Source of the DNA: Phycisphaeraceae bacterium
GTDB lineage: Bacteria; Planctomycetota; Phycisphaerae; Phycisphaerales; UBA1924
DNA length: 64,000 nucleotides
NCBI GenBank assembly: GCA_007693965.1
Contig: RECQ01000057.1
Location: forward strand, 1 to 64,000
Direction of reading: 5' to 3'
This document shows, piece by piece, positions 1-64,000 of the stretch (position 1 is the stretch's first letter; every line of letters starts with the position of its first letter). The position numbers were made by a program, and so were the translations under genes. The notes beneath the pieces were generated by a model. It made no database searches. It saw only the letters and a program-made list of their open reading frames with translations, and was not told where the DNA came from.

Positions 1-84
1 CTCAAATCTCAAATCTCATATCTCAAATCTCAAATCTCAAATTTGAAATCTGAAATCTGAAATCAAAAATCTGAAATCACAAAT
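1..84. repeat. Heptamer tandem repeat tract, CTCAAAT family
   Basis: Twelve consecutive 7-nt units read in exact register from base 1. The consensus is CTCAAAT, with CTGAAAT, TTGAAAT and CACAAAT variants. The tract is cut by the window edge, so its full length is unknown. The same unit reappears inside the next gene at 545-615. Bases 85-245 hold no recognisable gene or signal. The register is seen directly; the resemblance to cyanobacterial short tandemly repeated repetitive sequences is inference. Confidence 0.9.
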
Positions 85-245
85 CAGCAACCTTTACCCC
101 CCCTCGAACGACCAACTGGCGCCCGCTATCCCCCACCCAACCCCAAACTTGAAATATCCACCCCCAAGACCGAAAATCTGAACCGCGCAAACCGCTTCAG
201 TGCGACGCCGCCGCACACAATCTCCAGCATCCCAGGACCAGATCC

Positions 246-815
246 ATGGCGAAATACACCCGCTTTGAAGATCTCCCCGTCTGGATTGCCGCCGCGGACC
301 TCGCCGAGCGCACGTTCACACTCACCCAGTCCCACCACCTCCGCGGCAAAGGCGACCTCGCCAACCAGCTCCAACGCGCCGCCCTCTCCATCAGCAACAA
401 CATCGCCGAAGGCTTCCAACGAGGCACGACACAGGAGCTCCTGACATTCCTCTACTACGCCCGCGGCTCCGCCGGAGAGGTCCGGTCCATGCTGACAATC
501 CTGGAGCGCATGGCGACACGTGAGCGCAGCTCCCAAGCCCAAGGCTCAAAATCTGAAATCTCAAATCCCAAATCTGAAATTTCAAATTTCAAATCCGAAA
601 TCTCAAATCTCAAATCCCTCTCCGAATCCATCTCCCGCCAACTCCGCGCCTGGGCCGATGCGCTCCAGAACACAGAGATCAAAGGCCCCCGCCATATGAC
701 CGACGCATCGCGCCAAGCATACGAAACCCGCCGCAAAGCCGAAGCGCTCGACGCGAAGCTCAATCGCATCGTGACAGAGGCTCGCGCACACGGAGCGCAG
801 CGCGCGGGCGAATAA
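246..815 (+). CDS. Four-helix bundle protein (23S rRNA intervening-sequence type)
   Basis: A 189-residue protein. The first ~95 residues match the four-helix bundle / IVS-protein family: 'FEDLPVWIAAADLAERTF' near the start, then 'AALSISNNIAEGFQRGT' and a helix ending near 'LTILERMA'. The molecular role of this family is unknown; members are short (usually ~120 residues) and helical. Residues ~100-123 are a low-complexity segment of three 7-residue repeats (SEISNPK, SEISNFK, SEISNLK) encoded by ten 7-nt DNA units. This insert explains the extra length, and the helical reading resumes after it. The ATG at 246 begins the conserved domain. The gene converges with hppD. It need not lie in an rRNA gene here; no rRNA is nearby. 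Confidence 0.8.
   Translation: MAKYTRFEDLPVWIAAADLAERTFTLTQSHHLRGKGDLANQLQRAALSISNNIAEGFQRGTTQELLTFLYYARGSAGEVRSMLTILERMATRERSSQAQGSKSEISNPKSEISNFKSEISNLKSLSESISRQLRAWADALQNTEIKGPRHMTDASRQAYETRRKAEALDAKLNRIVTEARAHGAQRAGE
545..615. repeat. In-gene CTCAAAT heptamer array
   Basis: Ten units in register (the first is 8 nt, the rest 7 nt): CTGAAAT, CTCAAAT, CCCAAAT, CTGAAAT, TTCAAAT, TTCAAAT, CCGAAAT, CTCAAAT, CTCAAAT after the first CTCAAAAT. Three 7-nt units equal 21 nt, so the translation has a 7-residue period without frame disruption. It is the same family as the tract at 1-84. Confidence 0.9.
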
Positions 816-858
816 AACCCGCCTCACCCGGTCCTCGTCCCGACCCGCCCGGAATCCC

Positions 859-2073
859 TCACAGGTTCCCGCGCTTGTCCTGCTCCAGCTCCAGCGCCTC
901 GAAGAGCGCCTTGAAGTTGCCCTTGCCGAAGCTCTGGCTGCCGCGCCGGCAGATGATCTCGAAGAAGAGCGTGGGCCGGTCCTGCAGCGGCTTGGTGAAC
1001 AGCTGCAGCAGGTACCCCTCATCGTCCGCGTCGACCAGGATCCCCAGCTCGCGGATGCGGTCGTGGTCCTCGCGCACCGTCTCGTGGCCGTGCTTCTTGA
1101 GCATCGAGTTCACGCGGTCCCACACGATGTCGTAGTACGTGTCGGGCAGCATCAGGAAGTCCACGCCGCGCCGGCGCAGCTCGGCGACGCTGTGCAGCTC
1201 GTCGTCCGTGCGCAGGGCCAGGTGCTGCACGCCCGGCGTCATGTTGTGCCACTCAAGGTATTCGAGGATCTGGCTCTTCTTCTTGCCCTCGGCCGGCTCG
1301 TTGATGGGCATCTTGATCAGGTGGTTGCCGCTGGCCATCACCTTGCTCATCAGGGCCGAATACTCGGTCGAGATGTCCTTGTCATCGAAGTGTTTGAACA
1401 TCTTGAACTCAAGCACATCCTCGTACCACTTCACCCAGTGGTTCATCTTGCCCTCTTCGACGTTGCCCACCGAGTGGTCGACGTACTTGAGGCCGCAGGG
1501 ATGCTTCTTGTTGTAGTCGTTGAGCGCGAAGTTCTCGACCTTGCGGAACTTCGGCATGAAGGGGCCGCCCTTCTTCACGCTGGTCAGGGAATAATCGCCG
1601 CTGCGGCTCACGAAGCTATGCACCACCCGCCCGTACGTCTTGATTCCCGCCATCGTCACGACGCCGTGCTCATCCGCGAAATCGATGGGCTCATACGCCG
1701 ACTCGCCGCCGTTGCGAACCGCCTGCTCATACGCCGCGGCCGCGTCGTGCACCGTCATCGCCACATCCTTCACGCCGTCGCCATACTTGAGCACCTCGTG
1801 CTGGGCCGGATGGCTGTCGTGCAGGCCGGTCGTCAGCAGCAGGCGGATGTTGCCCTGCGTCAGCAGGTACGTCGCCTCCTCGCGGCTGCCGGTGGTCAGA
1901 TCGCTGATCTGGTCCACCTGAAAGCCGAACGTGTGCGCATAGAAGTACGCCGCCTGCTTGGCGTTGCCCACATAGAATCGCACGTGGTCGACATCAATGA
2001 GCTGCAGCGGGTCGCTGACGCGCTTGCTCGCCTCGGCGGTCGCGGGAGTGTCGGTGGTTCTGGTCGTGCTCAT
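859..2073 (-). CDS. hppD: 4-hydroxyphenylpyruvate dioxygenase
   Basis: Converts 4-hydroxyphenylpyruvate to homogentisate in tyrosine catabolism; a cytosolic non-haem Fe(II) enzyme. The 404-residue product has two vicinal-oxygen-chelate halves. The iron ligands are visible as His in 'YVDHSVGN', His in 'GVQHLALR' and Glu in 'LFFEIICRRG'. The usual C-terminal gate helix (SFGKGNFKALFEALE) is present. The ATG at 2073 is preferred over an in-frame TTG one codon upstream because GGAG lies 7 nt before it. Homogentisate dioxygenase is not nearby. The gene is divergent from an Lrp/AsnC regulator with about 190 bp between them, so local regulation by that protein is plausible (inference). Confidence 0.97.
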   Translation of the reverse strand: MSTTRTTDTPATAEASKRVSDPLQLIDVDHVRFYVGNAKQAAYFYAHTFGFQVDQISDLTTGSREEATYLLTQGNIRLLLTTGLHDSHPAQHEVLKYGDGVKDVAMTVHDAAAAYEQAVRNGGESAYEPIDFADEHGVVTMAGIKTYGRVVHSFVSRSGDYSLTSVKKGGPFMPKFRKVENFALNDYNKKHPCGLKYVDHSVGNVEEGKMNHWVKWYEDVLEFKMFKHFDDKDISTEYSALMSKVMASGNHLIKMPINEPAEGKKKSQILEYLEWHNMTPGVQHLALRTDDELHSVAELRRRGVDFLMLPDTYYDIVWDRVNSMLKKHGHETVREDHDRIRELGILVDADDEGYLLQLFTKPLQDRPTLFFEIICRRGSQSFGKGNFKALFEALELEQDKRGNL

Positions 2074-2238
2074 CAATCGGCTCCGTGGTCAGGTGGATGC
2101 GCTGGTGCAAGTGGGCGCCCACAGATTGTGGGCGGCGTTGAGCCGGCCGCCTTGGGGGACCCGGCTTCGACATCAGCCAATCATACCCGCGAGGCCGCCT
2201 CTTTCAACAGAATCTACCGAGAACCCGCCGCGAACCTG

Positions 2239-2250
2239 AAGAATATTCTT
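2239..2250. promoter_or_regulatory. 12-bp AT-rich palindrome upstream of Lrp-family gene
   Basis: AAGAATATTCTT is a perfect palindrome in an otherwise GC-rich divergent intergenic region, 13 nt before the ATG at 2264. Lrp/AsnC proteins bind AT-rich palindromes and commonly autoregulate, so this is a candidate operator. It does not fit the E. coli Lrp consensus spacing. Confidence 0.45.
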
Positions 2251-2263
2251 GAAAACAGCCCAT

Positions 2264-2818
2264 ATGCTGACGATCATTCAGGATATGGCCGCAAAGACGA
2301 AGAACTCCACCCCCGCCCCGTCCTCAACCCGCATCCGCTTCGACGAGGTGGACCTGGCCATCCTCGAGCGGCTCCAGACCGACAGCAAACTCACCAACGC
2401 CACACTCGCCCGCCTCGCCGGCATCAGCCCCGCCGGCGCCCTGGAGCGTGTCCGCAAGCTGGAGGCCGCCGGCGTCATCCGCGGCTACGCCGCCCGCCTC
2501 GACCCCGGCGCTGTCGGCCAGACCATCACCGCCCTCGTCCAGGTCTCCCTGCGCGAGCACGGCGAGGCCCGCCTCGACGAGTTCAAGCGGGCCGTCGACG
2601 ACTTCGAGGAGATTCAGGCCGCCTGGCACACCACCGGCGAGGAAGACTTCATCCTCAAGGTGCTGGTCCGCGACATGGAGCACTACGAACGCTTCGTCGT
2701 CCACCGACTCAGCGCCCTGCCCAACATCGGGCGCGTGCGCACCAACTTCTGTCTTGCGGTGGTGAAGGACGAAACCCGCGTGCCCCTGGACGCAGTCGGG
2801 GGCGCCGATCATTCCTGA
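2264..2818 (+). CDS. Lrp/AsnC family transcriptional regulator
   Basis: A 184-residue one-component regulator. The N-terminal winged helix-turn-helix is visible ('LTNATLARLAGISPAGALER', then 'LEAAGVIRGYAARL'). A C-terminal RAM/ligand-binding domain follows, with 'AWHTTGEEDFILKVLVRDM'. Family members sense amino acids. The adjacent tyrosine and downstream leucine catabolic genes make an amino acid effector likely (inference). Possible starts are TTG 2249, ATG 2264 and ATG 2285. The TTG would fall inside the palindrome at 2239-2250, so an ATG is preferred, though neither has a good ribosome binding site. The N-terminal ~15 residues before the helix-turn-helix are uncertain. Confidence 0.9.
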   Translation: MLTIIQDMAAKTKNSTPAPSSTRIRFDEVDLAILERLQTDSKLTNATLARLAGISPAGALERVRKLEAAGVIRGYAARLDPGAVGQTITALVQVSLREHGEARLDEFKRAVDDFEEIQAAWHTTGEEDFILKVLVRDMEHYERFVVHRLSALPNIGRVRTNFCLAVVKDETRVPLDAVGGADHS

Positions 2819-2892
2819 TCGCCGCCCCCGATGCGCATTCGTCGTGTTATCCGATGCAGCGCCCGTTGCGTCAGGGCGCTCGAGCGGCTCGC

Positions 2893-5013
2893 TTACGGGC
2901 ACGGACCCCAGTTGCCCAGCAGGATGGCCAGGTCCGCGCTGCCGACGCTTCCACTCTCATCAAGATCCGCGACCGGGTTGCTCGTGCCCCACAGGCCGAG
3001 CAGGATGCCCAGGTCCGAACTGCCGACAGAGCCGTCGCCATCAAGATCCGCCGGGCAGCTCGCGGCCTCTTCCACAATGAAGACGCCGACGCCGGTGGCC
3101 GAACCATCGGCGTTGGTCACGGTGACATCCCGCGGGCCGGGAGCGGCGCCGGGATCGATCTCGAAGGTCAGGCCGGTCAACTCAAGACCCAGCGCATCGG
3201 AGATCGGGGCGCCCACGACGGTCACACCGCTTCCGGAGACGCTGACCTCACTCGCGTCCGCCACATTCTTGAAGTTCACGCCGCTGATGGTCACTGGAAC
3301 CGAGGCCCCCTGATCGCCCATCATTGGCATCACGGCGTCGACCGCGGTGCTGGCGCCGGTGACGGTGACGGCGATCGTGTCAGTGCTGCTCATGCCGTTG
3401 GAGTCGGTCACGCGCAGTGTCACGTCGTACACGCCGTTGGACGGGTACATGAAGACGGGCTGCGGCTGGCCGGTCGTCTCGAAGACGCCGTCGCCCGTGA
3501 GGTCCCAGTCATACGAAGCGGTTGAGAATCCGGCGCCGGGCTCATTGGTGCGAGAGTTGATGTTGCCGATGAAAAAGGCGCTGGTGTTCGCCTCGACGCG
3601 CTTGTTGATGCCGGCGATCGCCGTCGGCGTGGCCGGGGCGTTGTCGACGCGCACGGTCAGGTTGTAGAGCTGCACGATCTGGTTGCCGCTGGCGTTGGGG
3701 CCGCCGTCGTTGACGCGGACCGTGTACTCGCCGGGGGCGAGGCCGGTGAGCGTGACGCTCTCAGGATTTCCAGCGGGCGCCCCGCCGGACGCCGCGAGAA
3801 TGGAGCCGCCCGTACTGTCACGCACTTCGAGATTCAGATTGCCGGCGATGTCTGCGTTTACGGTCGAGCTGCCGAAGTTGAAACAGCCGAAAAACTGCGA
3901 TCCATTCTGATAAGTGCCGCCGGTCGGGTTGATGGTGACGACGACATCGCGTGCCTGGTCGATCGTGAATCGGAACCAGTCCGTCGAGGTGTTCCCGAAG
4001 CCGCTGGCGCCGTTCGTGCCCAGGTTCCGCTCGATGACCGAGCGGAGCACGGGCGTGTCAAGCGTGCCGAAATCATGGGCGTCGGATGCGGAGTGGTTCC
4101 CGACGAATCGATCGCCGTAATTCCGGATGCCGCCGCGGATTTCGTCCACCTGCAGCACGTCGAAGCCGGTGTCGATCGAGGGCTCCATGAGTTTGGTGCC
4201 GTTGCACGGAAGCACGTGGAAATAGCCGAGGCCGTGTCCGTGCTCGTGAGCGATGGTGTTGCGGAAGAAGCGGTAGTTGTTGACCGCGCTGTTGAATCCG
4301 GAGGCGTTGAAGAACGATGTGTTGATCGTCATGTCCCCGCCGCCGATGCCGGCGCCGCCTGAAGGGCTGGGGAATGCGTTGTATGCGATGAACGAACCGG
4401 TTCCGAAGGCGAGACCGCCGATGCGGATGTCGCCGCGGGTGGGAACGCGCGTCACAGACTGATCCATGGGGCTGTTGTCGTCCGCCACTTCGTCATGAAG
4501 GACGCCGGTGACCCGCCACGCAGCCAGGCCCTGGCGTATCAGCTCGCGGCCGAAGTCAAGGTTCCCGGCGCCATAGGCCGTGGTCATGCTCGAATTCAGA
4601 ATATTCGGACCGGTCGAGGAAACTGCGCTGAGTCCCCACGTCGTGCCGTCATCAGGAAAGCTGTACGTCAGTCGCGTCGGCTGAGCTCTTCCGCTCGGGC
4701 CCTGCCCACCGTCGCCTGTCCATACAATCGTATCGACGATGTACCGCTGATCCGTTGGTGCGAACTGCGTCGGAGGCAGGCCGCCCCAGGTATCGAGCAC
4801 ATGCTCCCATTCGCGATCAGTCATGTGCTGCGGATAGCACATGAGCTCCATCAGCCGCGGCTTGACGGATTCATCCATCGCGACGGCGGCTTCCGACCCC
4901 GCCTTCGCAATTCCGCCCGTGGCGCCGACCAGTGCAAGCAGCGCGCCGACGCTCACGCCAAGGATCGTGTGTAGACGGTTCTTCCGGTTCAACAGTTCCA
5001 CATTCTTCTCCAT
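2893..5013 (-). CDS. Secreted metzincin-type zinc metalloprotease with PKD, IPT and dockerin-like repeats
   Basis: A 706-residue exported protein. Residues ~1-38 form a signal peptide with a long basic n-region, a hydrophobic core and 'AKA' before GS. The zinc site 'HEHGHGLGYFH' (256-266) is the metzincin HExxHxxGxxH, followed by a Met-turn candidate at Met276 ('KLMEP'). Downstream come a pre-peptidase C-terminal-like beta domain (~345-450), a PKD domain ('YDWDLTGDGVFET'), an IPT/TIG-like domain ('PMMGDQGASVPVTISGVNF') and two Ca-binding dockerin-like repeats at the end. The ATG at 5013 gives a clean signal peptide; upstream in-frame sequence does not. A degradative extracellular role is inferred. 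The last domain is typical of Phycisphaerae secreted proteins. Confidence 0.85.
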   Translation of the reverse strand: MEKNVELLNRKNRLHTILGVSVGALLALVGATGGIAKAGSEAAVAMDESVKPRLMELMCYPQHMTDREWEHVLDTWGGLPPTQFAPTDQRYIVDTIVWTGDGGQGPSGRAQPTRLTYSFPDDGTTWGLSAVSSTGPNILNSSMTTAYGAGNLDFGRELIRQGLAAWRVTGVLHDEVADDNSPMDQSVTRVPTRGDIRIGGLAFGTGSFIAYNAFPSPSGGAGIGGGDMTINTSFFNASGFNSAVNNYRFFRNTIAHEHGHGLGYFHVLPCNGTKLMEPSIDTGFDVLQVDEIRGGIRNYGDRFVGNHSASDAHDFGTLDTPVLRSVIERNLGTNGASGFGNTSTDWFRFTIDQARDVVVTINPTGGTYQNGSQFFGCFNFGSSTVNADIAGNLNLEVRDSTGGSILAASGGAPAGNPESVTLTGLAPGEYTVRVNDGGPNASGNQIVQLYNLTVRVDNAPATPTAIAGINKRVEANTSAFFIGNINSRTNEPGAGFSTASYDWDLTGDGVFETTGQPQPVFMYPSNGVYDVTLRVTDSNGMSSTDTIAVTVTGASTAVDAVMPMMGDQGASVPVTISGVNFKNVADASEVSVSGSGVTVVGAPISDALGLELTGLTFEIDPGAAPGPRDVTVTNADGSATGVGVFIVEEAASCPADLDGDGSVGSSDLGILLGLWGTSNPVADLDESGSVGSADLAILLGNWGPCP

Positions 5014-5198
5014 CGTGTGAGTCCTCACTCTGAGTGGACTGCGACCGCCACGGCTCCGCTGTGGTGATCGCGCATTGACAATGTTTCTCGCCGAATCCTG
5101 TCTAGCAGGACGCACCCAGAATAACAAGAACAAAATCCTTCCAGGTATTTTCTCGGACCCACTGACACGGACGCCTTCCGAACAGGCCCCTCTCAAAT

Positions 5199-5627
5199 TC
5201 ACTGGGGCATCAGTTTGCTCATCCGCTCAGCCAGCCTCTCGCCCTCGGCGTGATCAAACTCCTGCGGCTTCCACACCACGCCCAGCCCCGCGCCGCTCGT
5301 GCGCTCCGCATACCGCGGAATGATGTGAAAATGCACGTGCATCACCGCCTGGTGCGCATCAGACCCGTTGTTCTGAAGCACGTTGTACGCCTTCGCCCCA
5401 GTCGCCTGCATCACCGCCCGGCACAGCCGCGGCAGCACGCGCCCGATCGCCGCCGCCGACTCGTCCGACAGCCCGTCCAGCGTCTCCGCCGGCTCCTTGG
5501 GGATCACCAGCGTGTGCCCGCGGCTGATGGGGCCGACATCGAGAAACGACAGCACCAGGTCGTCCTCGTACACCTTGTGACAGGGGACCTCGCCGCGCAG
5601 GATCTTCGAGAAAATGGTGTCAGCCAT
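5199..5627 (-). CDS. HIT family hydrolase/transferase
   Basis: A 142-residue histidine-triad protein. 'FSKILRGEVPCHKVYEDD' opens the fold and 'HVHFHIIPR' is the HxHxHxx active site. Family members hydrolyse nucleoside phosphoramidates, dinucleoside polyphosphates or adenylyl-lysine; the specific substrate cannot be read from sequence. The length is usual for the family. Only 44 nt separate it from the upstream transporter gene on the same strand, so co-transcription is likely. The ATG at 5627 matches the usual family N-terminus; the open frame upstream is a shadow of the transporter. Confidence 0.93.
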   Translation of the reverse strand: MADTIFSKILRGEVPCHKVYEDDLVLSFLDVGPISRGHTLVIPKEPAETLDGLSDESAAAIGRVLPRLCRAVMQATGAKAYNVLQNNGSDAHQAVMHVHFHIIPRYAERTSGAGLGVVWKPQEFDHAEGERLAERMSKLMPQ

Positions 5628-5671
5628 GGCGCCGCCAGCATACACGCGCCGCGTGCGCACGAAAGCGTCGA

Positions 5672-6502
5672 TCAGCCCACCCCCGCCTCCACCGCCGCCG
5701 CCGCGGGCGGATGGGCCGGCTCCGTCGCGGGCGCCAGCCGCAGATAGCGCCGCAGCCAGTGCGAGCCCAGATAGAACGGGATCGTGTCCACCGCGGCGAC
5801 CACCACCTTGAACAGGTACCCCGCCGCGATGAACGCAAGCAACTGTGGCCACAGCGACTCGCCCTCCGCGATCGGCAGCACACCCGCGTAGTAATGCGTG
5901 ATCAGGATCACCGCCGTCGTGTCCACAAGCTGGCTCACCAGCGTCGAGCCGTTGTTGCGCAGCCACAGATGCTTGCCCTTCGTCAACTTCTTCCAGAAGT
6001 GAAACACCTGCACATCCACGAACTGCGCGAAGAGATACGCGATCATCGACGCCGTCACCGCCCCGAAGGCGAGCCGGCGCACATCGTAGAAGACCCCTTC
6101 GCCGACCTCGTCCGGCGCTTCGAAGCCGGGCAGGGCGCCGCCGATCCAGAGAATCGTCATCACCCAGATATTCAGGATCAGCCCTGTGAACACCACGAAG
6201 TTCGCCCGCTTCCGCCCGTACAGCTCGGAGATGAAATCGGTGCACAGAAACGTGATCGGGTAGGGGAGCACTCCCACCGCGATGGCGATCTTGTACTTCC
6301 ACGCCTCCGACCCCTCGATGAAGGCCGCGAGATTGATGAACCGCGTGATGCCCAGGATGTTGAGCATCGCCAGCGTGCCCAGAAAAATCCCCGCGAAGAT
6401 CAGGAAGGTGTGCTCGCGCCGCTGGTGCAGCGCTGCGGTGGAGAGGCGAGGTAGACCGGCGTAATCGTGCTGCTGCGTGGGCAGCGGTGAAGAATGAGTC
6501 AT
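5672..6502 (-). CDS. Queuosine precursor transporter (VUT/YhhQ family)
   Basis: A 276-residue polytopic membrane protein with about six to seven hydrophobic segments. The family signature is seen in 'GVLPYPITFLCTDFISELYG' followed by 'RKRANFVVFTGLILN', and later 'NNGSTLVSQLVDT'. The family imports the 7-deazaguanine precursor of queuosine (established for E. coli YhhQ). Whether this copy carries that substrate is inference; no que genes are in the window. A proline/alanine-rich tail (APATEPAHPPAAAAVEAG) extends past the last membrane segment. The ATG at 6502 lies 16 nt after the hicA stop, so the gene may be read with the toxin-antitoxin locus. Confidence 0.85.
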   Translation of the reverse strand: MTHSSPLPTQQHDYAGLPRLSTAALHQRREHTFLIFAGIFLGTLAMLNILGITRFINLAAFIEGSEAWKYKIAIAVGVLPYPITFLCTDFISELYGRKRANFVVFTGLILNIWVMTILWIGGALPGFEAPDEVGEGVFYDVRRLAFGAVTASMIAYLFAQFVDVQVFHFWKKLTKGKHLWLRNNGSTLVSQLVDTTAVILITHYYAGVLPIAEGESLWPQLLAFIAAGYLFKVVVAAVDTIPFYLGSHWLRRYLRLAPATEPAHPPAAAAVEAGVG

Positions 6503-6518
6503 CGACAATCGTCCTCGG

Positions 6519-6749
6519 TTAGCGCTTGAGCGCCTCGATGAAATCCTCAACACGCAGGTCTGCCTGCCGGATGATCGCCCTGAGCGTGCCGCGTGCGATT
6601 TCCTGATGCAGCGGGACGGTCACGACTCGCACCGTCTCGCCCTTCTTGGCCATGACGACATGTGAGCCGCGCTGGCGTTTTCGCTCGAAGCCGAGGCGCT
6701 CCAGGGCGCGTATCGTCTCTTTACCGCTCACCACCGGGAGGGGATTCAT
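6519..6749 (-). CDS. hicA: HicA-family mRNA interferase toxin
   Basis: A 76-residue YcfA/HicA protein: 'VSGKETIRALERLGFERKRQ', then 'GSHVVMAKKG' with the catalytic His of the dsRBD-like fold, and 'VTVPLHQEIARGTLRAIIRQ'. HicA toxins cleave mRNA and are neutralised by HicB. The matching HicB-like gene lies upstream at 7063-7284 and is not adjacent. A 48-residue ORF overlaps the hicA start by 29 nt, suggesting translational coupling. A GGGAAGG element lies upstream of the ATG. Confidence 0.88.
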   Translation of the reverse strand: MNPLPVVSGKETIRALERLGFERKRQRGSHVVMAKKGETVRVVTVPLHQEIARGTLRAIIRQADLRVEDFIEALKR

Positions 6750-6867
6750 GTTGTCGCCTTCCCTTTTTCCGGCGGCGGTTCGGGCGCTCGGCGTCCCAAG
6801 TCTTCTGCTTCAGCGCCATCTTGGCCGCAGACTCACGGAACTCGTCGCCGGAAACCTTCTTGCCCAT
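6721..6867 (-). CDS. Small basic protein between hicB and hicA
   Basis: A 48-residue ORF beginning MGKKVSGDEFRESAAKMALK and ending in a strongly basic, Arg-rich tail. No family is recognised. Support for translation is a perfect AAGGAGG Shine-Dalgarno 7 nt before the ATG and a 29-nt overlap with the hicA start. It could be a third component of the toxin-antitoxin locus or a decayed gene fused into it. The ~195 bp between its start and hicB hold no clear feature. Confidence 0.6.
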   Translation of the reverse strand: MGKKVSGDEFRESAAKMALKQKTWDAERPNRRRKKGRRQHESPPGGER

Positions 6868-7062
6868 CGTGGACCTCCTTGGCCGCCGGGTAGTATCTCC
6901 CGGCTTCCGCGTGTCCACCATTCGTGGGCAAGGTCACTCTGTCCACCGTCTCTCTTTGGCGCCCGAATCCGCCTCAGCGGCCATGATATGAGTGCATACA
7001 CAGCGCTATGCCCAACTCCAATCAGGCTGCATGTCTGAAAATTTTCAATGAGGGCCTGGGAA

Positions 7063-7284
7063 TTAGGTTTCCGTCAGGGTGTCAACTTCAACCCGCCGAT
7101 CCTCATCAGAGCTCGGCACGGGCTCGCCCATCTCACGCACTGCCTCGATCCACGCGATCGCGGCTTCACGGATGTTGGCCATGGCTTCGTCGCGCGTCGC
7201 ACCCTGAGAGATGCAGCCGGGCAGCGATGGAACCTCCGCGACCCAGATTCCGTCTTCGTCCTGATAAAGGATGACCTGTCGCAT
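7063..7284 (-). CDS. hicB: HicB-family antitoxin (UPF0150)
   Basis: A 73-residue partial-RNase-H-fold antitoxin: 'DGIWVAEVPSLPGCISQGAT' followed by 'RDEAMANIREAAIAWIEAV' is the HicB signature. There is no C-terminal DNA-binding domain, as in short HicB proteins. It is predicted to bind and neutralise HicA encoded ~310 bp downstream. The start has GGGAG and AAGG upstream. The gene is divergent from mutL with 43 nt between start codons, so the two promoters must overlap. Confidence 0.85.
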   Translation of the reverse strand: MRQVILYQDEDGIWVAEVPSLPGCISQGATRDEAMANIREAAIAWIEAVREMGEPVPSSDEDRRVEVDTLTET

Positions 7285-7327
7285 TGTCGCCTTACTCCCT
7301 TGTACATGTTATACCTCGACCACCCTG

Positions 7328-9172
7328 ATGTCCGCTCTTGACCTGCGTCAGCACGATTCCCCCTCCGGCATCCGCACGCTCCCGCCCCTGCTGGTGAACC
7401 AGATCGCCGCGGGCGAGGTCGTCGAGCGCCCGGCCTCCGTGGTCAAGGAGCTGGTCGACAACGCCATCGACGCCGGCGCTGCCCGCATCGCCCTCGAGAT
7501 CGAAAAGGGGGGCGTTGAGCTGGTCCGCGTCAGCGACGATGGCGCCGGCCTGCCGCCCCAGGAGCTCCCCCTCGCCATCGCTCCCCACGCCACCAGCAAG
7601 CTCCGCGAGGCCGCCGACCTGGCCCGCATCGCCACCATGGGCTTCCGCGGCGAGGCGCTCGCCTCCATCGCCTCCGTCTCCCGCCTCTCCATCCGTTCGC
7701 GCACCCGCACCGCCGAGGGCGCCCACCGCATCGATGTCGAGGGCGACGCCATCACCCAGCCGCGCCCCGAGGCCGGCCCCGTCGGCACCGTCGTCACCGT
7801 GCGCAACCTCTTCTTCAACACCCCCGCCCGCCGCAAGTTCCTCCGCACCTCGCAGACCGAGCAGGGCCACTGCCTCGACACCCTCCGCGCCCTCGCCCTG
7901 GCCCATCCGCGCATCGGCTTCACCGCCACCTGCGACGGACGAACCGTCGTCGATCTGGCGCCGGAGCAGTCGCCGCGCGACCGGGCCCTGGCCATCCTCG
8001 GAACCGAGTTGGCCGGCAAACTCATCGAGGTCTCCTCCGACGGCCTCGGCGCCGGCGACATCGCCCTCTGGGGCATGGTGGGCCTGCCCGAGATCGCTCG
8101 CCCCACCGCCAAAGGCCAGCGCTTCTTCATCAACGGCCGCCCCATCGCGGACCGCTCCATCCAGCACGCCCTCCAAGAGGGCTACCGCGGCCTGATCGAT
8201 CCCGGCCGAAAGCCCATGGCCGTCCTCATGCTCGAAATGGACCCCGCCTCGGTGGATGTCAACGTCCACCCCGCCAAGGCCGAGGTGCGCTTCCGCGATT
8301 CCGGGCTCGTTCACTCCGTCGTTCTCCGCGCCGTGCGCGATGCCCTGCGCAGCGCCGACCTCACGCCGAAATGGTCCAATTCAGGCGCCGGGGGCGCCGG
8401 GCCGCGCCCCGAGTTCGGCGACGGGCTTCCGCCGGCGCCGGAATCCAATGCGTCGGGCTTCACCGACCGCTTCACCACCCCCCAGCCCGCCGCGGCGGCA
8501 GGCCGCTTCGACTACCAGGCCCTCCGCGATGCGGTCGCAAAGCAGCGCCTTGAAGACGCCGAGCCGTTGCCCCTCCCCACGCCGCGCCGCGCCGACAGCG
8601 TTCTCCAGGTGCACAACAGCTACCTCGTCACGCAGGACGAGCACGGCGTCGTCATCATCGATCAGCACGCGATGCACGAGCGCTTCATGTTCGAGCAGAT
8701 CATGCAGCGACTTGGCGAGGGCGCGCTGGAGAGTCAGCAACTGCTCACGCCCGCGGTGGTGAAGACGACCGCGCAGCGCATCGAGCGCCTCGAAGAGCTC
8801 AAACCCCTCCTTACTCGCCTCGGCGTCGAGGCGGCGCCGCTGGGCCCGTCGGACATCGCCATCCACGCCTTCCCGTCATTCCTCTTCGAAAAACGCGTCG
8901 ATCCCGCCGAGTTCCTCGAAGAGCTGCTGGAGCGGGCCGAAGATGGCGATCTCACAGGCGCCACCGCCGAAGAGTCCGCCGTGCACGAGATCGTCGACAT
9001 GATGGCCTGCAAGGCCGCGGTGAAAGCCGGCGACCACCTGACGGATGAAGAAGTCGGCGCCCTGCTGAACATGCGCGAGCGCTACGAGCGCGCCAGCAAC
9101 TGCCCGCACGGCCGCCCGACGACCATCCGTCTCACCATCCGCGATCTGGAAAAACAGTTCGGGCGGACGTAG
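7328..9172 (+). CDS. mutL: DNA mismatch repair protein MutL
   Basis: A 614-residue mismatch-repair ATPase. GHKL motifs are present: 'IAAGEVVERPASVVKELVDN', 'DDGAGL', 'ATSKL' and 'GFRGEAL'. The C-terminal domain carries DQHAMHERFMFE, matching the DQHA(x)2E(x)4E metal site of endonuclease-active MutL, plus 'ACKAAVKAGD' and 'CPHGRPT'. This points to an intrinsic nicking activity, as in bacteria lacking MutH. A variable Pro/Ala-rich linker (~350-420) joins the halves. The ATG at 7328 places the conserved 'PPLLVNQIAAGE' about 18 residues in. mutS is not in the window. Confidence 0.97.
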   Translation: MSALDLRQHDSPSGIRTLPPLLVNQIAAGEVVERPASVVKELVDNAIDAGAARIALEIEKGGVELVRVSDDGAGLPPQELPLAIAPHATSKLREAADLARIATMGFRGEALASIASVSRLSIRSRTRTAEGAHRIDVEGDAITQPRPEAGPVGTVVTVRNLFFNTPARRKFLRTSQTEQGHCLDTLRALALAHPRIGFTATCDGRTVVDLAPEQSPRDRALAILGTELAGKLIEVSSDGLGAGDIALWGMVGLPEIARPTAKGQRFFINGRPIADRSIQHALQEGYRGLIDPGRKPMAVLMLEMDPASVDVNVHPAKAEVRFRDSGLVHSVVLRAVRDALRSADLTPKWSNSGAGGAGPRPEFGDGLPPAPESNASGFTDRFTTPQPAAAAGRFDYQALRDAVAKQRLEDAEPLPLPTPRRADSVLQVHNSYLVTQDEHGVVIIDQHAMHERFMFEQIMQRLGEGALESQQLLTPAVVKTTAQRIERLEELKPLLTRLGVEAAPLGPSDIAIHAFPSFLFEKRVDPAEFLEELLERAEDGDLTGATAEESAVHEIVDMMACKAAVKAGDHLTDEEVGALLNMRERYERASNCPHGRPTTIRLTIRDLEKQFGRT

Positions 9173-9255
9173 GGGATGGCAATGGGGAGTGGGCAATGGG
9201 CAATGGAAAGTGCATCAGGCTGTCGTGCTGATGCCTGATGTCTGATGCCGGGTGC
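9172..9255. repeat. Two adjacent heptamer arrays after mutL
   Basis: 9172-9212 contains 7-nt units of the GGCAATG/GGGAGTG type (complement CCCATTG). 9228-9255 contains CTGATGC, CTGATGT, CTGATGC and CGGGTGC. Together they fill most of the convergent gap between mutL and the E2 gene. No terminator hairpin was recognised here. Confidence 0.75.
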
Positions 9256-9309
9256 CTCTCTTCAAATCAAACCGCGACACACGAGCCCAACGGTGTGACC
9301 GGTCAACCC

Positions 9310-10710
9310 TCACCCCCGCACAGGCGTCAGCAACTCCTGCGGCCTCTGCAGCAGCTCGATGATCCGCGCCAGGCACCGCGCCCCCTCAGCGCCATCCACC
9401 ACCCGGTGGTCGCACGCCAGGCTCAAGGGCAGCAGTTTGCCCACACGGATCGCCCCGTTGTCCGCCACCACGCCCTCGCGCATGCGCCCGACCGCGAGGA
9501 TCGCGACCTCGGGGTAATTGATCACCGGCGTCGCGAATCGCCCCGCGTACGAGCCGACGTTGCTGATGGTGAACGTCGAGCCCATCAGCCGCTCGCGCGG
9601 GATGCTCCGCTCGCGCGTCAGCCGCGCCAATTCCGTGATGTGACGCCCGACTTCCAGCACGCCCAGCGTGTCGGCGTCGGGGATCACAGGCACGCTCAGT
9701 CCATGCTCGGTGTCGGTCGCGACGCCGATGTGCACCGCCGCGTGGCGCGTGATCTCTTCCTTTTCATCATCCACCGTCGCGTTGAGCGAGGGGAACTCCT
9801 TCAGAGCCCGGCACACCGCGGAGACGACGAAGGGCAGGTAGCTCACCTTCTCGCCGCTCGCCGCGGCGGTCTGCTTACGCACGCCGTCAAGCGCGCTGAT
9901 CTCGGCCTCATCCATGACGGTGAAGTGCACCGCCGTGTCCATGCTCTCGCGCAGTCGCTTCGCGATCGTGCGCCGCGTGCCGCGGAAGGGGATGCGCTGC
10001 GAGCCGCCCGCCGCCGGCGCAGGCACGCCGCCCCCGGCGATCTTCACCGCCAGCGCTGCAGACGATGTTTCCTCCGCCACCTGCCGCTGCGTGTGCCGCG
10101 GCTCAGTCTCACGATCCGGCGCCTCGCGGCGGGCGGGCGCCCGCTCCGGCTCGGGCTCGCGGCGTGAACTCGGCGCTCCGCCCTCCGCCACGGCCCGGAC
10201 ATCGCGCTCCGTCACGCGCCCGCCCATGCCGGAGCCCTCAATCGAATCAATGTCCACGCCCAGATCGCGCGCGATGCGGCGCACCGCCGGCGTCGCCAGC
10301 GCCTTACCCTCCGTGCGGCTGACGCCGGGGCTCGCGCTCAGGTTGCCCACCACCGTGCCCGCGTCCTCGCGCTCCTCTTCGGGGGCTGTCTCGGTTTTCG
10401 GCGCCGCCTTGGCGGCGCCCTCGGCCCGGGGCTGCTTCGCCTTCTCGCCGCCGCCGCCTTCATAGGTCACCAGCGGGTTCCCCACATGGCAGATCTCACC
10501 CTCCTCGCCATGAAGCTGGGCGATCGTGCCCGCCCGCGGGCTGGGAACCTCGACGAGCGCCTTGTCCGTCTCCATCTCGGCGAGGATGTCATGCTCCTCG
10601 ACGGTGTCGCCGGGGTTCACGCGCCACTTGATGAGTTCCGCCTCGTGGACGCCCTCGCCCAGGTCAGGCAGGATGAAGACGTTGGGATCTGTCGATTTCG
10701 CTCCGGCCAT
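9310..10710 (-). CDS. Dihydrolipoamide acyltransferase (E2) of a branched-chain 2-oxoacid/pyruvate dehydrogenase complex
   Basis: A 466-residue E2. The N-terminal lipoyl domain has the lipoylated Lys in 'EMETDKALVEVPSP'. A charged Ala/Glu/Arg-rich linker and a peripheral-subunit-binding domain follow ('TPAVRRIARDLGVDIDSIEG'), then a catalytic acyltransferase domain ending in 'DHRVVDGAEGARCL' (HxxxDG). It transfers the acyl group from E1-bound TPP via lipoamide to CoA. GAGG lies 7 nt before the ATG. It is last in a cluster with E1 subunits and a leucine-type dehydrogenase, which favours branched-chain substrates; pyruvate cannot be excluded. No E3 gene is in the window. Confidence 0.93.
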   Translation of the reverse strand: MAGAKSTDPNVFILPDLGEGVHEAELIKWRVNPGDTVEEHDILAEMETDKALVEVPSPRAGTIAQLHGEEGEICHVGNPLVTYEGGGGEKAKQPRAEGAAKAAPKTETAPEEEREDAGTVVGNLSASPGVSRTEGKALATPAVRRIARDLGVDIDSIEGSGMGGRVTERDVRAVAEGGAPSSRREPEPERAPARREAPDRETEPRHTQRQVAEETSSAALAVKIAGGGVPAPAAGGSQRIPFRGTRRTIAKRLRESMDTAVHFTVMDEAEISALDGVRKQTAAASGEKVSYLPFVVSAVCRALKEFPSLNATVDDEKEEITRHAAVHIGVATDTEHGLSVPVIPDADTLGVLEVGRHITELARLTRERSIPRERLMGSTFTISNVGSYAGRFATPVINYPEVAILAVGRMREGVVADNGAIRVGKLLPLSLACDHRVVDGAEGARCLARIIELLQRPQELLTPVRG

Positions 10711-10822
10711 CGTGGCAACCTCTTGAAGTCAGGGGGTTGGAAGGGGGGTCAGTGTAGCGGGACCCGCGGCGTGGGGCCCTCTTCGCTTCCGGGGGTCCGA
10801 GGGGCCGGTGGGGGGCTGTCTT

Positions 10823-10859
10823 GTTCGGCGGCGCGTGACTGAAAGCCGACAGGCCGAAC
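10823..10859. other. Inverted repeat in the E1beta-E2 gap
   Basis: GTTCGGC (10823-10829) and GCCGAAC (10853-10859) can pair with a 23-nt loop in the 161-bp space between the E1beta and E2 genes. There is no T-run on either side, so it is not a standard terminator. It could adjust E1:E2 expression by mRNA processing, but this is only a possibility. Confidence 0.3.
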
Positions 10860-10871
10860 ACAAGCCTGAGA

Positions 10872-11846
10872 TCAATACGCGGCGCACGCCATCACGCCCT
10901 CGGCGATCCGGTCCGCCTCGGGCAGGTAGTCGAGCTCGAGCTTGTAGTACGGCATGATCGTGTCATATCCCGTCACGCGCTGCACCGGGGCCTCCAGGTG
11001 GAGGAAGCACCGCTCCTGCACCATCGCGGCGATCTCGGCGCCGAAGCCGCTCGTCTTGGGCGCCTCGTGCACCACCACGCACCGGCCGGTCTTCCGCACG
11101 CTCTCCTCGATGCAGTCCATGTCGTAGGGGTAGATCGTGCGCAGGTCGATCAGCTCGACGCTGATGTCGTCCGGTAGCTTGTCCATCGCCTCCAGGCACT
11201 GCAGCACCGGCGCGCCCCACGTCACGATCGTCAGGTCCGATCCCTCTTCGACGATCTTGGCCTTGCCGAGGGGGATCGTGTACTCATCCTCCGGCACTTC
11301 CTCACGGAAAGCGCGGTAGATGCGCTTGGGCTCGAAGTAGATCACAGGATCGGGATCGCGGATAGCGCTGATGAGCAGCCCCTTGGCGTCGTAGGGCGAT
11401 GCGGGCATGACGACCTTGATGCCGGGATGGTGGGCGTAGATCGCCTCGGGCGAGTCCGAGTGCAGCTCGGGGGCGTGGATGCCGCCGCCGACCGGCACGC
11501 GCACCGTCAGCGGGACCGTGATGGCGCCGCGGCTGCGCGTGCGATACCGCGCCCCGTGGTTGATGAGCTGGTCATACGCCGGCCCGAGGAATCCCTCGAA
11601 CTGGATCTCGGGAATCGGACGCATCCCCGCCATCGCCAGCCCGATGGCCGAGCCCATGATGCCCGACTCCGCCAGCGGCGTATCCACCACGCGGTCCTCG
11701 CCGAAACGCTGCTGCAGCCCCTCGGTCACGCGGAAGACGCCGCCGTTGAGCCCGATGTCCTCACCGAGAAGAACGATGCGGTCGTCCGCCTCCATCTCCT
11801 GCGTGAGGGCAAGGTTGATCGCCTGAACAAGTGTGAGATTGGCCAT
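10872..11846 (-). CDS. 2-oxoacid dehydrogenase E1 component, beta subunit
   Basis: A 324-residue beta subunit of a heterotetrameric, TPP-dependent E1. Typical stretches are 'VVDTPLAESGIMGSAIGLAM', 'PEIQFEGFLGPAYDQL', 'GGGIHAPELHSDSPEA' (active-site His) and 'SPYDAKGLLISAIRDPDPVI'. It decarboxylates branched-chain 2-oxoacids or pyruvate together with the alpha subunit. Unusually, the alpha gene is not directly upstream: two small genes (11894-12428) separate them. Length and motif order are normal. Confidence 0.94.
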   Translation of the reverse strand: MANLTLVQAINLALTQEMEADDRIVLLGEDIGLNGGVFRVTEGLQQRFGEDRVVDTPLAESGIMGSAIGLAMAGMRPIPEIQFEGFLGPAYDQLINHGARYRTRSRGAITVPLTVRVPVGGGIHAPELHSDSPEAIYAHHPGIKVVMPASPYDAKGLLISAIRDPDPVIYFEPKRIYRAFREEVPEDEYTIPLGKAKIVEEGSDLTIVTWGAPVLQCLEAMDKLPDDISVELIDLRTIYPYDMDCIEESVRKTGRCVVVHEAPKTSGFGAEIAAMVQERCFLHLEAPVQRVTGYDTIMPYYKLELDYLPEADRIAEGVMACAAY

Positions 11847-11893
11847 GAAGAGTTCTTTTCGATGAATGGGCCGCGTCGATCAGCGGCCGGGAC

Positions 11894-12136
11894 TCATTTC
11901 TTTCGCTTTCTACCATTTGAACCATTCTGCGGCAGCACTTCGACATCGCTGACGAGCATCACATCGACGAAGTGGCTGGCGCCCTTGTCATCGAAGACCA
12001 CCGCGATCCTGTTGTTCGGTGAAATCGCCATCACTTCAGGATGACGCACCGGGAGCTTCCCGCCGTCTGCGAGATGAAGCACAAAGGGCAGAAACGGGCG
12101 GTTTGCATGGATCTGTCTCAGTTGTTCGATCGTCAT
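11894..12136 (-). CDS. Small conserved hypothetical protein
   Basis: 80 residues, starting MTIEQLRQIHANRPFLPFVL and ending in a Lys/Arg/Gly-rich tail. It resembles a small family common in planctomycetes with a 'PF.PF.LHLADG..LPV.HPE' core and a valine-rich second half (inference from memory of the family). No catalytic motif or membrane segment is visible. It sits between the E1alpha and E1beta genes, same strand, 16 nt downstream of another small gene. A role in the dehydrogenase complex is possible but unsupported. Confidence 0.7.
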   Translation of the reverse strand: MTIEQLRQIHANRPFLPFVLHLADGGKLPVRHPEVMAISPNNRIAVVFDDKGASHFVDVMLVSDVEVLPQNGSNGRKRKK

Positions 12137-12152
12137 GTCATGATCCTGCAGT

Positions 12153-12428
12153 TCACCCCGCCATCACCGCCGCGGCCGCGCCGCCCGAATCGTCCCCGCT
12201 GTCATCATCCGGGATGTACGCCATCACCGCCGGCATCGCCTCACTGATTCTCCCCGCGACTTCGTCGGCCTGCTCTTCAACCTTGATCACGCCGCTCATG
12301 TTGTTGAAGGTCGATCCGCCGAAGGGAAGAAGGATCTCCGTCACTTTCTTCCTCTGCTGGACCGCCCGCACATGAACGGGGTTGATCCAGATCGTCTGCC
12401 CCTTGGTGTCGATGAACTTGACGAGCAT
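12153..12428 (-). CDS. Small conserved hypothetical protein
   Basis: 91 residues, opening MLVKFIDTKGQTIWINPVHV and carrying an acidic Asp/Ser/Gly stretch then an Ala-rich end. The N-terminal half looks like a small beta-rich domain seen in other short planctomycete proteins; no function is known to me. It lies 22 nt after the E1alpha stop and just before 11894-12136, so it is probably in the same transcript. GGGAG sits ~9 nt before the ATG. Confidence 0.7.
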   Translation of the reverse strand: MLVKFIDTKGQTIWINPVHVRAVQQRKKVTEILLPFGGSTFNNMSGVIKVEEQADEVAGRISEAMPAVMAYIPDDDSGDDSGGAAAAVMAG

Positions 12429-12450
12429 GGCGGCGTTCTCCCAGTGGCGA

Positions 12451-13569
12451 TCAGACGCCGCGGGCCGAGGCCCGGAGCGTCTCCTGCTCGGGCCGCTGGC
12501 CCAGCGAATGCGTGTGCATGGTGTCGCGCTGGCGGATGATCTCTTCAGGAAGCTCGGCGAAGGTGTGATCGAAGATGTCGTCGTTCGTTGGCTTCTCGAT
12601 GCCCTCGGCGTTCTTCACGACCTTGGTCACGATCTCCTTGGCCTTGGCCTCGAGCGTCTTCTGCTTGTCGTCGCTCCACAGATCCTTGGCCTCGAGATAC
12701 TTCCGCGTGCGGATCAGCGGGTCGCGCAGGCGCCACATCTCCAGCTCCTTGGCGTCGCGGTAGCGCCGGGCGTCGTCCGCAGTCGTGTGATCGCCCAGGC
12801 GATAGGTGTACGCCTCGATGAGCGTGGGCTTGCCGTCCTTGAGGGCCCGGGCCCGGGCGTCCTTCGCAGCCTTGTACACCGCGAAGACGTCGTTGCCGTC
12901 GATCTGCAGACACTCGGCGCCGTACGCCAGCCCCTTCTGCGCGAACGTCTCCGACGCCGTCTGCTTCGACCGCGGCACCGAGATCGCCCACTGGTTGTTC
13001 TGGCAGATGAAGACGCACGGCAGCTTCAGCGTGCAGGCGAAATTCATCGCCTCGTGGAAGTCGCCCTCGCTCGTCGCCCCGTCGCCGAAGAAGGTGAACG
13101 CCACCGCGTCCTCCTTGCGCAGCTTGAGCGCCCAGGCGATCCCCGCCGCGTGCAGCATGTGCGTCCCGATGGGGATCGAGATCGGCGTGATGTTCACGCC
13201 CTCGGGGATCTGGTTCCCCCGCTCATCGCCCATCCAGTGCAGCAAAATCTTCTCCATCGGCAGGCCGTGGAGGAACAGGGCCGCGTTCTCGCGGTAGCAG
13301 GGGACCATCCAGTCGGCGCGGATCGCAGCCAGCGCCACCGCGCCGATCGCCTCCTGACCCATGTTCTGCGGGTAGGTGCCCATGCGCCCGGAGCGCTGCA
13401 GCTTGAAGGCGACCTCGTCGTAGTGACGGCAGATCGACATGTGCTCATACAGCTTGAGCACCTGCGCATCCTTCAGCCCGCCGCGGGCCAGTTTTTCATC
13501 CAGCTTCCCATTCTCATCGAGAATCTGGATCTGGTTGATCTTCGCGTTGTATATGACTTTCGTCGGCAT
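12451..13569 (-). CDS. 2-oxoacid dehydrogenase E1 component, alpha subunit
   Basis: A 372-residue TPP-binding alpha subunit. The TPP/Mg motif reads 'GDGATSEGDFHEAMNFA', followed by 'FICQNNQWAISVP'. This form is shared by branched-chain E1alpha and Gram-positive type PdhA. It acts with the beta subunit on 2-oxoacids. The start overlaps the stop of the leucine-dehydrogenase-like gene by one base (TGATG), indicating translational coupling of the two. That coupling is the best local argument for branched-chain 2-oxoacids (2-ketoisocaproate) as substrate. Confidence 0.94.
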   Translation of the reverse strand: MPTKVIYNAKINQIQILDENGKLDEKLARGGLKDAQVLKLYEHMSICRHYDEVAFKLQRSGRMGTYPQNMGQEAIGAVALAAIRADWMVPCYRENAALFLHGLPMEKILLHWMGDERGNQIPEGVNITPISIPIGTHMLHAAGIAWALKLRKEDAVAFTFFGDGATSEGDFHEAMNFACTLKLPCVFICQNNQWAISVPRSKQTASETFAQKGLAYGAECLQIDGNDVFAVYKAAKDARARALKDGKPTLIEAYTYRLGDHTTADDARRYRDAKELEMWRLRDPLIRTRKYLEAKDLWSDDKQKTLEAKAKEIVTKVVKNAEGIEKPTNDDIFDHTFAELPEEIIRQRDTMHTHSLGQRPEQETLRASARGV

Positions 13570-14675
13570 CAGGCGCTTCCCTGTGCAGAGGTTGCTGAGC
13601 CCTTCGTGGTGCGCACGCGGGGCGTTGACGGACCCTTCCTGCCGGCCTCGAGTCGCTTCTTCGCATACTCGAGGGCCGCTGCGTGCGCAGAGCTCATCTT
13701 CTCCGCATCCTTCAGAATCTGTTCAATCACGTTTTCAATATTCCTGATGCGACGATCCAGCTCCGCAGCGCTGAAACCGCACCACAGACCGGCGAGCTGC
13801 AGCAGCCCGCCTCCGTTGTTCACAAAGTCAGGGCAGTAGATGATGCTTCGCCCCGACAGCATCGCGGCGTCCTCATCAGGATCGTCCAGCACGTTGTTGG
13901 CGCCCGGCGCAACGATCTTGCACCGCAGCGAGGCGATGTTGTTCGCCGTGATCACCTGCCCGAGGGCGCACGGGCAGAGAATGTCGCACTCGGCGCTGAT
14001 GATCTCGTCCACTGGAACGGCCGTGGCGCCGAAACGCTTCACCGCATCCTCGATCAGCTCCTCCCGGATGTCGGTGACCAGCAGTTTCGCCCCCTCGCCC
14101 GCCGCGATCTGGCACACGTTGCGTCCCAGCGCTCCAAGGCCCTGCACCGCGATCACCACGTCCTTCAGCGATTTGGATCGGCCCACGTGACGCAGAGCGC
14201 CCCGCATGCCCGACACAACGCCCAGCGCCGTGAAGGGCGCGGGATCGCCTCCCGCAGCCACCTTCTCCCCGCCCATGACAAACTTCGTCTCCTCCGCCAT
14301 CCAGTCGATGAACTGCGTATTGACGCCCACATCCTCCGCCGCGATATAGATGCCGCCCATCCGCTCGACGGCCCGGCCCATCGCCCGCGCCAGCGACTCG
14401 GTCGGCTTCTCATCGGGCGACCGGGTCCAGATCACGCTCTTGGCGCCGCCCATCGGCAGATCCGCCGCGGCGGCCTTGTACGTCATCGCCTCGCTCAACC
14501 GGAGCACGTCCTCGATCGCCGCGGCCTCCGACTTGTAGGCCCAGCGACGCGTGCCGCCGAGCGCAGGGCCGAGCGTGGTGTTGTGGATCGCGATGATTCC
14601 CCGCAGCCCCGATGCGTCATCGTGGCAGAATACGAGGGTCTCATGGCCCCTGGCGATCATTGATTCAAAGACCAT
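13569..14675 (-). CDS. Leucine/valine (Glu/Leu/Phe/Val) dehydrogenase
   Basis: A 368-residue NAD-dependent amino acid dehydrogenase. It oxidatively deaminates branched-chain amino acids to 2-oxoacids. The substrate/catalytic Lys is in 'LPMGGAKSVIW' (Lys79), with 'MTYKAAAADLPM' before it and a second catalytic region 'AAEDVGVN'. The Rossmann glycine motif is 'VQGLGALG'. Length and motifs fit leucine dehydrogenase better than glutamate dehydrogenase. GGAG lies about 9 nt before the ATG at 14675. It is coupled (TGATG) to E1alpha, so its product is handed directly to the oxoacid dehydrogenase step. Confidence 0.9.
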   Translation of the reverse strand: MVFESMIARGHETLVFCHDDASGLRGIIAIHNTTLGPALGGTRRWAYKSEAAAIEDVLRLSEAMTYKAAAADLPMGGAKSVIWTRSPDEKPTESLARAMGRAVERMGGIYIAAEDVGVNTQFIDWMAEETKFVMGGEKVAAGGDPAPFTALGVVSGMRGALRHVGRSKSLKDVVIAVQGLGALGRNVCQIAAGEGAKLLVTDIREELIEDAVKRFGATAVPVDEIISAECDILCPCALGQVITANNIASLRCKIVAPGANNVLDDPDEDAAMLSGRSIIYCPDFVNNGGGLLQLAGLWCGFSAAELDRRIRNIENVIEQILKDAEKMSSAHAAALEYAKKRLEAGRKGPSTPRVRTTKGSATSAQGSA

Positions 14676-14769
14676 CTGGCGTCACTCCGACTCTGACGAT
14701 GTGTGTGCGAAAATTGCTCTCGACGGACTTACAGGTCCGCAGTTGTGAAGCTGCAGGCAGCGGAATCGA

Positions 14770-16773
14770 TCAGGCGCTCTGGCCGTCGGCGTGACGCGCC
14801 GCCTCCCTCTCCTGGGAGTCGCCGAGGAACTGTTTCACGCCATCCTGCGACGGCGTCCGACCGGTTCCGGCCGCCACGGGCGACTTCTCCGGAATGATAT
14901 AGAGTTCGTTCGCCAGCGTGTCGTTGTGCTTGAGGGCGGCGTCCGCGGCCCGGAGCATGCTCTCGTCCGCATTGTCGGTCAGCAGCTGGATGTTCCTGCG
15001 GATCTCTACGTCCGCCATCGCCAGGAAATACTCCGCCGCGGCGCGGTCGCGCTCGAACTCCACGCCCTCCTCGCCCGCACGAATCTGCCGGTCCAGCCGC
15101 GAAAGCACGCACGCGCTGGCGTGCATCAGGATGGCGTTGTCCGCAAGCCGCGCCTGCACCGCCTGGCGGTTGATGATGTTCTCCTCGTGTCGCTTGCTGG
15201 CCATCTTGAACTGATGGCTGTGCTCGCGCACCTGCTCACACAGCCGCTCGGCGTGCGCTGTCAACGAGCCGTGCAGCCGCGTGATCCGCGGCGCCGGACG
15301 ACGGATCCCGAGGAACAGCTCCGTCGCCAGCGGGATGGACAGCTTCATGATCGTCGGGTTGAACGCGTGCCGGAAGATGCGCGACAGGTTCTCCCCCAGG
15401 CCCTCGCTCTTGTCCCAGCCCACAGCGCTCTTCACGCCGATCATCTGCTCAGCGAGCTGCTTGCCGCCGTAGGCGAAGATGAACGACTGCATCACCTCGT
15501 TGGCGCCCTCGACGATGATGTTGATGCGGCTGTCGCGGAAGGCCCGCTCAACCTCGTTCTCCGTCATGTACGACTCGCCGCCCATGATCTGCACCGCGTC
15601 GTTGATCACGCGCCAGCCCATCTCCGAGCAGAAGACCTTGCACGCCGCCGTCTCGAGCATGATGTCGTCGTCGTGCCGATCCAGCATGCCGGTCGTCATG
15701 TAGAGGACCGCGTCCATCGCGTAGCACATCGCGGCCATGTGGGCGACCCGCGTGCGCACCAGCTCGAAGGCCGACAGTGGTCGACCGAACTGATGCCGCG
15801 TCTGCGACCACTTGATCGCCTGATCCATGCTCCGACGAGCCGAGCCGACCATGCCCGCCGAGAGTGTGCACCGGCCGAAGTTCAGGCACGTCAGCGCCAC
15901 GTTCAGCCCGCGCCCCTCCTTGTGCAGCAGGTTCTCACGCGGCACGCGCACGTTGTTGAAGCGGATGCGCGCCTGCCACGTTCCCCGGATGCCGCACTTA
16001 CTGCGGTTCTTCTGATAGATGTCCACGCCCTCCATGTCCGGCGTGCACACCAGGGCGCTGACCTTGTCGATCTCCTTGCCCGACTTCTCGTCGCGGATCT
16101 TCTGCTTGCACATCACCGTGAAGATGCTGCTCAGCGCGCCCGAGGTGGCCCACTTCTTCTCGCCATTGAGAATGTAGTGGCTCCCGTCCTCACTCAGCTC
16201 GCAGCGCGTCTCCTGGCCGCCGGCGTCACAGCCCACGTTCGGCTCGGAGAGGCAGAACGCCGACACCCATTCCGTCGCAAGCTTTTTCAGCCACCGCTTC
16301 TTCTGCTCCTCGGTTCCGAAGAGCATGATCGCCTTGCACCCGATCGACTGGTGCGCCGACACCAGCACCGCGGTCGATCCGCAGGAGGCGCCGATCCGCT
16401 CAAGAATCCGGTTGTAACTCGTGATGCCGAGCCCCAGGCCGCCGTACTCGCGCGGAATCGTCATCCCCATCACGCCAAGATCGAACAGCTTGTCGATCAC
16501 CCAGCGAGGAATCTCCTGATCCTGGTCAATCCGCGTCGCGGGATGCTCGTTGCGAAGGTAGTCATCCAGCGCTGCCAGAAGCTGATCGCACCGCGCAGTC
16601 TCCTCCGCGTCGACCGTCGGATAGGGAAACGCCAGCTCTTCCCGGAAGTTGCCCCAGAAGAAGTTCTTCATGAACCCCATCTCGGAGGGCTCCGGACCGA
16701 GCATCGCCTCGGCGTCCGCGATCATCTTCCGGTCCTGGGCGGATATTCCCTTGAGATTCTTCAGGTCAGCCAT
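14770..16773 (-). CDS. Acyl-CoA dehydrogenase, VLCAD/ACAD9-like long form
   Basis: A 667-residue FAD enzyme that forms the alpha,beta double bond of acyl-CoAs. Standard ACAD stretches are present ('GMTIPREYGGLGLGITSYNR', 'CLSEPNVGCDAG', 'LNGEKKWATSGA'). 'FRDSRINIIVEGANEVMQSF' places the catalytic Glu at the position used by VLCAD, MCAD and SBCAD, not at the isovaleryl-CoA dehydrogenase position. A C-terminal helical extension of ~200 residues follows, as in VLCAD. Context suggests isovaleryl-CoA or other branched acyl-CoA; sequence suggests a VLCAD relative. The start at 16773 begins MADLKNLKGISAQDRKMI; 15 extra codons upstream are in frame but look non-coding. Confidence 0.93.
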   Translation of the reverse strand: MADLKNLKGISAQDRKMIADAEAMLGPEPSEMGFMKNFFWGNFREELAFPYPTVDAEETARCDQLLAALDDYLRNEHPATRIDQDQEIPRWVIDKLFDLGVMGMTIPREYGGLGLGITSYNRILERIGASCGSTAVLVSAHQSIGCKAIMLFGTEEQKKRWLKKLATEWVSAFCLSEPNVGCDAGGQETRCELSEDGSHYILNGEKKWATSGALSSIFTVMCKQKIRDEKSGKEIDKVSALVCTPDMEGVDIYQKNRSKCGIRGTWQARIRFNNVRVPRENLLHKEGRGLNVALTCLNFGRCTLSAGMVGSARRSMDQAIKWSQTRHQFGRPLSAFELVRTRVAHMAAMCYAMDAVLYMTTGMLDRHDDDIMLETAACKVFCSEMGWRVINDAVQIMGGESYMTENEVERAFRDSRINIIVEGANEVMQSFIFAYGGKQLAEQMIGVKSAVGWDKSEGLGENLSRIFRHAFNPTIMKLSIPLATELFLGIRRPAPRITRLHGSLTAHAERLCEQVREHSHQFKMASKRHEENIINRQAVQARLADNAILMHASACVLSRLDRQIRAGEEGVEFERDRAAAEYFLAMADVEIRRNIQLLTDNADESMLRAADAALKHNDTLANELYIIPEKSPVAAGTGRTPSQDGVKQFLGDSQEREAARHADGQSA

Positions 16774-16854
16774 TGCTTGAATGCCTCTCCGGTGTGTACA
16801 ACGACGCGCTGCGGCCATGCCCTCCGGCGCCGACGTGGCGGAGTCACTTCCGCT

Positions 16855-17751
16855 TTACCTGCTCGCGCTTCGATCGAAGAACGCCTTGATCGAAGCCCGC
16901 GCCTTTTCTGTTTTCCGCAGACGAATGAGCGAACGCCGCTCCATCGCCAGAGCATGATCCCAATCCCCGTTCACCCCCGCGCGCACGCAGTCGGCGATCG
17001 CCGACGCCGCATCCCCCTCGGGTAGTTCGCTCTTCACACGCTCAAGCGCCTTGCGAACGTCGTCCACATGCTCCCGCTGCGACACGCACCGCGGCCGGCG
17101 TGGATCAGACCGCTCCGGCTTCCGCTGTGCCGCCCGACTCCTGGCCGCCTCCAGCAGCGCCTCGCGCGAATCGTGCAACGATTCGAAGAGACCCATCTCC
17201 ATCGCCTCATCGGCGATCATCGTCGCGCCCGAGGCCGTCATGCCGATCGCCTGCCCTGGCTCGATCCGCGCCGGCAACAGATTCGTCCCGCCCCAGCCCG
17301 GACAGATGCCCAGCGTCGCCTCCACCAGCCCGATCGGATACGCCCGCTCGCCTTCCTTCGGCCGCAGCCCCAGCAGCACATCGCAGTGCATCGCCAGTTC
17401 CAGCCCGCCTCCCAGGGCGGCGCCATCCACCGCCGCCACCGATGTGTACGGCAGGGCCGCGATCCGGCCGAAGACTTGCTGCCCATAGGCGAGATACGCA
17501 TCTAGCTCTGAGTCATCCAGCCCGTCGATTTCCTTCAGATCGGCCCCGGCCACGAAGACACGGGCCGAATCCGATGCGATCACCAGCCCGCCGATGTTTT
17601 CACCAAGGTCGTCCAGCGTCGCATCCAGGCGAGCGAGCAGGGCCCGGTCCATCACCAGCGCCTTCCGATCCGGCTGCTCCAGCGAAATCGTGACGACGGG
17701 GCCCGGGCCTCCAAGGTCGTCGCGCTGGTATGGCAGTGGCCGGTGGTCCAT
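16855..17751 (-). CDS. Enoyl-CoA hydratase/isomerase family protein (crotonase 1)
   Basis: A 298-residue crotonase-fold protein. The oxyanion-hole strand is 'VFVAGADLKEI'. 'DGAALGGGLELAMHCD' retains the first catalytic Glu and 'IGLVEATLGICPGWGG' retains the second, so it is hydratase-competent by motif. A C-terminal extension of ~60 residues reaches an Arg/Ser-rich end. It is the first gene of a minus-strand run through the acyl-CoA dehydrogenase and leucine dehydrogenase. The substrate is not determined; methylglutaconyl-CoA or a beta-oxidation enoyl-CoA are options. Confidence 0.9.
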   Translation of the reverse strand: MDHRPLPYQRDDLGGPGPVVTISLEQPDRKALVMDRALLARLDATLDDLGENIGGLVIASDSARVFVAGADLKEIDGLDDSELDAYLAYGQQVFGRIAALPYTSVAAVDGAALGGGLELAMHCDVLLGLRPKEGERAYPIGLVEATLGICPGWGGTNLLPARIEPGQAIGMTASGATMIADEAMEMGLFESLHDSREALLEAARSRAAQRKPERSDPRRPRCVSQREHVDDVRKALERVKSELPEGDAASAIADCVRAGVNGDWDHALAMERRSLIRLRKTEKARASIKAFFDRSASR

Positions 17752-17897
17752 CCCTGCTCCAATGACCCGCGTCGAGCGGGTGAGTTCGAAGACGATTCAG
17801 GCGTGGAGCGTCGCTCCATCTCGCACGCTCGAGGGGGGGCGCGGCGGAAAACCGGTCCTCTGACTCCGGAAACCGCAGGCAACCCATCAGTCTTCCA

Positions 17898-17926
17898 AGT
17901 ATAGGGCATTTCGAGGTCAATGTGAC
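17898..17926 (-). promoter_or_regulatory. Candidate sigma-70-type promoter for crotonase 1 and downstream genes
   Basis: On the minus strand GTCACA (17926-17921) is followed by a 17-nt spacer and TATACT (17903-17898). It matches four and five of six consensus bases and lies 147 nt before the crotonase 1 start. This 215-bp gap is the only long break between the crotonase 1 and crotonase 2 genes. Confidence 0.4.
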
Positions 17927-17966
17927 CCCGGATGCGTCCCGAACAGGAATAGCGAATCCGACCGGT

Positions 17967-18746
17967 TTATCGCGGCCCCGAACCCGCGAACATCTGCCGC
18001 AGCCGCGTTCTGGCCTCCTCAGAGGTCACCACGCTCGCCGACAGCCGGGCCCCGCTCCGCACCATCTCAGCCAGATCCCCGCCATCAGGCCCACTCTCCA
18101 GCTTGTTCAGCCAGGTCTTGGTGGCCCTCAGAGCCTCCGGCCCGGCGCCGGCCAGTCGCTCCGACAGCGCCTGGGCCCGCGTATCCAGTTCCCCCTCCTC
18201 GACCACCGTGCTGACCAGGCCGATCTCAGCCGCCCGGCGCCCGGTCATCGTCCCGCCTTCCAGAAGAATCCGCCGGGCCTGTCCGTGCCCCACCCGCAGG
18301 GCAAGCCATGGCGCCACCACCGCCGGGCAGACGCCGAGGTCCACCTCCGGGAAGCCGATCTTCGCCTCGGGATGCGTGATCGAGATGTCGCACACGCACA
18401 TCAGTCCGCAACCGCCGCCGATCGCCCCGCCGCGCACCTTCGCCACCGTGGTCATGGGCAGGGCCCGCAACTCCAGCGTCAGCTCCGCGATCTCGCTCAG
18501 CAGCTTCTCCGGCGCCCCCGGCTCATCCAGGACGGCCCGCAGATCCATCCCGGCGCAGAACGCCTTGCCCGCGCCTTCGATGACGCACACCGTCACATCC
18601 GGCGTCTTCGCAAGCTCCGCCACGCGCGCCCGCAGCGCCGCCAGCAGGTCGAGCGAGAGCGCGTTGCGCGCATCGGGCCGGTTGAGCGTGAGTCGTGCGA
18701 CGGCGCCATCGCGATCAATCGTGGCGAGTTCGGACACCTGGTTCAT
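17967..18746 (-). CDS. Enoyl-CoA hydratase, methylglutaconyl-CoA hydratase-like (crotonase 2)
   Basis: A 259-residue crotonase. 'AFCAGMDLRAVLD' is the oxyanion region. 'GGAIGGGCGLMCVCD' has Gly where classical enoyl-CoA hydratase has the first Glu, while 'IGFPEVDLGVCPAVVAP' keeps the second. This combination resembles LiuC/GnyH-type 3-methylglutaconyl-CoA hydratases of the leucine pathway (family knowledge, assignment inferred). The ATG at 18746 overlaps the crotonase 3 stop in an ATGA; a GTG three codons earlier is the alternative. The neighbouring HMG-CoA lyase supports the assignment. Confidence 0.88.
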   Translation of the reverse strand: MNQVSELATIDRDGAVARLTLNRPDARNALSLDLLAALRARVAELAKTPDVTVCVIEGAGKAFCAGMDLRAVLDEPGAPEKLLSEIAELTLELRALPMTTVAKVRGGAIGGGCGLMCVCDISITHPEAKIGFPEVDLGVCPAVVAPWLALRVGHGQARRILLEGGTMTGRRAAEIGLVSTVVEEGELDTRAQALSERLAGAGPEALRATKTWLNKLESGPDGGDLAEMVRSGARLSASVVTSEEARTRLRQMFAGSGPR

Positions 18747-19513
18747 CCTTTCCACAGCGCGGCGAGTCGCTCACGCTCTTCCTCGGATCCACACAGCGAA
18801 AGCGACGCCTGCAGCGCCTCATCAAACTCATCATCACGTCCCGTTCCGTCCACATGATTCAGCCACAACTTGGTCGCGCGTATGGCGTGGGGCGGCTTGA
18901 CCGCCAACGCCGTCGCGATCTCCATCATCCGCGGACGCACACCATCACTGTCGGGCACGCATTCGTGCGCCAGCCCGATCCGCGCCGCCTCGCGCCCGTC
19001 GATCAACCCCGGATCGAGCAGCCGCTCGCGGGCCCGCCCGGCGCCCACCGCCCGCACCAGCAGCGGCGAAGCCACCGCCGGGCTCACACCCAGCCGCACC
19101 ACCGGATATCCCAGCTTCGCGTCCGCATTCACCACCACGAAATCGGCGCCCCCCAGCAGGGCGCACCCGCCCGCGATCGCGCCGCCCTGAACGCCGATCA
19201 CCACCGGAATCGGCAACCGCCGAAAGGCCCGCACCGTCTCGGAGAGCCGTGTCAACAGCGCGCCCATCGCCAGATCATCGTCGCGGCACATTGACAGATC
19301 GAACCCCGAGCAGAACACATCGCCCTCGCCGCCGATCGCCACGGCCCGCACGCCATCCGGCCCCGTGCTGTGCGACTCCTCCCGCAATCGGACGGCGCAG
19401 TCGCGCAGATTGGCCAGCATGTCGGGCGTCAGCGCGTTGCGCTTCTCGCGCCGGTCGATCATCGCCAGCGCGACCATTCCTCCCGGCGTCTCGATGTGCT
19501 CGATGCGGATCAT
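18743..19513 (-). CDS. Crotonase-fold protein lacking both catalytic glutamates (crotonase 3)
   Basis: A 256-residue paralogue of crotonase 2. 'VFCSGFDLSMC' is the oxyanion segment. 'GGAIAGGCALLGGAD' and 'LGYPVVRLGVSPAVASP' show Ala/Leu and Val where hydratases use Glu, so water activation by the usual pair is not possible. It may be an isomerase, decarboxylase, thioesterase or non-catalytic partner. The gene is joined by ATGA overlaps to HMG-CoA lyase upstream and crotonase 2 downstream. The ATG at 19513 is set by the overlap; 11 upstream in-frame codons belong to the lyase gene. Confidence 0.87.
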   Translation of the reverse strand: MIRIEHIETPGGMVALAMIDRREKRNALTPDMLANLRDCAVRLREESHSTGPDGVRAVAIGGEGDVFCSGFDLSMCRDDDLAMGALLTRLSETVRAFRRLPIPVVIGVQGGAIAGGCALLGGADFVVVNADAKLGYPVVRLGVSPAVASPLLVRAVGAGRARERLLDPGLIDGREAARIGLAHECVPDSDGVRPRMMEIATALAVKPPHAIRATKLWLNHVDGTGRDDEFDEALQASLSLCGSEEERERLAALWKG

Positions 19514-20445
19514 GATGCGCCGCCCTTCACCGCCGCAGCGCGGCATTGTGCAAGAATCTGCCGCGCGAAATCTCCAGCCCGCTTGAGAGCGTCCATGTCC
19601 ACGCCCGTCTCGAACCCAGCATCATGGATCGTCCCCACCAGCAGCTCCGTATCGATGTTCCCCGGCGCCGGTTTCTCCGGTGTGCCCGCATACGGACAGC
19701 CTCCGATCCCCGCGACCGCGCCGTCGAACCGCCGCACCCCGAGCTCCAGCCCCCGGCGCACGCACGACGCCGCCCGTCCGAAGGTGTCGTGCAGATGCAG
19801 CGCGATCCGCCTGCGCATCGCCTCCTCTGGGAACGCGTCGAGCAGCGCCGAAAGACTTTCCGGCGTGGCGGCGCCGATCGTGTCGCCCAGGTCGATTTCA
19901 ACATCCACCCCGCCCCCCGGCGCCAGCGCCAGCAGCGCATCCGTCACCCGGCGCACCGCGCCGGGTTCGATCGCCCCCTCGAATGGGCACGCCACCGCGC
20001 ATGACACATACATCCGCACCGCCATCCCCGCCTCGAACGCCCGCGGCAGAAAAACCCCGAATCGCTCGATCGTCTCCGCGATCGAGGCATTGGTGTTCTT
20101 GCGCGAAAACGTCTCGGACGCCGCGGTGAAGACCGCGATCTTCAGCGGGCGCCCACCCTGGTGGATCGCCAGCGCCCGCTCGAAGCCCTTCTCATTCGGA
20201 ACCAGCGCCGACAGAGCCGGCCCCTCGCGCCCGGCCTCCAGCTCCAGCGAGGCCAGCACATCCTCTGCATCTCCGAGCTGGGGAATCCATTTCGGCGACA
20301 CGAAGCTGGTCGCCTCCACCTCGTCGACGCCGGTCGCGCACAGAAACTCGATCAGACGGACCTTGTCCGCCGTCGGCACGCGCGCCGGCTCATTCTGCAG
20401 ACCATCGCGCGGCGAGACATCGGTGATGCGCACTCGTTCGGACAT
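19510..20445 (-). CDS. Hydroxymethylglutaryl-CoA lyase
   Basis: A 311-residue TIM-barrel lyase. It cleaves HMG-CoA to acetyl-CoA and acetoacetate, the last step of leucine degradation. 'DVSPRDGLQNEP' holds the catalytic Arg-Asp, 'FTAASETFSRKNTN' and the metal-binding 'LHLHDTFGR' are present, and 'GIGGCPYAGTPEKPAPGN' is the active-site loop Cys motif. It heads a three-gene overlapping set (ATGA junctions) with crotonases 3 and 2. ATG 20445 is preferred to an in-frame start six codons upstream because MSERVRITDVSPRDG is the usual N-terminus. Confidence 0.95.
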   Translation of the reverse strand: MSERVRITDVSPRDGLQNEPARVPTADKVRLIEFLCATGVDEVEATSFVSPKWIPQLGDAEDVLASLELEAGREGPALSALVPNEKGFERALAIHQGGRPLKIAVFTAASETFSRKNTNASIAETIERFGVFLPRAFEAGMAVRMYVSCAVACPFEGAIEPGAVRRVTDALLALAPGGGVDVEIDLGDTIGAATPESLSALLDAFPEEAMRRRIALHLHDTFGRAASCVRRGLELGVRRFDGAVAGIGGCPYAGTPEKPAPGNIDTELLVGTIHDAGFETGVDMDALKRAGDFARQILAQCRAAAVKGGAS

Positions 20446-20493
20446 TGCCCGCCATCGTATCACGGGCGGGCCATCGCTCCCACGGCGCCGGGA

Positions 20494-22227
20494 TCACGCC
20501 GCCGGCCGGCTCACTCTCCGGGGCGTGGCGCCCGTGATCCAGCGCCGACAGGTCGCCAGGAAGTTGGCCCGGTCGATGGGCTTGACGATGTAGTCGTCGC
20601 AGCCCGCTTCCAAGCACAGAAGCCGATCCTCCTCCATCGCGTTCGCGGTCAGCGCTGCGATCGGCCCCGCATACCACTGCTCGCGCAGCTCGCGGGCGGC
20701 GCCATAGCCGTCCAGCACCGGCATCTGCATGTCCAGCAGAATCAGGTCGAACGACTGCCCCTCGGCGCACGCGTTCATGGCCGCGGCGACGGCCTCCCGC
20801 CCATTCTCCACGATCTCAACCTGCGCCCCCGCCGATCGCAGGATATGGCCGATCAGTTTCTGGTTGTCCGGGTTGTCTTCGGCGAGCAGAATCCGGCCCT
20901 GAAGTTCAGGCATAGACGCAGCGTCTTCACCCGTTCGCCCGCAATTCGGCGCGTCGTCCGACTCGATCTCAGGATGACCACACTCGATCGCCGGAAGCTC
21001 CAATGTGAAGACGCTCCCCCGCCCCGGCTCACTCTCGGCGCGTATCCCGCCGCCCATCAGTTCGGCCAGTCGTCGCGAAATCGCCAGCCCCAGCCCTGTG
21101 CCGCCATGCAACCGTGTCGTCGACGAATCAGCCTGGCGGAAGGGGAGGAACATTTCCTCCAGCGCCTCGTGACTGATCCCGACCCCCGTGTCCGCGACTT
21201 CGATACGCAGCTGCGGCTTGCCCCTGGCGTCCTGCGCAGTCCCCAGCGTCATCCGCACTTCGCCATCCTGTGTGAACTTGATCGCGTTGCTCACCAGGTT
21301 CACAAGTATCTGCCGGATCCGCAGCGGGTCTCCGATCACCCGGTCAGGCGTCGACTCCGAAGATTCGATGACCAGATTCAATCCATTCTTCTCCGCCCGC
21401 AGCCGCAGCAGATCGCCGACTTCATCCAGAATCGAACGCGGATCTGAGGGGATGCGCTCCAGCGTCAATTCATCCGATTCGATCTTCGACAGGTCGAGAA
21501 TGTCGTTGATCAGCGACAGCAGGTGGCGCGCTGAACGGCTGATGATGTCCGCCGCCTCGGCCCGCTGCCCCTCACCGACGTTCTGTTCGCACATCATTTC
21601 CGCATATCCCATGATGGCCGTCATGGGCGTGCGGATTTCGTGGCTCATGTTCGCGAGAAATCGCGACTTGGCGGCGCTCGCCTGCTGCGCTGCCTGGCAG
21701 GAGATTTCGAGGTCGCGCCGAAGATCGTCGAGCTGGTGGATCGTCCGCCGCAGCTCGATCTGCGTCATCACCTGCTCCGCCAGCGCCTGCAGCCAGTGGA
21801 TCTGACGGGCGGTGAATTCCCGCGGCTTCCGGTCCAGTATGCAGAACATACCCAGGCACAGCCCGTCCCTCGTTCGCAGCGGCGCCCCCGCATACGACCG
21901 CAGACCCGCTTCGTCTTTCACAAGTGGATAGTCGCTGAAGCGCGAGTCGCGCGTCGCATCGGGAACGATAAGCAGGTCCGGGCTCCCAAGCCCATGCTGA
22001 CAGAACGAAAGTTCCCGCGGATATTCACTCAGATCGAATCCGACCTGCGACTTGAACCACACCCGAGTCTGGTCCACCAGGCTCACAATCGCGATCGGCG
22101 CCTCGCACAACTCCGCCGCGAGCTGTGTCAGATCGTCGAACGCCTTCTCGGGCGGCGTGTCGAGTATCGAACACTCGCGCAGCGCGGAAATCCGTGCGGT
22201 CTCATCTCGGGAAACTTCTCCGATCAT
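20494..22227 (-). CDS. Hybrid sensor histidine kinase (GAF-HisKA-HATPase-receiver)
   Basis: A 577-residue soluble hybrid kinase without membrane segments. A GAF domain spans ~25-160. The HisKA phospho-His is His196 in 'ANMSHEIRTPMTAIMGY'. The ATPase domain shows 'NLVSNAIKFT', 'DTGVGIS' and 'GGTGLGLAISRRL'. The C-terminal receiver starts 'RILLAEDNPDNQKL' and has its Asp in 'LLDMQMPVLDGYG', with Lys in 'YIVKPID'. GGAGG 7 nt before ATG 22227 fixes the start; the upstream in-frame ATG adds 33 residues of low quality. No response regulator partner is adjacent. It is embedded in the leucine locus but its signal is unknown. Confidence 0.93.
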   Translation of the reverse strand: MIGEVSRDETARISALRECSILDTPPEKAFDDLTQLAAELCEAPIAIVSLVDQTRVWFKSQVGFDLSEYPRELSFCQHGLGSPDLLIVPDATRDSRFSDYPLVKDEAGLRSYAGAPLRTRDGLCLGMFCILDRKPREFTARQIHWLQALAEQVMTQIELRRTIHQLDDLRRDLEISCQAAQQASAAKSRFLANMSHEIRTPMTAIMGYAEMMCEQNVGEGQRAEAADIISRSARHLLSLINDILDLSKIESDELTLERIPSDPRSILDEVGDLLRLRAEKNGLNLVIESSESTPDRVIGDPLRIRQILVNLVSNAIKFTQDGEVRMTLGTAQDARGKPQLRIEVADTGVGISHEALEEMFLPFRQADSSTTRLHGGTGLGLAISRRLAELMGGGIRAESEPGRGSVFTLELPAIECGHPEIESDDAPNCGRTGEDAASMPELQGRILLAEDNPDNQKLIGHILRSAGAQVEIVENGREAVAAAMNACAEGQSFDLILLDMQMPVLDGYGAARELREQWYAGPIAALTANAMEEDRLLCLEAGCDDYIVKPIDRANFLATCRRWITGATPRRVSRPAA

Positions 22228-22430
22228 TTCACCGCCTCCAGATTCTCTCGACGCCGATCCTGCCCAAACCCGCGTCGCCGGGAAATCGGCCACGGGCGAC
22301 GTGTCGAGATCGAGCAGCGAAATCATCGGCCCCGCATGACGCGTTCTTGCCGTGAAGAATCATGACGCCCGCAACCGGGTGGACCGCCTGCGCCGGTTGC
22401 GCCGGATATGCCGACCCGAGCCGGGGGAGT

Positions 22431-23432
22431 TCACTCCGCCCGCTTGAAGAGGTCGAGAAACCGGTTCTCGTATTCCTTAAACACCCCCAGCCGGTCCAGC
22501 TCCCGCTTCAGATGCACCGCCCGCGAACGGTGCTCCTCAGCGTCCTTGAAGAGCCGCTCGATGTGCTCCCTGGCCGCCTCATCCAGCTTCTCATCGCCCT
22601 CCCCGGGCGAATGAATCTCGGACTCGGGGATGATCGGAAAGCCCTCTTCGCCCTCGCCTTCCTCTTCCTGCCGCTGCATCCGCTCCAGCAGCTCGGTCAG
22701 CGTCTGGTCCACGATGCGGCCCTGCTCGTTCAACTCATCCATGTTGACCTCCAGGCCCGTCATCAGGCAGAACGCCTCCAGCGCCGCCCGCGCCGCCTTC
22801 GGATTCGCTATGGCCGCGGCGAAGAACGGAATCTCACCCATCAGACACAACCCCGGAATCCCCCGCTCCGCCGCAGCGCCCAGCAGCACGCCGTTCATCC
22901 CGCCGATCTGCCCGCCCTCCAGCGGCGAAACCTCCAGCCGCTCCAGCTCATCGACCATCTCCTTCGATGTCACCGCCCCATGAACCCGCGGCTCCTGATC
23001 CGGCATGAGCTGCGACGCCATCGAGGCGAACGTCACCACCCGATCCACACCCCACTCCTGAGCCCGGTCCAGCAGCGCCCGCGCAAACGCCCACGCCCCC
23101 TGCGCCGGCTGCGCCTCCCCGATGAAGATCGTCAGATTCGCGCCCCCGGCCCGCGCGCCCGAGCCTGCGCCAGTCACAACCCCCGACGCCGCCCCGCCCG
23201 CCGAAACAATCGAGGGCCGCAAAAACATCGACTTCGGCAGCCGCGGCGTCTCGATCACACCCTTCACCACATCCACCGCCTGAATATCAAAATGCTCCGG
23301 CCGCTCCAGCTCCGCGACCACATCAAACCCGAGCTGCTGCGCCAGATGCCCCGCCCCCAGCACCGCCACACTCCCCATCCCCGGCCACGCGGCGAGCAAC
23401 CATGATGTCCGTTTGTCCGCATTGTTCGGCAT
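22431..23432 (-). CDS. PAC2 family protein
   Basis: A 333-residue protein of the PAC2 (proteasome assembly chaperone 2-like) family, which in bacteria is of unknown function. Seen are 'LLAAWPGMGSVAVLGAGHLA', 'FDIQAVDVVKGVIE', 'LTIFIGEAQPAQGA' and 'GGQIGGMNGVLLGAAAERG'. The C-terminal ~90 residues are acidic then form a likely coiled coil ('AEEHRSRAVHLKRELDRLG'). The ATG at 23432 starts MPNNADKRTSWLLAAWPG. The open frame continues upstream only through repeat-containing intergenic DNA. Such proteins are frequent in actinobacteria, archaea and planctomycetes. Confidence 0.88.
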   Translation of the reverse strand: MPNNADKRTSWLLAAWPGMGSVAVLGAGHLAQQLGFDVVAELERPEHFDIQAVDVVKGVIETPRLPKSMFLRPSIVSAGGAASGVVTGAGSGARAGGANLTIFIGEAQPAQGAWAFARALLDRAQEWGVDRVVTFASMASQLMPDQEPRVHGAVTSKEMVDELERLEVSPLEGGQIGGMNGVLLGAAAERGIPGLCLMGEIPFFAAAIANPKAARAALEAFCLMTGLEVNMDELNEQGRIVDQTLTELLERMQRQEEEGEGEEGFPIIPESEIHSPGEGDEKLDEAAREHIERLFKDAEEHRSRAVHLKRELDRLGVFKEYENRFLDLFKRAE

Positions 23433-23569
23433 AGATGAATCCTGTCCTGTCCGGCGCGTAGAGACGTCCTCCATGATAGCCGTATGCCCGTGCGCACGAA
23501 AACCACAAACGATGCGGAATCTCCGGATCCAGAGACGCTCCCATCGAGACTTCAATCCTGCGCAATTTC

Positions 23570-23601
23570 GAGACGCCGAGGCTGAGTCCTCGAAGCCTGG
23601 G
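23570..23601 (+). repeat. REP-like hairpin element, copy 1 (imperfect)
   Basis: GAGACG followed by CCGAGGCT, a 10-nt loop and AGCCTGGG. The right arm differs by one base from the perfect AGCCTCGG. Forward orientation, in the spacer between the RAYT-like gene and the PAC2 gene. The spacer 23433-23701 holds nothing else recognised. Confidence 0.85.
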
Positions 23602-23654
23602 AAAACCGCCCGAAACACCATGACCACACAATCACACACAAGCGATCACCGAAC

Positions 23655-23686
23655 CAGACGCCGAGGCTGAGTCCTCGAAGCCTCGG
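23655..23686 (+). repeat. REP-like hairpin element, copy 2
   Basis: CAGACG, then CCGAGGCT, a 10-nt loop and AGCCTCGG. The arms pair over 8 bp. Forward orientation, ending 15 bp past the 3' end of the RAYT-like gene. Confidence 0.88.
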
Positions 23687-23701
23687 AAGAAACGTCCGTA
23701 C

Positions 23702-24268
23702 TCAAGATGGTGGACCAGCCTCACCATCGCTCAGACCCACCAGCCCCATGCGCGCCAGCCCCTCAGACCATTCCCACACCCACGCCCCCCGTGTCCGATG
23801 CTTGCGGATATACGAAACCGTCGCGCTCATATGACCAAGGTTGCGTATCCGCACCGCATGGCTGGAAGCGCCCCACAGCTTGCCGGGGAAGTCTTTTCGC
23901 ATCCTGTGCGAGGAAAACTGCTTTGCGCGCCCGAACACCCGAACCGCGTCGATGCCTCCCGCCCGGATCAACGCATGGACATGCGATTCATCCACGGCGA
24001 GAATGGCGCAGGGAATCTTCATCATCGCCAGTTTTTCAAGCACAGCCCGTCCCAGCGACTCGCGCTGCTCGCGCCCGAGCGACACGGCGGGCGCAGCCAG
24101 GCGCCGGGCCCGATCGAGCAGCTCCCGATGCTCACCCGGCGCAGGCGGAGATCGATAGTCACCCGACGAGTGAACACGATGCCCATGATCACGAAACCCC
24201 CGAGGATCTCCGGGCAACCACTGCCCCCGAAAAGAAGACATGACGTGAGCCCACGGCCTGTTCGCCAT
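23702..24268 (-). CDS. RAYT-like (REP-associated tyrosine) transposase
   Basis: A 188-residue protein. 'AVDESHVHALIRAG' gives an HxH pair (His96, His98) at the end of a beta strand. 'FGRAKQFSSHRM' and a downstream 'VSYIRKHRTRGAWVWEW' supply a candidate nucleophilic Tyr153. HUH followed by a single Tyr is the layout of Y1/IS200-type transposases and the RAYT subfamily. The N-terminal 'FRGQWLPGDPRGFRDHGH' is shared with transposase-like planctomycete proteins (inference). Four copies of a 26-nt hairpin repeat flank the gene, two per side, as expected for RAYTs mobilising REPs. ATG 24268 is chosen because upstream in-frame codons run through repeat copy 3. It could instead be a related nuclease without transposition activity. 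Confidence 0.65.
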   Translation of the reverse strand: MANRPWAHVMSSFRGQWLPGDPRGFRDHGHRVHSSGDYRSPPAPGEHRELLDRARRLAAPAVSLGREQRESLGRAVLEKLAMMKIPCAILAVDESHVHALIRAGGIDAVRVFGRAKQFSSHRMRKDFPGKLWGASSHAVRIRNLGHMSATVSYIRKHRTRGAWVWEWSEGLARMGLVGLSDGEAGPPS

Positions 24269-24367
24269 GGGCCATATCCTGCTCAACGGCTCGAACAACG
24301 TCAAGCGGATCACACCCGCATCACAATCCCCCTGACCAGCCCCGGCTCCGGCATTCACACACCCCAA

Positions 24368-24399
24368 GAGACGCCGAGGCTGAGTCCTCGAAGCCTCGG
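24368..24399 (+). repeat. REP-like hairpin element, copy 3
   Basis: GAGACG, CCGAGGCT, a 10-nt loop and AGCCTCGG, identical in the 26-nt core to copy 2. It lies 100 bp upstream of the RAYT-like gene start. Confidence 0.88.
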
Positions 24400-24523
24400 G
24401 TAGTGCTCCCATGACTTCAGTGACTGCATCGCAGACGACAGCCGCCGCCACAGCGTGACGAAGGGGTGTCATTGAACTCTTCTATGATCAATTTCTGATG
24501 TCTGCTTGCAGTGGACGGCGAAC

Positions 24524-24555
24524 CCGAGGCTTCGAGGACTCAGCCTCGGCGTCTC
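24524..24555 (-). repeat. REP-like hairpin element, copy 4
   Basis: Same 26-nt core in reverse orientation (CCGAGGCT, loop, AGCCTCGG then CGTCTC). It sits between the RAYT-like gene and mccB. Copies 3 and 4 thus form a facing pair about 125 bp apart. The 24269-24621 spacer has no other recognised feature. Confidence 0.88.
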
Positions 24556-24621
24556 ATCTGACCAATCCTGACTTTGATGATGTCACGACGGATGTAAGCG
24601 ACCGCAGGGAGCGCCAACCAC

Positions 24622-26310
24622 TCACGTCTGCAAAACCCCCGTCTTAAACTCCCGATCCCTCGGCCAGTCCCTCGCCATCGCCAGCGCCCACGCCAGCTCG
24701 TTCCGCGTCTCGTGCGGTTGAATAATCCTGTCCACCCATCCTCGCGCCGCCCCGTGGCGGATGTCCTGCTGCTCGTTGTACGACGCCCGCACCGCATCCA
24801 AAATCTGCCGGTGCGTGTCGGCGTCGATCTCCTCGCCCTTGCGCTTGCGGCTGGCCTCCTCGATCGTCGCCAGCACGCTCGTCGCCTGGGCCGCCCCCAT
24901 CACCGCGCACTTCGAGCCCGGCCAGGCGTACGTCAGGAACGGATCAAACGCGCGGCCGCACATGGCGTAGTTGCCGGCGCCGTAGCTGCCTCCGACGATC
25001 AGCGAGATCTTGGGGACGATGCAGTTGCTCATCGCATTCACCATCTTGGCGCCGGCGCGGATGATGCCGCCCTGCTCGCTGTCGCGCCCCACCATGAACC
25101 CCGTCGTGTCGTGGATGAAGACGATGGGCAGGCGCCGCTGGTTGCAGTCCATGATGAAGCGGGCCGCCTTCTCCGCCGAATCGTCGTAGATCACGCCCGG
25201 CATCTGCATCGATGTCGAGGGCCCCGCCTTGCCGCCGGGCATCTTCTTCTGCGTGAGCTTGCGCTGGTTGGCGACGACGCCGCAGGGATGGCCGCCGATG
25301 CGGGTGTAGGCGCACACCAGCGAGCGGCCGTACTCCGCCTTGTATTCGTCGAACGTCCCGCCATCCACGATGCAGCGCAGCAGCTCGACGGTGTCATACT
25401 GCTGGTTGGCCTCGGCTTTAAAAACCTCGTACACGCGATCGGTGGCGAGCTCCGGCTCAACCGGTGAGCAGGGGGGCGCCCCGACGGGCTCGACGCTCAT
25501 CTGCGCCTCCATCAGCGAGCGCAACCGCGTGATGCATGAATCGTCGTCCTTCTCGCGGAAGTCGATCGTCCCCGAAATCTCCGAGTGCATCAGCGCCCCG
25601 CCCAGCTCCTCGCTGTCCGCGTCCTGCCCGATCGCCGCCTTCACCAGCGCCGGCCCCGCGAGATACAGCCCGCTCCCCTCGGTCATCAGCAGCGTGTCGC
25701 ACAGCACCGGCAGGTATCCGCCCCCGGCCACGCAGAATCCCATGATCGCCGCGAGCTGCGGAATCCCCGCAGCGCTGAAGACCGCGTTGTTGCGGAAGAT
25801 GCGCCCGAAGTCATCCGTATCCGGAAACACATCCTCCTGCAGCGGCAGGAACACACCCGCCGAGTCCACCAGATAAATCAGCGGCAACCGCGCCATCTCC
25901 GCGATCATCTGGGCCCGGATGATCTTCTTGCACGTCATCGGGAAGAACGCCCCCGCCTTCACCGTCGCATCGTTCGCGATGATCATGCTCAGCCGCCCGC
26001 TCACCGGCCCCACGCCCGTCACCACGCCCGCCCCGGGGGCGCCGCCGTGCTCCTGGTACATCCCGTACGCGCTCCACAGCCCGAACTCAGCGAAGCCGGG
26101 GAAGCCCGGGTTGTCGCCGGAGTCATCCAGCAGCTTCTCGATGCGCTCCCGCGCTGTCAGCCGCCCCTTGGCGTGCTGGCGCTCGATCGCCTTCACCCCG
26201 CCGCCGAGGCGGAGCTGCCGCTCGGTCTGGAGGAAGGTCTCGTTGTGCTCGCGCAGGGCGTTGATGGTGGCGCCGGCGCCGGCTTGATCCGACTTGGAAG
26301 CTGTCGTCAT
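24622..26310 (-). CDS. Methylcrotonyl-CoA carboxylase beta subunit (acyl-CoA carboxyltransferase)
   Basis: A 562-residue carboxyltransferase with the two crotonase-like halves of the biotin-dependent acyl-CoA carboxylase family. 'HAKGRLTARERIEKLLD' opens the protein, and 'GGGYLPVLCDTLLMTEGSGL', 'IGGHPCGVVANQR' and 'VGGSYGAGNYAMCGRAFDP' are typical of MCC-beta. It transfers CO2 from carboxybiotin to 3-methylcrotonyl-CoA in leucine degradation. Assignment to MCC rather than propionyl-CoA carboxylase rests on these motifs and the HMG-CoA lyase context. The biotin carboxylase/BCCP alpha subunit is not in the window. The gene is separated from the rest of the pathway by the REP/RAYT cluster, PAC2 and a kinase. 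Confidence 0.92.
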   Translation of the reverse strand: MTTASKSDQAGAGATINALREHNETFLQTERQLRLGGGVKAIERQHAKGRLTARERIEKLLDDSGDNPGFPGFAEFGLWSAYGMYQEHGGAPGAGVVTGVGPVSGRLSMIIANDATVKAGAFFPMTCKKIIRAQMIAEMARLPLIYLVDSAGVFLPLQEDVFPDTDDFGRIFRNNAVFSAAGIPQLAAIMGFCVAGGGYLPVLCDTLLMTEGSGLYLAGPALVKAAIGQDADSEELGGALMHSEISGTIDFREKDDDSCITRLRSLMEAQMSVEPVGAPPCSPVEPELATDRVYEVFKAEANQQYDTVELLRCIVDGGTFDEYKAEYGRSLVCAYTRIGGHPCGVVANQRKLTQKKMPGGKAGPSTSMQMPGVIYDDSAEKAARFIMDCNQRRLPIVFIHDTTGFMVGRDSEQGGIIRAGAKMVNAMSNCIVPKISLIVGGSYGAGNYAMCGRAFDPFLTYAWPGSKCAVMGAAQATSVLATIEEASRKRKGEEIDADTHRQILDAVRASYNEQQDIRHGAARGWVDRIIQPHETRNELAWALAMARDWPRDREFKTGVLQT

Positions 26311-26370
26311 GTGTTCATTCTTCCCGAACGTGGCTCTGGGGCGGGGTGTGTGGACGGGCCGAGTCTACAT

Positions 26371-28101
<1,731 letters not shown>

Positions 28102-28171
28102 GGTTGCAGCCTCGCGATGGCGCCCGAACCAGTCGCCCCGGGTCGCCCGTTGCGCCAGTCGAGCGGCGCGG

Positions 28172-28612
28172 TCATGCGTCCGCAGCGCCGCCGCGTCGGG
28201 CGCCCGGGTTCGGGCGGTTCGGCGTCCACTCCACCCGCGGCGCATCGCCCCAGAGCAGCTCCAGGTCGTAATGAGCCCGGGCCACGGGCTCGAAGACGTG
28301 CGTCACCACATCCACGAAGTCAAGCACGATCCACGTATCGCCGGAGTCGCTCTGTTTGCGAAAGGTCGATTCGCCGAGCTCTTCCGCCGCCTCTTCGCAG
28401 CGAACGCCGGCGGTGCGCATCTGGCGATCGCTCGTGCCCGATGCGATGACCATGTAATCCGTCACCTGGCTGAGCCGACGCAGATCGAGCACCACGATAT
28501 CTTCACAGTTGGCCTCGTCGAGCGCCTGGGCGATCCGCACGGCGACACGCAGCGCCTGCTCCTGCTGCTCCGGGGAGGTGGAAGTCGGAATGCGTGAGGA
28601 AAACTCCGCCAT
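28172..28612 (-). CDS. rsfS: Ribosomal silencing factor RsfS
   Basis: A 146-residue RsfS/Iojap protein. It binds L14 of the large subunit and blocks subunit joining. Seen are 'EDIVVLDLRRLSQVTDYMVI' followed by 'ASGTSDRQM', and 'GDTWIVLDFVDVVTHVFEP' with 'ARAHYDLELLWGDAP'. The C-terminal ~15 residues after the domain are Pro/Gly/Arg-rich. The start at 28612 begins MAEFSSRIPTSTSPEQQEQA; 22 earlier in-frame codons lack support. It is 94 bp downstream of the membrane pyrophosphatase stop on the opposite side of no other gene. Confidence 0.95.
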   Translation of the reverse strand: MAEFSSRIPTSTSPEQQEQALRVAVRIAQALDEANCEDIVVLDLRRLSQVTDYMVIASGTSDRQMRTAGVRCEEAAEELGESTFRKQSDSGDTWIVLDFVDVVTHVFEPVARAHYDLELLWGDAPRVEWTPNRPNPGARRGGAADA

Positions 28613-28705
28613 GGGGCAGACATTACGCCGTCCGGCGGCCCGGCGCCAAACGCCGGGCCGCGGACATGCGCAGTTCATCGAAAGGCTTCATCTGGCCGAC
28701 TCGGC

Positions 28706-31486
28706 TCACGCCAGCCCCAGGGCCGTCGCCACCACGGAGCCGTACTTCACCACCAGGCCGGCGAAGACCACCGACACGATGGAGATGAGCTTGATGAGAA
28801 TGTTGAGAGACGGGCCGGACGTGTCCTTGAACGGATCGCCCACGGTGTCGCCCACAACGGTCGCCTTGTGATCTTCCGAGCCCTTGCCGTAGACCACCCC
28901 GGCGCCGCGGCCTTCCGCCTGCATAAGCTCGGCGCGAAGGATGAGATCGTCACGCAGCTCGTGCGGCACGGCCTCGAGCTTGGCGGGGTCGTTCAACATG
29001 TCGTCCGCGGTGATGCGGCCATACTTCTCCACCAGCTTCTTCGCGTTGTCCCACGCGCCGCCGGCGTTGGCCATGAAGATCGCCACCGCGAAGCCGGAGG
29101 TCAGCCCGCCCGCGAGCATGCCCACCACGCCGGCCACGTCCAGCACCAGGCCGACCGCGATGGGGATGGAGATCGCCAGCAGCGCGGGGATGACCATCTC
29201 CTTCTGCGCGCCCGCCGTCGAGATCGACACGCATCGGGCGTAATCCGGATAATCGACCCCTTCGTAGTTGACCTGCTTGGGCCACTGCATCGGGTCGTTG
29301 ATCTGCTCCTGCGTCATGCCATCCCTGTGGAAGGCCTCGCGCATCTTGGCGAACTGGCGACGGCACTCCTGCATCATGCTGTTCGCGGCGCGGCCCACGG
29401 CGTTCATCGTCAGGGCGCAGAAAAGGAACGCAAGCAGCACACCGATGAAGAGCCCGCCCAGAGCCCGCGGATTCATGAATGAAACGTCGTAGAACGCCAG
29501 CACATCCTTGATCGAGGCGTTTGTGACGCGCAGGATCTCGAAGTCGTACGCATGCTCGTGATCGCCGTGCGGGACCGTCTTGCGAAGCTGCAGCCGTCGT
29601 GCGGTCGGAAGCGTCGCCCCCTCCAGACCGCGAACAGTCGTCGGCATCGCCACCGGGAAGACCTCGCCGATCTGCAGGTGATGGAAGTCCTTCGGATCAT
29701 GGAACTGCGTGCGGTCGACCAGGATCGCGCCGCCGAGAATGTCCTCGCCTTCCTCCCCGGCCTCCGGCAGCACCACGGCGAACTTGCCGTAGCCCTGGTA
29801 AATCGCGTGCGGCTGGGTGGGCGCGGTGTACTCGACGCGCTCCGCGTACGTGACCGCCTGCGTGTCAAGCTGCGTCTGCACGATCTGGATGTACGCCGCG
29901 AAGAGCGCCAGCGCCGTCAGCGCCGCCGAGCCGATTGCGAAGCCCTTGCCCGTCGCCGCGGTCGTGTTGCCCAGCGAATCGAGCATGTCGGTGCGCTCGC
30001 GGACGTGGGGGGGCTGGCCGGTCATCTCGGCGTTGCCGCCCGCGTTGTCGGCGATGGGGCCGTAGGCGTCCGTCGCCAGCGTGATGCCCAGCGTCGACAG
30101 CATGCCCACCGCCGCGATGCCCACGCCATAAAGACCCAGCAGGAAGTGCTCGCCGCCGCCCGCGAAGCTGAAGGCCGCGATGATCGCGACCACCACCGTC
30201 AGCAGCGCCGCCCACGTCGACTTCATGCCCTCGGCCACGCCGGAGATGATGACGGTCGCGGGTCCGGTGATGCCCTGACGCGAGATCCGCTGCGTCGGCG
30301 GATGCTCATAGCTCGTGTAATACTCCGTCGCATACGCGATCACGAGGCCCGCAACCAGGCCCGACACGATCGACATGCCGATGCCCCACCAGCGAACGCC
30401 CGCGTCCATGTACGCCTTCCCGGCGTCGCCCGATCCCAGCAGGAGATACAGAATCACGAACGCGGCGACCAGGATCATCGCCGAAGCGACGTAGACACCC
30501 TTGTGCAGCCCCTTCAGAAGCTGCGCGAAGTTGGCGCCCTCCTTCGCCTTCACCGCGAAAACACCTACGATCGAACAGAAAATACCGACGCCCGCCAGCG
30601 CCAGCGGGGCGCAGGCCAGCAGCATCGCGGTCCGGAACGACTCGCCCGCCGCCAGCGGCAGCGAGAAAGCAGCCGCGGCGCCCAGCGCCATCGTCGCCAG
30701 AATCGATCCGTAATAGCTCTCGTACAGGTCGGCGCCCATGCCCGCCACGTCGCCCACGTTGTCGCCCACGTTGTCCGCGATCGTCGCCGGGTTGCGGGCG
30801 TCGTCCTCGGGAATGCCCGCCTCCACCTTGCCCACCAGGTCGGCGCCGACGTCCGCGGCCTTCGTATAAATGCCGCCGCCCACGCGGGCGAAGAGCGCCT
30901 GCGTCGAGGCGCCCATGCCGTAGCTCAGCATGATCGTCGTGATGATCCGCAGATCAGGCTCGATGCCGAAGCTCGCGCCGAACGTGTTCAGGATGAAGAA
31001 CCAGAATGAAATATCAAGCAGCGCGAAACCCACCACCACCATGCCCATCACAGCGCCCGAACGAAAGGCCACCGTAAGCCCGTCATTCAATGACTCTTTC
31101 GCCGCCGCGGCCGTGCGCCCGGATGCGTTCGTCGCCATCTTCATCCCGAACCAGCCGCACAGGCCGGAGAAGAAACCTGCGACCGGCACGCCGATCACCG
31201 TCAGGCCCGACTGCAGGCCCAGCGCCCACATCACCAGCAGCGCCAGAACCAGCGCCACGAACACCGCCGCGACAACTTTGTACTGACGCACCAGGTACGC
31301 CATCGCGCCTTCACGCACCGCGGCCGCGATGCGGATCATCTCCGCGTCGCCCTCGCTCTTCGTCATCACGTTCTTCGCAAAGAGAAAAGCGGTCACGAGC
31401 GCTGCGATCGCGCCCAGCGGCGCGAGCACGTACAGGGCGGGAATATCGCCCACGATTGCGAGAGTTTGAAGAGATGTTGTCGCCAC
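28706..31486 (-). CDS. hppA: Membrane-bound ion-pumping pyrophosphatase, K+-stimulated type
   Basis: A 926-residue pump coupling PPi hydrolysis to H+ or Na+ transport. 'DVGADLVGKVEAGIPEDDAR' followed by 'NPATIADNVGDNVGDVAGMG' is the substrate site, and 'DAYGPIADNAGGNAEM' and the C-terminal 'VVGDTVGDPFKDTSGPS' complete the acidic motifs. 'GNTTAATGKGFAIGS' has Ala where K+-independent enzymes have Lys, so it belongs to the K+-dependent class; which ion is pumped is not decided. An extra ~118-residue hydrophilic segment (~540-657) makes it much longer than the usual 670-770 residues. GTG 31486 is chosen: AGGAG lies 9 nt upstream, and the ATG 20 codons earlier precedes that site. Confidence 0.95.
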   Translation of the reverse strand: MATTSLQTLAIVGDIPALYVLAPLGAIAALVTAFLFAKNVMTKSEGDAEMIRIAAAVREGAMAYLVRQYKVVAAVFVALVLALLVMWALGLQSGLTVIGVPVAGFFSGLCGWFGMKMATNASGRTAAAAKESLNDGLTVAFRSGAVMGMVVVGFALLDISFWFFILNTFGASFGIEPDLRIITTIMLSYGMGASTQALFARVGGGIYTKAADVGADLVGKVEAGIPEDDARNPATIADNVGDNVGDVAGMGADLYESYYGSILATMALGAAAAFSLPLAAGESFRTAMLLACAPLALAGVGIFCSIVGVFAVKAKEGANFAQLLKGLHKGVYVASAMILVAAFVILYLLLGSGDAGKAYMDAGVRWWGIGMSIVSGLVAGLVIAYATEYYTSYEHPPTQRISRQGITGPATVIISGVAEGMKSTWAALLTVVVAIIAAFSFAGGGEHFLLGLYGVGIAAVGMLSTLGITLATDAYGPIADNAGGNAEMTGQPPHVRERTDMLDSLGNTTAATGKGFAIGSAALTALALFAAYIQIVQTQLDTQAVTYAERVEYTAPTQPHAIYQGYGKFAVVLPEAGEEGEDILGGAILVDRTQFHDPKDFHHLQIGEVFPVAMPTTVRGLEGATLPTARRLQLRKTVPHGDHEHAYDFEILRVTNASIKDVLAFYDVSFMNPRALGGLFIGVLLAFLFCALTMNAVGRAANSMMQECRRQFAKMREAFHRDGMTQEQINDPMQWPKQVNYEGVDYPDYARCVSISTAGAQKEMVIPALLAISIPIAVGLVLDVAGVVGMLAGGLTSGFAVAIFMANAGGAWDNAKKLVEKYGRITADDMLNDPAKLEAVPHELRDDLILRAELMQAEGRGAGVVYGKGSEDHKATVVGDTVGDPFKDTSGPSLNILIKLISIVSVVFAGLVVKYGSVVATALGLA

Positions 31487-31684
31487 GTTGGTTCGCTCCT
31501 GGACTGGAAAGGCCTGCGCCCCGGCGCGGTGATTCGGGTCGATCACGCTCCGCTCGGACGGCCGAGGCTGGTTCTGGTCAGGTTTGTCGAGACTGCTCGC
31601 AGAAACTCACTTGCAGCGAGCTTCAGGCGATTGGCCCGACAGAACTGCCGGGCACACATGGAAGACCCACGTCCCCCGGTTCGC

Positions 31685-31903
31685 TCAGGAAGAAGAAGAT
31701 GAAGACGAGGGACGAATCTCGTCGGTCTTCTCGCGCCGCTTCACACCCTTGCGCGCCTCTCGACGACGACGCTCAGAGGGCTTCTCGTAAAACTGCTTGC
31801 GCTTGATGTCCTTCGTAAGGCCTTCTTTTTCACACAGCTTCTTGAACCGGCGCATAAGCTGCTCCACCGATTCGTTGCCGCGGGCCTTGATGCGGATCGC
31901 CAT
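31685..31903 (-). CDS. rpsU: 30S ribosomal protein S21
   Basis: A 72-residue S21: 'MAIRIKARGNESVEQLMRRF' followed by 'KKLCEKEGLTKDIKRKQFYE' and a basic Arg-rich helix. GAGGA lies ~9 nt before ATG 31903. The C-terminus ends in a run of seven serines encoded by an AGA/GAA-like repeat on the plus strand, longer than typical S21. The ~198-bp gap to hppA shows nothing certain. Confidence 0.96.
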   Translation of the reverse strand: MAIRIKARGNESVEQLMRRFKKLCEKEGLTKDIKRKQFYEKPSERRRREARKGVKRREKTDEIRPSSSSSSS

Positions 31904-32110
31904 TCGCTTGTCTTCCTCACTGTGTCTTGAATTGCGGGGTGTTGACACCGATCCAAACGGCCTGTCCGCCGCCGGGGACGGGGAGTATTGCGGAAACCCG
32001 GCCGAAAGGCAAACGGCCGCCTCGCGTCATCCGCCCCAGCGCCAGACGCCCCCACGCCTCCGCCCGCCTCGCCCCGCCATGTTCGCAAACTGATAGGATA
32101 TTCACCCCCC

Positions 32111-32857
32111 GTGCTCCTCGTCGACGCCTACAACGTTCTGCATGTCACCGGCGTCCTGCCGCCCCACCTGGCGGTGGGGGATGTGGAGGCTCTGGCCGCC
32201 CTCATCGGCGCCGGCAAATGGGCGGGTCAGCGCGTCCGCCTGATCTGCGACGGCGTCCCCGGCCCGAATTCGACCCGAGACGAAAAGGGCATCGAGATCG
32301 TCTACGCAGGCCCCGGCGCCGACGCCGACAGCCTCATCGAGCGCCTGATCCTCGAAAACACCGCCCCGCGCCGCCTCACCGTCGTCAGCAGCGACCGTCG
32401 ACTCAAAGCCGCGGCCCGGCGCCGGCGCTGCAAATGGATGAGCAGCGAAGACTTCATGCGTTCGCTCGCCCGCCCAGTCCGCCGCATTTCGCCGGCGGCC
32501 CATCCTCCCACGCCGCTCCCTCAGGACGATGTCGGCCGCTGGATCCGCGAGTTCGGACTCGAGGACGCCGCCCGCCCCGGCGCTCCCGGCTTCCTCCCGG
32601 CATCTTCATCGCCGAAACGCCCCGGCAAGCGCCCGGGCAAGTCCGGCGACTCCCTCGTCTCCCGCCTCAGCAACGCCGCAGGCGCCTCCAACGGCCTCGC
32701 CAGTGAAGGCGACACAGACGCCGCCCCCGACGAGCACGCCGTCGAACTCGACCCCACACTCCTCGAAGCCCTCGAAGAATGGCGCGGCAGGCTCGATCCG
32801 GACGATCTGGACATGGCCAGATGGATCGACACACACCCGCCATCACCCGACTCCTGA
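32111..32857 (+). CDS. NYN-domain (YacP/Rae1-like) ribonuclease-type protein
   Basis: 248 residues from a GTG. 'VLLVDAYNVLHV' opens the PIN-like NYN domain. Conserved acidic residues appear in 'EIVYAGPGADADSLIER' and 'TVVSSDRRLKAAARRRRCKW'. B. subtilis YacP/Rae1 is a ribosome-associated endoribonuclease; the same activity here is inference. The C-terminal half is low-complexity, Pro/Ser/Lys-rich, with a final acidic helix. The start is uncertain: a TTG at 31988 would add 41 unconserved residues, while GTG 32111 puts the first strand exactly at the N-terminus. The 3' end overlaps the next gene by 37 nt. Confidence 0.8.
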   Translation: MLLVDAYNVLHVTGVLPPHLAVGDVEALAALIGAGKWAGQRVRLICDGVPGPNSTRDEKGIEIVYAGPGADADSLIERLILENTAPRRLTVVSSDRRLKAAARRRRCKWMSSEDFMRSLARPVRRISPAAHPPTPLPQDDVGRWIREFGLEDAARPGAPGFLPASSSPKRPGKRPGKSGDSLVSRLSNAAGASNGLASEGDTDAAPDEHAVELDPTLLEALEEWRGRLDPDDLDMARWIDTHPPSPDS

Positions 32858-33264
32858 TCCTCCTCCTCGCCGCGCTGGCGGCGCCGGCCGGAGGCTGCCT
32901 CTCGTTCTCATTGCACGGCGACCCCGATCGCGGCGGCCGCCTGGTCGGGGTCTACGGGGTCGACGGCGTGCTCAGCGCCGAGCTCCCCATGGACTACACC
33001 GCGCCCACCGTCATCGCCGCCGCCGAAGCGACGCTGATCCATCGCGGCTACGTCATCACGGAAAAACGCGCCAACAAGGGTTCGGCGAAGATCGAGGGGC
33101 GCGAACACCGCCAGGGCCTGTCGCGCATCGTCGCCCGCCGCATCATCATCGAGGCCCGCGAAGGCGGCGGCAGGACCAGCGTCACCGTCTGTGTGCGCCC
33201 CATCGGCGAACGCGCCGAATCACGCGCCGTCCTCGACGGCGTGCTCAACACGCTCGGGCGCTGA
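32821..33264 (+). CDS. Predicted lipoprotein of unknown function
   Basis: 147 residues from ATG 32821. Residues ~9-27 are a signal sequence ending 'LAALAAPAGGC', a lipobox-like site with GG before the Cys. The mature part is small and alpha/beta ('ELPMDYTAPTVIAAAEATLI', then 'LSRIVARRIIIEAREGGGRT'), resembling DUF3568-type periplasmic domains (weak). It overlaps the YacP-like gene by 37 nt, so translation may be coupled. Confidence 0.75.
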   Translation: MDRHTPAITRLLILLLAALAAPAGGCLSFSLHGDPDRGGRLVGVYGVDGVLSAELPMDYTAPTVIAAAEATLIHRGYVITEKRANKGSAKIEGREHRQGLSRIVARRIIIEAREGGGRTSVTVCVRPIGERAESRAVLDGVLNTLGR

Positions 33265-33294
33265 CACAGCGGCGGGCAAGGCGCAACTCCACAA

Positions 33295-33329
33295 CCCCAT
33301 TGCCCATTCCCCATTGCCTATTGCCTGCT
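33295..33329. repeat. CCCCATT heptamer array
   Basis: Five 7-nt units in register: CCCCATT, GCCCATT, CCCCATT, GCCTATT, GCCTGCT. It fills the convergent gap between the lipoprotein gene and gltA. This is the same unit family (on the other strand) as after mutL and at 63602-63615. Confidence 0.85.
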
Positions 33330-33332
33330 CCC

Positions 33333-34463
33333 TCACCTCTTCTCAATCGGCGTGTACGAAACCCCGTGCGGCCCGTTGTACTCAGCCCCGGGGCGGATCA
33401 GCCGGTTCGTCTCAAGCTGCTCCAGCGCGTGCCCTGTCCAGCCCGAAATGCGGCTGAGGGCGAACATCGGCGTGAACAGGTCGAGCTGAAGCCCGATGCA
33501 GTGGTACGTCGTCGCGGAGTAGAAATCGACGTTCGGGTAGATCCCCTTCGAGCCCACCTCGCGATCCATGATCTCCTCGACGCGGTGGCTCTTCTCATAC
33601 AGATCCGAGTTCCCGGTGTCCGAGGCGAGCTGCTTGGCTAGCGTCTTCAGATACGTCGCCCGCGGATCATACGCCTTGTAGACCCGGTGCCCGAAGCCCA
33701 TGATCTTGTCCTTGCGCTTCAGCTTGTCGAGCACATACTTCTCGACGTCATCGACCGAGGGGATTTCGTTGAGCATCGTCATCACGCCCTCGTTGGCGCC
33801 GCCGTGCAGCGGGCCGCGCAGGGCGCCGATGGCGCCGGTGATCGTCGAATAGATGTCGCTCAGCGTGGAGATGATCACCCGCCCGGTGAACGTCGATGCG
33901 TTCAGTCCGTGGTCGGCGTGCAGAATCAGGCACACATCGAACGCCCGCTCCATCGTCTCGGTCGGCTTCTTGCCGTTGAGCATGTACAGGAAGTTGGCCG
34001 CGATCGAAAGATCCGGATCCGGCGACACCCGCTCCAGCCCGCGCCGGCGTCGATCAAACGTCGTCACGATCGCCGGCGCCTTGCACAGAATGCTCAGCGC
34101 CTTGCGCTGCACTTCATCCGGCTTCACGCTGTTGGGCTCAGAATCCTCAAGCGCCAGGTACGACACCATTGTCCGCAGCGCATGCATCGGCTGCGCCGTC
34201 TTGGGCAGGGCGTTGATCTGCGCCACCGTCGCATCCGAAATCTCACTGTTCTTTCGGATCAGCGTCCGGAACTCGTCCAGCTCGTTCTTCTTGGGCAGCC
34301 GCTTGTTCCACAGCAGAAAGACGGTCTCCTCGAAGGATGAGTGGCGGGCCAGCTCGTCAATGGCGATCCCCACGTATTCCAGAACGCCCTTCTCGCCATC
34401 GATGAAGGAAAGTTCGGTGTCTGCGGCGATAACGCCTTCCAGGCCTTTGGCGGCGGTGCTCAT
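33333..34463 (-). CDS. gltA: Citrate synthase
   Basis: A 376-residue type I dimer-type citrate synthase condensing oxaloacetate and acetyl-CoA. Catalytic His are in 'GPLHGGANEG' and 'MGFGHRVYKAYDPRA', and the Asp is in 'IYPNVDFYSA'. The short length and the N-terminus 'LEGVIAADTELSFIDGEKGV' match the archaeal/Gram-positive form, not the hexameric E. coli one. The ATG at 34463 is taken over an in-frame start 18 codons upstream by family N-terminus. 2-methylcitrate synthase is the main alternative. Confidence 0.95.
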   Translation of the reverse strand: MSTAAKGLEGVIAADTELSFIDGEKGVLEYVGIAIDELARHSSFEETVFLLWNKRLPKKNELDEFRTLIRKNSEISDATVAQINALPKTAQPMHALRTMVSYLALEDSEPNSVKPDEVQRKALSILCKAPAIVTTFDRRRRGLERVSPDPDLSIAANFLYMLNGKKPTETMERAFDVCLILHADHGLNASTFTGRVIISTLSDIYSTITGAIGALRGPLHGGANEGVMTMLNEIPSVDDVEKYVLDKLKRKDKIMGFGHRVYKAYDPRATYLKTLAKQLASDTGNSDLYEKSHRVEEIMDREVGSKGIYPNVDFYSATTYHCIGLQLDLFTPMFALSRISGWTGHALEQLETNRLIRPGAEYNGPHGVSYTPIEKR

Positions 34464-34650
34464 GTTTCGTGTCTTTCTCGATGTGTCTGCGTGGCGTGCG
34501 TCGGACCGGGCGCCCAAGCCTCACCCGTCCGCAATCTGAGGGAATCGACTATAAAGCCGTCAGGCGCGCCCGGCAACACCAGCGCCGGCGTCCCATTCCT
34601 CGCCCGTGCTCCCCGATTTCCTCGAATCCCCGGATTCACCGGACGCCGCC

Positions 34651-35931
34651 ATGCTTCTCAGAGGCCTCCTCCTGCTCGACCCGGGCCGCCCGCCCACGCC
34701 CGGCTGGCTGCGCATCGACGGCGATCGCATCGCCGAAGTGGGCGAAGGCGCCTCCCCCGGCGCCGCACGCCCCGACGCCGGCGCCCCGGACTGCATCATC
34801 ACGCCCGCATTCATCGATGCGCACATCCACCTCCCCCAGATCGATTCCGTCGGCGCCGACGGCATGGAGCTGCTCGACTGGCTGAATCGCGTGATCTACC
34901 CCGCCGAGTCCTGGTGGGGCCGCTCCGGCGCCACGCACATGCTCCGCACCGCGGTGCGACGAATGATCCATCAGGGAACACTCGGCTTCGCCGGATATCT
35001 CACCAGCCACGGCGATGTCAACGCCGCCGCGACCCGCGCCCTCGCCTCCGGCGCCGGTCTGCCCTGTCGCCCGCGCTGCATCGTCGGCCGCGTCGCCATG
35101 GATCGTGAAGCCCCGGACGACTTGCTCGAACACGACCGCTGGCGCGCCGGCCGCGCCCCGTCGCCCACGCCGCTCCTCCCGGAGCCCGACCACGGCGCCC
35201 GGCGTCCACGCTGCTCCATCAGCGCCAACCCGCGCTTCGCCATCTCCTGCACCGCCGAACTGCTCGCCGAAATCGGCTGGACCGTGCGCGATCGCCGCGC
35301 CGCCGGCGCGCCGATCTTCACCCAGACGCACCTCGCCGAATCTCCCGCCGAGTGCGCCCGTGTCGCCAGACTCTTCCCCGATGCGCCGAACTACACCTCC
35401 GTGTACGCCGATGCCGGTCTGCTCGATGACCGCACACTACTCGCCCACTGCATCCACCTCGCCGATGACGAATGGCGCTGCATCGCCGAGCGCAAATCGG
35501 TCGTCGTTCACTGCCCGACCGCCAACATCTTCCTCGAAGCCGGACTCTTCGACCTCGACGCCGCCCGCGAACACGGCGTCCGCCTCGCTCTCGGCTCCGA
35601 TGTCGCCGCCGGGCCCGATGTCGCCATGCCCCGCGTCGCCCGCGCCATGATCGAGATGGCCAAACTCCGCCGCATGACCATCGCTCCCGAAGCCCACGTC
35701 CCCACCCCCGAGCAGGCCTGGTCCATGATCACCCGTGGCAATGCCGACGCCCTCGGCTGGGCCGACGCCGGACGCCTCGAGCCCGGCGCCGCCGCCGACC
35801 TCCTCATCCTCCGCACGCCCGAAACTTGGCTCGACGAGCACCTCGTCGGACGCCTCATCTACAACTGGTCGGCGGAGCTGCTCGTGTCGCGCATCGTCGA
35901 GGGGCGCCTCGTCGCGCCCGATACCATCTGA
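34651..35931 (+). CDS. Guanine deaminase-like amidohydrolase
   Basis: A 426-residue zinc amidohydrolase. 'PAFIDAHIHLPQIDSVGADG' followed by 'MELLDWLNRVIYPAE' is the guanine deaminase signature. The metal ligands are His in HIH, His in 'QTHLAES', His in 'LLAHCIHLAD' and Asp in 'LGSDVAAGPDVA'. It would convert guanine to xanthine and ammonia. A Pro-rich segment near residues 165-175 is not typical. Start ATG 34651 is preferred to GTG 34606. The rhomboid gene follows 7 bp after the stop. Confidence 0.88.
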   Translation: MLLRGLLLLDPGRPPTPGWLRIDGDRIAEVGEGASPGAARPDAGAPDCIITPAFIDAHIHLPQIDSVGADGMELLDWLNRVIYPAESWWGRSGATHMLRTAVRRMIHQGTLGFAGYLTSHGDVNAAATRALASGAGLPCRPRCIVGRVAMDREAPDDLLEHDRWRAGRAPSPTPLLPEPDHGARRPRCSISANPRFAISCTAELLAEIGWTVRDRRAAGAPIFTQTHLAESPAECARVARLFPDAPNYTSVYADAGLLDDRTLLAHCIHLADDEWRCIAERKSVVVHCPTANIFLEAGLFDLDAAREHGVRLALGSDVAAGPDVAMPRVARAMIEMAKLRRMTIAPEAHVPTPEQAWSMITRGNADALGWADAGRLEPGAAADLLILRTPETWLDEHLVGRLIYNWSAELLVSRIVEGRLVAPDTI

Positions 35932-35938
35932 CCGCGCG

Positions 35939-37114
35939 ATGCTCATACCTCTCGGCACAGATCGACCGCTCCGCAGGGCCACCCGCGTCAACAGCGCGCT
36001 CATTCTCGCCAACATCGCCGTCTTCGTCGCCGACCTCTTCCTCAGCGCGACCGCGCCCGATCAGCGCAGCGAGCTCTACCAGTCGCTCTGGCTCGACCCC
36101 CGCGCCCTCACATTGCACGGCTTCTTCACCTACCAGTTCCTCCACGGCGGCTTCATCCACCTCATCGGCAACATGATCTTTCTCTACGTCTTCGGCCCCA
36201 ACGTCGAAGACCGCTTCGGGCGCATCGGCTACCTCGCCTTCTACCTCCTCGGCGGCGTCGGCGCCGGCCTCGCTCACGCCCTCTTCGTCCCCAACCCCGT
36301 CGTCGGCGCCAGCGGCTCCATCGCCGCCGTCACCGGCGCCTACCTCGTCCTCTTCCCCAAGACCTACATCCGCACGCTCCTCTTCTTCATCGTCATCGGC
36401 GTCTTCAACATCCCCGCCCCCTGGCTCATCGGCTTCGCCATCGCCAAGGACCTCTTCCTCCAGGGCTTCGGCGGCGGCCGCGGCGTGGCCCACCTCGCCC
36501 ACCTCGGCGGCTACGGCTTCGGCGTCTCCGTCGCCCTCTTCCTCCTCGCCACGCGCATCCTCGAACGCGAGTCCTACGACCTCTTCAGCATCGGCAAACA
36601 GCTCCACCGCCGCCGCTCCTTCAAACGACTCGCAAAGTCCGGCGCCGAGCCATGGTCGCCCTCGCCCGACCGCCCGCCGCGCATCTCAAAGTCCCGGCGC
36701 CGCGAACACGAGCTCGATGCAAAGACAATCGAGACCCGCACCAAAGTCAGCCGCCTGCACGCCTCGGGCGACTTCGAATCCGCCGCCCGCGCCTACGCCG
36801 ACCTCCTCGACGCCCACCCCGAGCTCGCCATGCACCGGCGCATCCAGCTCGACGTCGCCAACCAGCTCTTCAAGGACGGCGACCACACCCACGCCGCGAC
36901 CGCCTACACCCTCTTCCTCGACCGCAACCCCGACGACCCCGAAACCCCCCGCGTCAAACTCATGCTCGGCCTCCTCTACGCCCGCTACCTCGACCAGCCA
37001 GAGCAGGCCGCCGAACTGCTGCGCGATGCGGAGAAGAACGTGCGCATGGAAGAGGAACGATCGCTCGCGCAGTCCCTGTTGCAGGATCTGGAGGATGGGT
37101 CCGGAAGTGCATGA
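35939..37114 (+). CDS. Rhomboid family intramembrane serine protease with C-terminal helical (TPR-like) domain
   Basis: 391 residues. Six membrane segments span ~1-215. 'HGGFIHLIGNMIFLYVFG' carries the conserved Asn, 'VVGASGSIAAVTGAYL' has the catalytic Ser, and 'VAHLAHLGGYGFG' the catalytic His. Residues ~255-391 are soluble: 'LHASGDFESAARAYADLLDA' and 'LFKDGDHTHAATAYTLFLDR' look like TPR helices. It cleaves membrane protein substrates within the bilayer; the tail may recruit partners (inference). The start is ATG 35939, 7 bp after the guanine deaminase stop. Confidence 0.92.
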   Translation: MLIPLGTDRPLRRATRVNSALILANIAVFVADLFLSATAPDQRSELYQSLWLDPRALTLHGFFTYQFLHGGFIHLIGNMIFLYVFGPNVEDRFGRIGYLAFYLLGGVGAGLAHALFVPNPVVGASGSIAAVTGAYLVLFPKTYIRTLLFFIVIGVFNIPAPWLIGFAIAKDLFLQGFGGGRGVAHLAHLGGYGFGVSVALFLLATRILERESYDLFSIGKQLHRRRSFKRLAKSGAEPWSPSPDRPPRISKSRRREHELDAKTIETRTKVSRLHASGDFESAARAYADLLDAHPELAMHRRIQLDVANQLFKDGDHTHAATAYTLFLDRNPDDPETPRVKLMLGLLYARYLDQPEQAAELLRDAEKNVRMEEERSLAQSLLQDLEDGSGSA

Positions 37115-37134
37115 CGCCGGGGAGTGCGGCGGTC

Positions 37135-38325
37135 TTACGCTTCGGCGCCGGCCAGATGGCCGCACTCCGGGCACCTGCGTGACTTCAGGTTGTGAAGGGG
37201 ATAGTCACACTCGGGGCACACAGGCATCTCCACCCGAATCTCGATGCGAAGTCCGCATTGTGAGCACTCAGCAAGTTGTCCTGTCGCGATCTCCTGCTTC
37301 CTGCGGCACTGCGGGCAGATGCAGGTGATCTCGCGAATTTCCTCAGCGCTCCTCCCGATCGGGACCGGCCGATGCAGTCGCGCCAGCACGGCGACCGCGA
37401 GTGTGCCCGAGGCGGTCAGGATGATCCCGGCGATGATCGCTCGCTCCAGCAATGAATCGCCGCCGAACTTTTGTTCGTGGATGATGATCACATTCACCAG
37501 CGAAGTCGTCACGACCGCGAGGGCGATCGTGGAATAGACCAGCCATCGCTGCCGAGCGCGAACCGAGAGCAGGAGCAACAGGTTCGCGTAGCACACGACG
37601 CCTGCGACGCTGATGAGGGCGATCGTGATCTTTTCGCCGGGTTTCGAAGAGATCTCCCGCCAGATCCCTGACAGCGCCATCGCGACGGCGCCCGCAGCGC
37701 AGAGCACGCCGATCCAGCGCCAGGGTCGAACAAGAGGCCGTTGTGCCCCGAAAAGACAACCGATCGCGAGCAGACCCATCGCCCCGATCCAGAAGCCGGA
37801 TCGCATCGATGCATTGCTCTGATTCCATGCGCCACGCGGCACAAAGAACATGCCGGTGATGGTGTTGATCATGAACAGCGTGAAAACGGCCCCCGCGATC
37901 GTGAGTCCGACCAGGCCGGGAAGTCGGGTCCGATCGGTCTGGAGGAGGCGCAGAAAGTACATCGACGGCCCGCCGGTGATCACAATCCAGACCATCGTCG
38001 TCCACATGCCGTAGGAGAACCGTAGATTCGTCAGGCCGAACGCATTGTCGAGTATCGTGTCAAAGTCCCAGATCAGCCCGATCCCGAGAAAGAAGAGCGC
38101 GATGACGATCCACATGCCCAATACGCCGCTTGCTCGACTTTCTTCGCGGTCCATGTGCCGGGAGTTCGCCATCATCAGCAGCGCCGCCCCAGCCACGAGC
38201 AGGCACGTCCCGGTCACGCGATAGGTCACGAAATGAGCGGCGAAAGGAACCGCGAGCACGCCCGCCGCCGCGCCGAGTCCGATCGCCCAGAGCATGACCT
38301 TCAGCCACGTTCGTGAATTCGGCAT
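37135..38325 (-). CDS. Polytopic membrane protein with C-terminal zinc ribbons
   Basis: A 396-residue protein with about ten hydrophobic segments from ~8 to 315, not assignable to a known transporter. The C-terminal ~65 residues hold paired Cys motifs: 'CICPQCRRKQE', 'CSQCGLR', 'CPECDYPLHNLKSRRCPECG'. The last resembles the CGYDL/CPECG ribbon common in planctomycete membrane proteins and also present at 51868-52260. Function unknown. It converges with the rhomboid gene and diverges from trpF. Confidence 0.78.
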   Translation of the reverse strand: MPNSRTWLKVMLWAIGLGAAAGVLAVPFAAHFVTYRVTGTCLLVAGAALLMMANSRHMDREESRASGVLGMWIVIALFFLGIGLIWDFDTILDNAFGLTNLRFSYGMWTTMVWIVITGGPSMYFLRLLQTDRTRLPGLVGLTIAGAVFTLFMINTITGMFFVPRGAWNQSNASMRSGFWIGAMGLLAIGCLFGAQRPLVRPWRWIGVLCAAGAVAMALSGIWREISSKPGEKITIALISVAGVVCYANLLLLLSVRARQRWLVYSTIALAVVTTSLVNVIIIHEQKFGGDSLLERAIIAGIILTASGTLAVAVLARLHRPVPIGRSAEEIREITCICPQCRRKQEIATGQLAECSQCGLRIEIRVEMPVCPECDYPLHNLKSRRCPECGHLAGAEA

Positions 38326-38472
38326 TGGGCGCGCTCCCTTCTTCCCCCATTGATCGCCGGCGTATCGGGATCAATCCCAGGGCGGCATGTCAGTTGTCGG
38401 TCCTTCGATCGTATTCAATTCAACCGGAGTCCACAGGGAGGCGGCGCCCTCCGCCGCGGTATCATCCATGCC

Positions 38473-39111
38473 ATGCCCCGAACCCGAATCAAAATCTGCG
38501 GCGTGCGCACCCCCGACATCGCCATCGCCTGCGCCGAAGCCGGCGCCGACGCCATCGGCCTCGTCTTCCACGAGCCCTCGCCCCGCTACATCCCCCCCGA
38601 GCAGGCCTGGCGCCTCATCGCCGAGCTGCCCCCCTTCGTCGCCACCGTCGGCCTCACCGTCAACGCCAGCGTCGACCAGTACACCGCCATCGAGGAAGTC
38701 TGCCCCACCGACTACGGCCAGCTTCACGGCGAGGAAACCGAAAAAGTCGTCCAAAGCTGCGGCCCGCGCATCTTCAAGGCCGTCCGCTTCAACCCCGACA
38801 CTATCGAGAACGATCTCAAATACTGGAGCGCCATCGAAGAGGTGGACGCCATCCTCATCGACGGCTCCCCCGGAGGCCGTGGCGAGTCCTTCGACTGGGC
38901 CGCCCTCGCGCAAGTCCGCGCCGCGAGCGCCCGCCCCCTCATCCTCGCCGGAGGCCTGACCCCCGACAACGTCGGCGAGGCCATCCGCGCCGTCCGCCCC
39001 TACGCCGTCGACGTCTCCAGCGGCGTCGAAACAGCCCCGGGCGAAAAAGACGCCGACCTCATCCGCGTCTTCTGCGACGCGGTCCGAGCAGCCGATGCGT
39101 TCAGCGGCTGA
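38473..39111 (+). CDS. trpF: Phosphoribosylanthranilate isomerase
   Basis: A 212-residue TIM barrel of tryptophan biosynthesis. The catalytic Cys is in 'IKICGVRTP' and the Asp in 'DAILIDGSPGGRG'. 'LAGGLTPDNVGEAI' and 'YAVDVSSGVETAPGEKD' form the phosphate site. ATG 38473 gives MPRTRIKICGV, the standard N-terminus; the 41 in-frame codons before it are intergenic. No other trp gene is adjacent. The stop abuts the moaC stop directly. Confidence 0.96.
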   Translation: MPRTRIKICGVRTPDIAIACAEAGADAIGLVFHEPSPRYIPPEQAWRLIAELPPFVATVGLTVNASVDQYTAIEEVCPTDYGQLHGEETEKVVQSCGPRIFKAVRFNPDTIENDLKYWSAIEEVDAILIDGSPGGRGESFDWAALAQVRAASARPLILAGGLTPDNVGEAIRAVRPYAVDVSSGVETAPGEKDADLIRVFCDAVRAADAFSG

Positions 39112-39118
39112 TCAGCCG
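39105..39118. terminator. 14-bp palindrome across the converging trpF and moaC stops
   Basis: CGGCTGATCAGCCG is a perfect palindrome containing both stop codons back to back (TGA at 39109-39111, TCA at 39112-39114). It could fold as a 5-bp stem with a 4-nt loop on either transcript. There is no T-run, so function as a bidirectional terminator is a guess. Confidence 0.4.
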
Positions 39119-39609
39119 TTCAGCTGCGACTTCGTCTTCTCCACCAGCCGCACCCCCTCGATCCGCAGCTCCTTGTCCACGCCCTTGGCCATGTCATAGA
39201 GCGTGATCGCCGCGATGCTCGCCGCAACAATCGCCTCCATCTCCACACCAGTCTTTGCGGTCGTCGACGCCGTCGCCACCACCCGCAGCCGATCCGGCGC
39301 TGACCGCTCGAAGTCCACACCCACAGCGTCCAGCGGCAGCGAGTGACACAGCGGAATCAGTTCATCACACCGCTTGGCCGCCTGAATCCCCGCAATCCGC
39401 GCCACGCACAGGGCTTCCCCCTTGGGCAGTCCGCCCCCTTCGGCAACAACGCGATCAATCGTCTCCGCCCGGGCGCAGAAGAACGCCTCCGCCACCGCCC
39501 GCCGCGCCATTGGCGCCTTGGCGCCGACATCCACCATGCACGCCCGCCCCTGCGCATCCAGATGCGTCAATCCATCGGTACGCACGCGGGAACTGGCGTC
39601 TTGTGGCAT
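39112..39609 (-). CDS. moaC: Cyclic pyranopterin monophosphate synthase
   Basis: A 165-residue MoaC of molybdenum cofactor biosynthesis. 'AKRCDELIPLCHSLPLDAVG' and 'KTGVEMEAIVAASIAAITLY' followed by 'DMAKGVDKELRI' are the conserved active-site stretches. The start has AGGAG 6 nt upstream. No moaA, moaB or moeA is nearby; a lone moaC is common. Confidence 0.96.
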   Translation of the reverse strand: MPQDASSRVRTDGLTHLDAQGRACMVDVGAKAPMARRAVAEAFFCARAETIDRVVAEGGGLPKGEALCVARIAGIQAAKRCDELIPLCHSLPLDAVGVDFERSAPDRLRVVATASTTAKTGVEMEAIVAASIAAITLYDMAKGVDKELRIEGVRLVEKTKSQLNG

Positions 39610-39727
39610 GAATGGCTCCTCGCCGCAGAATCTTCAGGGAACTGGAACGATTTCCGGACGACTCAACCGGACACAGGCATATGATATGGCATCGCGATCC
39701 GGGTAACGGTCGCAGAAGGGCCGCTAC

Positions 39728-39955
39728 ATGACAACACAAAGCATCCAACCGGACAGCGTCCACAAGCCGCGGCGCTCCACATCCCACGCTGCGAAAGCAG
39801 ACGAACTCATCATCCACATCGATCGCACCGAGTGGGACGGTTTCGCCGGCATCACCTGCTTCGGCCACCTCGAGCCTCGAACCGGCGCCGCCCGCCCCGC
39901 GGACTCTCGCTCGCCGGAACAACTCCTCGGCGCGATCTGCGAACCAATGAACTGA
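39728..39955 (+). CDS. Small hypothetical protein
   Basis: 75 residues with a polar N-terminus and a more ordered centre 'ELIIHIDRTEWDGFAGITCF' then GHLEP. No family recognised. AAGG lies ~8 nt before the ATG. It is divergent from moaC and runs toward the minus-strand gene ending at 39981. Coding status is likely but not certain. Confidence 0.5.
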   Translation: MTTQSIQPDSVHKPRRSTSHAAKADELIIHIDRTEWDGFAGITCFGHLEPRTGAARPADSRSPEQLLGAICEPMN

Positions 39956-39980
39956 TTTCCCCACCGCCCCCCGCAGCGCC

Positions 39981-40403
39981 TCACAGCATCGGCGTAAACG
40001 TGGCGCCCGAAGTCACATCAAAGCTCACAAGCTGACCGACTTCGAACTGCTCCGCGCTCTGCAGATCATTCGTGCGGCACACGATCGGAACCACCGCGTT
40101 CACCGTCACGGTGCTCTTCGTCGTGTCAATATCAACAATCCGTCCCTGCACCCGCCGCGGCCGCCCGTTCACCGGCTCGATGTAGCGCCCGCCCGAGCGA
40201 ATCACGTCGATCCGCCGCGCCTGAGCCCGGATCGTCCCCGCGATGCGCTCCCCCGGCGACGCGACCACCTTCTCCGCGGCGACCAGCTCCAACTGATAGT
40301 CGGTCTCCGGAATCTTGAAGACAATCCGATCGCCGCGAATCTCGCCCAGCACGCCGTGCGCGACGAATCGATCCTCTGCCGTGGATGTTCTGCTCTCCGT
40401 CAC
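39981..40403 (-). CDS. Hypothetical protein, predicted beta-rich
   Basis: 140 residues from GTG 40403 with GGAG/AAGG elements just upstream. 'FVAHGVLGEIRGDRIVFKIP' and 'QGRIVDIDTTKSTVTVNAVV' suggest beta strands, possibly OB- or PilZ-like small domains. There are no catalytic motifs, signal peptide or membrane segment. Located 116 bp downstream of ileS on the same strand. Confidence 0.7.
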   Translation of the reverse strand: MTESRTSTAEDRFVAHGVLGEIRGDRIVFKIPETDYQLELVAAEKVVASPGERIAGTIRAQARRIDVIRSGGRYIEPVNGRPRRVQGRIVDIDTTKSTVTVNAVVPIVCRTNDLQSAEQFEVGQLVSFDVTSGATFTPML

Positions 40404-40519
40404 GGGTCCTTCTCCTTCACCTGTCCGCTCCCCGACCTGCGGCCGGTATTCCAGAATGGTCTACGCCGATCTCCGCAACGGAGCAACCGCCCGATGCATG
40501 CAGCCCGTCTGAGTATCGA

Positions 40520-43654
<3,135 letters not shown>

Positions 43655-43742
43655 GGTGCTGGGCTCGCTGCTGCGTGGGGCTGCTCACTCTCTTCGGCAG
43701 GATCGTGATGGTATCGAGCGGCGTCACGGAAGTGACGCCACG

Positions 43743-43768
43743 AAAAAACCCCGGCCTGCTGGCCGGGG
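43743..43768 (-). terminator. Rho-independent terminator of the gene at 43826-44374
   Basis: On the minus strand CCCCGGCC, loop AGCA, GGCCGGGG is followed directly by six T. A perfect 8-bp GC stem plus U-run lies 58 bp past the stop of the upstream gene, before ileS begins. ileS therefore needs its own promoter in the remaining ~90 bp. Confidence 0.88.
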
Positions 43769-43825
43769 CTGGAGTTGCGTGTCGCGGATTCGCGGTCGCG
43801 TCGGTTCCTTCGCCGGTTCAGAGGC

Positions 43826-44374
43826 TCACCTGGGCTTGTGCTCGAAAATGGTCTGCGTCCGCAGGACCACGCCCCCCTGGGCGATCAGGTGGTAGCTCTG
43901 GGCGTGGATCTCGCGCCGGAAGCGCTGGACATCCAGGATCGAGGCGCACAGGCCGCCGTCAATGTCCTTCCACAGATGCATCAGCGCCTCGCTCTCCTCG
44001 CCGAACTCGATGAGCTCGCGATAGGTCGCGGCGTACAGGTTGTCAGGCAACTGCTCGGTCTGAACCGTGGTCATGTAATTCAGCTTCTCGGTGAAGGGCT
44101 GCTCGTGGTCCTTCTCACCGGCGCAGGGCAGGGCGGCGACGAGGCCACGCTCCGGAAGCCCCGCCTCCTGCGAGGTCACCAGCTCAGTGGCGCAGGCGCC
44201 GTCGAACTGGAACCGCATCAGGTGCGAGCCGGGCATGATCCAGGACTCGAGTTCATAATCCCCATACTGCAGGGCGCGTCGCCCCTTGACGGAGAACAAC
44301 TCCGGGTGCAGGGCCCGGCGATACAGGATCAGACGATATGCCTGCAGATTTGCAGATTTCGTGGGAGCGTTCAT
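43826..44374 (-). CDS. Conserved hypothetical protein, DUF2617-like
   Basis: 182 residues from ATG 44374. The N-terminal 'YRLILYRRALHPELFSVKGR' and the following beta-rich half resemble DUF2617 proteins found in planctomycetes; later 'EKLNYMTTVQTEQLPDNLYA' is acidic and helical. No signal peptide or catalytic motif. Ends in a strong terminator. The family call is from memory and moderate. The divergent 289-bp region to the HEAT gene must contain promoters for both; none was convincing. Confidence 0.72.
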   Translation of the reverse strand: MNAPTKSANLQAYRLILYRRALHPELFSVKGRRALQYGDYELESWIMPGSHLMRFQFDGACATELVTSQEAGLPERGLVAALPCAGEKDHEQPFTEKLNYMTTVQTEQLPDNLYAATYRELIEFGEESEALMHLWKDIDGGLCASILDVQRFRREIHAQSYHLIAQGGVVLRTQTIFEHKPR

Positions 44375-44663
44375 GAATGTCCTTACGATCGGAGGAGTGA
44401 TCGTGTTCCGTGACGAGAGAGCGTCGTGAAAATTTCCCGTCCTGGGAGCTGGATGGGGCAAAGAGTGTAGCCACAAACACCCATCCGGCAAGTGGATTCT
44501 CCGTTTTCCATGCCTGATTGCAACAGAAAAACGTCCAGAAAAATGGCAGTTTTTGCGCCTGCGAATCCGATGATCCACAAGTTGTGGTGTCTTTTCCGCC
44601 TTCGACTCACTCGAAGCTCGCTCCTCCGCCCCGTTGAACACCGGGGACTTCGGAACCCGCTCC

Positions 44664-46577
44664 ATGCCCGCTCTGGCCACTCGCATCCGATGGCTCCGCC
44701 GATTGCCCCGAGCATCGCGCATCGCCGCGCTCGACGCAGGGCTTCGCTTTGCGGATGAAACAGAGCGCGCTGCCCTCGCCGAGTCCCTCGTCGAAGAGCT
44801 GGTCCGCGCTGCTTCCATGCCCCTCTTCTTGGGCAGGCATCGACGCGATTCCATTGACGCCGCCTGGGTTGCGCTCCTCCGCTCCTGGTCGCTGCTTGCC
44901 CCCCAGCTCCGCGCCATGGCCCTCGCCGCGATGGGCCGTGAATTGCCCCGCTGCTTCGAAACCGGACCCGCCGCCGCCGACACCGCCGTCCAGGTCGGCC
45001 TTGCCGCCGCGGCCGCCGAGGTCCGCTCTCCCGAGGCCATCCGGGCCGTCGGCGCCTTGCTCGCCCTTCCTTACGAAACCGTCGCCGAGGCCGCCGAAAC
45101 CGCTCTCCTCGACATCACCCGTCAGGCCCACCGACTCGACCAGCCCGTGCTGGCGTGTCTCGACCGCGAGCTCGCCGCCGCCGCCCGCGGCTATGAGCAG
45201 CACCGGCGCCGTCGCGCCATGCAGGCCGTCGCCATCTTTGCCGACCGTCCCGGCCCCGAGCTCGCCGCCTGGCTGGCCGAGGAAGACCATCCCGCCCACA
45301 TGGCCCTCCGCGCCGTCGTCCGCCGGGCCGAGGGAGACGACGTCTCCGGCCGCTGCGTCCGACTCCTGGCCCGCCCCTCCGTTGCGCCGGCGGCGATGGA
45401 TCGCCTCTCACGCCGTGATGGGGGGCCGGCCTGGTGGTCCTTCCTCGCTGAATCGCACCTGCTGCTCAACGCCGCCCGCCGTCGTCGCCTCCGCGCCGCC
45501 CCCAAGCCCGCACAGTTCTTGCCCGGTTGGCACGAGCTCTCTGCCCTCTCCGCCGCCGCCCGCCGCGGCCTGCCCGCCTGGGTGAGCACGCTCCCCCTCG
45601 CCGGCCCTGACAAGGCCGCCCGCCTCGTCCGTCTCCTCACCGAATCAGACCCCGCCACCCGCTGGCTGGCGGTGGGAGCCCTGGCGAATGAGTCCCCCGT
45701 CGAGCCCGATGCCCGCGAAGCCCTGCTCGACTACGCATTCGACCGCGACCATCGCGTCGCCCGCCGCGCACTGATTTCACTTCTCCGAGAAGCGCCCTCC
45801 TTCGAAGCCCTGCGCAAGCTGCAGCGCTCGCCGCACGAGGATGTCCGCGCCATCGCGCAGCGCCGCCTCGATGACACGGACATGTGGAAGGCGCCCCAGG
45901 GCCGCTGGTCCTGCGCCGCCGTGGCCCATCGACGCCTCGCCTCCGATCGAGATGGCGTGGTGAGCGAGCTGCGCAACCGTGTTCGCAACGGCGACACATC
46001 TTCGCGTGTGAACGCCATCGAACTGGTCCGCCGCCTCCAGATCGCGCGCGAACTCGAACTCGAACTCCTCGCCGCCGCCGCTGCTGATGATCCACGCATC
46101 GTCGCCACCGCTGTTCGCGTGTTGGGATCGCTCGATGGCGATTCGGCGCAGTCCGCCCTCATTGCATGCGCTTCGCATGCGGACGCCCGCGTCCGCGCCA
46201 ACGCCGTGGAGACGCTCGGCGCATCGAATGCTCCCAGCGCCAGCGTGATCGAAGCGATGGGCGACGCCGATCCGCGCACCAGCGCCAACGCCATCCGCGC
46301 CCGCATGCTCGCCGGTGATTCCATCGCCGAAACGAAACTGGTCGACCTGCTCCGGGACGACGACCCCCGCCGCCGCATCTCCGGCCTCTGGGTCGCCGAA
46401 CGACTCACGCCGGAAAGTCTCGCCGAGCGCGTGGCCCACCTGGCCCGCGACGATGACGATGAACACGTCCGCCGCCGCGCCCAGCGCTGCGCCCGGCGCA
46501 TGCTCGCCAACATGCGCACAAGCTGGACCCGCTCCGCCACCCTCGGCGAACGTGCAGAGGAGGCATCGTGGGCATGA
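44664..46577 (+). CDS. HEAT-repeat protein
   Basis: A 637-residue all-helical protein. Many ~30-residue repeats are visible, for example 'TRWLAVGALANESPVEPDAR', 'DHRVARRALISLLREAP' and 'DARVRANAVETLGASNAPS'. There is no enzyme motif or signal peptide. HEAT arrays are scaffolds; the partner may be the small membrane protein encoded next, with which it shares an ATGA stop/start overlap. ATG 44664 is chosen over an in-frame TTG ten codons earlier. Confidence 0.88.
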   Translation: MPALATRIRWLRRLPRASRIAALDAGLRFADETERAALAESLVEELVRAASMPLFLGRHRRDSIDAAWVALLRSWSLLAPQLRAMALAAMGRELPRCFETGPAAADTAVQVGLAAAAAEVRSPEAIRAVGALLALPYETVAEAAETALLDITRQAHRLDQPVLACLDRELAAAARGYEQHRRRRAMQAVAIFADRPGPELAAWLAEEDHPAHMALRAVVRRAEGDDVSGRCVRLLARPSVAPAAMDRLSRRDGGPAWWSFLAESHLLLNAARRRRLRAAPKPAQFLPGWHELSALSAAARRGLPAWVSTLPLAGPDKAARLVRLLTESDPATRWLAVGALANESPVEPDAREALLDYAFDRDHRVARRALISLLREAPSFEALRKLQRSPHEDVRAIAQRRLDDTDMWKAPQGRWSCAAVAHRRLASDRDGVVSELRNRVRNGDTSSRVNAIELVRRLQIARELELELLAAAAADDPRIVATAVRVLGSLDGDSAQSALIACASHADARVRANAVETLGASNAPSASVIEAMGDADPRTSANAIRARMLAGDSIAETKLVDLLRDDDPRRRISGLWVAERLTPESLAERVAHLARDDDDEHVRRRAQRCARRMLANMRTSWTRSATLGERAEEASWA

Positions 46578-47011
46578 ACACATTCTTCCACATCTTCAAC
46601 ACCTTCGGCGCTTCTGCGCCAGCGCCCGTCTGGCTCATCATTGAAGATCCGCAAGCCGCCACCGGAGCGACATCGGGTGGTTGGTCGTTCATCACCCTCA
46701 CGCTCACACTGCTGGTCCTCTGCCTGCTCGCCGCCAGCGTCCTGATGACCGTGCGACGACGCCTCGGCCGACCACTGATCAGGCCCGAAGAACTCGCATT
46801 CCAGGCCCTCTCGCGCCGTCTTTGCATCGGCCGCCGCGGCCGTCGCCAGGTGCGCACACTCGCCGCACTGATCGACGATGCTCCGCCCGTCGCACTCCTG
46901 CTCAGTGAACGCGCCTGCCGCATGGCCCTCAACCGCGCGCCTGTCGCAGGTGTGGAGGTCGATGCGCTCCTGATCGCCCGCCTGGAGCAGCGCATCTTCA
47001 GCGCCCGCTGA
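46574..47011 (+). CDS. Small single-span membrane protein coupled to HEAT protein
   Basis: 145 residues. One strong hydrophobic segment (~38-60, 'FITLTLTLLVLCLLAASVLM') is followed by an Arg-rich stretch and a helical cytoplasmic domain ('LAFQALSRRLCIGRRGRRQV'). The ATG at 46574 overlaps the HEAT-gene stop as ATGA; a GTG two codons earlier is possible. Function unknown. Confidence 0.78.
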   Translation: MNTFFHIFNTFGASAPAPVWLIIEDPQAATGATSGGWSFITLTLTLLVLCLLAASVLMTVRRRLGRPLIRPEELAFQALSRRLCIGRRGRRQVRTLAALIDDAPPVALLLSERACRMALNRAPVAGVEVDALLIARLEQRIFSAR

Positions 47012-47049
47012 ATCGCATCGCGAACCAGCTCGAGCCGCTTCAGCCGCCA

Positions 47050-47862
47050 TCAATCCATCGGCGGCGCCGATCCACGAAACGCCAGAGGCCACTCGCCCCG
47101 AAGCCGGCGCGCGATGTCGATCAGAATCCGCCCGTCCATCGCGATCGTCGCATGGCTCAGGAACGCCGGTCCATCGACCCAGATCGGCTCACAGTCCGGC
47201 GGCGCCGCCCGGCTCGCCCCGACCGTCCAGTCGCGCGTCCGCGCATAGGGAATGATCTCATACTCCGAACTCGGCAGCGCTTCATCCAGGGCGCGCAGCA
47301 AAAGCGAATCCCGCTTCATGTCGGACGCGGCCGAATCCAGCGCCAGCAGGTCCGCCAGCGCCGCCCCTCTGTGCGGCGTCGCCATTGTGAAGAGCCGCCG
47401 GATCCGCAGCCGCTTCCGCCCCTCCTCACCCTCGGCGAACGCCTCCGTCGCCCCCAGCCGCGCCACCAGCCCGCCCATCGACACCGCCACCACATCAACC
47501 TCCGTCGTCCACTCCGGATCCGATGAAGGCCAACGCGCCTCCACGGCGTCGATCGTGCGCCGCGTCGCCTCGTGAATGTTCGACACCCAGAAATACGACA
47601 CCGGAAGAAAATCATCCCCGCGCCGGCTCGTCATACGCTGCAGCCGCGCTGCAATTCTCGATGGCTGTCGCATCGCCGACCGGTATCCCGCCAGCACCAC
47701 CACCGGCCGCTCCAGGCCAACCCGGCTCTCCCGCATCCGTTCCTCCTCCGCGCTGACAATCTCCCGCTCGGCCGGAAAGAGTGAGTTGGGAATCGACGCC
47801 GCGCATCCGCCAGTTCCCAGCGTCGCCAGCAGCATCAGGATGATGATGAGATTGCGGTGCAT
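47050..47862 (-). CDS. Predicted lipoprotein with alpha/beta-hydrolase (lipase-like) fold
   Basis: 270 residues. An N-terminal signal 'LIIILMLLATLGTGGC' ends in a lipobox-like GGC. 'RPVVVLAGYRS' is the first strand with the oxyanion region, and 'VDVVAVSMGGLVARLG' gives the nucleophile GxSxG. 'LFTMATPHRGAALADLLAL' is typical of PGAP1/lipase-like esterases. Candidate acid and His are in 'TRDWTVGAS' and 'FLSHATIA'. It probably hydrolyses an ester at the cell envelope (inference). The frame extends far upstream but that part overlaps aroK and is not coding. Confidence 0.82.
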   Translation of the reverse strand: MHRNLIIILMLLATLGTGGCAASIPNSLFPAEREIVSAEEERMRESRVGLERPVVVLAGYRSAMRQPSRIAARLQRMTSRRGDDFLPVSYFWVSNIHEATRRTIDAVEARWPSSDPEWTTEVDVVAVSMGGLVARLGATEAFAEGEEGRKRLRIRRLFTMATPHRGAALADLLALDSAASDMKRDSLLLRALDEALPSSEYEIIPYARTRDWTVGASRAAPPDCEPIWVDGPAFLSHATIAMDGRILIDIARRLRGEWPLAFRGSAPPMD

Positions 47863-48040
47863 TGTGTCAGCGTCCGAGCGCGACAGGCCCGGCCAGGCCC
47901 TCGCCGTGAATCGCTCAAACAGTATGCGCCCGAACCGGACACGCCCGCAACGACCGTTCCGCGCCCGCGTGGATACCCTGAGACAACGCGGGCCACCCTG
48001 CTGGCGCTCTGTGTCCGATATCACCCGAGAGGCCGTCCTC

Positions 48041-48577
48041 ATGAACATCCTCCTCATCGGCCTCCGCGGCGCCGGAAAAACCACGGTCGGTCGTGAAGTC
48101 GCCAGACGCCGCGCCATCTCCTTCATCGACCTCGATGACGAAGCCCTGAAACGCCTTGGGGCGAAATCCGTCGCCGAAGCCTGGGCCGAACACGGCCGCG
48201 TCGCCTTCCGCCGCGCCGAAGCCGCAGCCCTACTCGAAGCCCTCGAAAACGACAACCAGGTCATCGCCCTCGGCGGCGGCGCCCCCACGGCCCCCGGCGC
48301 CGCCGAAACAATGAAACGCGCCCGCGAAGAGGGAAACGCCAAAATCATCTACCTGCGCCCGCCCGTCGAGGCACTGCAGCAGCGCATGCGATCGTCAACG
48401 AAGGACGCCGACCCCAATCGCCCCAGCCTCACCGGCGCCGACCCCGTCGAAGAAATGGCCCAGGTCTTCGCCGAGCGCGATCCCCTGTATCGCGAACTGG
48501 CGGATCTCATCATCGAAGGCGCCGACACCGTCGAAGACGCAGCGGAGCGCGCAGAAAAACTCTTCACGAATTCCTGA
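48041..48577 (+). CDS. aroK: Shikimate kinase
   Basis: A 178-residue P-loop kinase that phosphorylates shikimate at O3 in chorismate synthesis. Walker A is 'GLRGAGKTTVGREVA', the shikimate Asp is in 'FIDLDDEAL', 'ALGGGAPTAPG' is the conserved Gly loop, and 'NRPSLTG' is the lid region (usually RPLL). The length is normal. ATG 48041 begins MNILLIGLRG. It converges with a PilZ gene 37 bp downstream. Confidence 0.94.
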   Translation: MNILLIGLRGAGKTTVGREVARRRAISFIDLDDEALKRLGAKSVAEAWAEHGRVAFRRAEAAALLEALENDNQVIALGGGAPTAPGAAETMKRAREEGNAKIIYLRPPVEALQQRMRSSTKDADPNRPSLTGADPVEEMAQVFAERDPLYRELADLIIEGADTVEDAAERAEKLFTNS

Positions 48578-48614
48578 AAGAGTCACATCTCCGCACGAAT
48601 CTCGCAGCAGTCGC

Positions 48615-49004
48615 TCACGCCGCCTGCGCAAACCACCCGTTGAAGAGCTTCGTCTTCAGCAGCTCCTCATCGCCGGTCCGCGCGAAACGGCTGAACACCG
48701 CCGCCATCCGCACCGGCCCCGGCTCGTCCTCATCCTCCAACCACACCACGTTCGCGAAGACGAAGACCGCCCGCCGCTCCGTCGTCCCCGCCACCGCGGC
48801 GTGCGGCGGCTCGATCTGCATCGCCACCGGCGTCCCCGGCTCGATCCCCCGATCCAGCTCAAATCGCACGCCGCCGACACTGATGTCATACGCGTGCCCC
48901 TCCCACAGGAATTCGTCACTGTCCAGGGGGCGAACCTTCACCGCCCAGTACATGGCCGGAAGCGAATAGCGCGTGTGAAGCCGACGATCGATGTTGCTCT
49001 GCAT
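48615..49004 (-). CDS. PilZ domain protein
   Basis: 129 residues, nearly all one PilZ beta-barrel. 'RRLHTRYSLPAMYW' supplies the RxxxR motif and 'YDISVGGVRFELDRGIEPG' the (D/N)xSxxG motif of c-di-GMP binding. A C-terminal helix follows. It likely reports c-di-GMP to an unknown partner. ATG 49004 is chosen; the longer open frame upstream runs through low-complexity DNA and a REP copy. Confidence 0.88.
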   Translation of the reverse strand: MQSNIDRRLHTRYSLPAMYWAVKVRPLDSDEFLWEGHAYDISVGGVRFELDRGIEPGTPVAMQIEPPHAAVAGTTERRAVFVFANVVWLEDEDEPGPVRMAAVFSRFARTGDEELLKTKLFNGWFAQAA

Positions 49005-49193
49005 CTTTAAGATCTCCAACAGGGTGTCGCAGGGCGCCGGCGCAAACCGGCCCCGCCCACGGGATATCGGTCGCCCGCCGACGCACCTTGAAGAGGGATG
49101 CCGAACCCACCCCACACCCCAGACCCAAAGACCAAGCCTCCGAAACCAAGGCAAACCCCACAGCCCACCCTGAAAACCACCACCAACCCCCGA

Positions 49194-49225
49194 GAGACGC
49201 CGAGGCTGAGTCCCCGAAGCCTCGG
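49194..49225 (+). repeat. REP-like hairpin element, copy 5
   Basis: GAGACG, CCGAGGCT, a 10-nt loop with one substitution, and AGCCTCGG. Lies in the 314-bp divergent region between the PilZ gene and ispG. The rest of that region is low-complexity C-rich DNA with no certain promoter. Confidence 0.85.
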
Positions 49226-49318
49226 TCCCCCGACCAACCGACCAACCAACCTCGCCCCCCGATCCGAACCCGCCCCAACCCCGGCATCGCCCCCGCCCCA
49301 TCCGTACAATCACCGCAT

Positions 49319-50614
49319 ATGAACCCCAGACGCCCCACAAGACAGGTCGCCATCGGCGACGACCGCACCGGCATCATCCGCATCGGTGGAGGCCTCCCCG
49401 ACGCCTCCGGCGCCCCCACCGAGCCCGCCCCCGTCGTCGTCCAGACCATGACCGCCGGCTACACCCACGATGTCGATCGCTGCGTCGCCGAGATCAACAA
49501 GCTCGCCGCCGCCGGCGCCGATGTCGTCCGCGTCGCCGTCCCCGAGAAGAAGGACACCGAATCTCTCCCCGAGATCATCAACCAGACCACCGTCCCCATC
49601 GTGGCCGATGTCCACTTCCACTTCAAACGCGCCCTCGAAGCCGTCGAGGCCGGCGTTCATAAGATCCGCCTCAACCCCGGCAACATCTCCGACCGCGATC
49701 AGGTCAACGCCGTCATCGACGCCTGCAAGGAGCGCAAGCTCCCCATCCGCATCGGCGTCAACGAGGGCTCGATCATCGAGCGCAAGGACAAGCAGCGCCG
49801 CAAGGAAGAGCTCGGCAAATACTTCGCCGGCCACAAGCAGGGCCACCTGATGGCCCTCATGATCGCCAAGCTCGAGGAATACCTCGACATCTTCCACGAG
49901 CGCGATTTCCATGACATCGTCATCAGCGCCAAAAGCATGGACGCCGCCTTCACCATCGATGTCTACACCGAAATCGCCGAACGCTTCGACTATCCCCTCC
50001 ACCTCGGCGTCACCCACGCCGGCACCAAAGAAACCGGCTGCATCCGCTCCGTCGTCGCCCTCGGATCCCTCCTCAGCCGCGGCGTCGGCGACACCATCCG
50101 CATCAGCTACGCCAGCGACCCCGTCTACGAAGTCGAAGACGGCCTCGAACTCCTGTGGTCCCTCGGCCTCCGCGAACGCAAAGGCATCGACCTCATCGCC
50201 TGCCCCACCTGCGGCCGCATCCAGGTCGACCTCTTCACACTCGTCCAGGACGTGCGCAAGAAACTCGCCACCGACATCCACCTGCCCATGAAAGTCGCCG
50301 TCATGGGCTGCGTGGTCAACGGCCCCGGCGAAGCCGAAGGCGCCGACGTCGCCGTCTTCGCCGGCGACCGCCGCGGCATCATCTACGTCCAGGGCGAAAA
50401 AGTCGCCAACATCCCCGAAGCCGAAATCCTCGAACGCCTCCACGCCGAGTGCGTCGAGTTCCAGAACCGCGTCCTCCGCGGCGAGGCGAAACTCGGCGAA
50501 AAGAAGGTCGAAATCGTCCCGCCCGACCCGATCGGTGAGCTGGGCTCAGGCTTTGAGAAGATCGCCGCGGGGAATGTGGAGAAGGTGGCGGAGCTGACGG
50601 TGCGGGGGAGGTAG
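49319..50614 (+). CDS. ispG: 4-hydroxy-3-methylbut-2-en-1-yl diphosphate synthase
   Basis: A 431-residue GcpE/IspG of the MEP isoprenoid pathway. It reduces MEcPP to HMBPP with a 4Fe-4S cluster. The cluster Cys are in 'IACPTCGRIQVD' and 'VMGCVVNGPGEAEGADVAVF'. The TIM-barrel stretches 'PIVADVHFHFKRALEAVEAG' and 'KIRLNPGNISDRDQVN' are normal. ATG 49319 gives MNPRRPTRQVAIGD; the upstream open frame is repeat-rich spacer. Confidence 0.96.
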   Translation: MNPRRPTRQVAIGDDRTGIIRIGGGLPDASGAPTEPAPVVVQTMTAGYTHDVDRCVAEINKLAAAGADVVRVAVPEKKDTESLPEIINQTTVPIVADVHFHFKRALEAVEAGVHKIRLNPGNISDRDQVNAVIDACKERKLPIRIGVNEGSIIERKDKQRRKEELGKYFAGHKQGHLMALMIAKLEEYLDIFHERDFHDIVISAKSMDAAFTIDVYTEIAERFDYPLHLGVTHAGTKETGCIRSVVALGSLLSRGVGDTIRISYASDPVYEVEDGLELLWSLGLRERKGIDLIACPTCGRIQVDLFTLVQDVRKKLATDIHLPMKVAVMGCVVNGPGEAEGADVAVFAGDRRGIIYVQGEKVANIPEAEILERLHAECVEFQNRVLRGEAKLGEKKVEIVPPDPIGELGSGFEKIAAGNVEKVAELTVRGR

Positions 50615-50841
50615 TTATGGATGATGCAAAGTCCATTATCTGTATGGAAGAGTTGGCTACTGAACTCTCGAGCGAGACATAAGGCGGCGAAGGAGGAATC
50701 GCTTGTGCAACCAGAAGAAAGCTATTCTCCTGGTAGCGCGCCAGACTAAGTAGTAGCCGGCTTGCCGTTTCGCATTCCCGCAGGATATTAGGACTGGTCC
50801 GGCAACAAGTGTTGAGAGAGTAGAGGCAGCAGGAGACTCGC

Positions 50842-51627
50842 GTGGAACGTCTAAATTGTATAGTGACTATGACGATTATTGTGGCTGTGGTTGCCATCCA
50901 CCTTTCTGCATGCGGCGATTCGCAAAACAATGACCCTCCGCAGTCTGCAAATTACTCCTCTCAAGCGCAAAGATTACCTTGGGCTCAACACGAAGTCCCT
51001 TTGCCCACTTATAGTGTTATTGATCGAAATTATTACGACACTCCGGCCAAGACAGGAATGCAACTATCTGCCGTTGTGAGGGGCGCAATCACCGAAGATG
51101 GCCTCAAGCGGCTTCTCCACAATATGTACAGTGAAATGGAAGCGACAAGAAACTTCAGCTTCCATGGTGGCAAGTCAACTCTTGTTTTTATTTATTTATA
51201 TAGCTCCAGAGAGCATTTCGATTCCGGCATGGGGCAGTGGATTGCGAGGCTGAGCAAGGTCGGCGCAAACTCTCAAATTGATATCGAGTTAAAGGCTGAA
51301 GCTATCTCAGGCCTCAATGCGGAAGCAGAAGTCAGGCATGGCCTGTCTGCGTCCATACGTAAAGAAATATTCAAGGCAACGGTTGTCGCTGAGGATCGTG
51401 CCCGTGCCGAGGCAGAGCAAATGCATCCGCTTCCAGATCTTAGCAAGCCTTCCTATTCTCCAGAAGTCATGCAGTCACAGTTCATGAAGCAGGCGGACGC
51501 ATTTCACGCTCTACATGAGAAATATAAATCAGAAGTTGCCGAGAAATATGACATTTCGGAAGAGCAGTTGCGAGATATCTTGATCGAAGCCATCAAGAAC
51601 AACTGGCCAATGCCGGCGCACCCCTAA
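50842..51627 (+). CDS. Low-GC predicted lipoprotein, unknown function
   Basis: 261 residues from a GTG with AGGAG 6 nt upstream. The N-terminal membrane stretch ends in a canonical lipobox 'IHLSAC'. The mature region is polar and helical with no recognised domain; 'AEKYDISEEQLRDILIEAIK' near the end resembles a helical pair. Base composition is unlike its neighbours: 51121-51240 has 50 G+C in 120 (42%). The preceding 227 bp (50615-50841) is also AT-richer and has no clear gene. Likely acquired by transfer. Confidence 0.72.
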   Translation: MERLNCIVTMTIIVAVVAIHLSACGDSQNNDPPQSANYSSQAQRLPWAQHEVPLPTYSVIDRNYYDTPAKTGMQLSAVVRGAITEDGLKRLLHNMYSEMEATRNFSFHGGKSTLVFIYLYSSREHFDSGMGQWIARLSKVGANSQIDIELKAEAISGLNAEAEVRHGLSASIRKEIFKATVVAEDRARAEAEQMHPLPDLSKPSYSPEVMQSQFMKQADAFHALHEKYKSEVAEKYDISEEQLRDILIEAIKNNWPMPAHP

Positions 51628-51681
51628 TCTAGCAGTGTGATCGGGCGGCTGACCCAACCCGACGTGAGAGACCGAGCTGCA

Positions 51682-51808
51682 GGTGCCACGCCCAGCGAGG
51701 TCTTCCGAGTCGGGCGTGCGAACGGGGACAGCGTAGCGAGTCGACGTGTGCGCACACGAAGCAAGGGGTCGAGCTTCGTCGGAAGGCTCGGCGCGTCCCG
51801 CGCGAATC
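51682..51808. repeat. Duplicated ~125-bp element, copy A
   Basis: Begins GGTGCCACGCCCAGCG and is identical to copy B over its first ~54 bases, then ~80% similar with small indels. It contains the inverted pair CACGCCC...GGGCGTG. Lies between the two low-GC genes. No reading frame is shared between the copies. Confidence 0.85.
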
Positions 51809-51867
51809 CACGCCCGACTCCCTCCGGTCGCTGACGTGCCACCATCTTGGATCATATCCTGAACACC

Positions 51868-52260
51868 ATGGGCAAAAAATGTCGATCTTGCGGCTATGAT
51901 CTGCAAGGGCACCGCGCTGACAGCGTGTGCCCTGAGTGCGGCGACTCAACTCGTGCCGGTACATGTCGCCGCTCAATCGTCTCGATCGCTAGAAAACATA
52001 TTATTACTGCTAGTTATGTGCTCATATTCGCCATAGCCAATGCAGTGGCAGTCGACTTCGCCATCTGGCCAGGCAGGTTGAGTTACTGGTACGAATTGTT
52101 GTTGCTGGCGCCGATTGTGTATATAATTGTCATGATACTGATGCTCAGGTATGTGTTCGGGTGTGCCAGCCGTTCCGTCGCGGTGGCTGCGGCGCTGTGC
52201 ATCATGATTTCGATGATTAATATTGGTGTGTTCTTCTATCTAGTGTCGTACCTATGGTAG
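51868..52260 (+). CDS. Low-GC zinc-ribbon membrane protein
   Basis: 130 residues. 'CRSCGYDLQGHRADSVCPEC' is a single N-terminal zinc ribbon followed by three hydrophobic segments to the C-terminus. Proteins of this CGYDL/CPECG type are common and uncharacterised in planctomycetes. The base composition is low (51961-52020: 25 of 60 G+C). ATG 51868 precedes the ribbon; a TTG seven codons earlier is possible. The gene is bracketed by the two copies of the ~125-bp repeat. Confidence 0.75.
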   Translation: MGKKCRSCGYDLQGHRADSVCPECGDSTRAGTCRRSIVSIARKHIITASYVLIFAIANAVAVDFAIWPGRLSYWYELLLLAPIVYIIVMILMLRYVFGCASRSVAVAAALCIMISMINIGVFFYLVSYLW

Positions 52261-52334
52261 TGCTGGGCGTGTGGCTCGGTCCCATGCGTGAACCGGGCGC
52301 TGCGGCGTGTGGCCCGGCCCAGTGTGTGAAATCG

Positions 52335-52458
52335 GGTGCCACGCCCAGCGAGGTCTTCCGAGTCGGGCGTGCGAACGGGGACAGCGTACAGCGTCGACAT
52401 GTGCGCACGAAGGAAGGGTCGAGCACCGTCGGAATGCTCGGCGCGTCCCGTGCGAATC
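52335..52458. repeat. Duplicated ~125-bp element, copy B
   Basis: Second copy of the element at 51682-51808, same orientation. The intervening unit (copy A start to copy B start) is about 650 bp. 52261-52735 carries this repeat, a nonamer tract and C-rich spacer but no gene. Confidence 0.85.
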
Positions 52459-52501
52459 GCCCCCCGGGGCCACTTCCTGCACACGCGCCAATGCGCATAA
52501 G

Positions 52502-52527
52502 TCCCATCCGTCCCATCAGTCCCATCT
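52502..52527. repeat. TCCCATCCG nonamer tract 1
   Basis: TCCCATCCG, TCCCATCAG and a partial TCCCATCT in register, between copy B and the next gene. Same family as 53511-53546 and 63027-63089. Confidence 0.75.
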
Positions 52528-52735
52528 CCCGAACACACTGAGGGTCCCGGCAGACGGCCCGACTCCCTTGTGTGCGATCCGGCCCCCAATCACCACCCCC
52601 CGTGCGCAATCTCCCCGCACAACCACCGGGCGCGCGCAACATCACGCACATCCCCAAAAAACCCCTTCCCCAATCCATCCCGCATGGCAAGATCGCTCCT
52701 CGAGATCGCCACACCGATCCCGCCAGAGATCTGCC

Positions 52736-53665
52736 ATGCGAAACACACACGACATCACCATCAACGGCGCCCCGCCCCGTCCCGCTCCAACCCCCGCGGC
52801 GGGCGCTGCCGCGAACAACGGCCGCCATCACGGCGCCGCCCCCGCGCCCCAGCCTCCTCCACATCTGCCATCGAAGCCCGCCGAATACAGCAAACCCACG
52901 CCCCTGCAGTTGCTGATCTTCGATCTCATCCTCGCCGAGCGCGACCCGCTCGAAATGGCCCTCGAACGCGGCCTCTCGCTGGCCCAGCTTCTCGAAGTCA
53001 TCGAGTCCGATGAAGTCCAGCGCGAGCTCGAGGCCTTCGAGCGCATCGCCGAAGTCCAGCTCCGCACGACGATCATCCGCGCCCGCCCCCAGGCCGCTGC
53101 GGTGCTCCTGAATATCGCCGTCATCTCCGACAAGCACGAAACCGCCCGCAAAGCCGCCGCCTCCCTCTTCCGTGCATCCAGGCGCCCGGCGCCAACCGAC
53201 ACCGACCCGCCCGCGCCGCCACCGAGCGATCCCACGCCCACCCCGCGCCCGAGCCGGCCCCGCTCTGAACCACAGACAACAGCGCCCGCGCACACCCCGC
53301 CCCTCCGCCTCATCCGCACGCCGGATACGCAGGAACATCAACCGGCGCCGGTCGCCGAAAAAAGCCACGCGCAGCCCCACGCGCAATCGCGCGCACAGCC
53401 CCGCGAACAGACCGAGGCTTCGAAGACTCACCCTCGGCGTCTCGCCCCGAGCGCCGCCCCCCGTGGCCCTCCCCAAAACCACATCACTCCCGCGCAGCAA
53501 AGCGCATCGGTCCCATCCGTCCCATCCGTCCCATCAGTCCCAGCGACACCGACAAAACCGCCCGCCACTACCCCGCGCCCCACTCCTAAAACTCCGCATT
53601 CTTCGGCGTCCTCGGAAACGGAATCACATCGCGGATATTCCCCATCCCCGTCGCGAACTGGATGA
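52736..53665 (+). CDS. Hypothetical protein with helical core and repeat-derived proline-rich tail
   Basis: 309 residues. Residues ~50-145 form a plausible helical domain: '[20 protein letters not shown]', '[20 protein letters not shown]', then '[20 protein letters not shown]'. It could bind nucleic acid but no family is recognised. From ~150 onward it is Pro/Ser/Thr/Ala-rich. This tail is encoded partly by REP copy 6 and a nonamer array that reads (VPS) repeats. The open frame ends 80 nt inside the opposite-strand asnS gene, so the true end may be eroded. ATG 52736 is the first start before the domain. Confidence 0.6.
53412..53443 (-). repeat. REP-like hairpin element, copy 6 (diverged, in coding sequence)
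   Basis: Reverse orientation with several substitutions: CCGAGGCT, loop, ACCCTCGG, then CGTCTC. Lies in the proline-rich tail region of the hypothetical gene. Confidence 0.75.
53511..53546. repeat. TCCCATCCG nonamer tract 2
   Basis: Four 9-nt units: TCCCATCCG twice, TCCCATCAG, TCCCAGCGA. In the hypothetical protein frame they read Val-Pro-Ser repeats. Confidence 0.8.
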
Positions 53666-54983
53666 ACCGTTCGAACCCCAGCCCGAACCCCGCGTGCGGC
53701 GCCGTTCCGTATCGGCGCAGGTCGCGGTACCACCAGTAGTTCTCCGCGGGCAGGCCCATCTCCTTGATGCGATTGTCCAGCATGTCCAGCCGCTCTTCGC
53801 GCTGCGAGCCGCCGATGATCTCGCCGATCCGCGGCGCCAGCACGTCCATCGCCGCCACCGTCTTCTCATCGTCGTTCATGCGCATGTAGAACGCCTTGAT
53901 GTCCTTCGGATAGTTCATCACGATCACGGGGCGCTTGATCTTCTCTTCCGTCAGCCAGCGCTCATGCTCGCTCTGCAGGTCGAGGCCCCATTTCACCGGG
54001 AACTCGAATTTCTTGCCCGACTTCTCCAGCAGCGACACCGCCTCGGTGTAGTCGATGCGCTCGAATGGGCTCTCGACCACGTGGGCCAGCGCCTCCAGCA
54101 GGCCCGGCTCGATGCGCTCGTTGAAGAAGGCCATGTCGTCGCCGCGCTCGTCGAGCACGGCCTTGAGGAGATACTTGATGAAGTCCTCGGCCAGGGCGGC
54201 GTTGTCGTTCAGGTCGGCGAAGGCGATCTCCGGCTCGATCATCCAGAACTCGGCGAGGTGGCGCGAGGTGTTGCTGTTCTCTGCGCGGAAGGTGGGGCCG
54301 AAGGTGTAGACCTTCGTCAGCGCCAGGCAATACGTCTCGACGTTGAGCTGCCCCGACACCGTCAGGTGCGCCTCTTTGCCGAAGAAATCTTCGGTGAAGT
54401 CGGCGCCGCCCTCGGGCGTCCGCGGCGGGTTGACCGCGTCCAGCGTGCTGACTCGGAACATCTGGCCGGCGCCCTCGCAGTCGCTGGCGGTGACGATGGG
54501 GGTGTGAATCCAGTGGAAGCCGCGCTCGTGGTAAAAGCGGTGCGTCGCCATGGCCAGGCAGTGGCGCACGCGGGCGACCGCGCCGAAGGTGTTGGTGCGC
54601 GAACGCAGGTGGGCGACCTCGCGCAGATACTCGAACGTGTGCCGCTTCTGGCTGACGGGGTAGGTGTCGGGGTTGTCCACCCAGCCGATGACGCGGACGG
54701 CGCTCGCCTGCATCTCGACCGCCTGCCCCTTGCCCTGGCTCTCGACGATCGTCCCGTCCACCTCGATGGCGCAGCCGGTGGTGAGCTTCTGGATCTCTTC
54801 CTCGTAGTTGGCGAGCGCGCTTGGCGCGACGACCTGGAAGGTGTCGAAGCAGGAGCCGTCGTGGAGGGCGATGAAGGAGAGCCCCGCCTTCGAGTCCCGC
54901 CGCGTGCGCACCCAGCCCTTCAGCGTCGCCTCGGTTCCGGGGGAGGCGTTGCGGGCTTCATTGATCGAAATCCATGGCGGCAT
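53586..54983 (-). CDS. asnS: Asparaginyl-tRNA synthetase
   Basis: A 465-residue class IIb synthetase. The N-terminal OB-fold starts '[20 protein letters not shown]'. Motif 2 is '[20 protein letters not shown]' and motif 3 '[20 protein letters not shown]'. '[11 protein letters not shown]' supports Asn rather than Asp specificity, as does the protein's overall match to AsnRS. AGGAG lies ~10 nt before the ATG. Its 3' end overlaps the convergent hypothetical gene by 80 nt. Confidence 0.95.
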
Positions 54984-55025
54984 GCTGTTGGTGCTCCTGG
55001 AATTTGCAGCGCGGGAGGCATTTCA

Positions 55026-55161
55026 GATTCATCTCACGCAGAGGCGCAGAGCGCGCAGAGGAAGAGAAAGCATCGAAAGGAGTGGGGGGGAGCGAGATCA
55101 GGACACTCCCGATTCTCTACTCTTACTCCGCGATCACTGCGCCTCTGCGTGAGACAGAATC
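55026..55161. repeat. MITE-like element with ~24-bp terminal inverted repeats
   Basis: The left arm (55026-55049) and right arm (55137-55161) are inverted copies. 18 bases pair perfectly (TCTCACGCAGAGGCGCAG with its complement) and GATTC extends the outer ends after a short mismatch. The 87-bp interior has no gene. It occupies most of the gap between asnS and the DUF1643 gene. Confidence 0.75.
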
Positions 55162-55194
55162 GAGATCCTAGCACACCGCCGCTACCCTCTCCCC

Positions 55195-55704
55195 ATGCTC
55201 CGCACCGGCGCCGAATTCGACCCGACCGGGAAGTATCGCTTCCGCCTGTGGCGGCGATGGCGCCGCGCCGGGCCCGCGGCCGTCTTCATCATGCTCAATC
55301 CCAGCACGGCGGACGCCCAGCGCAATGACCCGACCGTGCGGCGCTGCATCGGCTTCGCCCACGACTGGGGGTACGCCGGCGTCGAGGTGGTGAACATCTT
55401 TGCCCTCCGCTCGACGCTGCCCGCGGCTTTGCTCGCTATACGCGACCCCGTCGGCCCCGGCAACGATCGGCGGATCCTCGCCGCCGCCCGTCGGGCCCAC
55501 CGGGCGGGGGCTCCCGTCGTGGCGGCGTGGGGGAACCACGGGGCTCTGCACGGCCGCGGCGGGGCGGTGCTTGGGTATCTCGACGGGGCCGGGATTGCTC
55601 CGGTCACGTTCGGCCTGACCGGCGCCGGACACCCCAGGCACCCTCTTTACACGCCCGCCGCGGCGACTCTGACGCCCGTCCCGATCCCGCTCCAGAGCGC
55701 CTGA
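55195..55704 (+). CDS. DUF1643 domain protein
   Basis: 169 residues. 'YRFRLWRRWRRAGPAAVFIM' followed by 'LNPSTADAQRNDPTVRRC' is the DUF1643 signature, with 'GYAGVEVVNIFALRST' and 'GPGNDRRI' also typical. The family is small, cytosolic and uncharacterised, often on mobile or phage DNA. The frame starts just after the MITE-like element. No functional neighbours. Confidence 0.9.
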   Translation: MLRTGAEFDPTGKYRFRLWRRWRRAGPAAVFIMLNPSTADAQRNDPTVRRCIGFAHDWGYAGVEVVNIFALRSTLPAALLAIRDPVGPGNDRRILAAARRAHRAGAPVVAAWGNHGALHGRGGAVLGYLDGAGIAPVTFGLTGAGHPRHPLYTPAAATLTPVPIPLQSA

Positions 55705-55785
55705 ACGCGGTTCTTTCCGGACCCGCGCCCCGTTACGGCCCGCCATTGCGAGAAGAGCCCGCAGAAAAAAGTGAAAGATGACCCC

Positions 55786-55816
55786 TTGACTTCCGATGAG
55801 TAAGTACTAACTTACT
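55786..55816 (+). promoter_or_regulatory. Promoter with overlapping palindromic operator before the DUF2339 gene
   Basis: TTGACT (55786-55791), a 16-nt spacer and TAACTT (55808-55813) form a plausible promoter. AGTAAGT (55799-55805), ACTA, ACTTACT (55810-55816) is a perfect 7-bp inverted repeat covering the spacer and -10, the usual place for a repressor site (TetR/MarR/PadR-like). No candidate repressor gene is adjacent. Confidence 0.6.
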
Positions 55817-55840
55817 TGGAGAACCCAAGGAGGCCCGGCC

Positions 55841-58366
55841 ATGACCAGCGACCGCTCTAGCGCAGTGCTGCACCGACTGGATCAGATCAACGATCGCCTC
55901 GACCGGCTCGAAAGGCGTCTGAGCGTCGCGGGGCTTCTCCGCCGCGACGCCGGCGCCGGGACGGAAGTGGTCTCGGGGGGCGCTTCGGCGTCCGGGGTGT
56001 CCGGGGGTTCCGGGGGTGATGGGGGTGACGGCGCGGGGGCGTCGGGGCAACGGGCCGCTCCGGCGTCTCCGGCGCCGCCCCCGGTCATGCGGGTGTCGGC
56101 GCCGGCGGGCGCGACGATCACCATGACGGCGGGGGAGGCTGCTCGCGCCCTGGCTCGCACTCAGGCCAAGGAGAAGCGCGGCGAGCACGCCCCGGCGCCA
56201 TCGCGACCTAACAAGTCCGAATCCTTCAATTCACTTCGCGCAGCCAGCGCGACTGCCTCTACGGGCTCGGTCGGCGTCCGTCCCCGATCTGCGCCTGCGC
56301 CGAAGCCGCGGAAGGAGCGGGTGGACATTGAGCGAGAGATCGGCGGGCGGTGGTTCGCCATCGGGGGGGCGTTGATCGTTGTGATCGGCGCGGGGCTGTT
56401 TCTGAAGCTGGCGTATGACCAGGGTTGGATCGGGAGCATCAGCCCGGTGGTGCGGTGCGCCATGACAGCGCTCTTCGGCGCTGGGCTTGTCTTCATGGGC
56501 GAGGTGATGCGGAAGCGGTTCGGCGCCTTCGCCGCGGCGGGGCTCGGCGCCGCCGGTCTCGGCCTGATGTACGCATCGGCGTTTTCGTCGTACGGGGTCT
56601 TCCAGCTCGTGAACGCGCCGGCGGCTTTTTCGATGCTCGCGATCTGCTCGGCGATCGGCGTCGGGATGTCGATGCGCTGGAGGCTCGCCTCGGTCGCCAT
56701 TGTCTCGCTGTGCGGCGCCTACCTCACGCCGATTCTTCTGGCGGGTGCGACTGAAACGCCTCTCGTGCTGCCGCTGTATCTGCTGGCGCTGTATGCGGGC
56801 GCGGCGTGGATTTCGGGTTGGATGGGCGGCCATTTCTCCTGGGCGCGCACGCTCGCCTGGTGGGCGACGGCGACCATGGGCGGCGTGTGGGTGCTCGCGA
56901 ACGCCCCGGAGCATGCGTGGATGGCCTTCACTCTGCTGATGGGCGTCTGGCTGTGTGCTCATGGCGCGGCCCTGTTGAACGCCAGGCGTGAGGAGCGCGA
57001 GGCGCCGGCGCCGCGGGAGGCGGATTCGTTCCAGGACCGTCGCGCCCTGATGCGGGAGCGCGTCCGCTTCTGGGGTGGGTCGATGATGACCAGCATCGCC
57101 ACGACGACGTGGTCGGTCGCCCTTGGCGTGTGGGCGGCGCGGAGCTCCGGCGTGCTGGAGGCCTGGATGATTCCCGCGGCGTGGTTCGCGATGACTGCGA
57201 TGGGCGCCCTGACGCTGTGCGGCGGAATGCGGGCTCTGACCGATCGACCTCGCAATCTTCTTGAGGCCATCGGCGCCAACTTCGCCACGCAGGCGGGCGC
57301 GCTGCTGGCGCTCACGATCGCCCTGGCGTTCACGGGCTGGATGAACGCCGCCGTCTGGCTGGGGCTTGGCGTGAGCGCCATGGCCGCGGCCCGGTGGATC
57401 GGGTCATTCGGATTGCGGGTGTACGGGCTGATCGTGCTCAGCTTCGGAACGTTCCAGCTCATCACGCTTCGCTGGTGGAGCAGCGGCGGCGGGCAGGATC
57501 TGTCCGGTCTGCATGTCACCCAGTGGATGGGGCTGGCTGTGGTGGGGGGCCTGGCGTGGCTGCTGAGCGCATGGCTTTCGCTCGACAGCCATGATGATGA
57601 AGACGCCATATCCCGCATGCGATTCAGTCGGGCTGCATCGATCGTGGGCGGCGTGATTGGCTCGCTGCTCCTGCTGCTGGGTGTGGTGCATGTCGAGTCC
57701 ACGATGGCCGCGACCTGCGCTGTGTGGCTGGGCGTGGCGGCGCTGCTGTGGTTCGGTCATGAGGTGGAGGGGCGTCTTGAATTGCGGTGGATGGCCACCG
57801 GCGCTCTGGCGGGGTGCGCTGCGCTGTGGTTCATCGCGTACGGCGCCGACTGGTCCGGGTTCGAGGCGCCCGCCTTCCTGCATCCGGGACTGGCGCTCGG
57901 CCTGCTGATCCCCTTCGCGGCGCTGGTCTTCGCCCGGCGCTGGCGGGTGGGGTCTGCTGACCGGAGTCAGGCGGAGCGGGCGCCCGGCTGGGGGCTGGTC
58001 TCGGCGGCGGGTGGCATGGTCTTTCTCGCCACCACGCTGGAGGCGGGTCGGGCGGCGATGGTCCTCGCCGCGGATGAGACGGCCCGGCAGGCGGCGATTT
58101 CCTCCTGGTGGGGCCTGTTCGGCGTCGGCCTGGTGGCCCTGGGCTTCTGGAGGCGTCACCCTGTGGTGCGGTACGCGGGTCTGGGCCTGATGGCCCTGGC
58201 GGCGGGGAAGGCGCTGGTGGTGGACATGGCCGGTGTTTCGGCGGCGTGGCGTGTGGTCAGCGTGATGGGCCTCGGCGCCCTGATGCTGGCGGTGGCCACG
58301 GTCTACTCGCGGCTGGCGCAGCGGTCTACGGCGGGGCTGGAAAGACCCCGAGAACAGGCGGCGTGA
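55841..58366 (+). CDS. DUF2339 polytopic membrane protein
   Basis: 841 residues. Residues 1-30 form a short coiled coil ('LHRLDQINDRLDRLERRLS'), then a Gly/Ala/Pro-rich linker to ~165. About twenty hydrophobic segments follow, opening with 'IGGRWFAIGGALIVVIGAGL' and 'FLKLAYDQGWI', the DUF2339 signature. The family is uncharacterised. AAGGAGG lies 7 nt before ATG 55841 and a promoter with a palindromic operator sits just upstream, so expression is probably regulated. The 183-bp spacer to sucA is unremarkable. Confidence 0.9.
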   Translation: MTSDRSSAVLHRLDQINDRLDRLERRLSVAGLLRRDAGAGTEVVSGGASASGVSGGSGGDGGDGAGASGQRAAPASPAPPPVMRVSAPAGATITMTAGEAARALARTQAKEKRGEHAPAPSRPNKSESFNSLRAASATASTGSVGVRPRSAPAPKPRKERVDIEREIGGRWFAIGGALIVVIGAGLFLKLAYDQGWIGSISPVVRCAMTALFGAGLVFMGEVMRKRFGAFAAAGLGAAGLGLMYASAFSSYGVFQLVNAPAAFSMLAICSAIGVGMSMRWRLASVAIVSLCGAYLTPILLAGATETPLVLPLYLLALYAGAAWISGWMGGHFSWARTLAWWATATMGGVWVLANAPEHAWMAFTLLMGVWLCAHGAALLNARREEREAPAPREADSFQDRRALMRERVRFWGGSMMTSIATTTWSVALGVWAARSSGVLEAWMIPAAWFAMTAMGALTLCGGMRALTDRPRNLLEAIGANFATQAGALLALTIALAFTGWMNAAVWLGLGVSAMAAARWIGSFGLRVYGLIVLSFGTFQLITLRWWSSGGGQDLSGLHVTQWMGLAVVGGLAWLLSAWLSLDSHDDEDAISRMRFSRAASIVGGVIGSLLLLLGVVHVESTMAATCAVWLGVAALLWFGHEVEGRLELRWMATGALAGCAALWFIAYGADWSGFEAPAFLHPGLALGLLIPFAALVFARRWRVGSADRSQAERAPGWGLVSAAGGMVFLATTLEAGRAAMVLAADETARQAAISSWWGLFGVGLVALGFWRRHPVVRYAGLGLMALAAGKALVVDMAGVSAAWRVVSVMGLGALMLAVATVYSRLAQRSTAGLERPREQAA

Positions 58367-58549
58367 CGGCTGAGACGCCGCGGCGTTGAAAATGGGCTTA
58401 TCAAGGGCTGTTCACAAGGCCGATCGAAGCACTAGTATGTTTCATTCGCGGGCTTCCCGGACTTCGGGAGTATGCCTGAGCACAACGCCGCTGCGTATGG
58501 GCGGACACCGTGGCGGTTTCCGCGCAAGGCTGAGCAGGACCAAGCTTCT

Positions 58550-61453
58550 ATGTCCTCTTCTGTCAAAGTTGTCTCTCCCTCCGTGAACGGGTGGAACGCG
58601 GAGTACATCGAGGAGCAGTACCACCGCTGGAAGCAGGATCGCTCGTCCGTCTCCACGGACATGGCGAACTTCTTCCTTGGCTTCGAGCTGGCCGGCGCCA
58701 GGCCCGGGGGTGTCGATGCGCAGCCTCTTCGCGCTGCCCAGGCTTCGCCATCCCAACTCGGCGTCGCCTCGCTCATCCGCTCGTTTCGCGAGATGGGCCA
58801 CATGGCGGCGAACGTCGACCCGCTGGGGCGCGAACGAGAAGGCCCCGCCGAACTCACGCCTCCGGCCCATGGCCTGAGCGATGAGGATTTGGAACAGGCG
58901 TTCGAAGTCGGCGATCTGGGATCGGCCGGCGAAGGCGGGTCAGGGCGGACCATGACGCTGCGTGAGATTCTCACGCTGCTCGACGAGACCTACTGCGAGT
59001 CGGTCGGGGTCGAGTTCATGCACATTCAGAACGCGAGCGAGCGAAGCTGGATCGCCGAACGCATGGAAGGCTCGCGCAGCCGGCCGACGATGTCGCGCTC
59101 GCAGCGCGTCCACCTGCTCTACCAGCTTCACCGCGCCGAGCTCTTTGAGACGTTTCTGCACAAGCGCTACGTGGGTCAGAAGCGCTTCAGCCTGGAGGGC
59201 GGGGAGTCGCTCATCCCGCTGCTTGATCGCGTCGTGGAGGGCGCGGCCGATCTGGGCGTGGAGGAGATCGTCTTCGGCATGCCGCACCGGGGCCGGCTGA
59301 ACGTTCTCAACAACACGCTGGGCAAGACATATGAGCAGATCTTCACCGAGTTCGAGGCGAGCTGGGATGAGGATTTCGTCGAGGGCGGCGGGGATGTGAA
59401 GTATCACTTGGGATACTCCGGGGACCGGACGATGCCCAACGGGCGGTCGATTCGGCTGGTGCTGTCCAGCAACCCCAGCCACCTGGAGTCGGTGAACGGG
59501 GTGGTGGAGGGCCGCTGCCGGGCCAAGCAGCGGCTCAAGGCGGACATGGAGCGGCGGCGGGTCATTCCGCTGCTGATCCACGGCGACGCCGCGTTCATCG
59601 CGCAGGGCGTGGTGATGGAGGCGCTCAACTTCAGCCAGCTCGAGGGCTATACGACCGGCGGCACGATTCATGTGGTGGTGAACAACCAGATCGGCTTCAC
59701 CACAGGTCCGGAAGACGCTCGCTCCTCGCGGTACTGCACTGACATTGCGAAGATGATCGAGTCGCCGGTGTTTCACGTGAACGGTGAGGACCCGGAGGCG
59801 GTGATTCATGTGGCGCAGATCGCGCTGGAATATCGCCAGACGTTCCGCAAGGACGTTGTGATCGACATGTGGTGCTACCGGAAGTGGGGGCACAACGAGG
59901 GTGATGATCCATCGTTCACGCAGCCGCTGATGGCGGCGCTCATCAAGCGCAAGCCGGGTGTGCTGAAGACCTACGCGGAGCGTCTGCTCGCGGAGAAAGT
60001 CATCACGGAGAGCGATGTCGAGGAGATTCGCAAGAGTCTCGATGAGCAGATGGAGAAGGCGCAGTCTTCGGTGTCGCGCAACCCGCACGACCCCACCATT
60101 GATCCGGGAAGCTGGCGCTGGCAGGGGTTCGGGCGGCGCTACAACCACGACCCGGCGGACACCACCGTCTCGTTGGCCATGCTGCGCGAAGTCTCGATGT
60201 CGCAGTCCAAGTATCCCGAGGATTTCAAGCTTCATCGCAACCTGGAGCGTCTGCTCAATCAGCGGGGCTCGATCGTGGATGAAGATGCGCCGATCGACTG
60301 GGGCACAGCGGAGACGCTGGCGTATGGAACGCTGCTGCTCGAGGGCACGTCGGTCCGGGTGAGCGGGCAGGACAGTCGGCGCGGCACCTTCAGCCATCGA
60401 CATGCGGTGGTGCGCGACAACCGATCGGGCGAGCCCTATGTCCCGTTGAATAACATGCGCGAGATGGGCGAGCCGGGAGCGCCGGGCATGGAGCCGGGCA
60501 CGCTGGGATCCGATGGGCGGCCGCGGCAGGCGCGGCTGTGCATCTACGACAGTCCGCTGAGCGAGATGGGCATCCTTGGCTTCGAATACGGCTACGCGCT
60601 GGCCGATCCCAACATGCTCGTCATCTGGGAGGCCCAGTTCGGCGACTTCAACAACGGCGCCCAGATCATCATCGATCAGTACATCGCGTCGGCGGAGCTG
60701 AAGTGGCAGCGTTGGAATGGCCTGACGCTGCTCCTGCCGCACGCGTATGAGGGACAGGGGCCGGAGCATTCTTCCGCTCGGATGGAGCGATTCCTGCAGT
60801 TGTGCGCTGATGACAATATGCAGGTCGTTTACCCGACCACGCCGGCGCAGGGATTCCACATGTTCCGGCGGCAGGTCCGCAGGCCGTTTCGCAAGCCGCT
60901 GATCGTGATGTCGCCCAAGAGCCTGCTGCGGCTGTCGGAGGCGACCAGCCGCGTGGCCGATCTGACCGAGGGGCGTTTCCGCGAGATCCTGGACGATCCC
61001 CGCTATTCTGAAGACTCCGCCGACCAGCACATCGAAAAGGGCGATCTGAGCAAGGTCCGGCGCGTGGTGCTGTGCTCGGGCAAGGTGTACTACGACCTGG
61101 CCCGGCGGCGCGAGGAGGCGGGGCGCGACGACATCGCCATCGTCCGCGTCGAGCAGCTCTACCCCATGCACGAGGAGATGCTCCGCCAGGTGCTCTCGCG
61201 GTATCCCGACAAGGCGGAGCTTGTCTGGACGCAGGAGGAGCCGAAGAACATGGGCGCCTACACGCACATGAGCATGGCCGTGGCGCCGAAGCTGGGTCTG
61301 CCGGAGCTGCCCTACATCGGTCGACCCGCCAGCAGCACACCCGCGACGGGCTCCAAGAAGCAGCACGATCGCGAGCAGGAGAAGATTCTTGCAGAGGCCG
61401 TCGGCGTCGCCCAGGAGGCCCGGGAGTCGGAGGCCAAGGCGGCGGCGAACTGA
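58550..61453 (+). CDS. sucA: 2-oxoglutarate dehydrogenase E1 component
   Basis: A 967-residue TPP enzyme (E. coli SucA is 933) oxidatively decarboxylating 2-oxoglutarate with SucB. 'GWNAEYIEEQYHRWKQD' is the E2-binding N-terminus. 'FGMPHRGRLNVLNN', 'HGDAAFIAQGVVMEALNFSQ', 'VVNNQIGFTTGPEDARSS' and 'LLPHAYEGQGPEHSSARMER' are active-site stretches. ATG 58550 has AGGA ~10 nt upstream; an in-frame ATG at 58472 would add 26 residues. sucB follows after 136 bp; lipoamide dehydrogenase is absent here. Confidence 0.96.
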   Translation: MSSSVKVVSPSVNGWNAEYIEEQYHRWKQDRSSVSTDMANFFLGFELAGARPGGVDAQPLRAAQASPSQLGVASLIRSFREMGHMAANVDPLGREREGPAELTPPAHGLSDEDLEQAFEVGDLGSAGEGGSGRTMTLREILTLLDETYCESVGVEFMHIQNASERSWIAERMEGSRSRPTMSRSQRVHLLYQLHRAELFETFLHKRYVGQKRFSLEGGESLIPLLDRVVEGAADLGVEEIVFGMPHRGRLNVLNNTLGKTYEQIFTEFEASWDEDFVEGGGDVKYHLGYSGDRTMPNGRSIRLVLSSNPSHLESVNGVVEGRCRAKQRLKADMERRRVIPLLIHGDAAFIAQGVVMEALNFSQLEGYTTGGTIHVVVNNQIGFTTGPEDARSSRYCTDIAKMIESPVFHVNGEDPEAVIHVAQIALEYRQTFRKDVVIDMWCYRKWGHNEGDDPSFTQPLMAALIKRKPGVLKTYAERLLAEKVITESDVEEIRKSLDEQMEKAQSSVSRNPHDPTIDPGSWRWQGFGRRYNHDPADTTVSLAMLREVSMSQSKYPEDFKLHRNLERLLNQRGSIVDEDAPIDWGTAETLAYGTLLLEGTSVRVSGQDSRRGTFSHRHAVVRDNRSGEPYVPLNNMREMGEPGAPGMEPGTLGSDGRPRQARLCIYDSPLSEMGILGFEYGYALADPNMLVIWEAQFGDFNNGAQIIIDQYIASAELKWQRWNGLTLLLPHAYEGQGPEHSSARMERFLQLCADDNMQVVYPTTPAQGFHMFRRQVRRPFRKPLIVMSPKSLLRLSEATSRVADLTEGRFREILDDPRYSEDSADQHIEKGDLSKVRRVVLCSGKVYYDLARRREEAGRDDIAIVRVEQLYPMHEEMLRQVLSRYPDKAELVWTQEEPKNMGAYTHMSMAVAPKLGLPELPYIGRPASSTPATGSKKQHDREQEKILAEAVGVAQEARESEAKAAAN

Positions 61454-61589
61454 ATTCACGCCGGTCGGCGCGCAGAGCGACGCGCTTCCGGTGATACTGG
61501 AGAGACTGCCGCACGGCTGCGGCGAAGAACTCTGACCTTCCGCCCGCCGTCGCTTCTCGCCGGCGGGCTCTCATCGCACGAGTGGACCG

Positions 61590-63005
61590 ATGCCGACCGA
61601 CATTGTCATTCCCAGTCTGGGCGAATCCGTCACCGAGGGCGTCATCGCCTCCTGGCTGAAAAATGAGGGCGACTCCGTCGATCGCGACGAGCCAGTCCTC
61701 GAGCTTGAGACTGACAAGATCACCATGGAGATCCCCGCTCCTGTGGCTGGAGTCGTTTCACAGAAGGCCAAGGAAGGGGACACGGTCAAAGTCGGCGATG
61801 TCATCGGCGCCATCGATGAGTCAGGCGACGGGTCGGGCTCCGGGAGCAAGAAGTCCGCCAAGGAGAAGGAAGCCTCCAAAGGCACGGGCGGCGCCGAGGA
61901 GAAGGCCGACTCCGGGAACGGCAAGAAAGCGTCCTCGGACGCCAAGCGCGAGAAGAAGGACGACTCCGCCTCGACCGCCGTCGCAGATGACGATGGGCCA
62001 TCGGGCGGCGACAACGGCGCGGCCTCGCGTGATGGCGCCCGCATGACGCCTCTGGCCCGGAAGATCGCCAAGGAACGCGGGGTCGACGTCTCGAGCCTTT
62101 CCGGCACCGGCCCCGGCGGGCGCATCCGTGAGCAGGATGTTCTGGCATACCTCGATTCGAAGAGCGCCGAGGCTCCTGCGAAGGAGGAGAAGCGGGAGGC
62201 GAAGGCGCCTGAGAAGTCGGACAAGTCAGACAAGGGCGAGGCGCCGAAGAAGAAGGAATCGAGTCCGGCCCTTTCGCCAGGCAGCCGCGAGACCACCCGC
62301 ACACGCATGTCGCCATTGCGGCAGCGCATCGCCGCCCGCCTCGTCGAGGCCCAGCACACCGCGGCGATGCTCACCACCTTCAACGAGTGCGACATGACGA
62401 AGGTGATGGAGCTGCGCAAGCGTCACAAGGAGGCCTTCGAGAAGCGGCACGGCGTCGGGCTCGGCTTCATGTCCTTCTTCGTGAAGGCTTGCGTGAACGC
62501 GCTGGAGGCATTCCCGCTCGTCAACGCGCAGATCGTCGAGGGGGACAACGGCCCGGAGACGGTGCAGCATCATTACTGCGACATCGCGGTCGCGGTGGGC
62601 ACGCCCAAGGGGCTTGTCGTGCCGGTGATCCGCAACTGCGAGAGCCTGTCATTCGCCGGCATCGAGTCGGAGATCCGGGCTGTGGCGGAGAAGGCCCGCG
62701 ACGGCAAGCTGACGCTGGAAGACATGCAGGGCGGCACCTTCACCATCAGCAACGGCGGCGTCTACGGCTCGATGATGAGCACGCCGATTCTGAATCCGCC
62801 GCAGTCGGGCATCCTGGGCATGCACAACATCGTGCGACGGCCGGTGGAGCATCCGGACAAGCCGGGGGAGATCGCGATCCGGCCGATGATGTACCTGGCG
62901 CTGAGCTACGATCACCGCATCGTCGATGGGGCGGAGGCGGTCGGGTTCCTCAAGCGTGTGAAGGAGTGCATCGAGGATCCGGAGCGGTTGCTGCTGCAGC
63001 TTTGA
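61590..63005 (+). CDS. sucB: Dihydrolipoamide succinyltransferase (E2 of 2-oxoglutarate dehydrogenase)
   Basis: 471 residues. The lipoyl domain has its Lys in '[15 protein letters not shown]'. A long Lys/Glu/Ser/Gly-rich linker (~75-140) leads to the subunit-binding domain '[20 protein letters not shown]'. A second charged linker and a catalytic domain follow, ending '[20 protein letters not shown]'. It forms succinyl-CoA from the E1-bound intermediate. The sucA-sucB order is the common one. Confidence 0.96.
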
Positions 63006-63026
63006 GAAAGTGGCGGGCAGTGAAAC

Positions 63027-63089
63027 GATGGGACGCATGGGACCAATGTGACCCATGGGTCATATGAGTCCCATCTGTCCTATGAGCGC
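63027..63089. repeat. Nonamer tract 3 after sucB
   Basis: Seven 9-nt units in register (GATGGGACG, CATGGGACC, AATGTGACC, CATGGGTCA, TATGAGTCC, CATCTGTCC, TATGAGCGC). It is the reverse-complement family of TCCCATCCG. The last units invert, so the tract can partly fold on itself. It fills the gap between sucB and the convergent phosphatase gene. Confidence 0.75.
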
Positions 63090-63110
63090 GTTCACAGCAT
63101 CGCCCGTGCT

Positions 63111-63596
63111 CTACGTCCCCAACTCCGCCAGCATTCCCTCGCACGCGTCGCTGATCATGCGGAAGACCTGGTCGAAGCCGTCGTCGCCGCCCCAGTAGGG
63201 GTCGGGGACTTCGATGTCGCTCTCGGGGGCGCTGGCGAGTGCGGGATCGAACGATCGGAACAGGCGGGTGCGATCTTTCGGGGCGCCGGCGTCGAGCAGG
63301 TCGGCCTTGTTCTGCCGGTCCATGGGGATGATCCAGTGGAAGCGTTCGAAGTCGCGCGGGGCGTCGAGCGTTCGGGCGAGGCTGGGGAGTTCGACGCCGT
63401 TTTTCTTCGCAACGGCCCGGGCCCTTTTGTCGGGGCGTTCGCCCACATGCCAGCCGCCGGTGCCGCAGGAATCAACGGTGAATCGGTCCGCCACGCTGCG
63501 CTGGCGGGCGGCGTGCAGAAAGATTCCCTCCGCCAGCGGCGAGCGGCAGATGTTTCCGAGACAGACGAAGAGGATGGATGATTTGGGGTCAGGCAC
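63111..63596 (-). CDS. Low-molecular-weight protein tyrosine phosphatase
   Basis: 161 residues from GTG 63596. The P-loop 'FVCLGNICRSPLAEG' is C(x)5R and the general acid Asp is in 'EVPDPYWGGDDGFD'. It dephosphorylates phosphotyrosine or arginine-phosphate proteins. The GTG directly precedes the conserved strand (PDPKSSILFVCLG); a start at 63683 would overlap the upstream gene and add 29 unconserved residues. Ribosome-site support is weak. Confidence 0.92.
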   Translation of the reverse strand: MPDPKSSILFVCLGNICRSPLAEGIFLHAARQRSVADRFTVDSCGTGGWHVGERPDKRARAVAKKNGVELPSLARTLDAPRDFERFHWIIPMDRQNKADLLDAGAPKDRTRLFRSFDPALASAPESDIEVPDPYWGGDDGFDQVFRMISDACEGMLAELGT

Positions 63597-63601
63597 TGTG
63601 G

Positions 63602-63615
63602 AATGGGGAATGGGG
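63602..63615. repeat. Two CCCCATT heptamer units
   Basis: AATGGGG twice in tandem (complement CCCCATT) in the 29-bp space between the Ppx-like stop and the phosphatase start. Same family as 33295-33329. Confidence 0.55.
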
Positions 63616-63625
63616 GATATGTGAT

Positions 63626-64000
63626 TCAGGATGTCATCGCCGGCTGGCTGTGGGGCGGGGTCGGCGCGGACTCCTCCACCCACTCGAAGCGCGGCTCCAT
63701 GTCGAAGACTTTCTGAAACAGATCCTGCTTGCGCGTGGCGCCCCAGATGTCGACGCCGGGGTCGCGCTGGCAGTGAATCTCAAATCGCGCGACGCCGTCT
63801 GACACGCTTACGACGACATCATGCACGCTCTGCATGTGCGTGCGGTCGAGGCCGTCGGCCACGCGCAGGATGGCGGCGAGGCGGTTGATCAGCTCCTGCT
63901 CATGCTCTTTCAGCTTGGCGTAGTTCTGGTGTTTCTTCTTCGGCGCTGATTTGCGGTGGTAGCGAGCGATGTTGGCGATCAGTTCGATCTCGCGGGCGGA
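63626..64000 (-). CDS. Ppx/GppA-type exopolyphosphatase/pppGpp phosphatase, C-terminal part
   Basis: The 3' end only; the 5' part lies beyond the window. The 124 visible residues include 'EIELIANIARYHRKSAPKKK' and 'LINRLAAILRVADGLDRTHM', typical of the HD-like C-terminal domain of Ppx/GppA phosphatases. The frame stays open to the edge. Family members hydrolyse polyphosphate or pppGpp; which cannot be told from this part. Confidence 0.8.
   Translation of the reverse strand, partial: SAREIELIANIARYHRKSAPKKKHQNYAKLKEHEQELINRLAAILRVADGLDRTHMQSVHDVVVSVSDGVARFEIHCQRDPGVDIWGATRKQDLFQKVFDMEPRFEWVEESAPTPPHSQPAMTS

Follow-up and report, generated by a model that had tools for sequence, protein, structure and literature searches.

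A single-copy RAYT-like HuH nuclease gene flanked by a genome-wide hairpin repeat in a planctomycete: a probable new subclass of the TnpA-Y1 superfamily

The stretch of planctomycete DNA analysed here, 64,000 nucleotides in full length (the window), very probably carries a REPtron: a single-copy Y1/HuH nuclease-ligase gene that is specific for about 100 intergenic hairpins (REP1) and has copies of them on both flanks, and whose planctomycete family makes up a new subclass next to class 3 in the TnpA-Y1 superfamily. RAYT-kind enzymes, which cut single-stranded DNA, are thought to spread such hairpins in bacteria. This reading is built on what was observed of the hairpin (its copy number and intergenic placement), of the protein (its predicted fold and conserved catalytic residues) and of the two together (their linkage and co-variation).

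Gene and flanking hairpins in the window

REP1 has the structure GAGACG-CCGAGGCT-GAGTCCTCGA-AGCCTCGG, in which CCGAGGCT and AGCCTCGG are the arms, the loop has 10 nt and GACG is a 5' extension. The gene and the REP1 copies of the window are the following:

23570..23601, + strand: REP1 copy 1, with one mismatch in the 3' arm (CCTGGG)
23655..23686, + strand: REP1 copy 2, about 15 nt 3' of the stop of the RAYT-like gene
23702..24268, - strand: RAYT-like HuH/Y1 gene of 188 codons (H96, H98, W132, Y153, H157)
24368..24399, + strand: REP1 copy 3, about 100 nt 5' of the start codon, in an inverted pair with copy 4
24524..24555, - strand: REP1 copy 4, in an inverted pair with copy 3
49195..49225, + strand: further REP1 copy, intergenic, with loop GAGTCCCCGA
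53412..53442, - strand: further REP1 copy, with one stem mismatch

Copies 1 and 2 are both located 3' of the gene in the same orientation, and copies 3 and 4 form an inverted pair 5' of it with a separation of 124 nt. The initial annotation had described four hairpin copies around the gene, and the arms, 10-nt loop and extension that it gave were all verified. The translated ORF of 188 residues also shows the two motifs it had named, an HxH with His96 and His98 (HVH at 96-98, in an SHVH context) and Tyr153 in VSYIRKH. Its placement of the gene between two leucine-degradation segments holds only loosely, because it is directly adjoined by a PAC2-family gene and a carboxyl-transferase gene. No tnpB was found among these neighbours, and the genome contains only one copy of the close-family gene.

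REP1 across the genome

The genome of the window (G000) has 3.48 Mb in 74 contigs. It contains 69 REP1 copies with exact arms and 75 copies within three mismatches of AGACGCCGAGGCTGAGTCNTCGAAGCCTCGG, and the reversed-pattern control gives no match; the copy number is therefore far beyond chance. A looser pattern, which fixes nothing but the foot, the bases that close the loop and the GG at the end, gives 103 matches, which include the long-loop form AGACGCCGAGGCTGAGGAGTCTTCGACGAAGCCTCGG and among which a few overlapping readings are possibly counted twice. As single-stranded DNA, REP1 folds into an 8-bp stem (-9.1 kcal/mol, z -2.1), and the GACG foot is present in nearly all copies sampled. 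When genes were predicted with a simple caller based on codon usage, 76 of the 77 REP1 copies sampled lay between genes, whereas 76% of random positions fell inside predicted genes; the gaps that contain REP1 are mostly convergent and co-directional. The genome-wide hairpin count by which the initial annotation had proposed to check its reading thus came out in its favour, with dozens of copies, nearly all of those sampled being intergenic. Many copies have unrelated flanks. Several short-loop copies oppose a long-loop copy, inverted and 17-105 nt away, in pairs that resemble the mosaic dimers of E. coli. REP1 and a spacer also recur in tandem arrays, with a 57-bp period at C25:56107-56479 (L070) and a 133-bp period at C66:4183-4612 (L086).

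Fold, profile scores and catalytic residues of the protein

Taken alone, the window protein falls under both profile cut-offs: it scores 20.6 bits against Pfam Y1_Tnp (cut-off 23) and 12.8 bits against NCBIfam REP_Tyr_transpos (NF047646; RAYT cut-off 80). Two family members scored individually against NF047646 gave 17.7 and 25.9 bits. Among 24 family members, REP_Tyr_transpos matches 19 at E <= 0.01 (best 3e-9), Y1_Tnp matches 12 (best 2e-9) and the IS200 model matches two. The AlphaFold2 model of the window protein (pLDDT 87.9, pTM 0.81) is closest in the PDB to 4er8, a complex of the E. coli RAYT (TnpA-REP) with a REP hairpin (E 2.5e-4, probability 1.0), followed by the ISDra2 and IS608 TnpA proteins; 4er8 likewise ranked first in the search with the family profile. 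Every one of 81 proteins has H96, H98 and W132, and none of the 80 sequences that extend over position 153 lacks the tyrosine. The comparison with Y1_Tnp and RAYT profiles, which the initial annotation had also proposed, accordingly gave a Y1/HuH protein with HxH and Tyr invariant. Four residues after the tyrosine, 65 of 80 sequences show His, 10 show Gln, three show Lys and none shows Asn, and in the family-profile alignment this His lies where 4er8 has Asn. The third metal ligand is Asn119 in E. coli TnpA-REP and Gln131 in IS608 (PMC6006769). An N-terminal WLPGDPRG is also conserved, partly imposed by the scan pattern, and was left out of the evidence. By hhalign, the family profile matches class-3-like proteins at 99.2% over 149 columns, and on this profile comparison the class-3-like Y1 proteins are the nearest relatives.

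In the relatives sample of 61 genomes, which counts that of the window, 31 genomes have homologues (0-6 in each genome), and those inside one genome are divergent and not recent copies. With class-3-like relatives counted as well, the figure for the phylum is 131 of the 392 genomes sampled. The species-level genome collection contains 145 homologue loci, and the best 80 of these 145 are planctomycete by title, except for a few odd titles. Three contigs carrying a family gene are titled Cyanobacteria (L104), Nealsonbacteria (L106) and Vicinamibacteraceae (L117), and these titles are probably mislabelled.

Linkage of gene and hairpin and the common hairpin pattern

Of 79 homologue genes, 65 have the same repeat upstream and downstream, against three of 120 mixed upstream/downstream pairs. 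The stem sequences vary between genomes and their likeness increases with protein identity (Mantel r 0.33, 0 of 5000 permutations): stem identity is 79% for pairs with more than 50% protein identity and 40% for pairs below. The ACGCC-type hairpin is commoner in genomes with a close homologue (8/14 versus 3/47, p = 1e-4). In many homologues the hairpin shows a foot nA(C/A)G, a stem beginning with CC, and GA...GA mismatches closing the loop. When all perfect hairpins in the neighbourhood of the genes were listed independently of this motif, GA...GA loops ranked first (28 of 63 loci, versus three in control regions), and the commonest feet were GACG, GAAG, AACG and CAAG. With such loop ends, the stem is topped by two G-A mismatches in a row, which can be likened to the bulge of mismatched bases required by E. 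coli TnpA-REP (PMC8266576). When pattern matches were taken with no complementarity requirement, 4.0-5.0 of the five free stem positions were paired in hairpin-rich genomes and 1-2 of five in most others, and the free positions show compensatory variants.

Three genomes (G008, G011 and G030) contain 40-161 hairpins of the same grammar each and no family gene: the profile search gave only distant Y1 genes in two of them and none in the third, and in the loci read the Y1 genes are not flanked by a same-grammar hairpin. In these genomes the family gene may be lost or may be absent from the assemblies, so that the hairpins are either orphan REPs or the mark of missing sequence. In G434, the genome of locus L108, the pattern of an AAGCCGG hairpin matches about 195 times, in many cases as inverted doublets with a fixed start-to-start spacing of 57 nt, a constant arrangement like that of REPINs. 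This genome has several family genes, and among the loci inspected the AAGCCGG hairpins flank only the one at C47:30617.

Guide bases and candidate cleavage site

By a published rule, the guide bases choose the dinucleotide that is cut (PMC8266576). Applied to GACG, this rule predicts CG, which matches the signal found in de-duplicated REP1 copies: CG lies at +7/+8 on the 3' side in 47% of the short-loop copies (45 in all) and in 69% of the long-loop ones (16 in all), versus roughly 10-15% for most of the other positions of the 3' flank. For the AAG-foot hairpins of G434 the 3' flank shows no enrichment of the predicted CT, and extension of the rule to these REPs was rejected. Since that prediction failed, the reading of CG at +7 as guide-directed is treated only as a lead.

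Signs of movement and a second system in the same genome

Three homologue genes contain their flanking hairpin in frame, at the same point of the protein:

L032:1454-1482, in frame: in-gene REP hairpin encoding KPTLDERGL
L038:1456-1485, in frame: in-gene REP hairpin encoding KPTLSKRGT
L039:1463-1494, in frame: in-gene REP hairpin encoding SPGMAIPGL

Similar in-gene REP insertions have been described for subclass 2.4 (PMC6006769), and REPs in frame inside homologue genes point to insertion events. The genome of the window also contains a second gene of this kind with its own hairpin, REP2 (GAGC-CGGGGCG-TCC-CGCCCCG), on its flanks:

C25:3560-4117 (L201:360-917): second Y1/HuH gene, 185 aa, Pfam Y1_Tnp 26.6 bits

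REP2 has about 38-40 copies in the genome, several of them in inverted pairs 24-28 nt apart, and some pairs enclose REP1. REP1 thus lies within REP2-bounded composites, which are themselves repeated, and one genome shows two such systems with interleaved repeats. One REP2-bounded composite occurs with (C59, L083) and without (C68, L205) a REP1-bearing insert of about 97 nt; because the insert exceeds the size of the hairpin and the direction is ambiguous, gain and loss are both possible, and the pair was set aside as proof of REP1 insertion.

Proposed mechanism and alternative explanations

By analogy with TnpA-REP, the enzyme would bind the folded single-stranded REP1 and recognise its 5' foot GACG together with the irregular stem, with the GA...GA mismatches below the loop. 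The cut next to the hairpin would be made through Tyr153, with a phosphotyrosine intermediate and with the metal held by His96, His98 and probably His157. The strand would then be rejoined elsewhere, so that binding, cleavage, re-joining and mobility together would spread REP1 in trans. A wider reading, which we consider possible but rather doubtful, is that of a phylum-wide undescribed subclass of HuH nucleases with His as third metal ligand, a non-GTAG guide nA(C/A)G and hairpins marked by tandem G-A mismatches, in which, for REP1, GACG would select the CG cleavage dinucleotide seven bases 3'.

The fold and the HuH-Tyr core would also suit an ordinary insertion sequence of the IS200/IS605 type, bounded on the left and right by the hairpins and moving as one unit with its gene, and the window does show hairpins on both sides of the gene with no other gene between. 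Such an element is very unlikely here: about 100 hairpins stand against one gene copy, the homologues of one genome are divergent, IS200 models match few members and the immediate neighbours examined show no tnpB. A reading of the hairpins as transcription terminators or stabilisers of mRNA, with the gene next to them by chance, is hardly credible, even if REP1 is intergenic and often located 3' of genes or between convergent genes. REP1 was rejected as a terminator, since it has no T-tract, and as a known RNA family, since nothing came near the Rfam cut-off; it also has a conserved unpaired 5' foot, and the repeat that flanks most homologues varies with the protein. REP1 may have a terminator-like or mRNA-stabilising role secondarily.

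The protein might instead be domesticated for another task and only use or regulate the hairpins, REP1 having spread by recombination, slippage or hitch-hiking in REP2-bounded composites. The tandem arrays of 57- and 133-bp period, the presence of REP1 inside the repeated composites and the persistence of hairpins in gene-less genomes agree with this. It is nevertheless unlikely, given the unrelated flanks of many REP1 copies, the insertion events implied by the in-frame REPs of homologue genes and the invariant catalytic residues. A nuclease that spreads REP1 in trans is the reading preferred here, although the hairpin-rich genomes with no family gene, the sub-cut-off scores of the window protein on its own and the failed CT prediction in G434 speak against it.

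Comparison with known systems

The window system shares with the RAYT/TnpA-REP of E. coli (subclass 2.2, 4ER8; GTAG REPs) the HuH fold with a single Tyr in a Y1 domain, a gene flanked by its own, genome-wide REP family, and many intergenic REPs with an irregular stem, found as inverted dimers with long- and short-loop partners. It differs in five features: the foot is GACG (nAAG in relatives) instead of GTAG (GTRG); the motif is YIxxH (YIRKH in the window) instead of YIxxNP, with its Asn as third metal ligand; WG/WA replaces WE/WQ; a conserved N-terminal segment WLPGDPRG...HxxHSSGDY is present; and the window protein is below the NCBIfam cut-off, the level of at least 80 bits against NF047646. 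The IS200/IS605 TnpA proteins (IS608, ISDra2) have the same catalytic fold and recognise a hairpin with a 5' tetranucleotide guide, as the window protein would by inference, whereas here the gene is single, with one close copy and no set of near-identical gene-bearing copies, the hairpins are dispersed without the gene, and most members show His and not Gln at Tyr+4. GACG is the reverse complement of CGTC, and CGTC-tagged REPs also have 8-bp stems (Di Nocera et al. 2013, PMC3733652). These REPs have stems starting with AT, loops of 4-5 nt, CCA tails and no associated transposase (PMC3733652), whereas REP1 has a stem starting with CC and copies on either side of a transposase gene; with tag polarity left aside, identity with the CGTC REPs was rejected because stem, loop and tail differ. 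Class 3 TnpA-Y1 proteins are likewise present in Planctomycetes, have similar length and share an N-terminal TxGTWLxGD motif with the system described here, and are characterised by NHVH, Y----Q and a foot CnGA (PMC6006769); the window system shows SHVH (the residue before the first catalytic His varies in the family), YIxxH and a foot nA(C/A)G.

The window protein thus works like a RAYT and is outside the published subclasses 2.1-2.8, since it has no GTAG, no YIxxNP and a score below the cut-off, and outside class 3, since it has no Y----Q and no CnGA foot. As it fits none of the published classes and its profile is linked to class-3-like proteins, a new subclass of the TnpA-Y1/REP kind is the best reading. 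The initial annotation was right in proposing a distinct REP system, with GACG and not GTAG as its tag; its remark that proteobacteria are the main known source of RAYTs leaves out the GTAG REPs of Rhodopirellula (PMC3733652) and the class 3 TnpA-Y1 genes of Planctomycetes (PMC6006769), both reported before, and the phylum itself is therefore not new ground. What is added is the extension of RAYT/REP systems to a large planctomycete family with another guide tag and another metal-ligand residue, and dozens of natural enzyme-hairpin pairs with co-varying stems, which make the evolution of REP recognition and of cleavage-site choice directly testable. As a whole the family, whose hairpins follow a code of their own, seems to form a branch of a known system that has so far gone undescribed.
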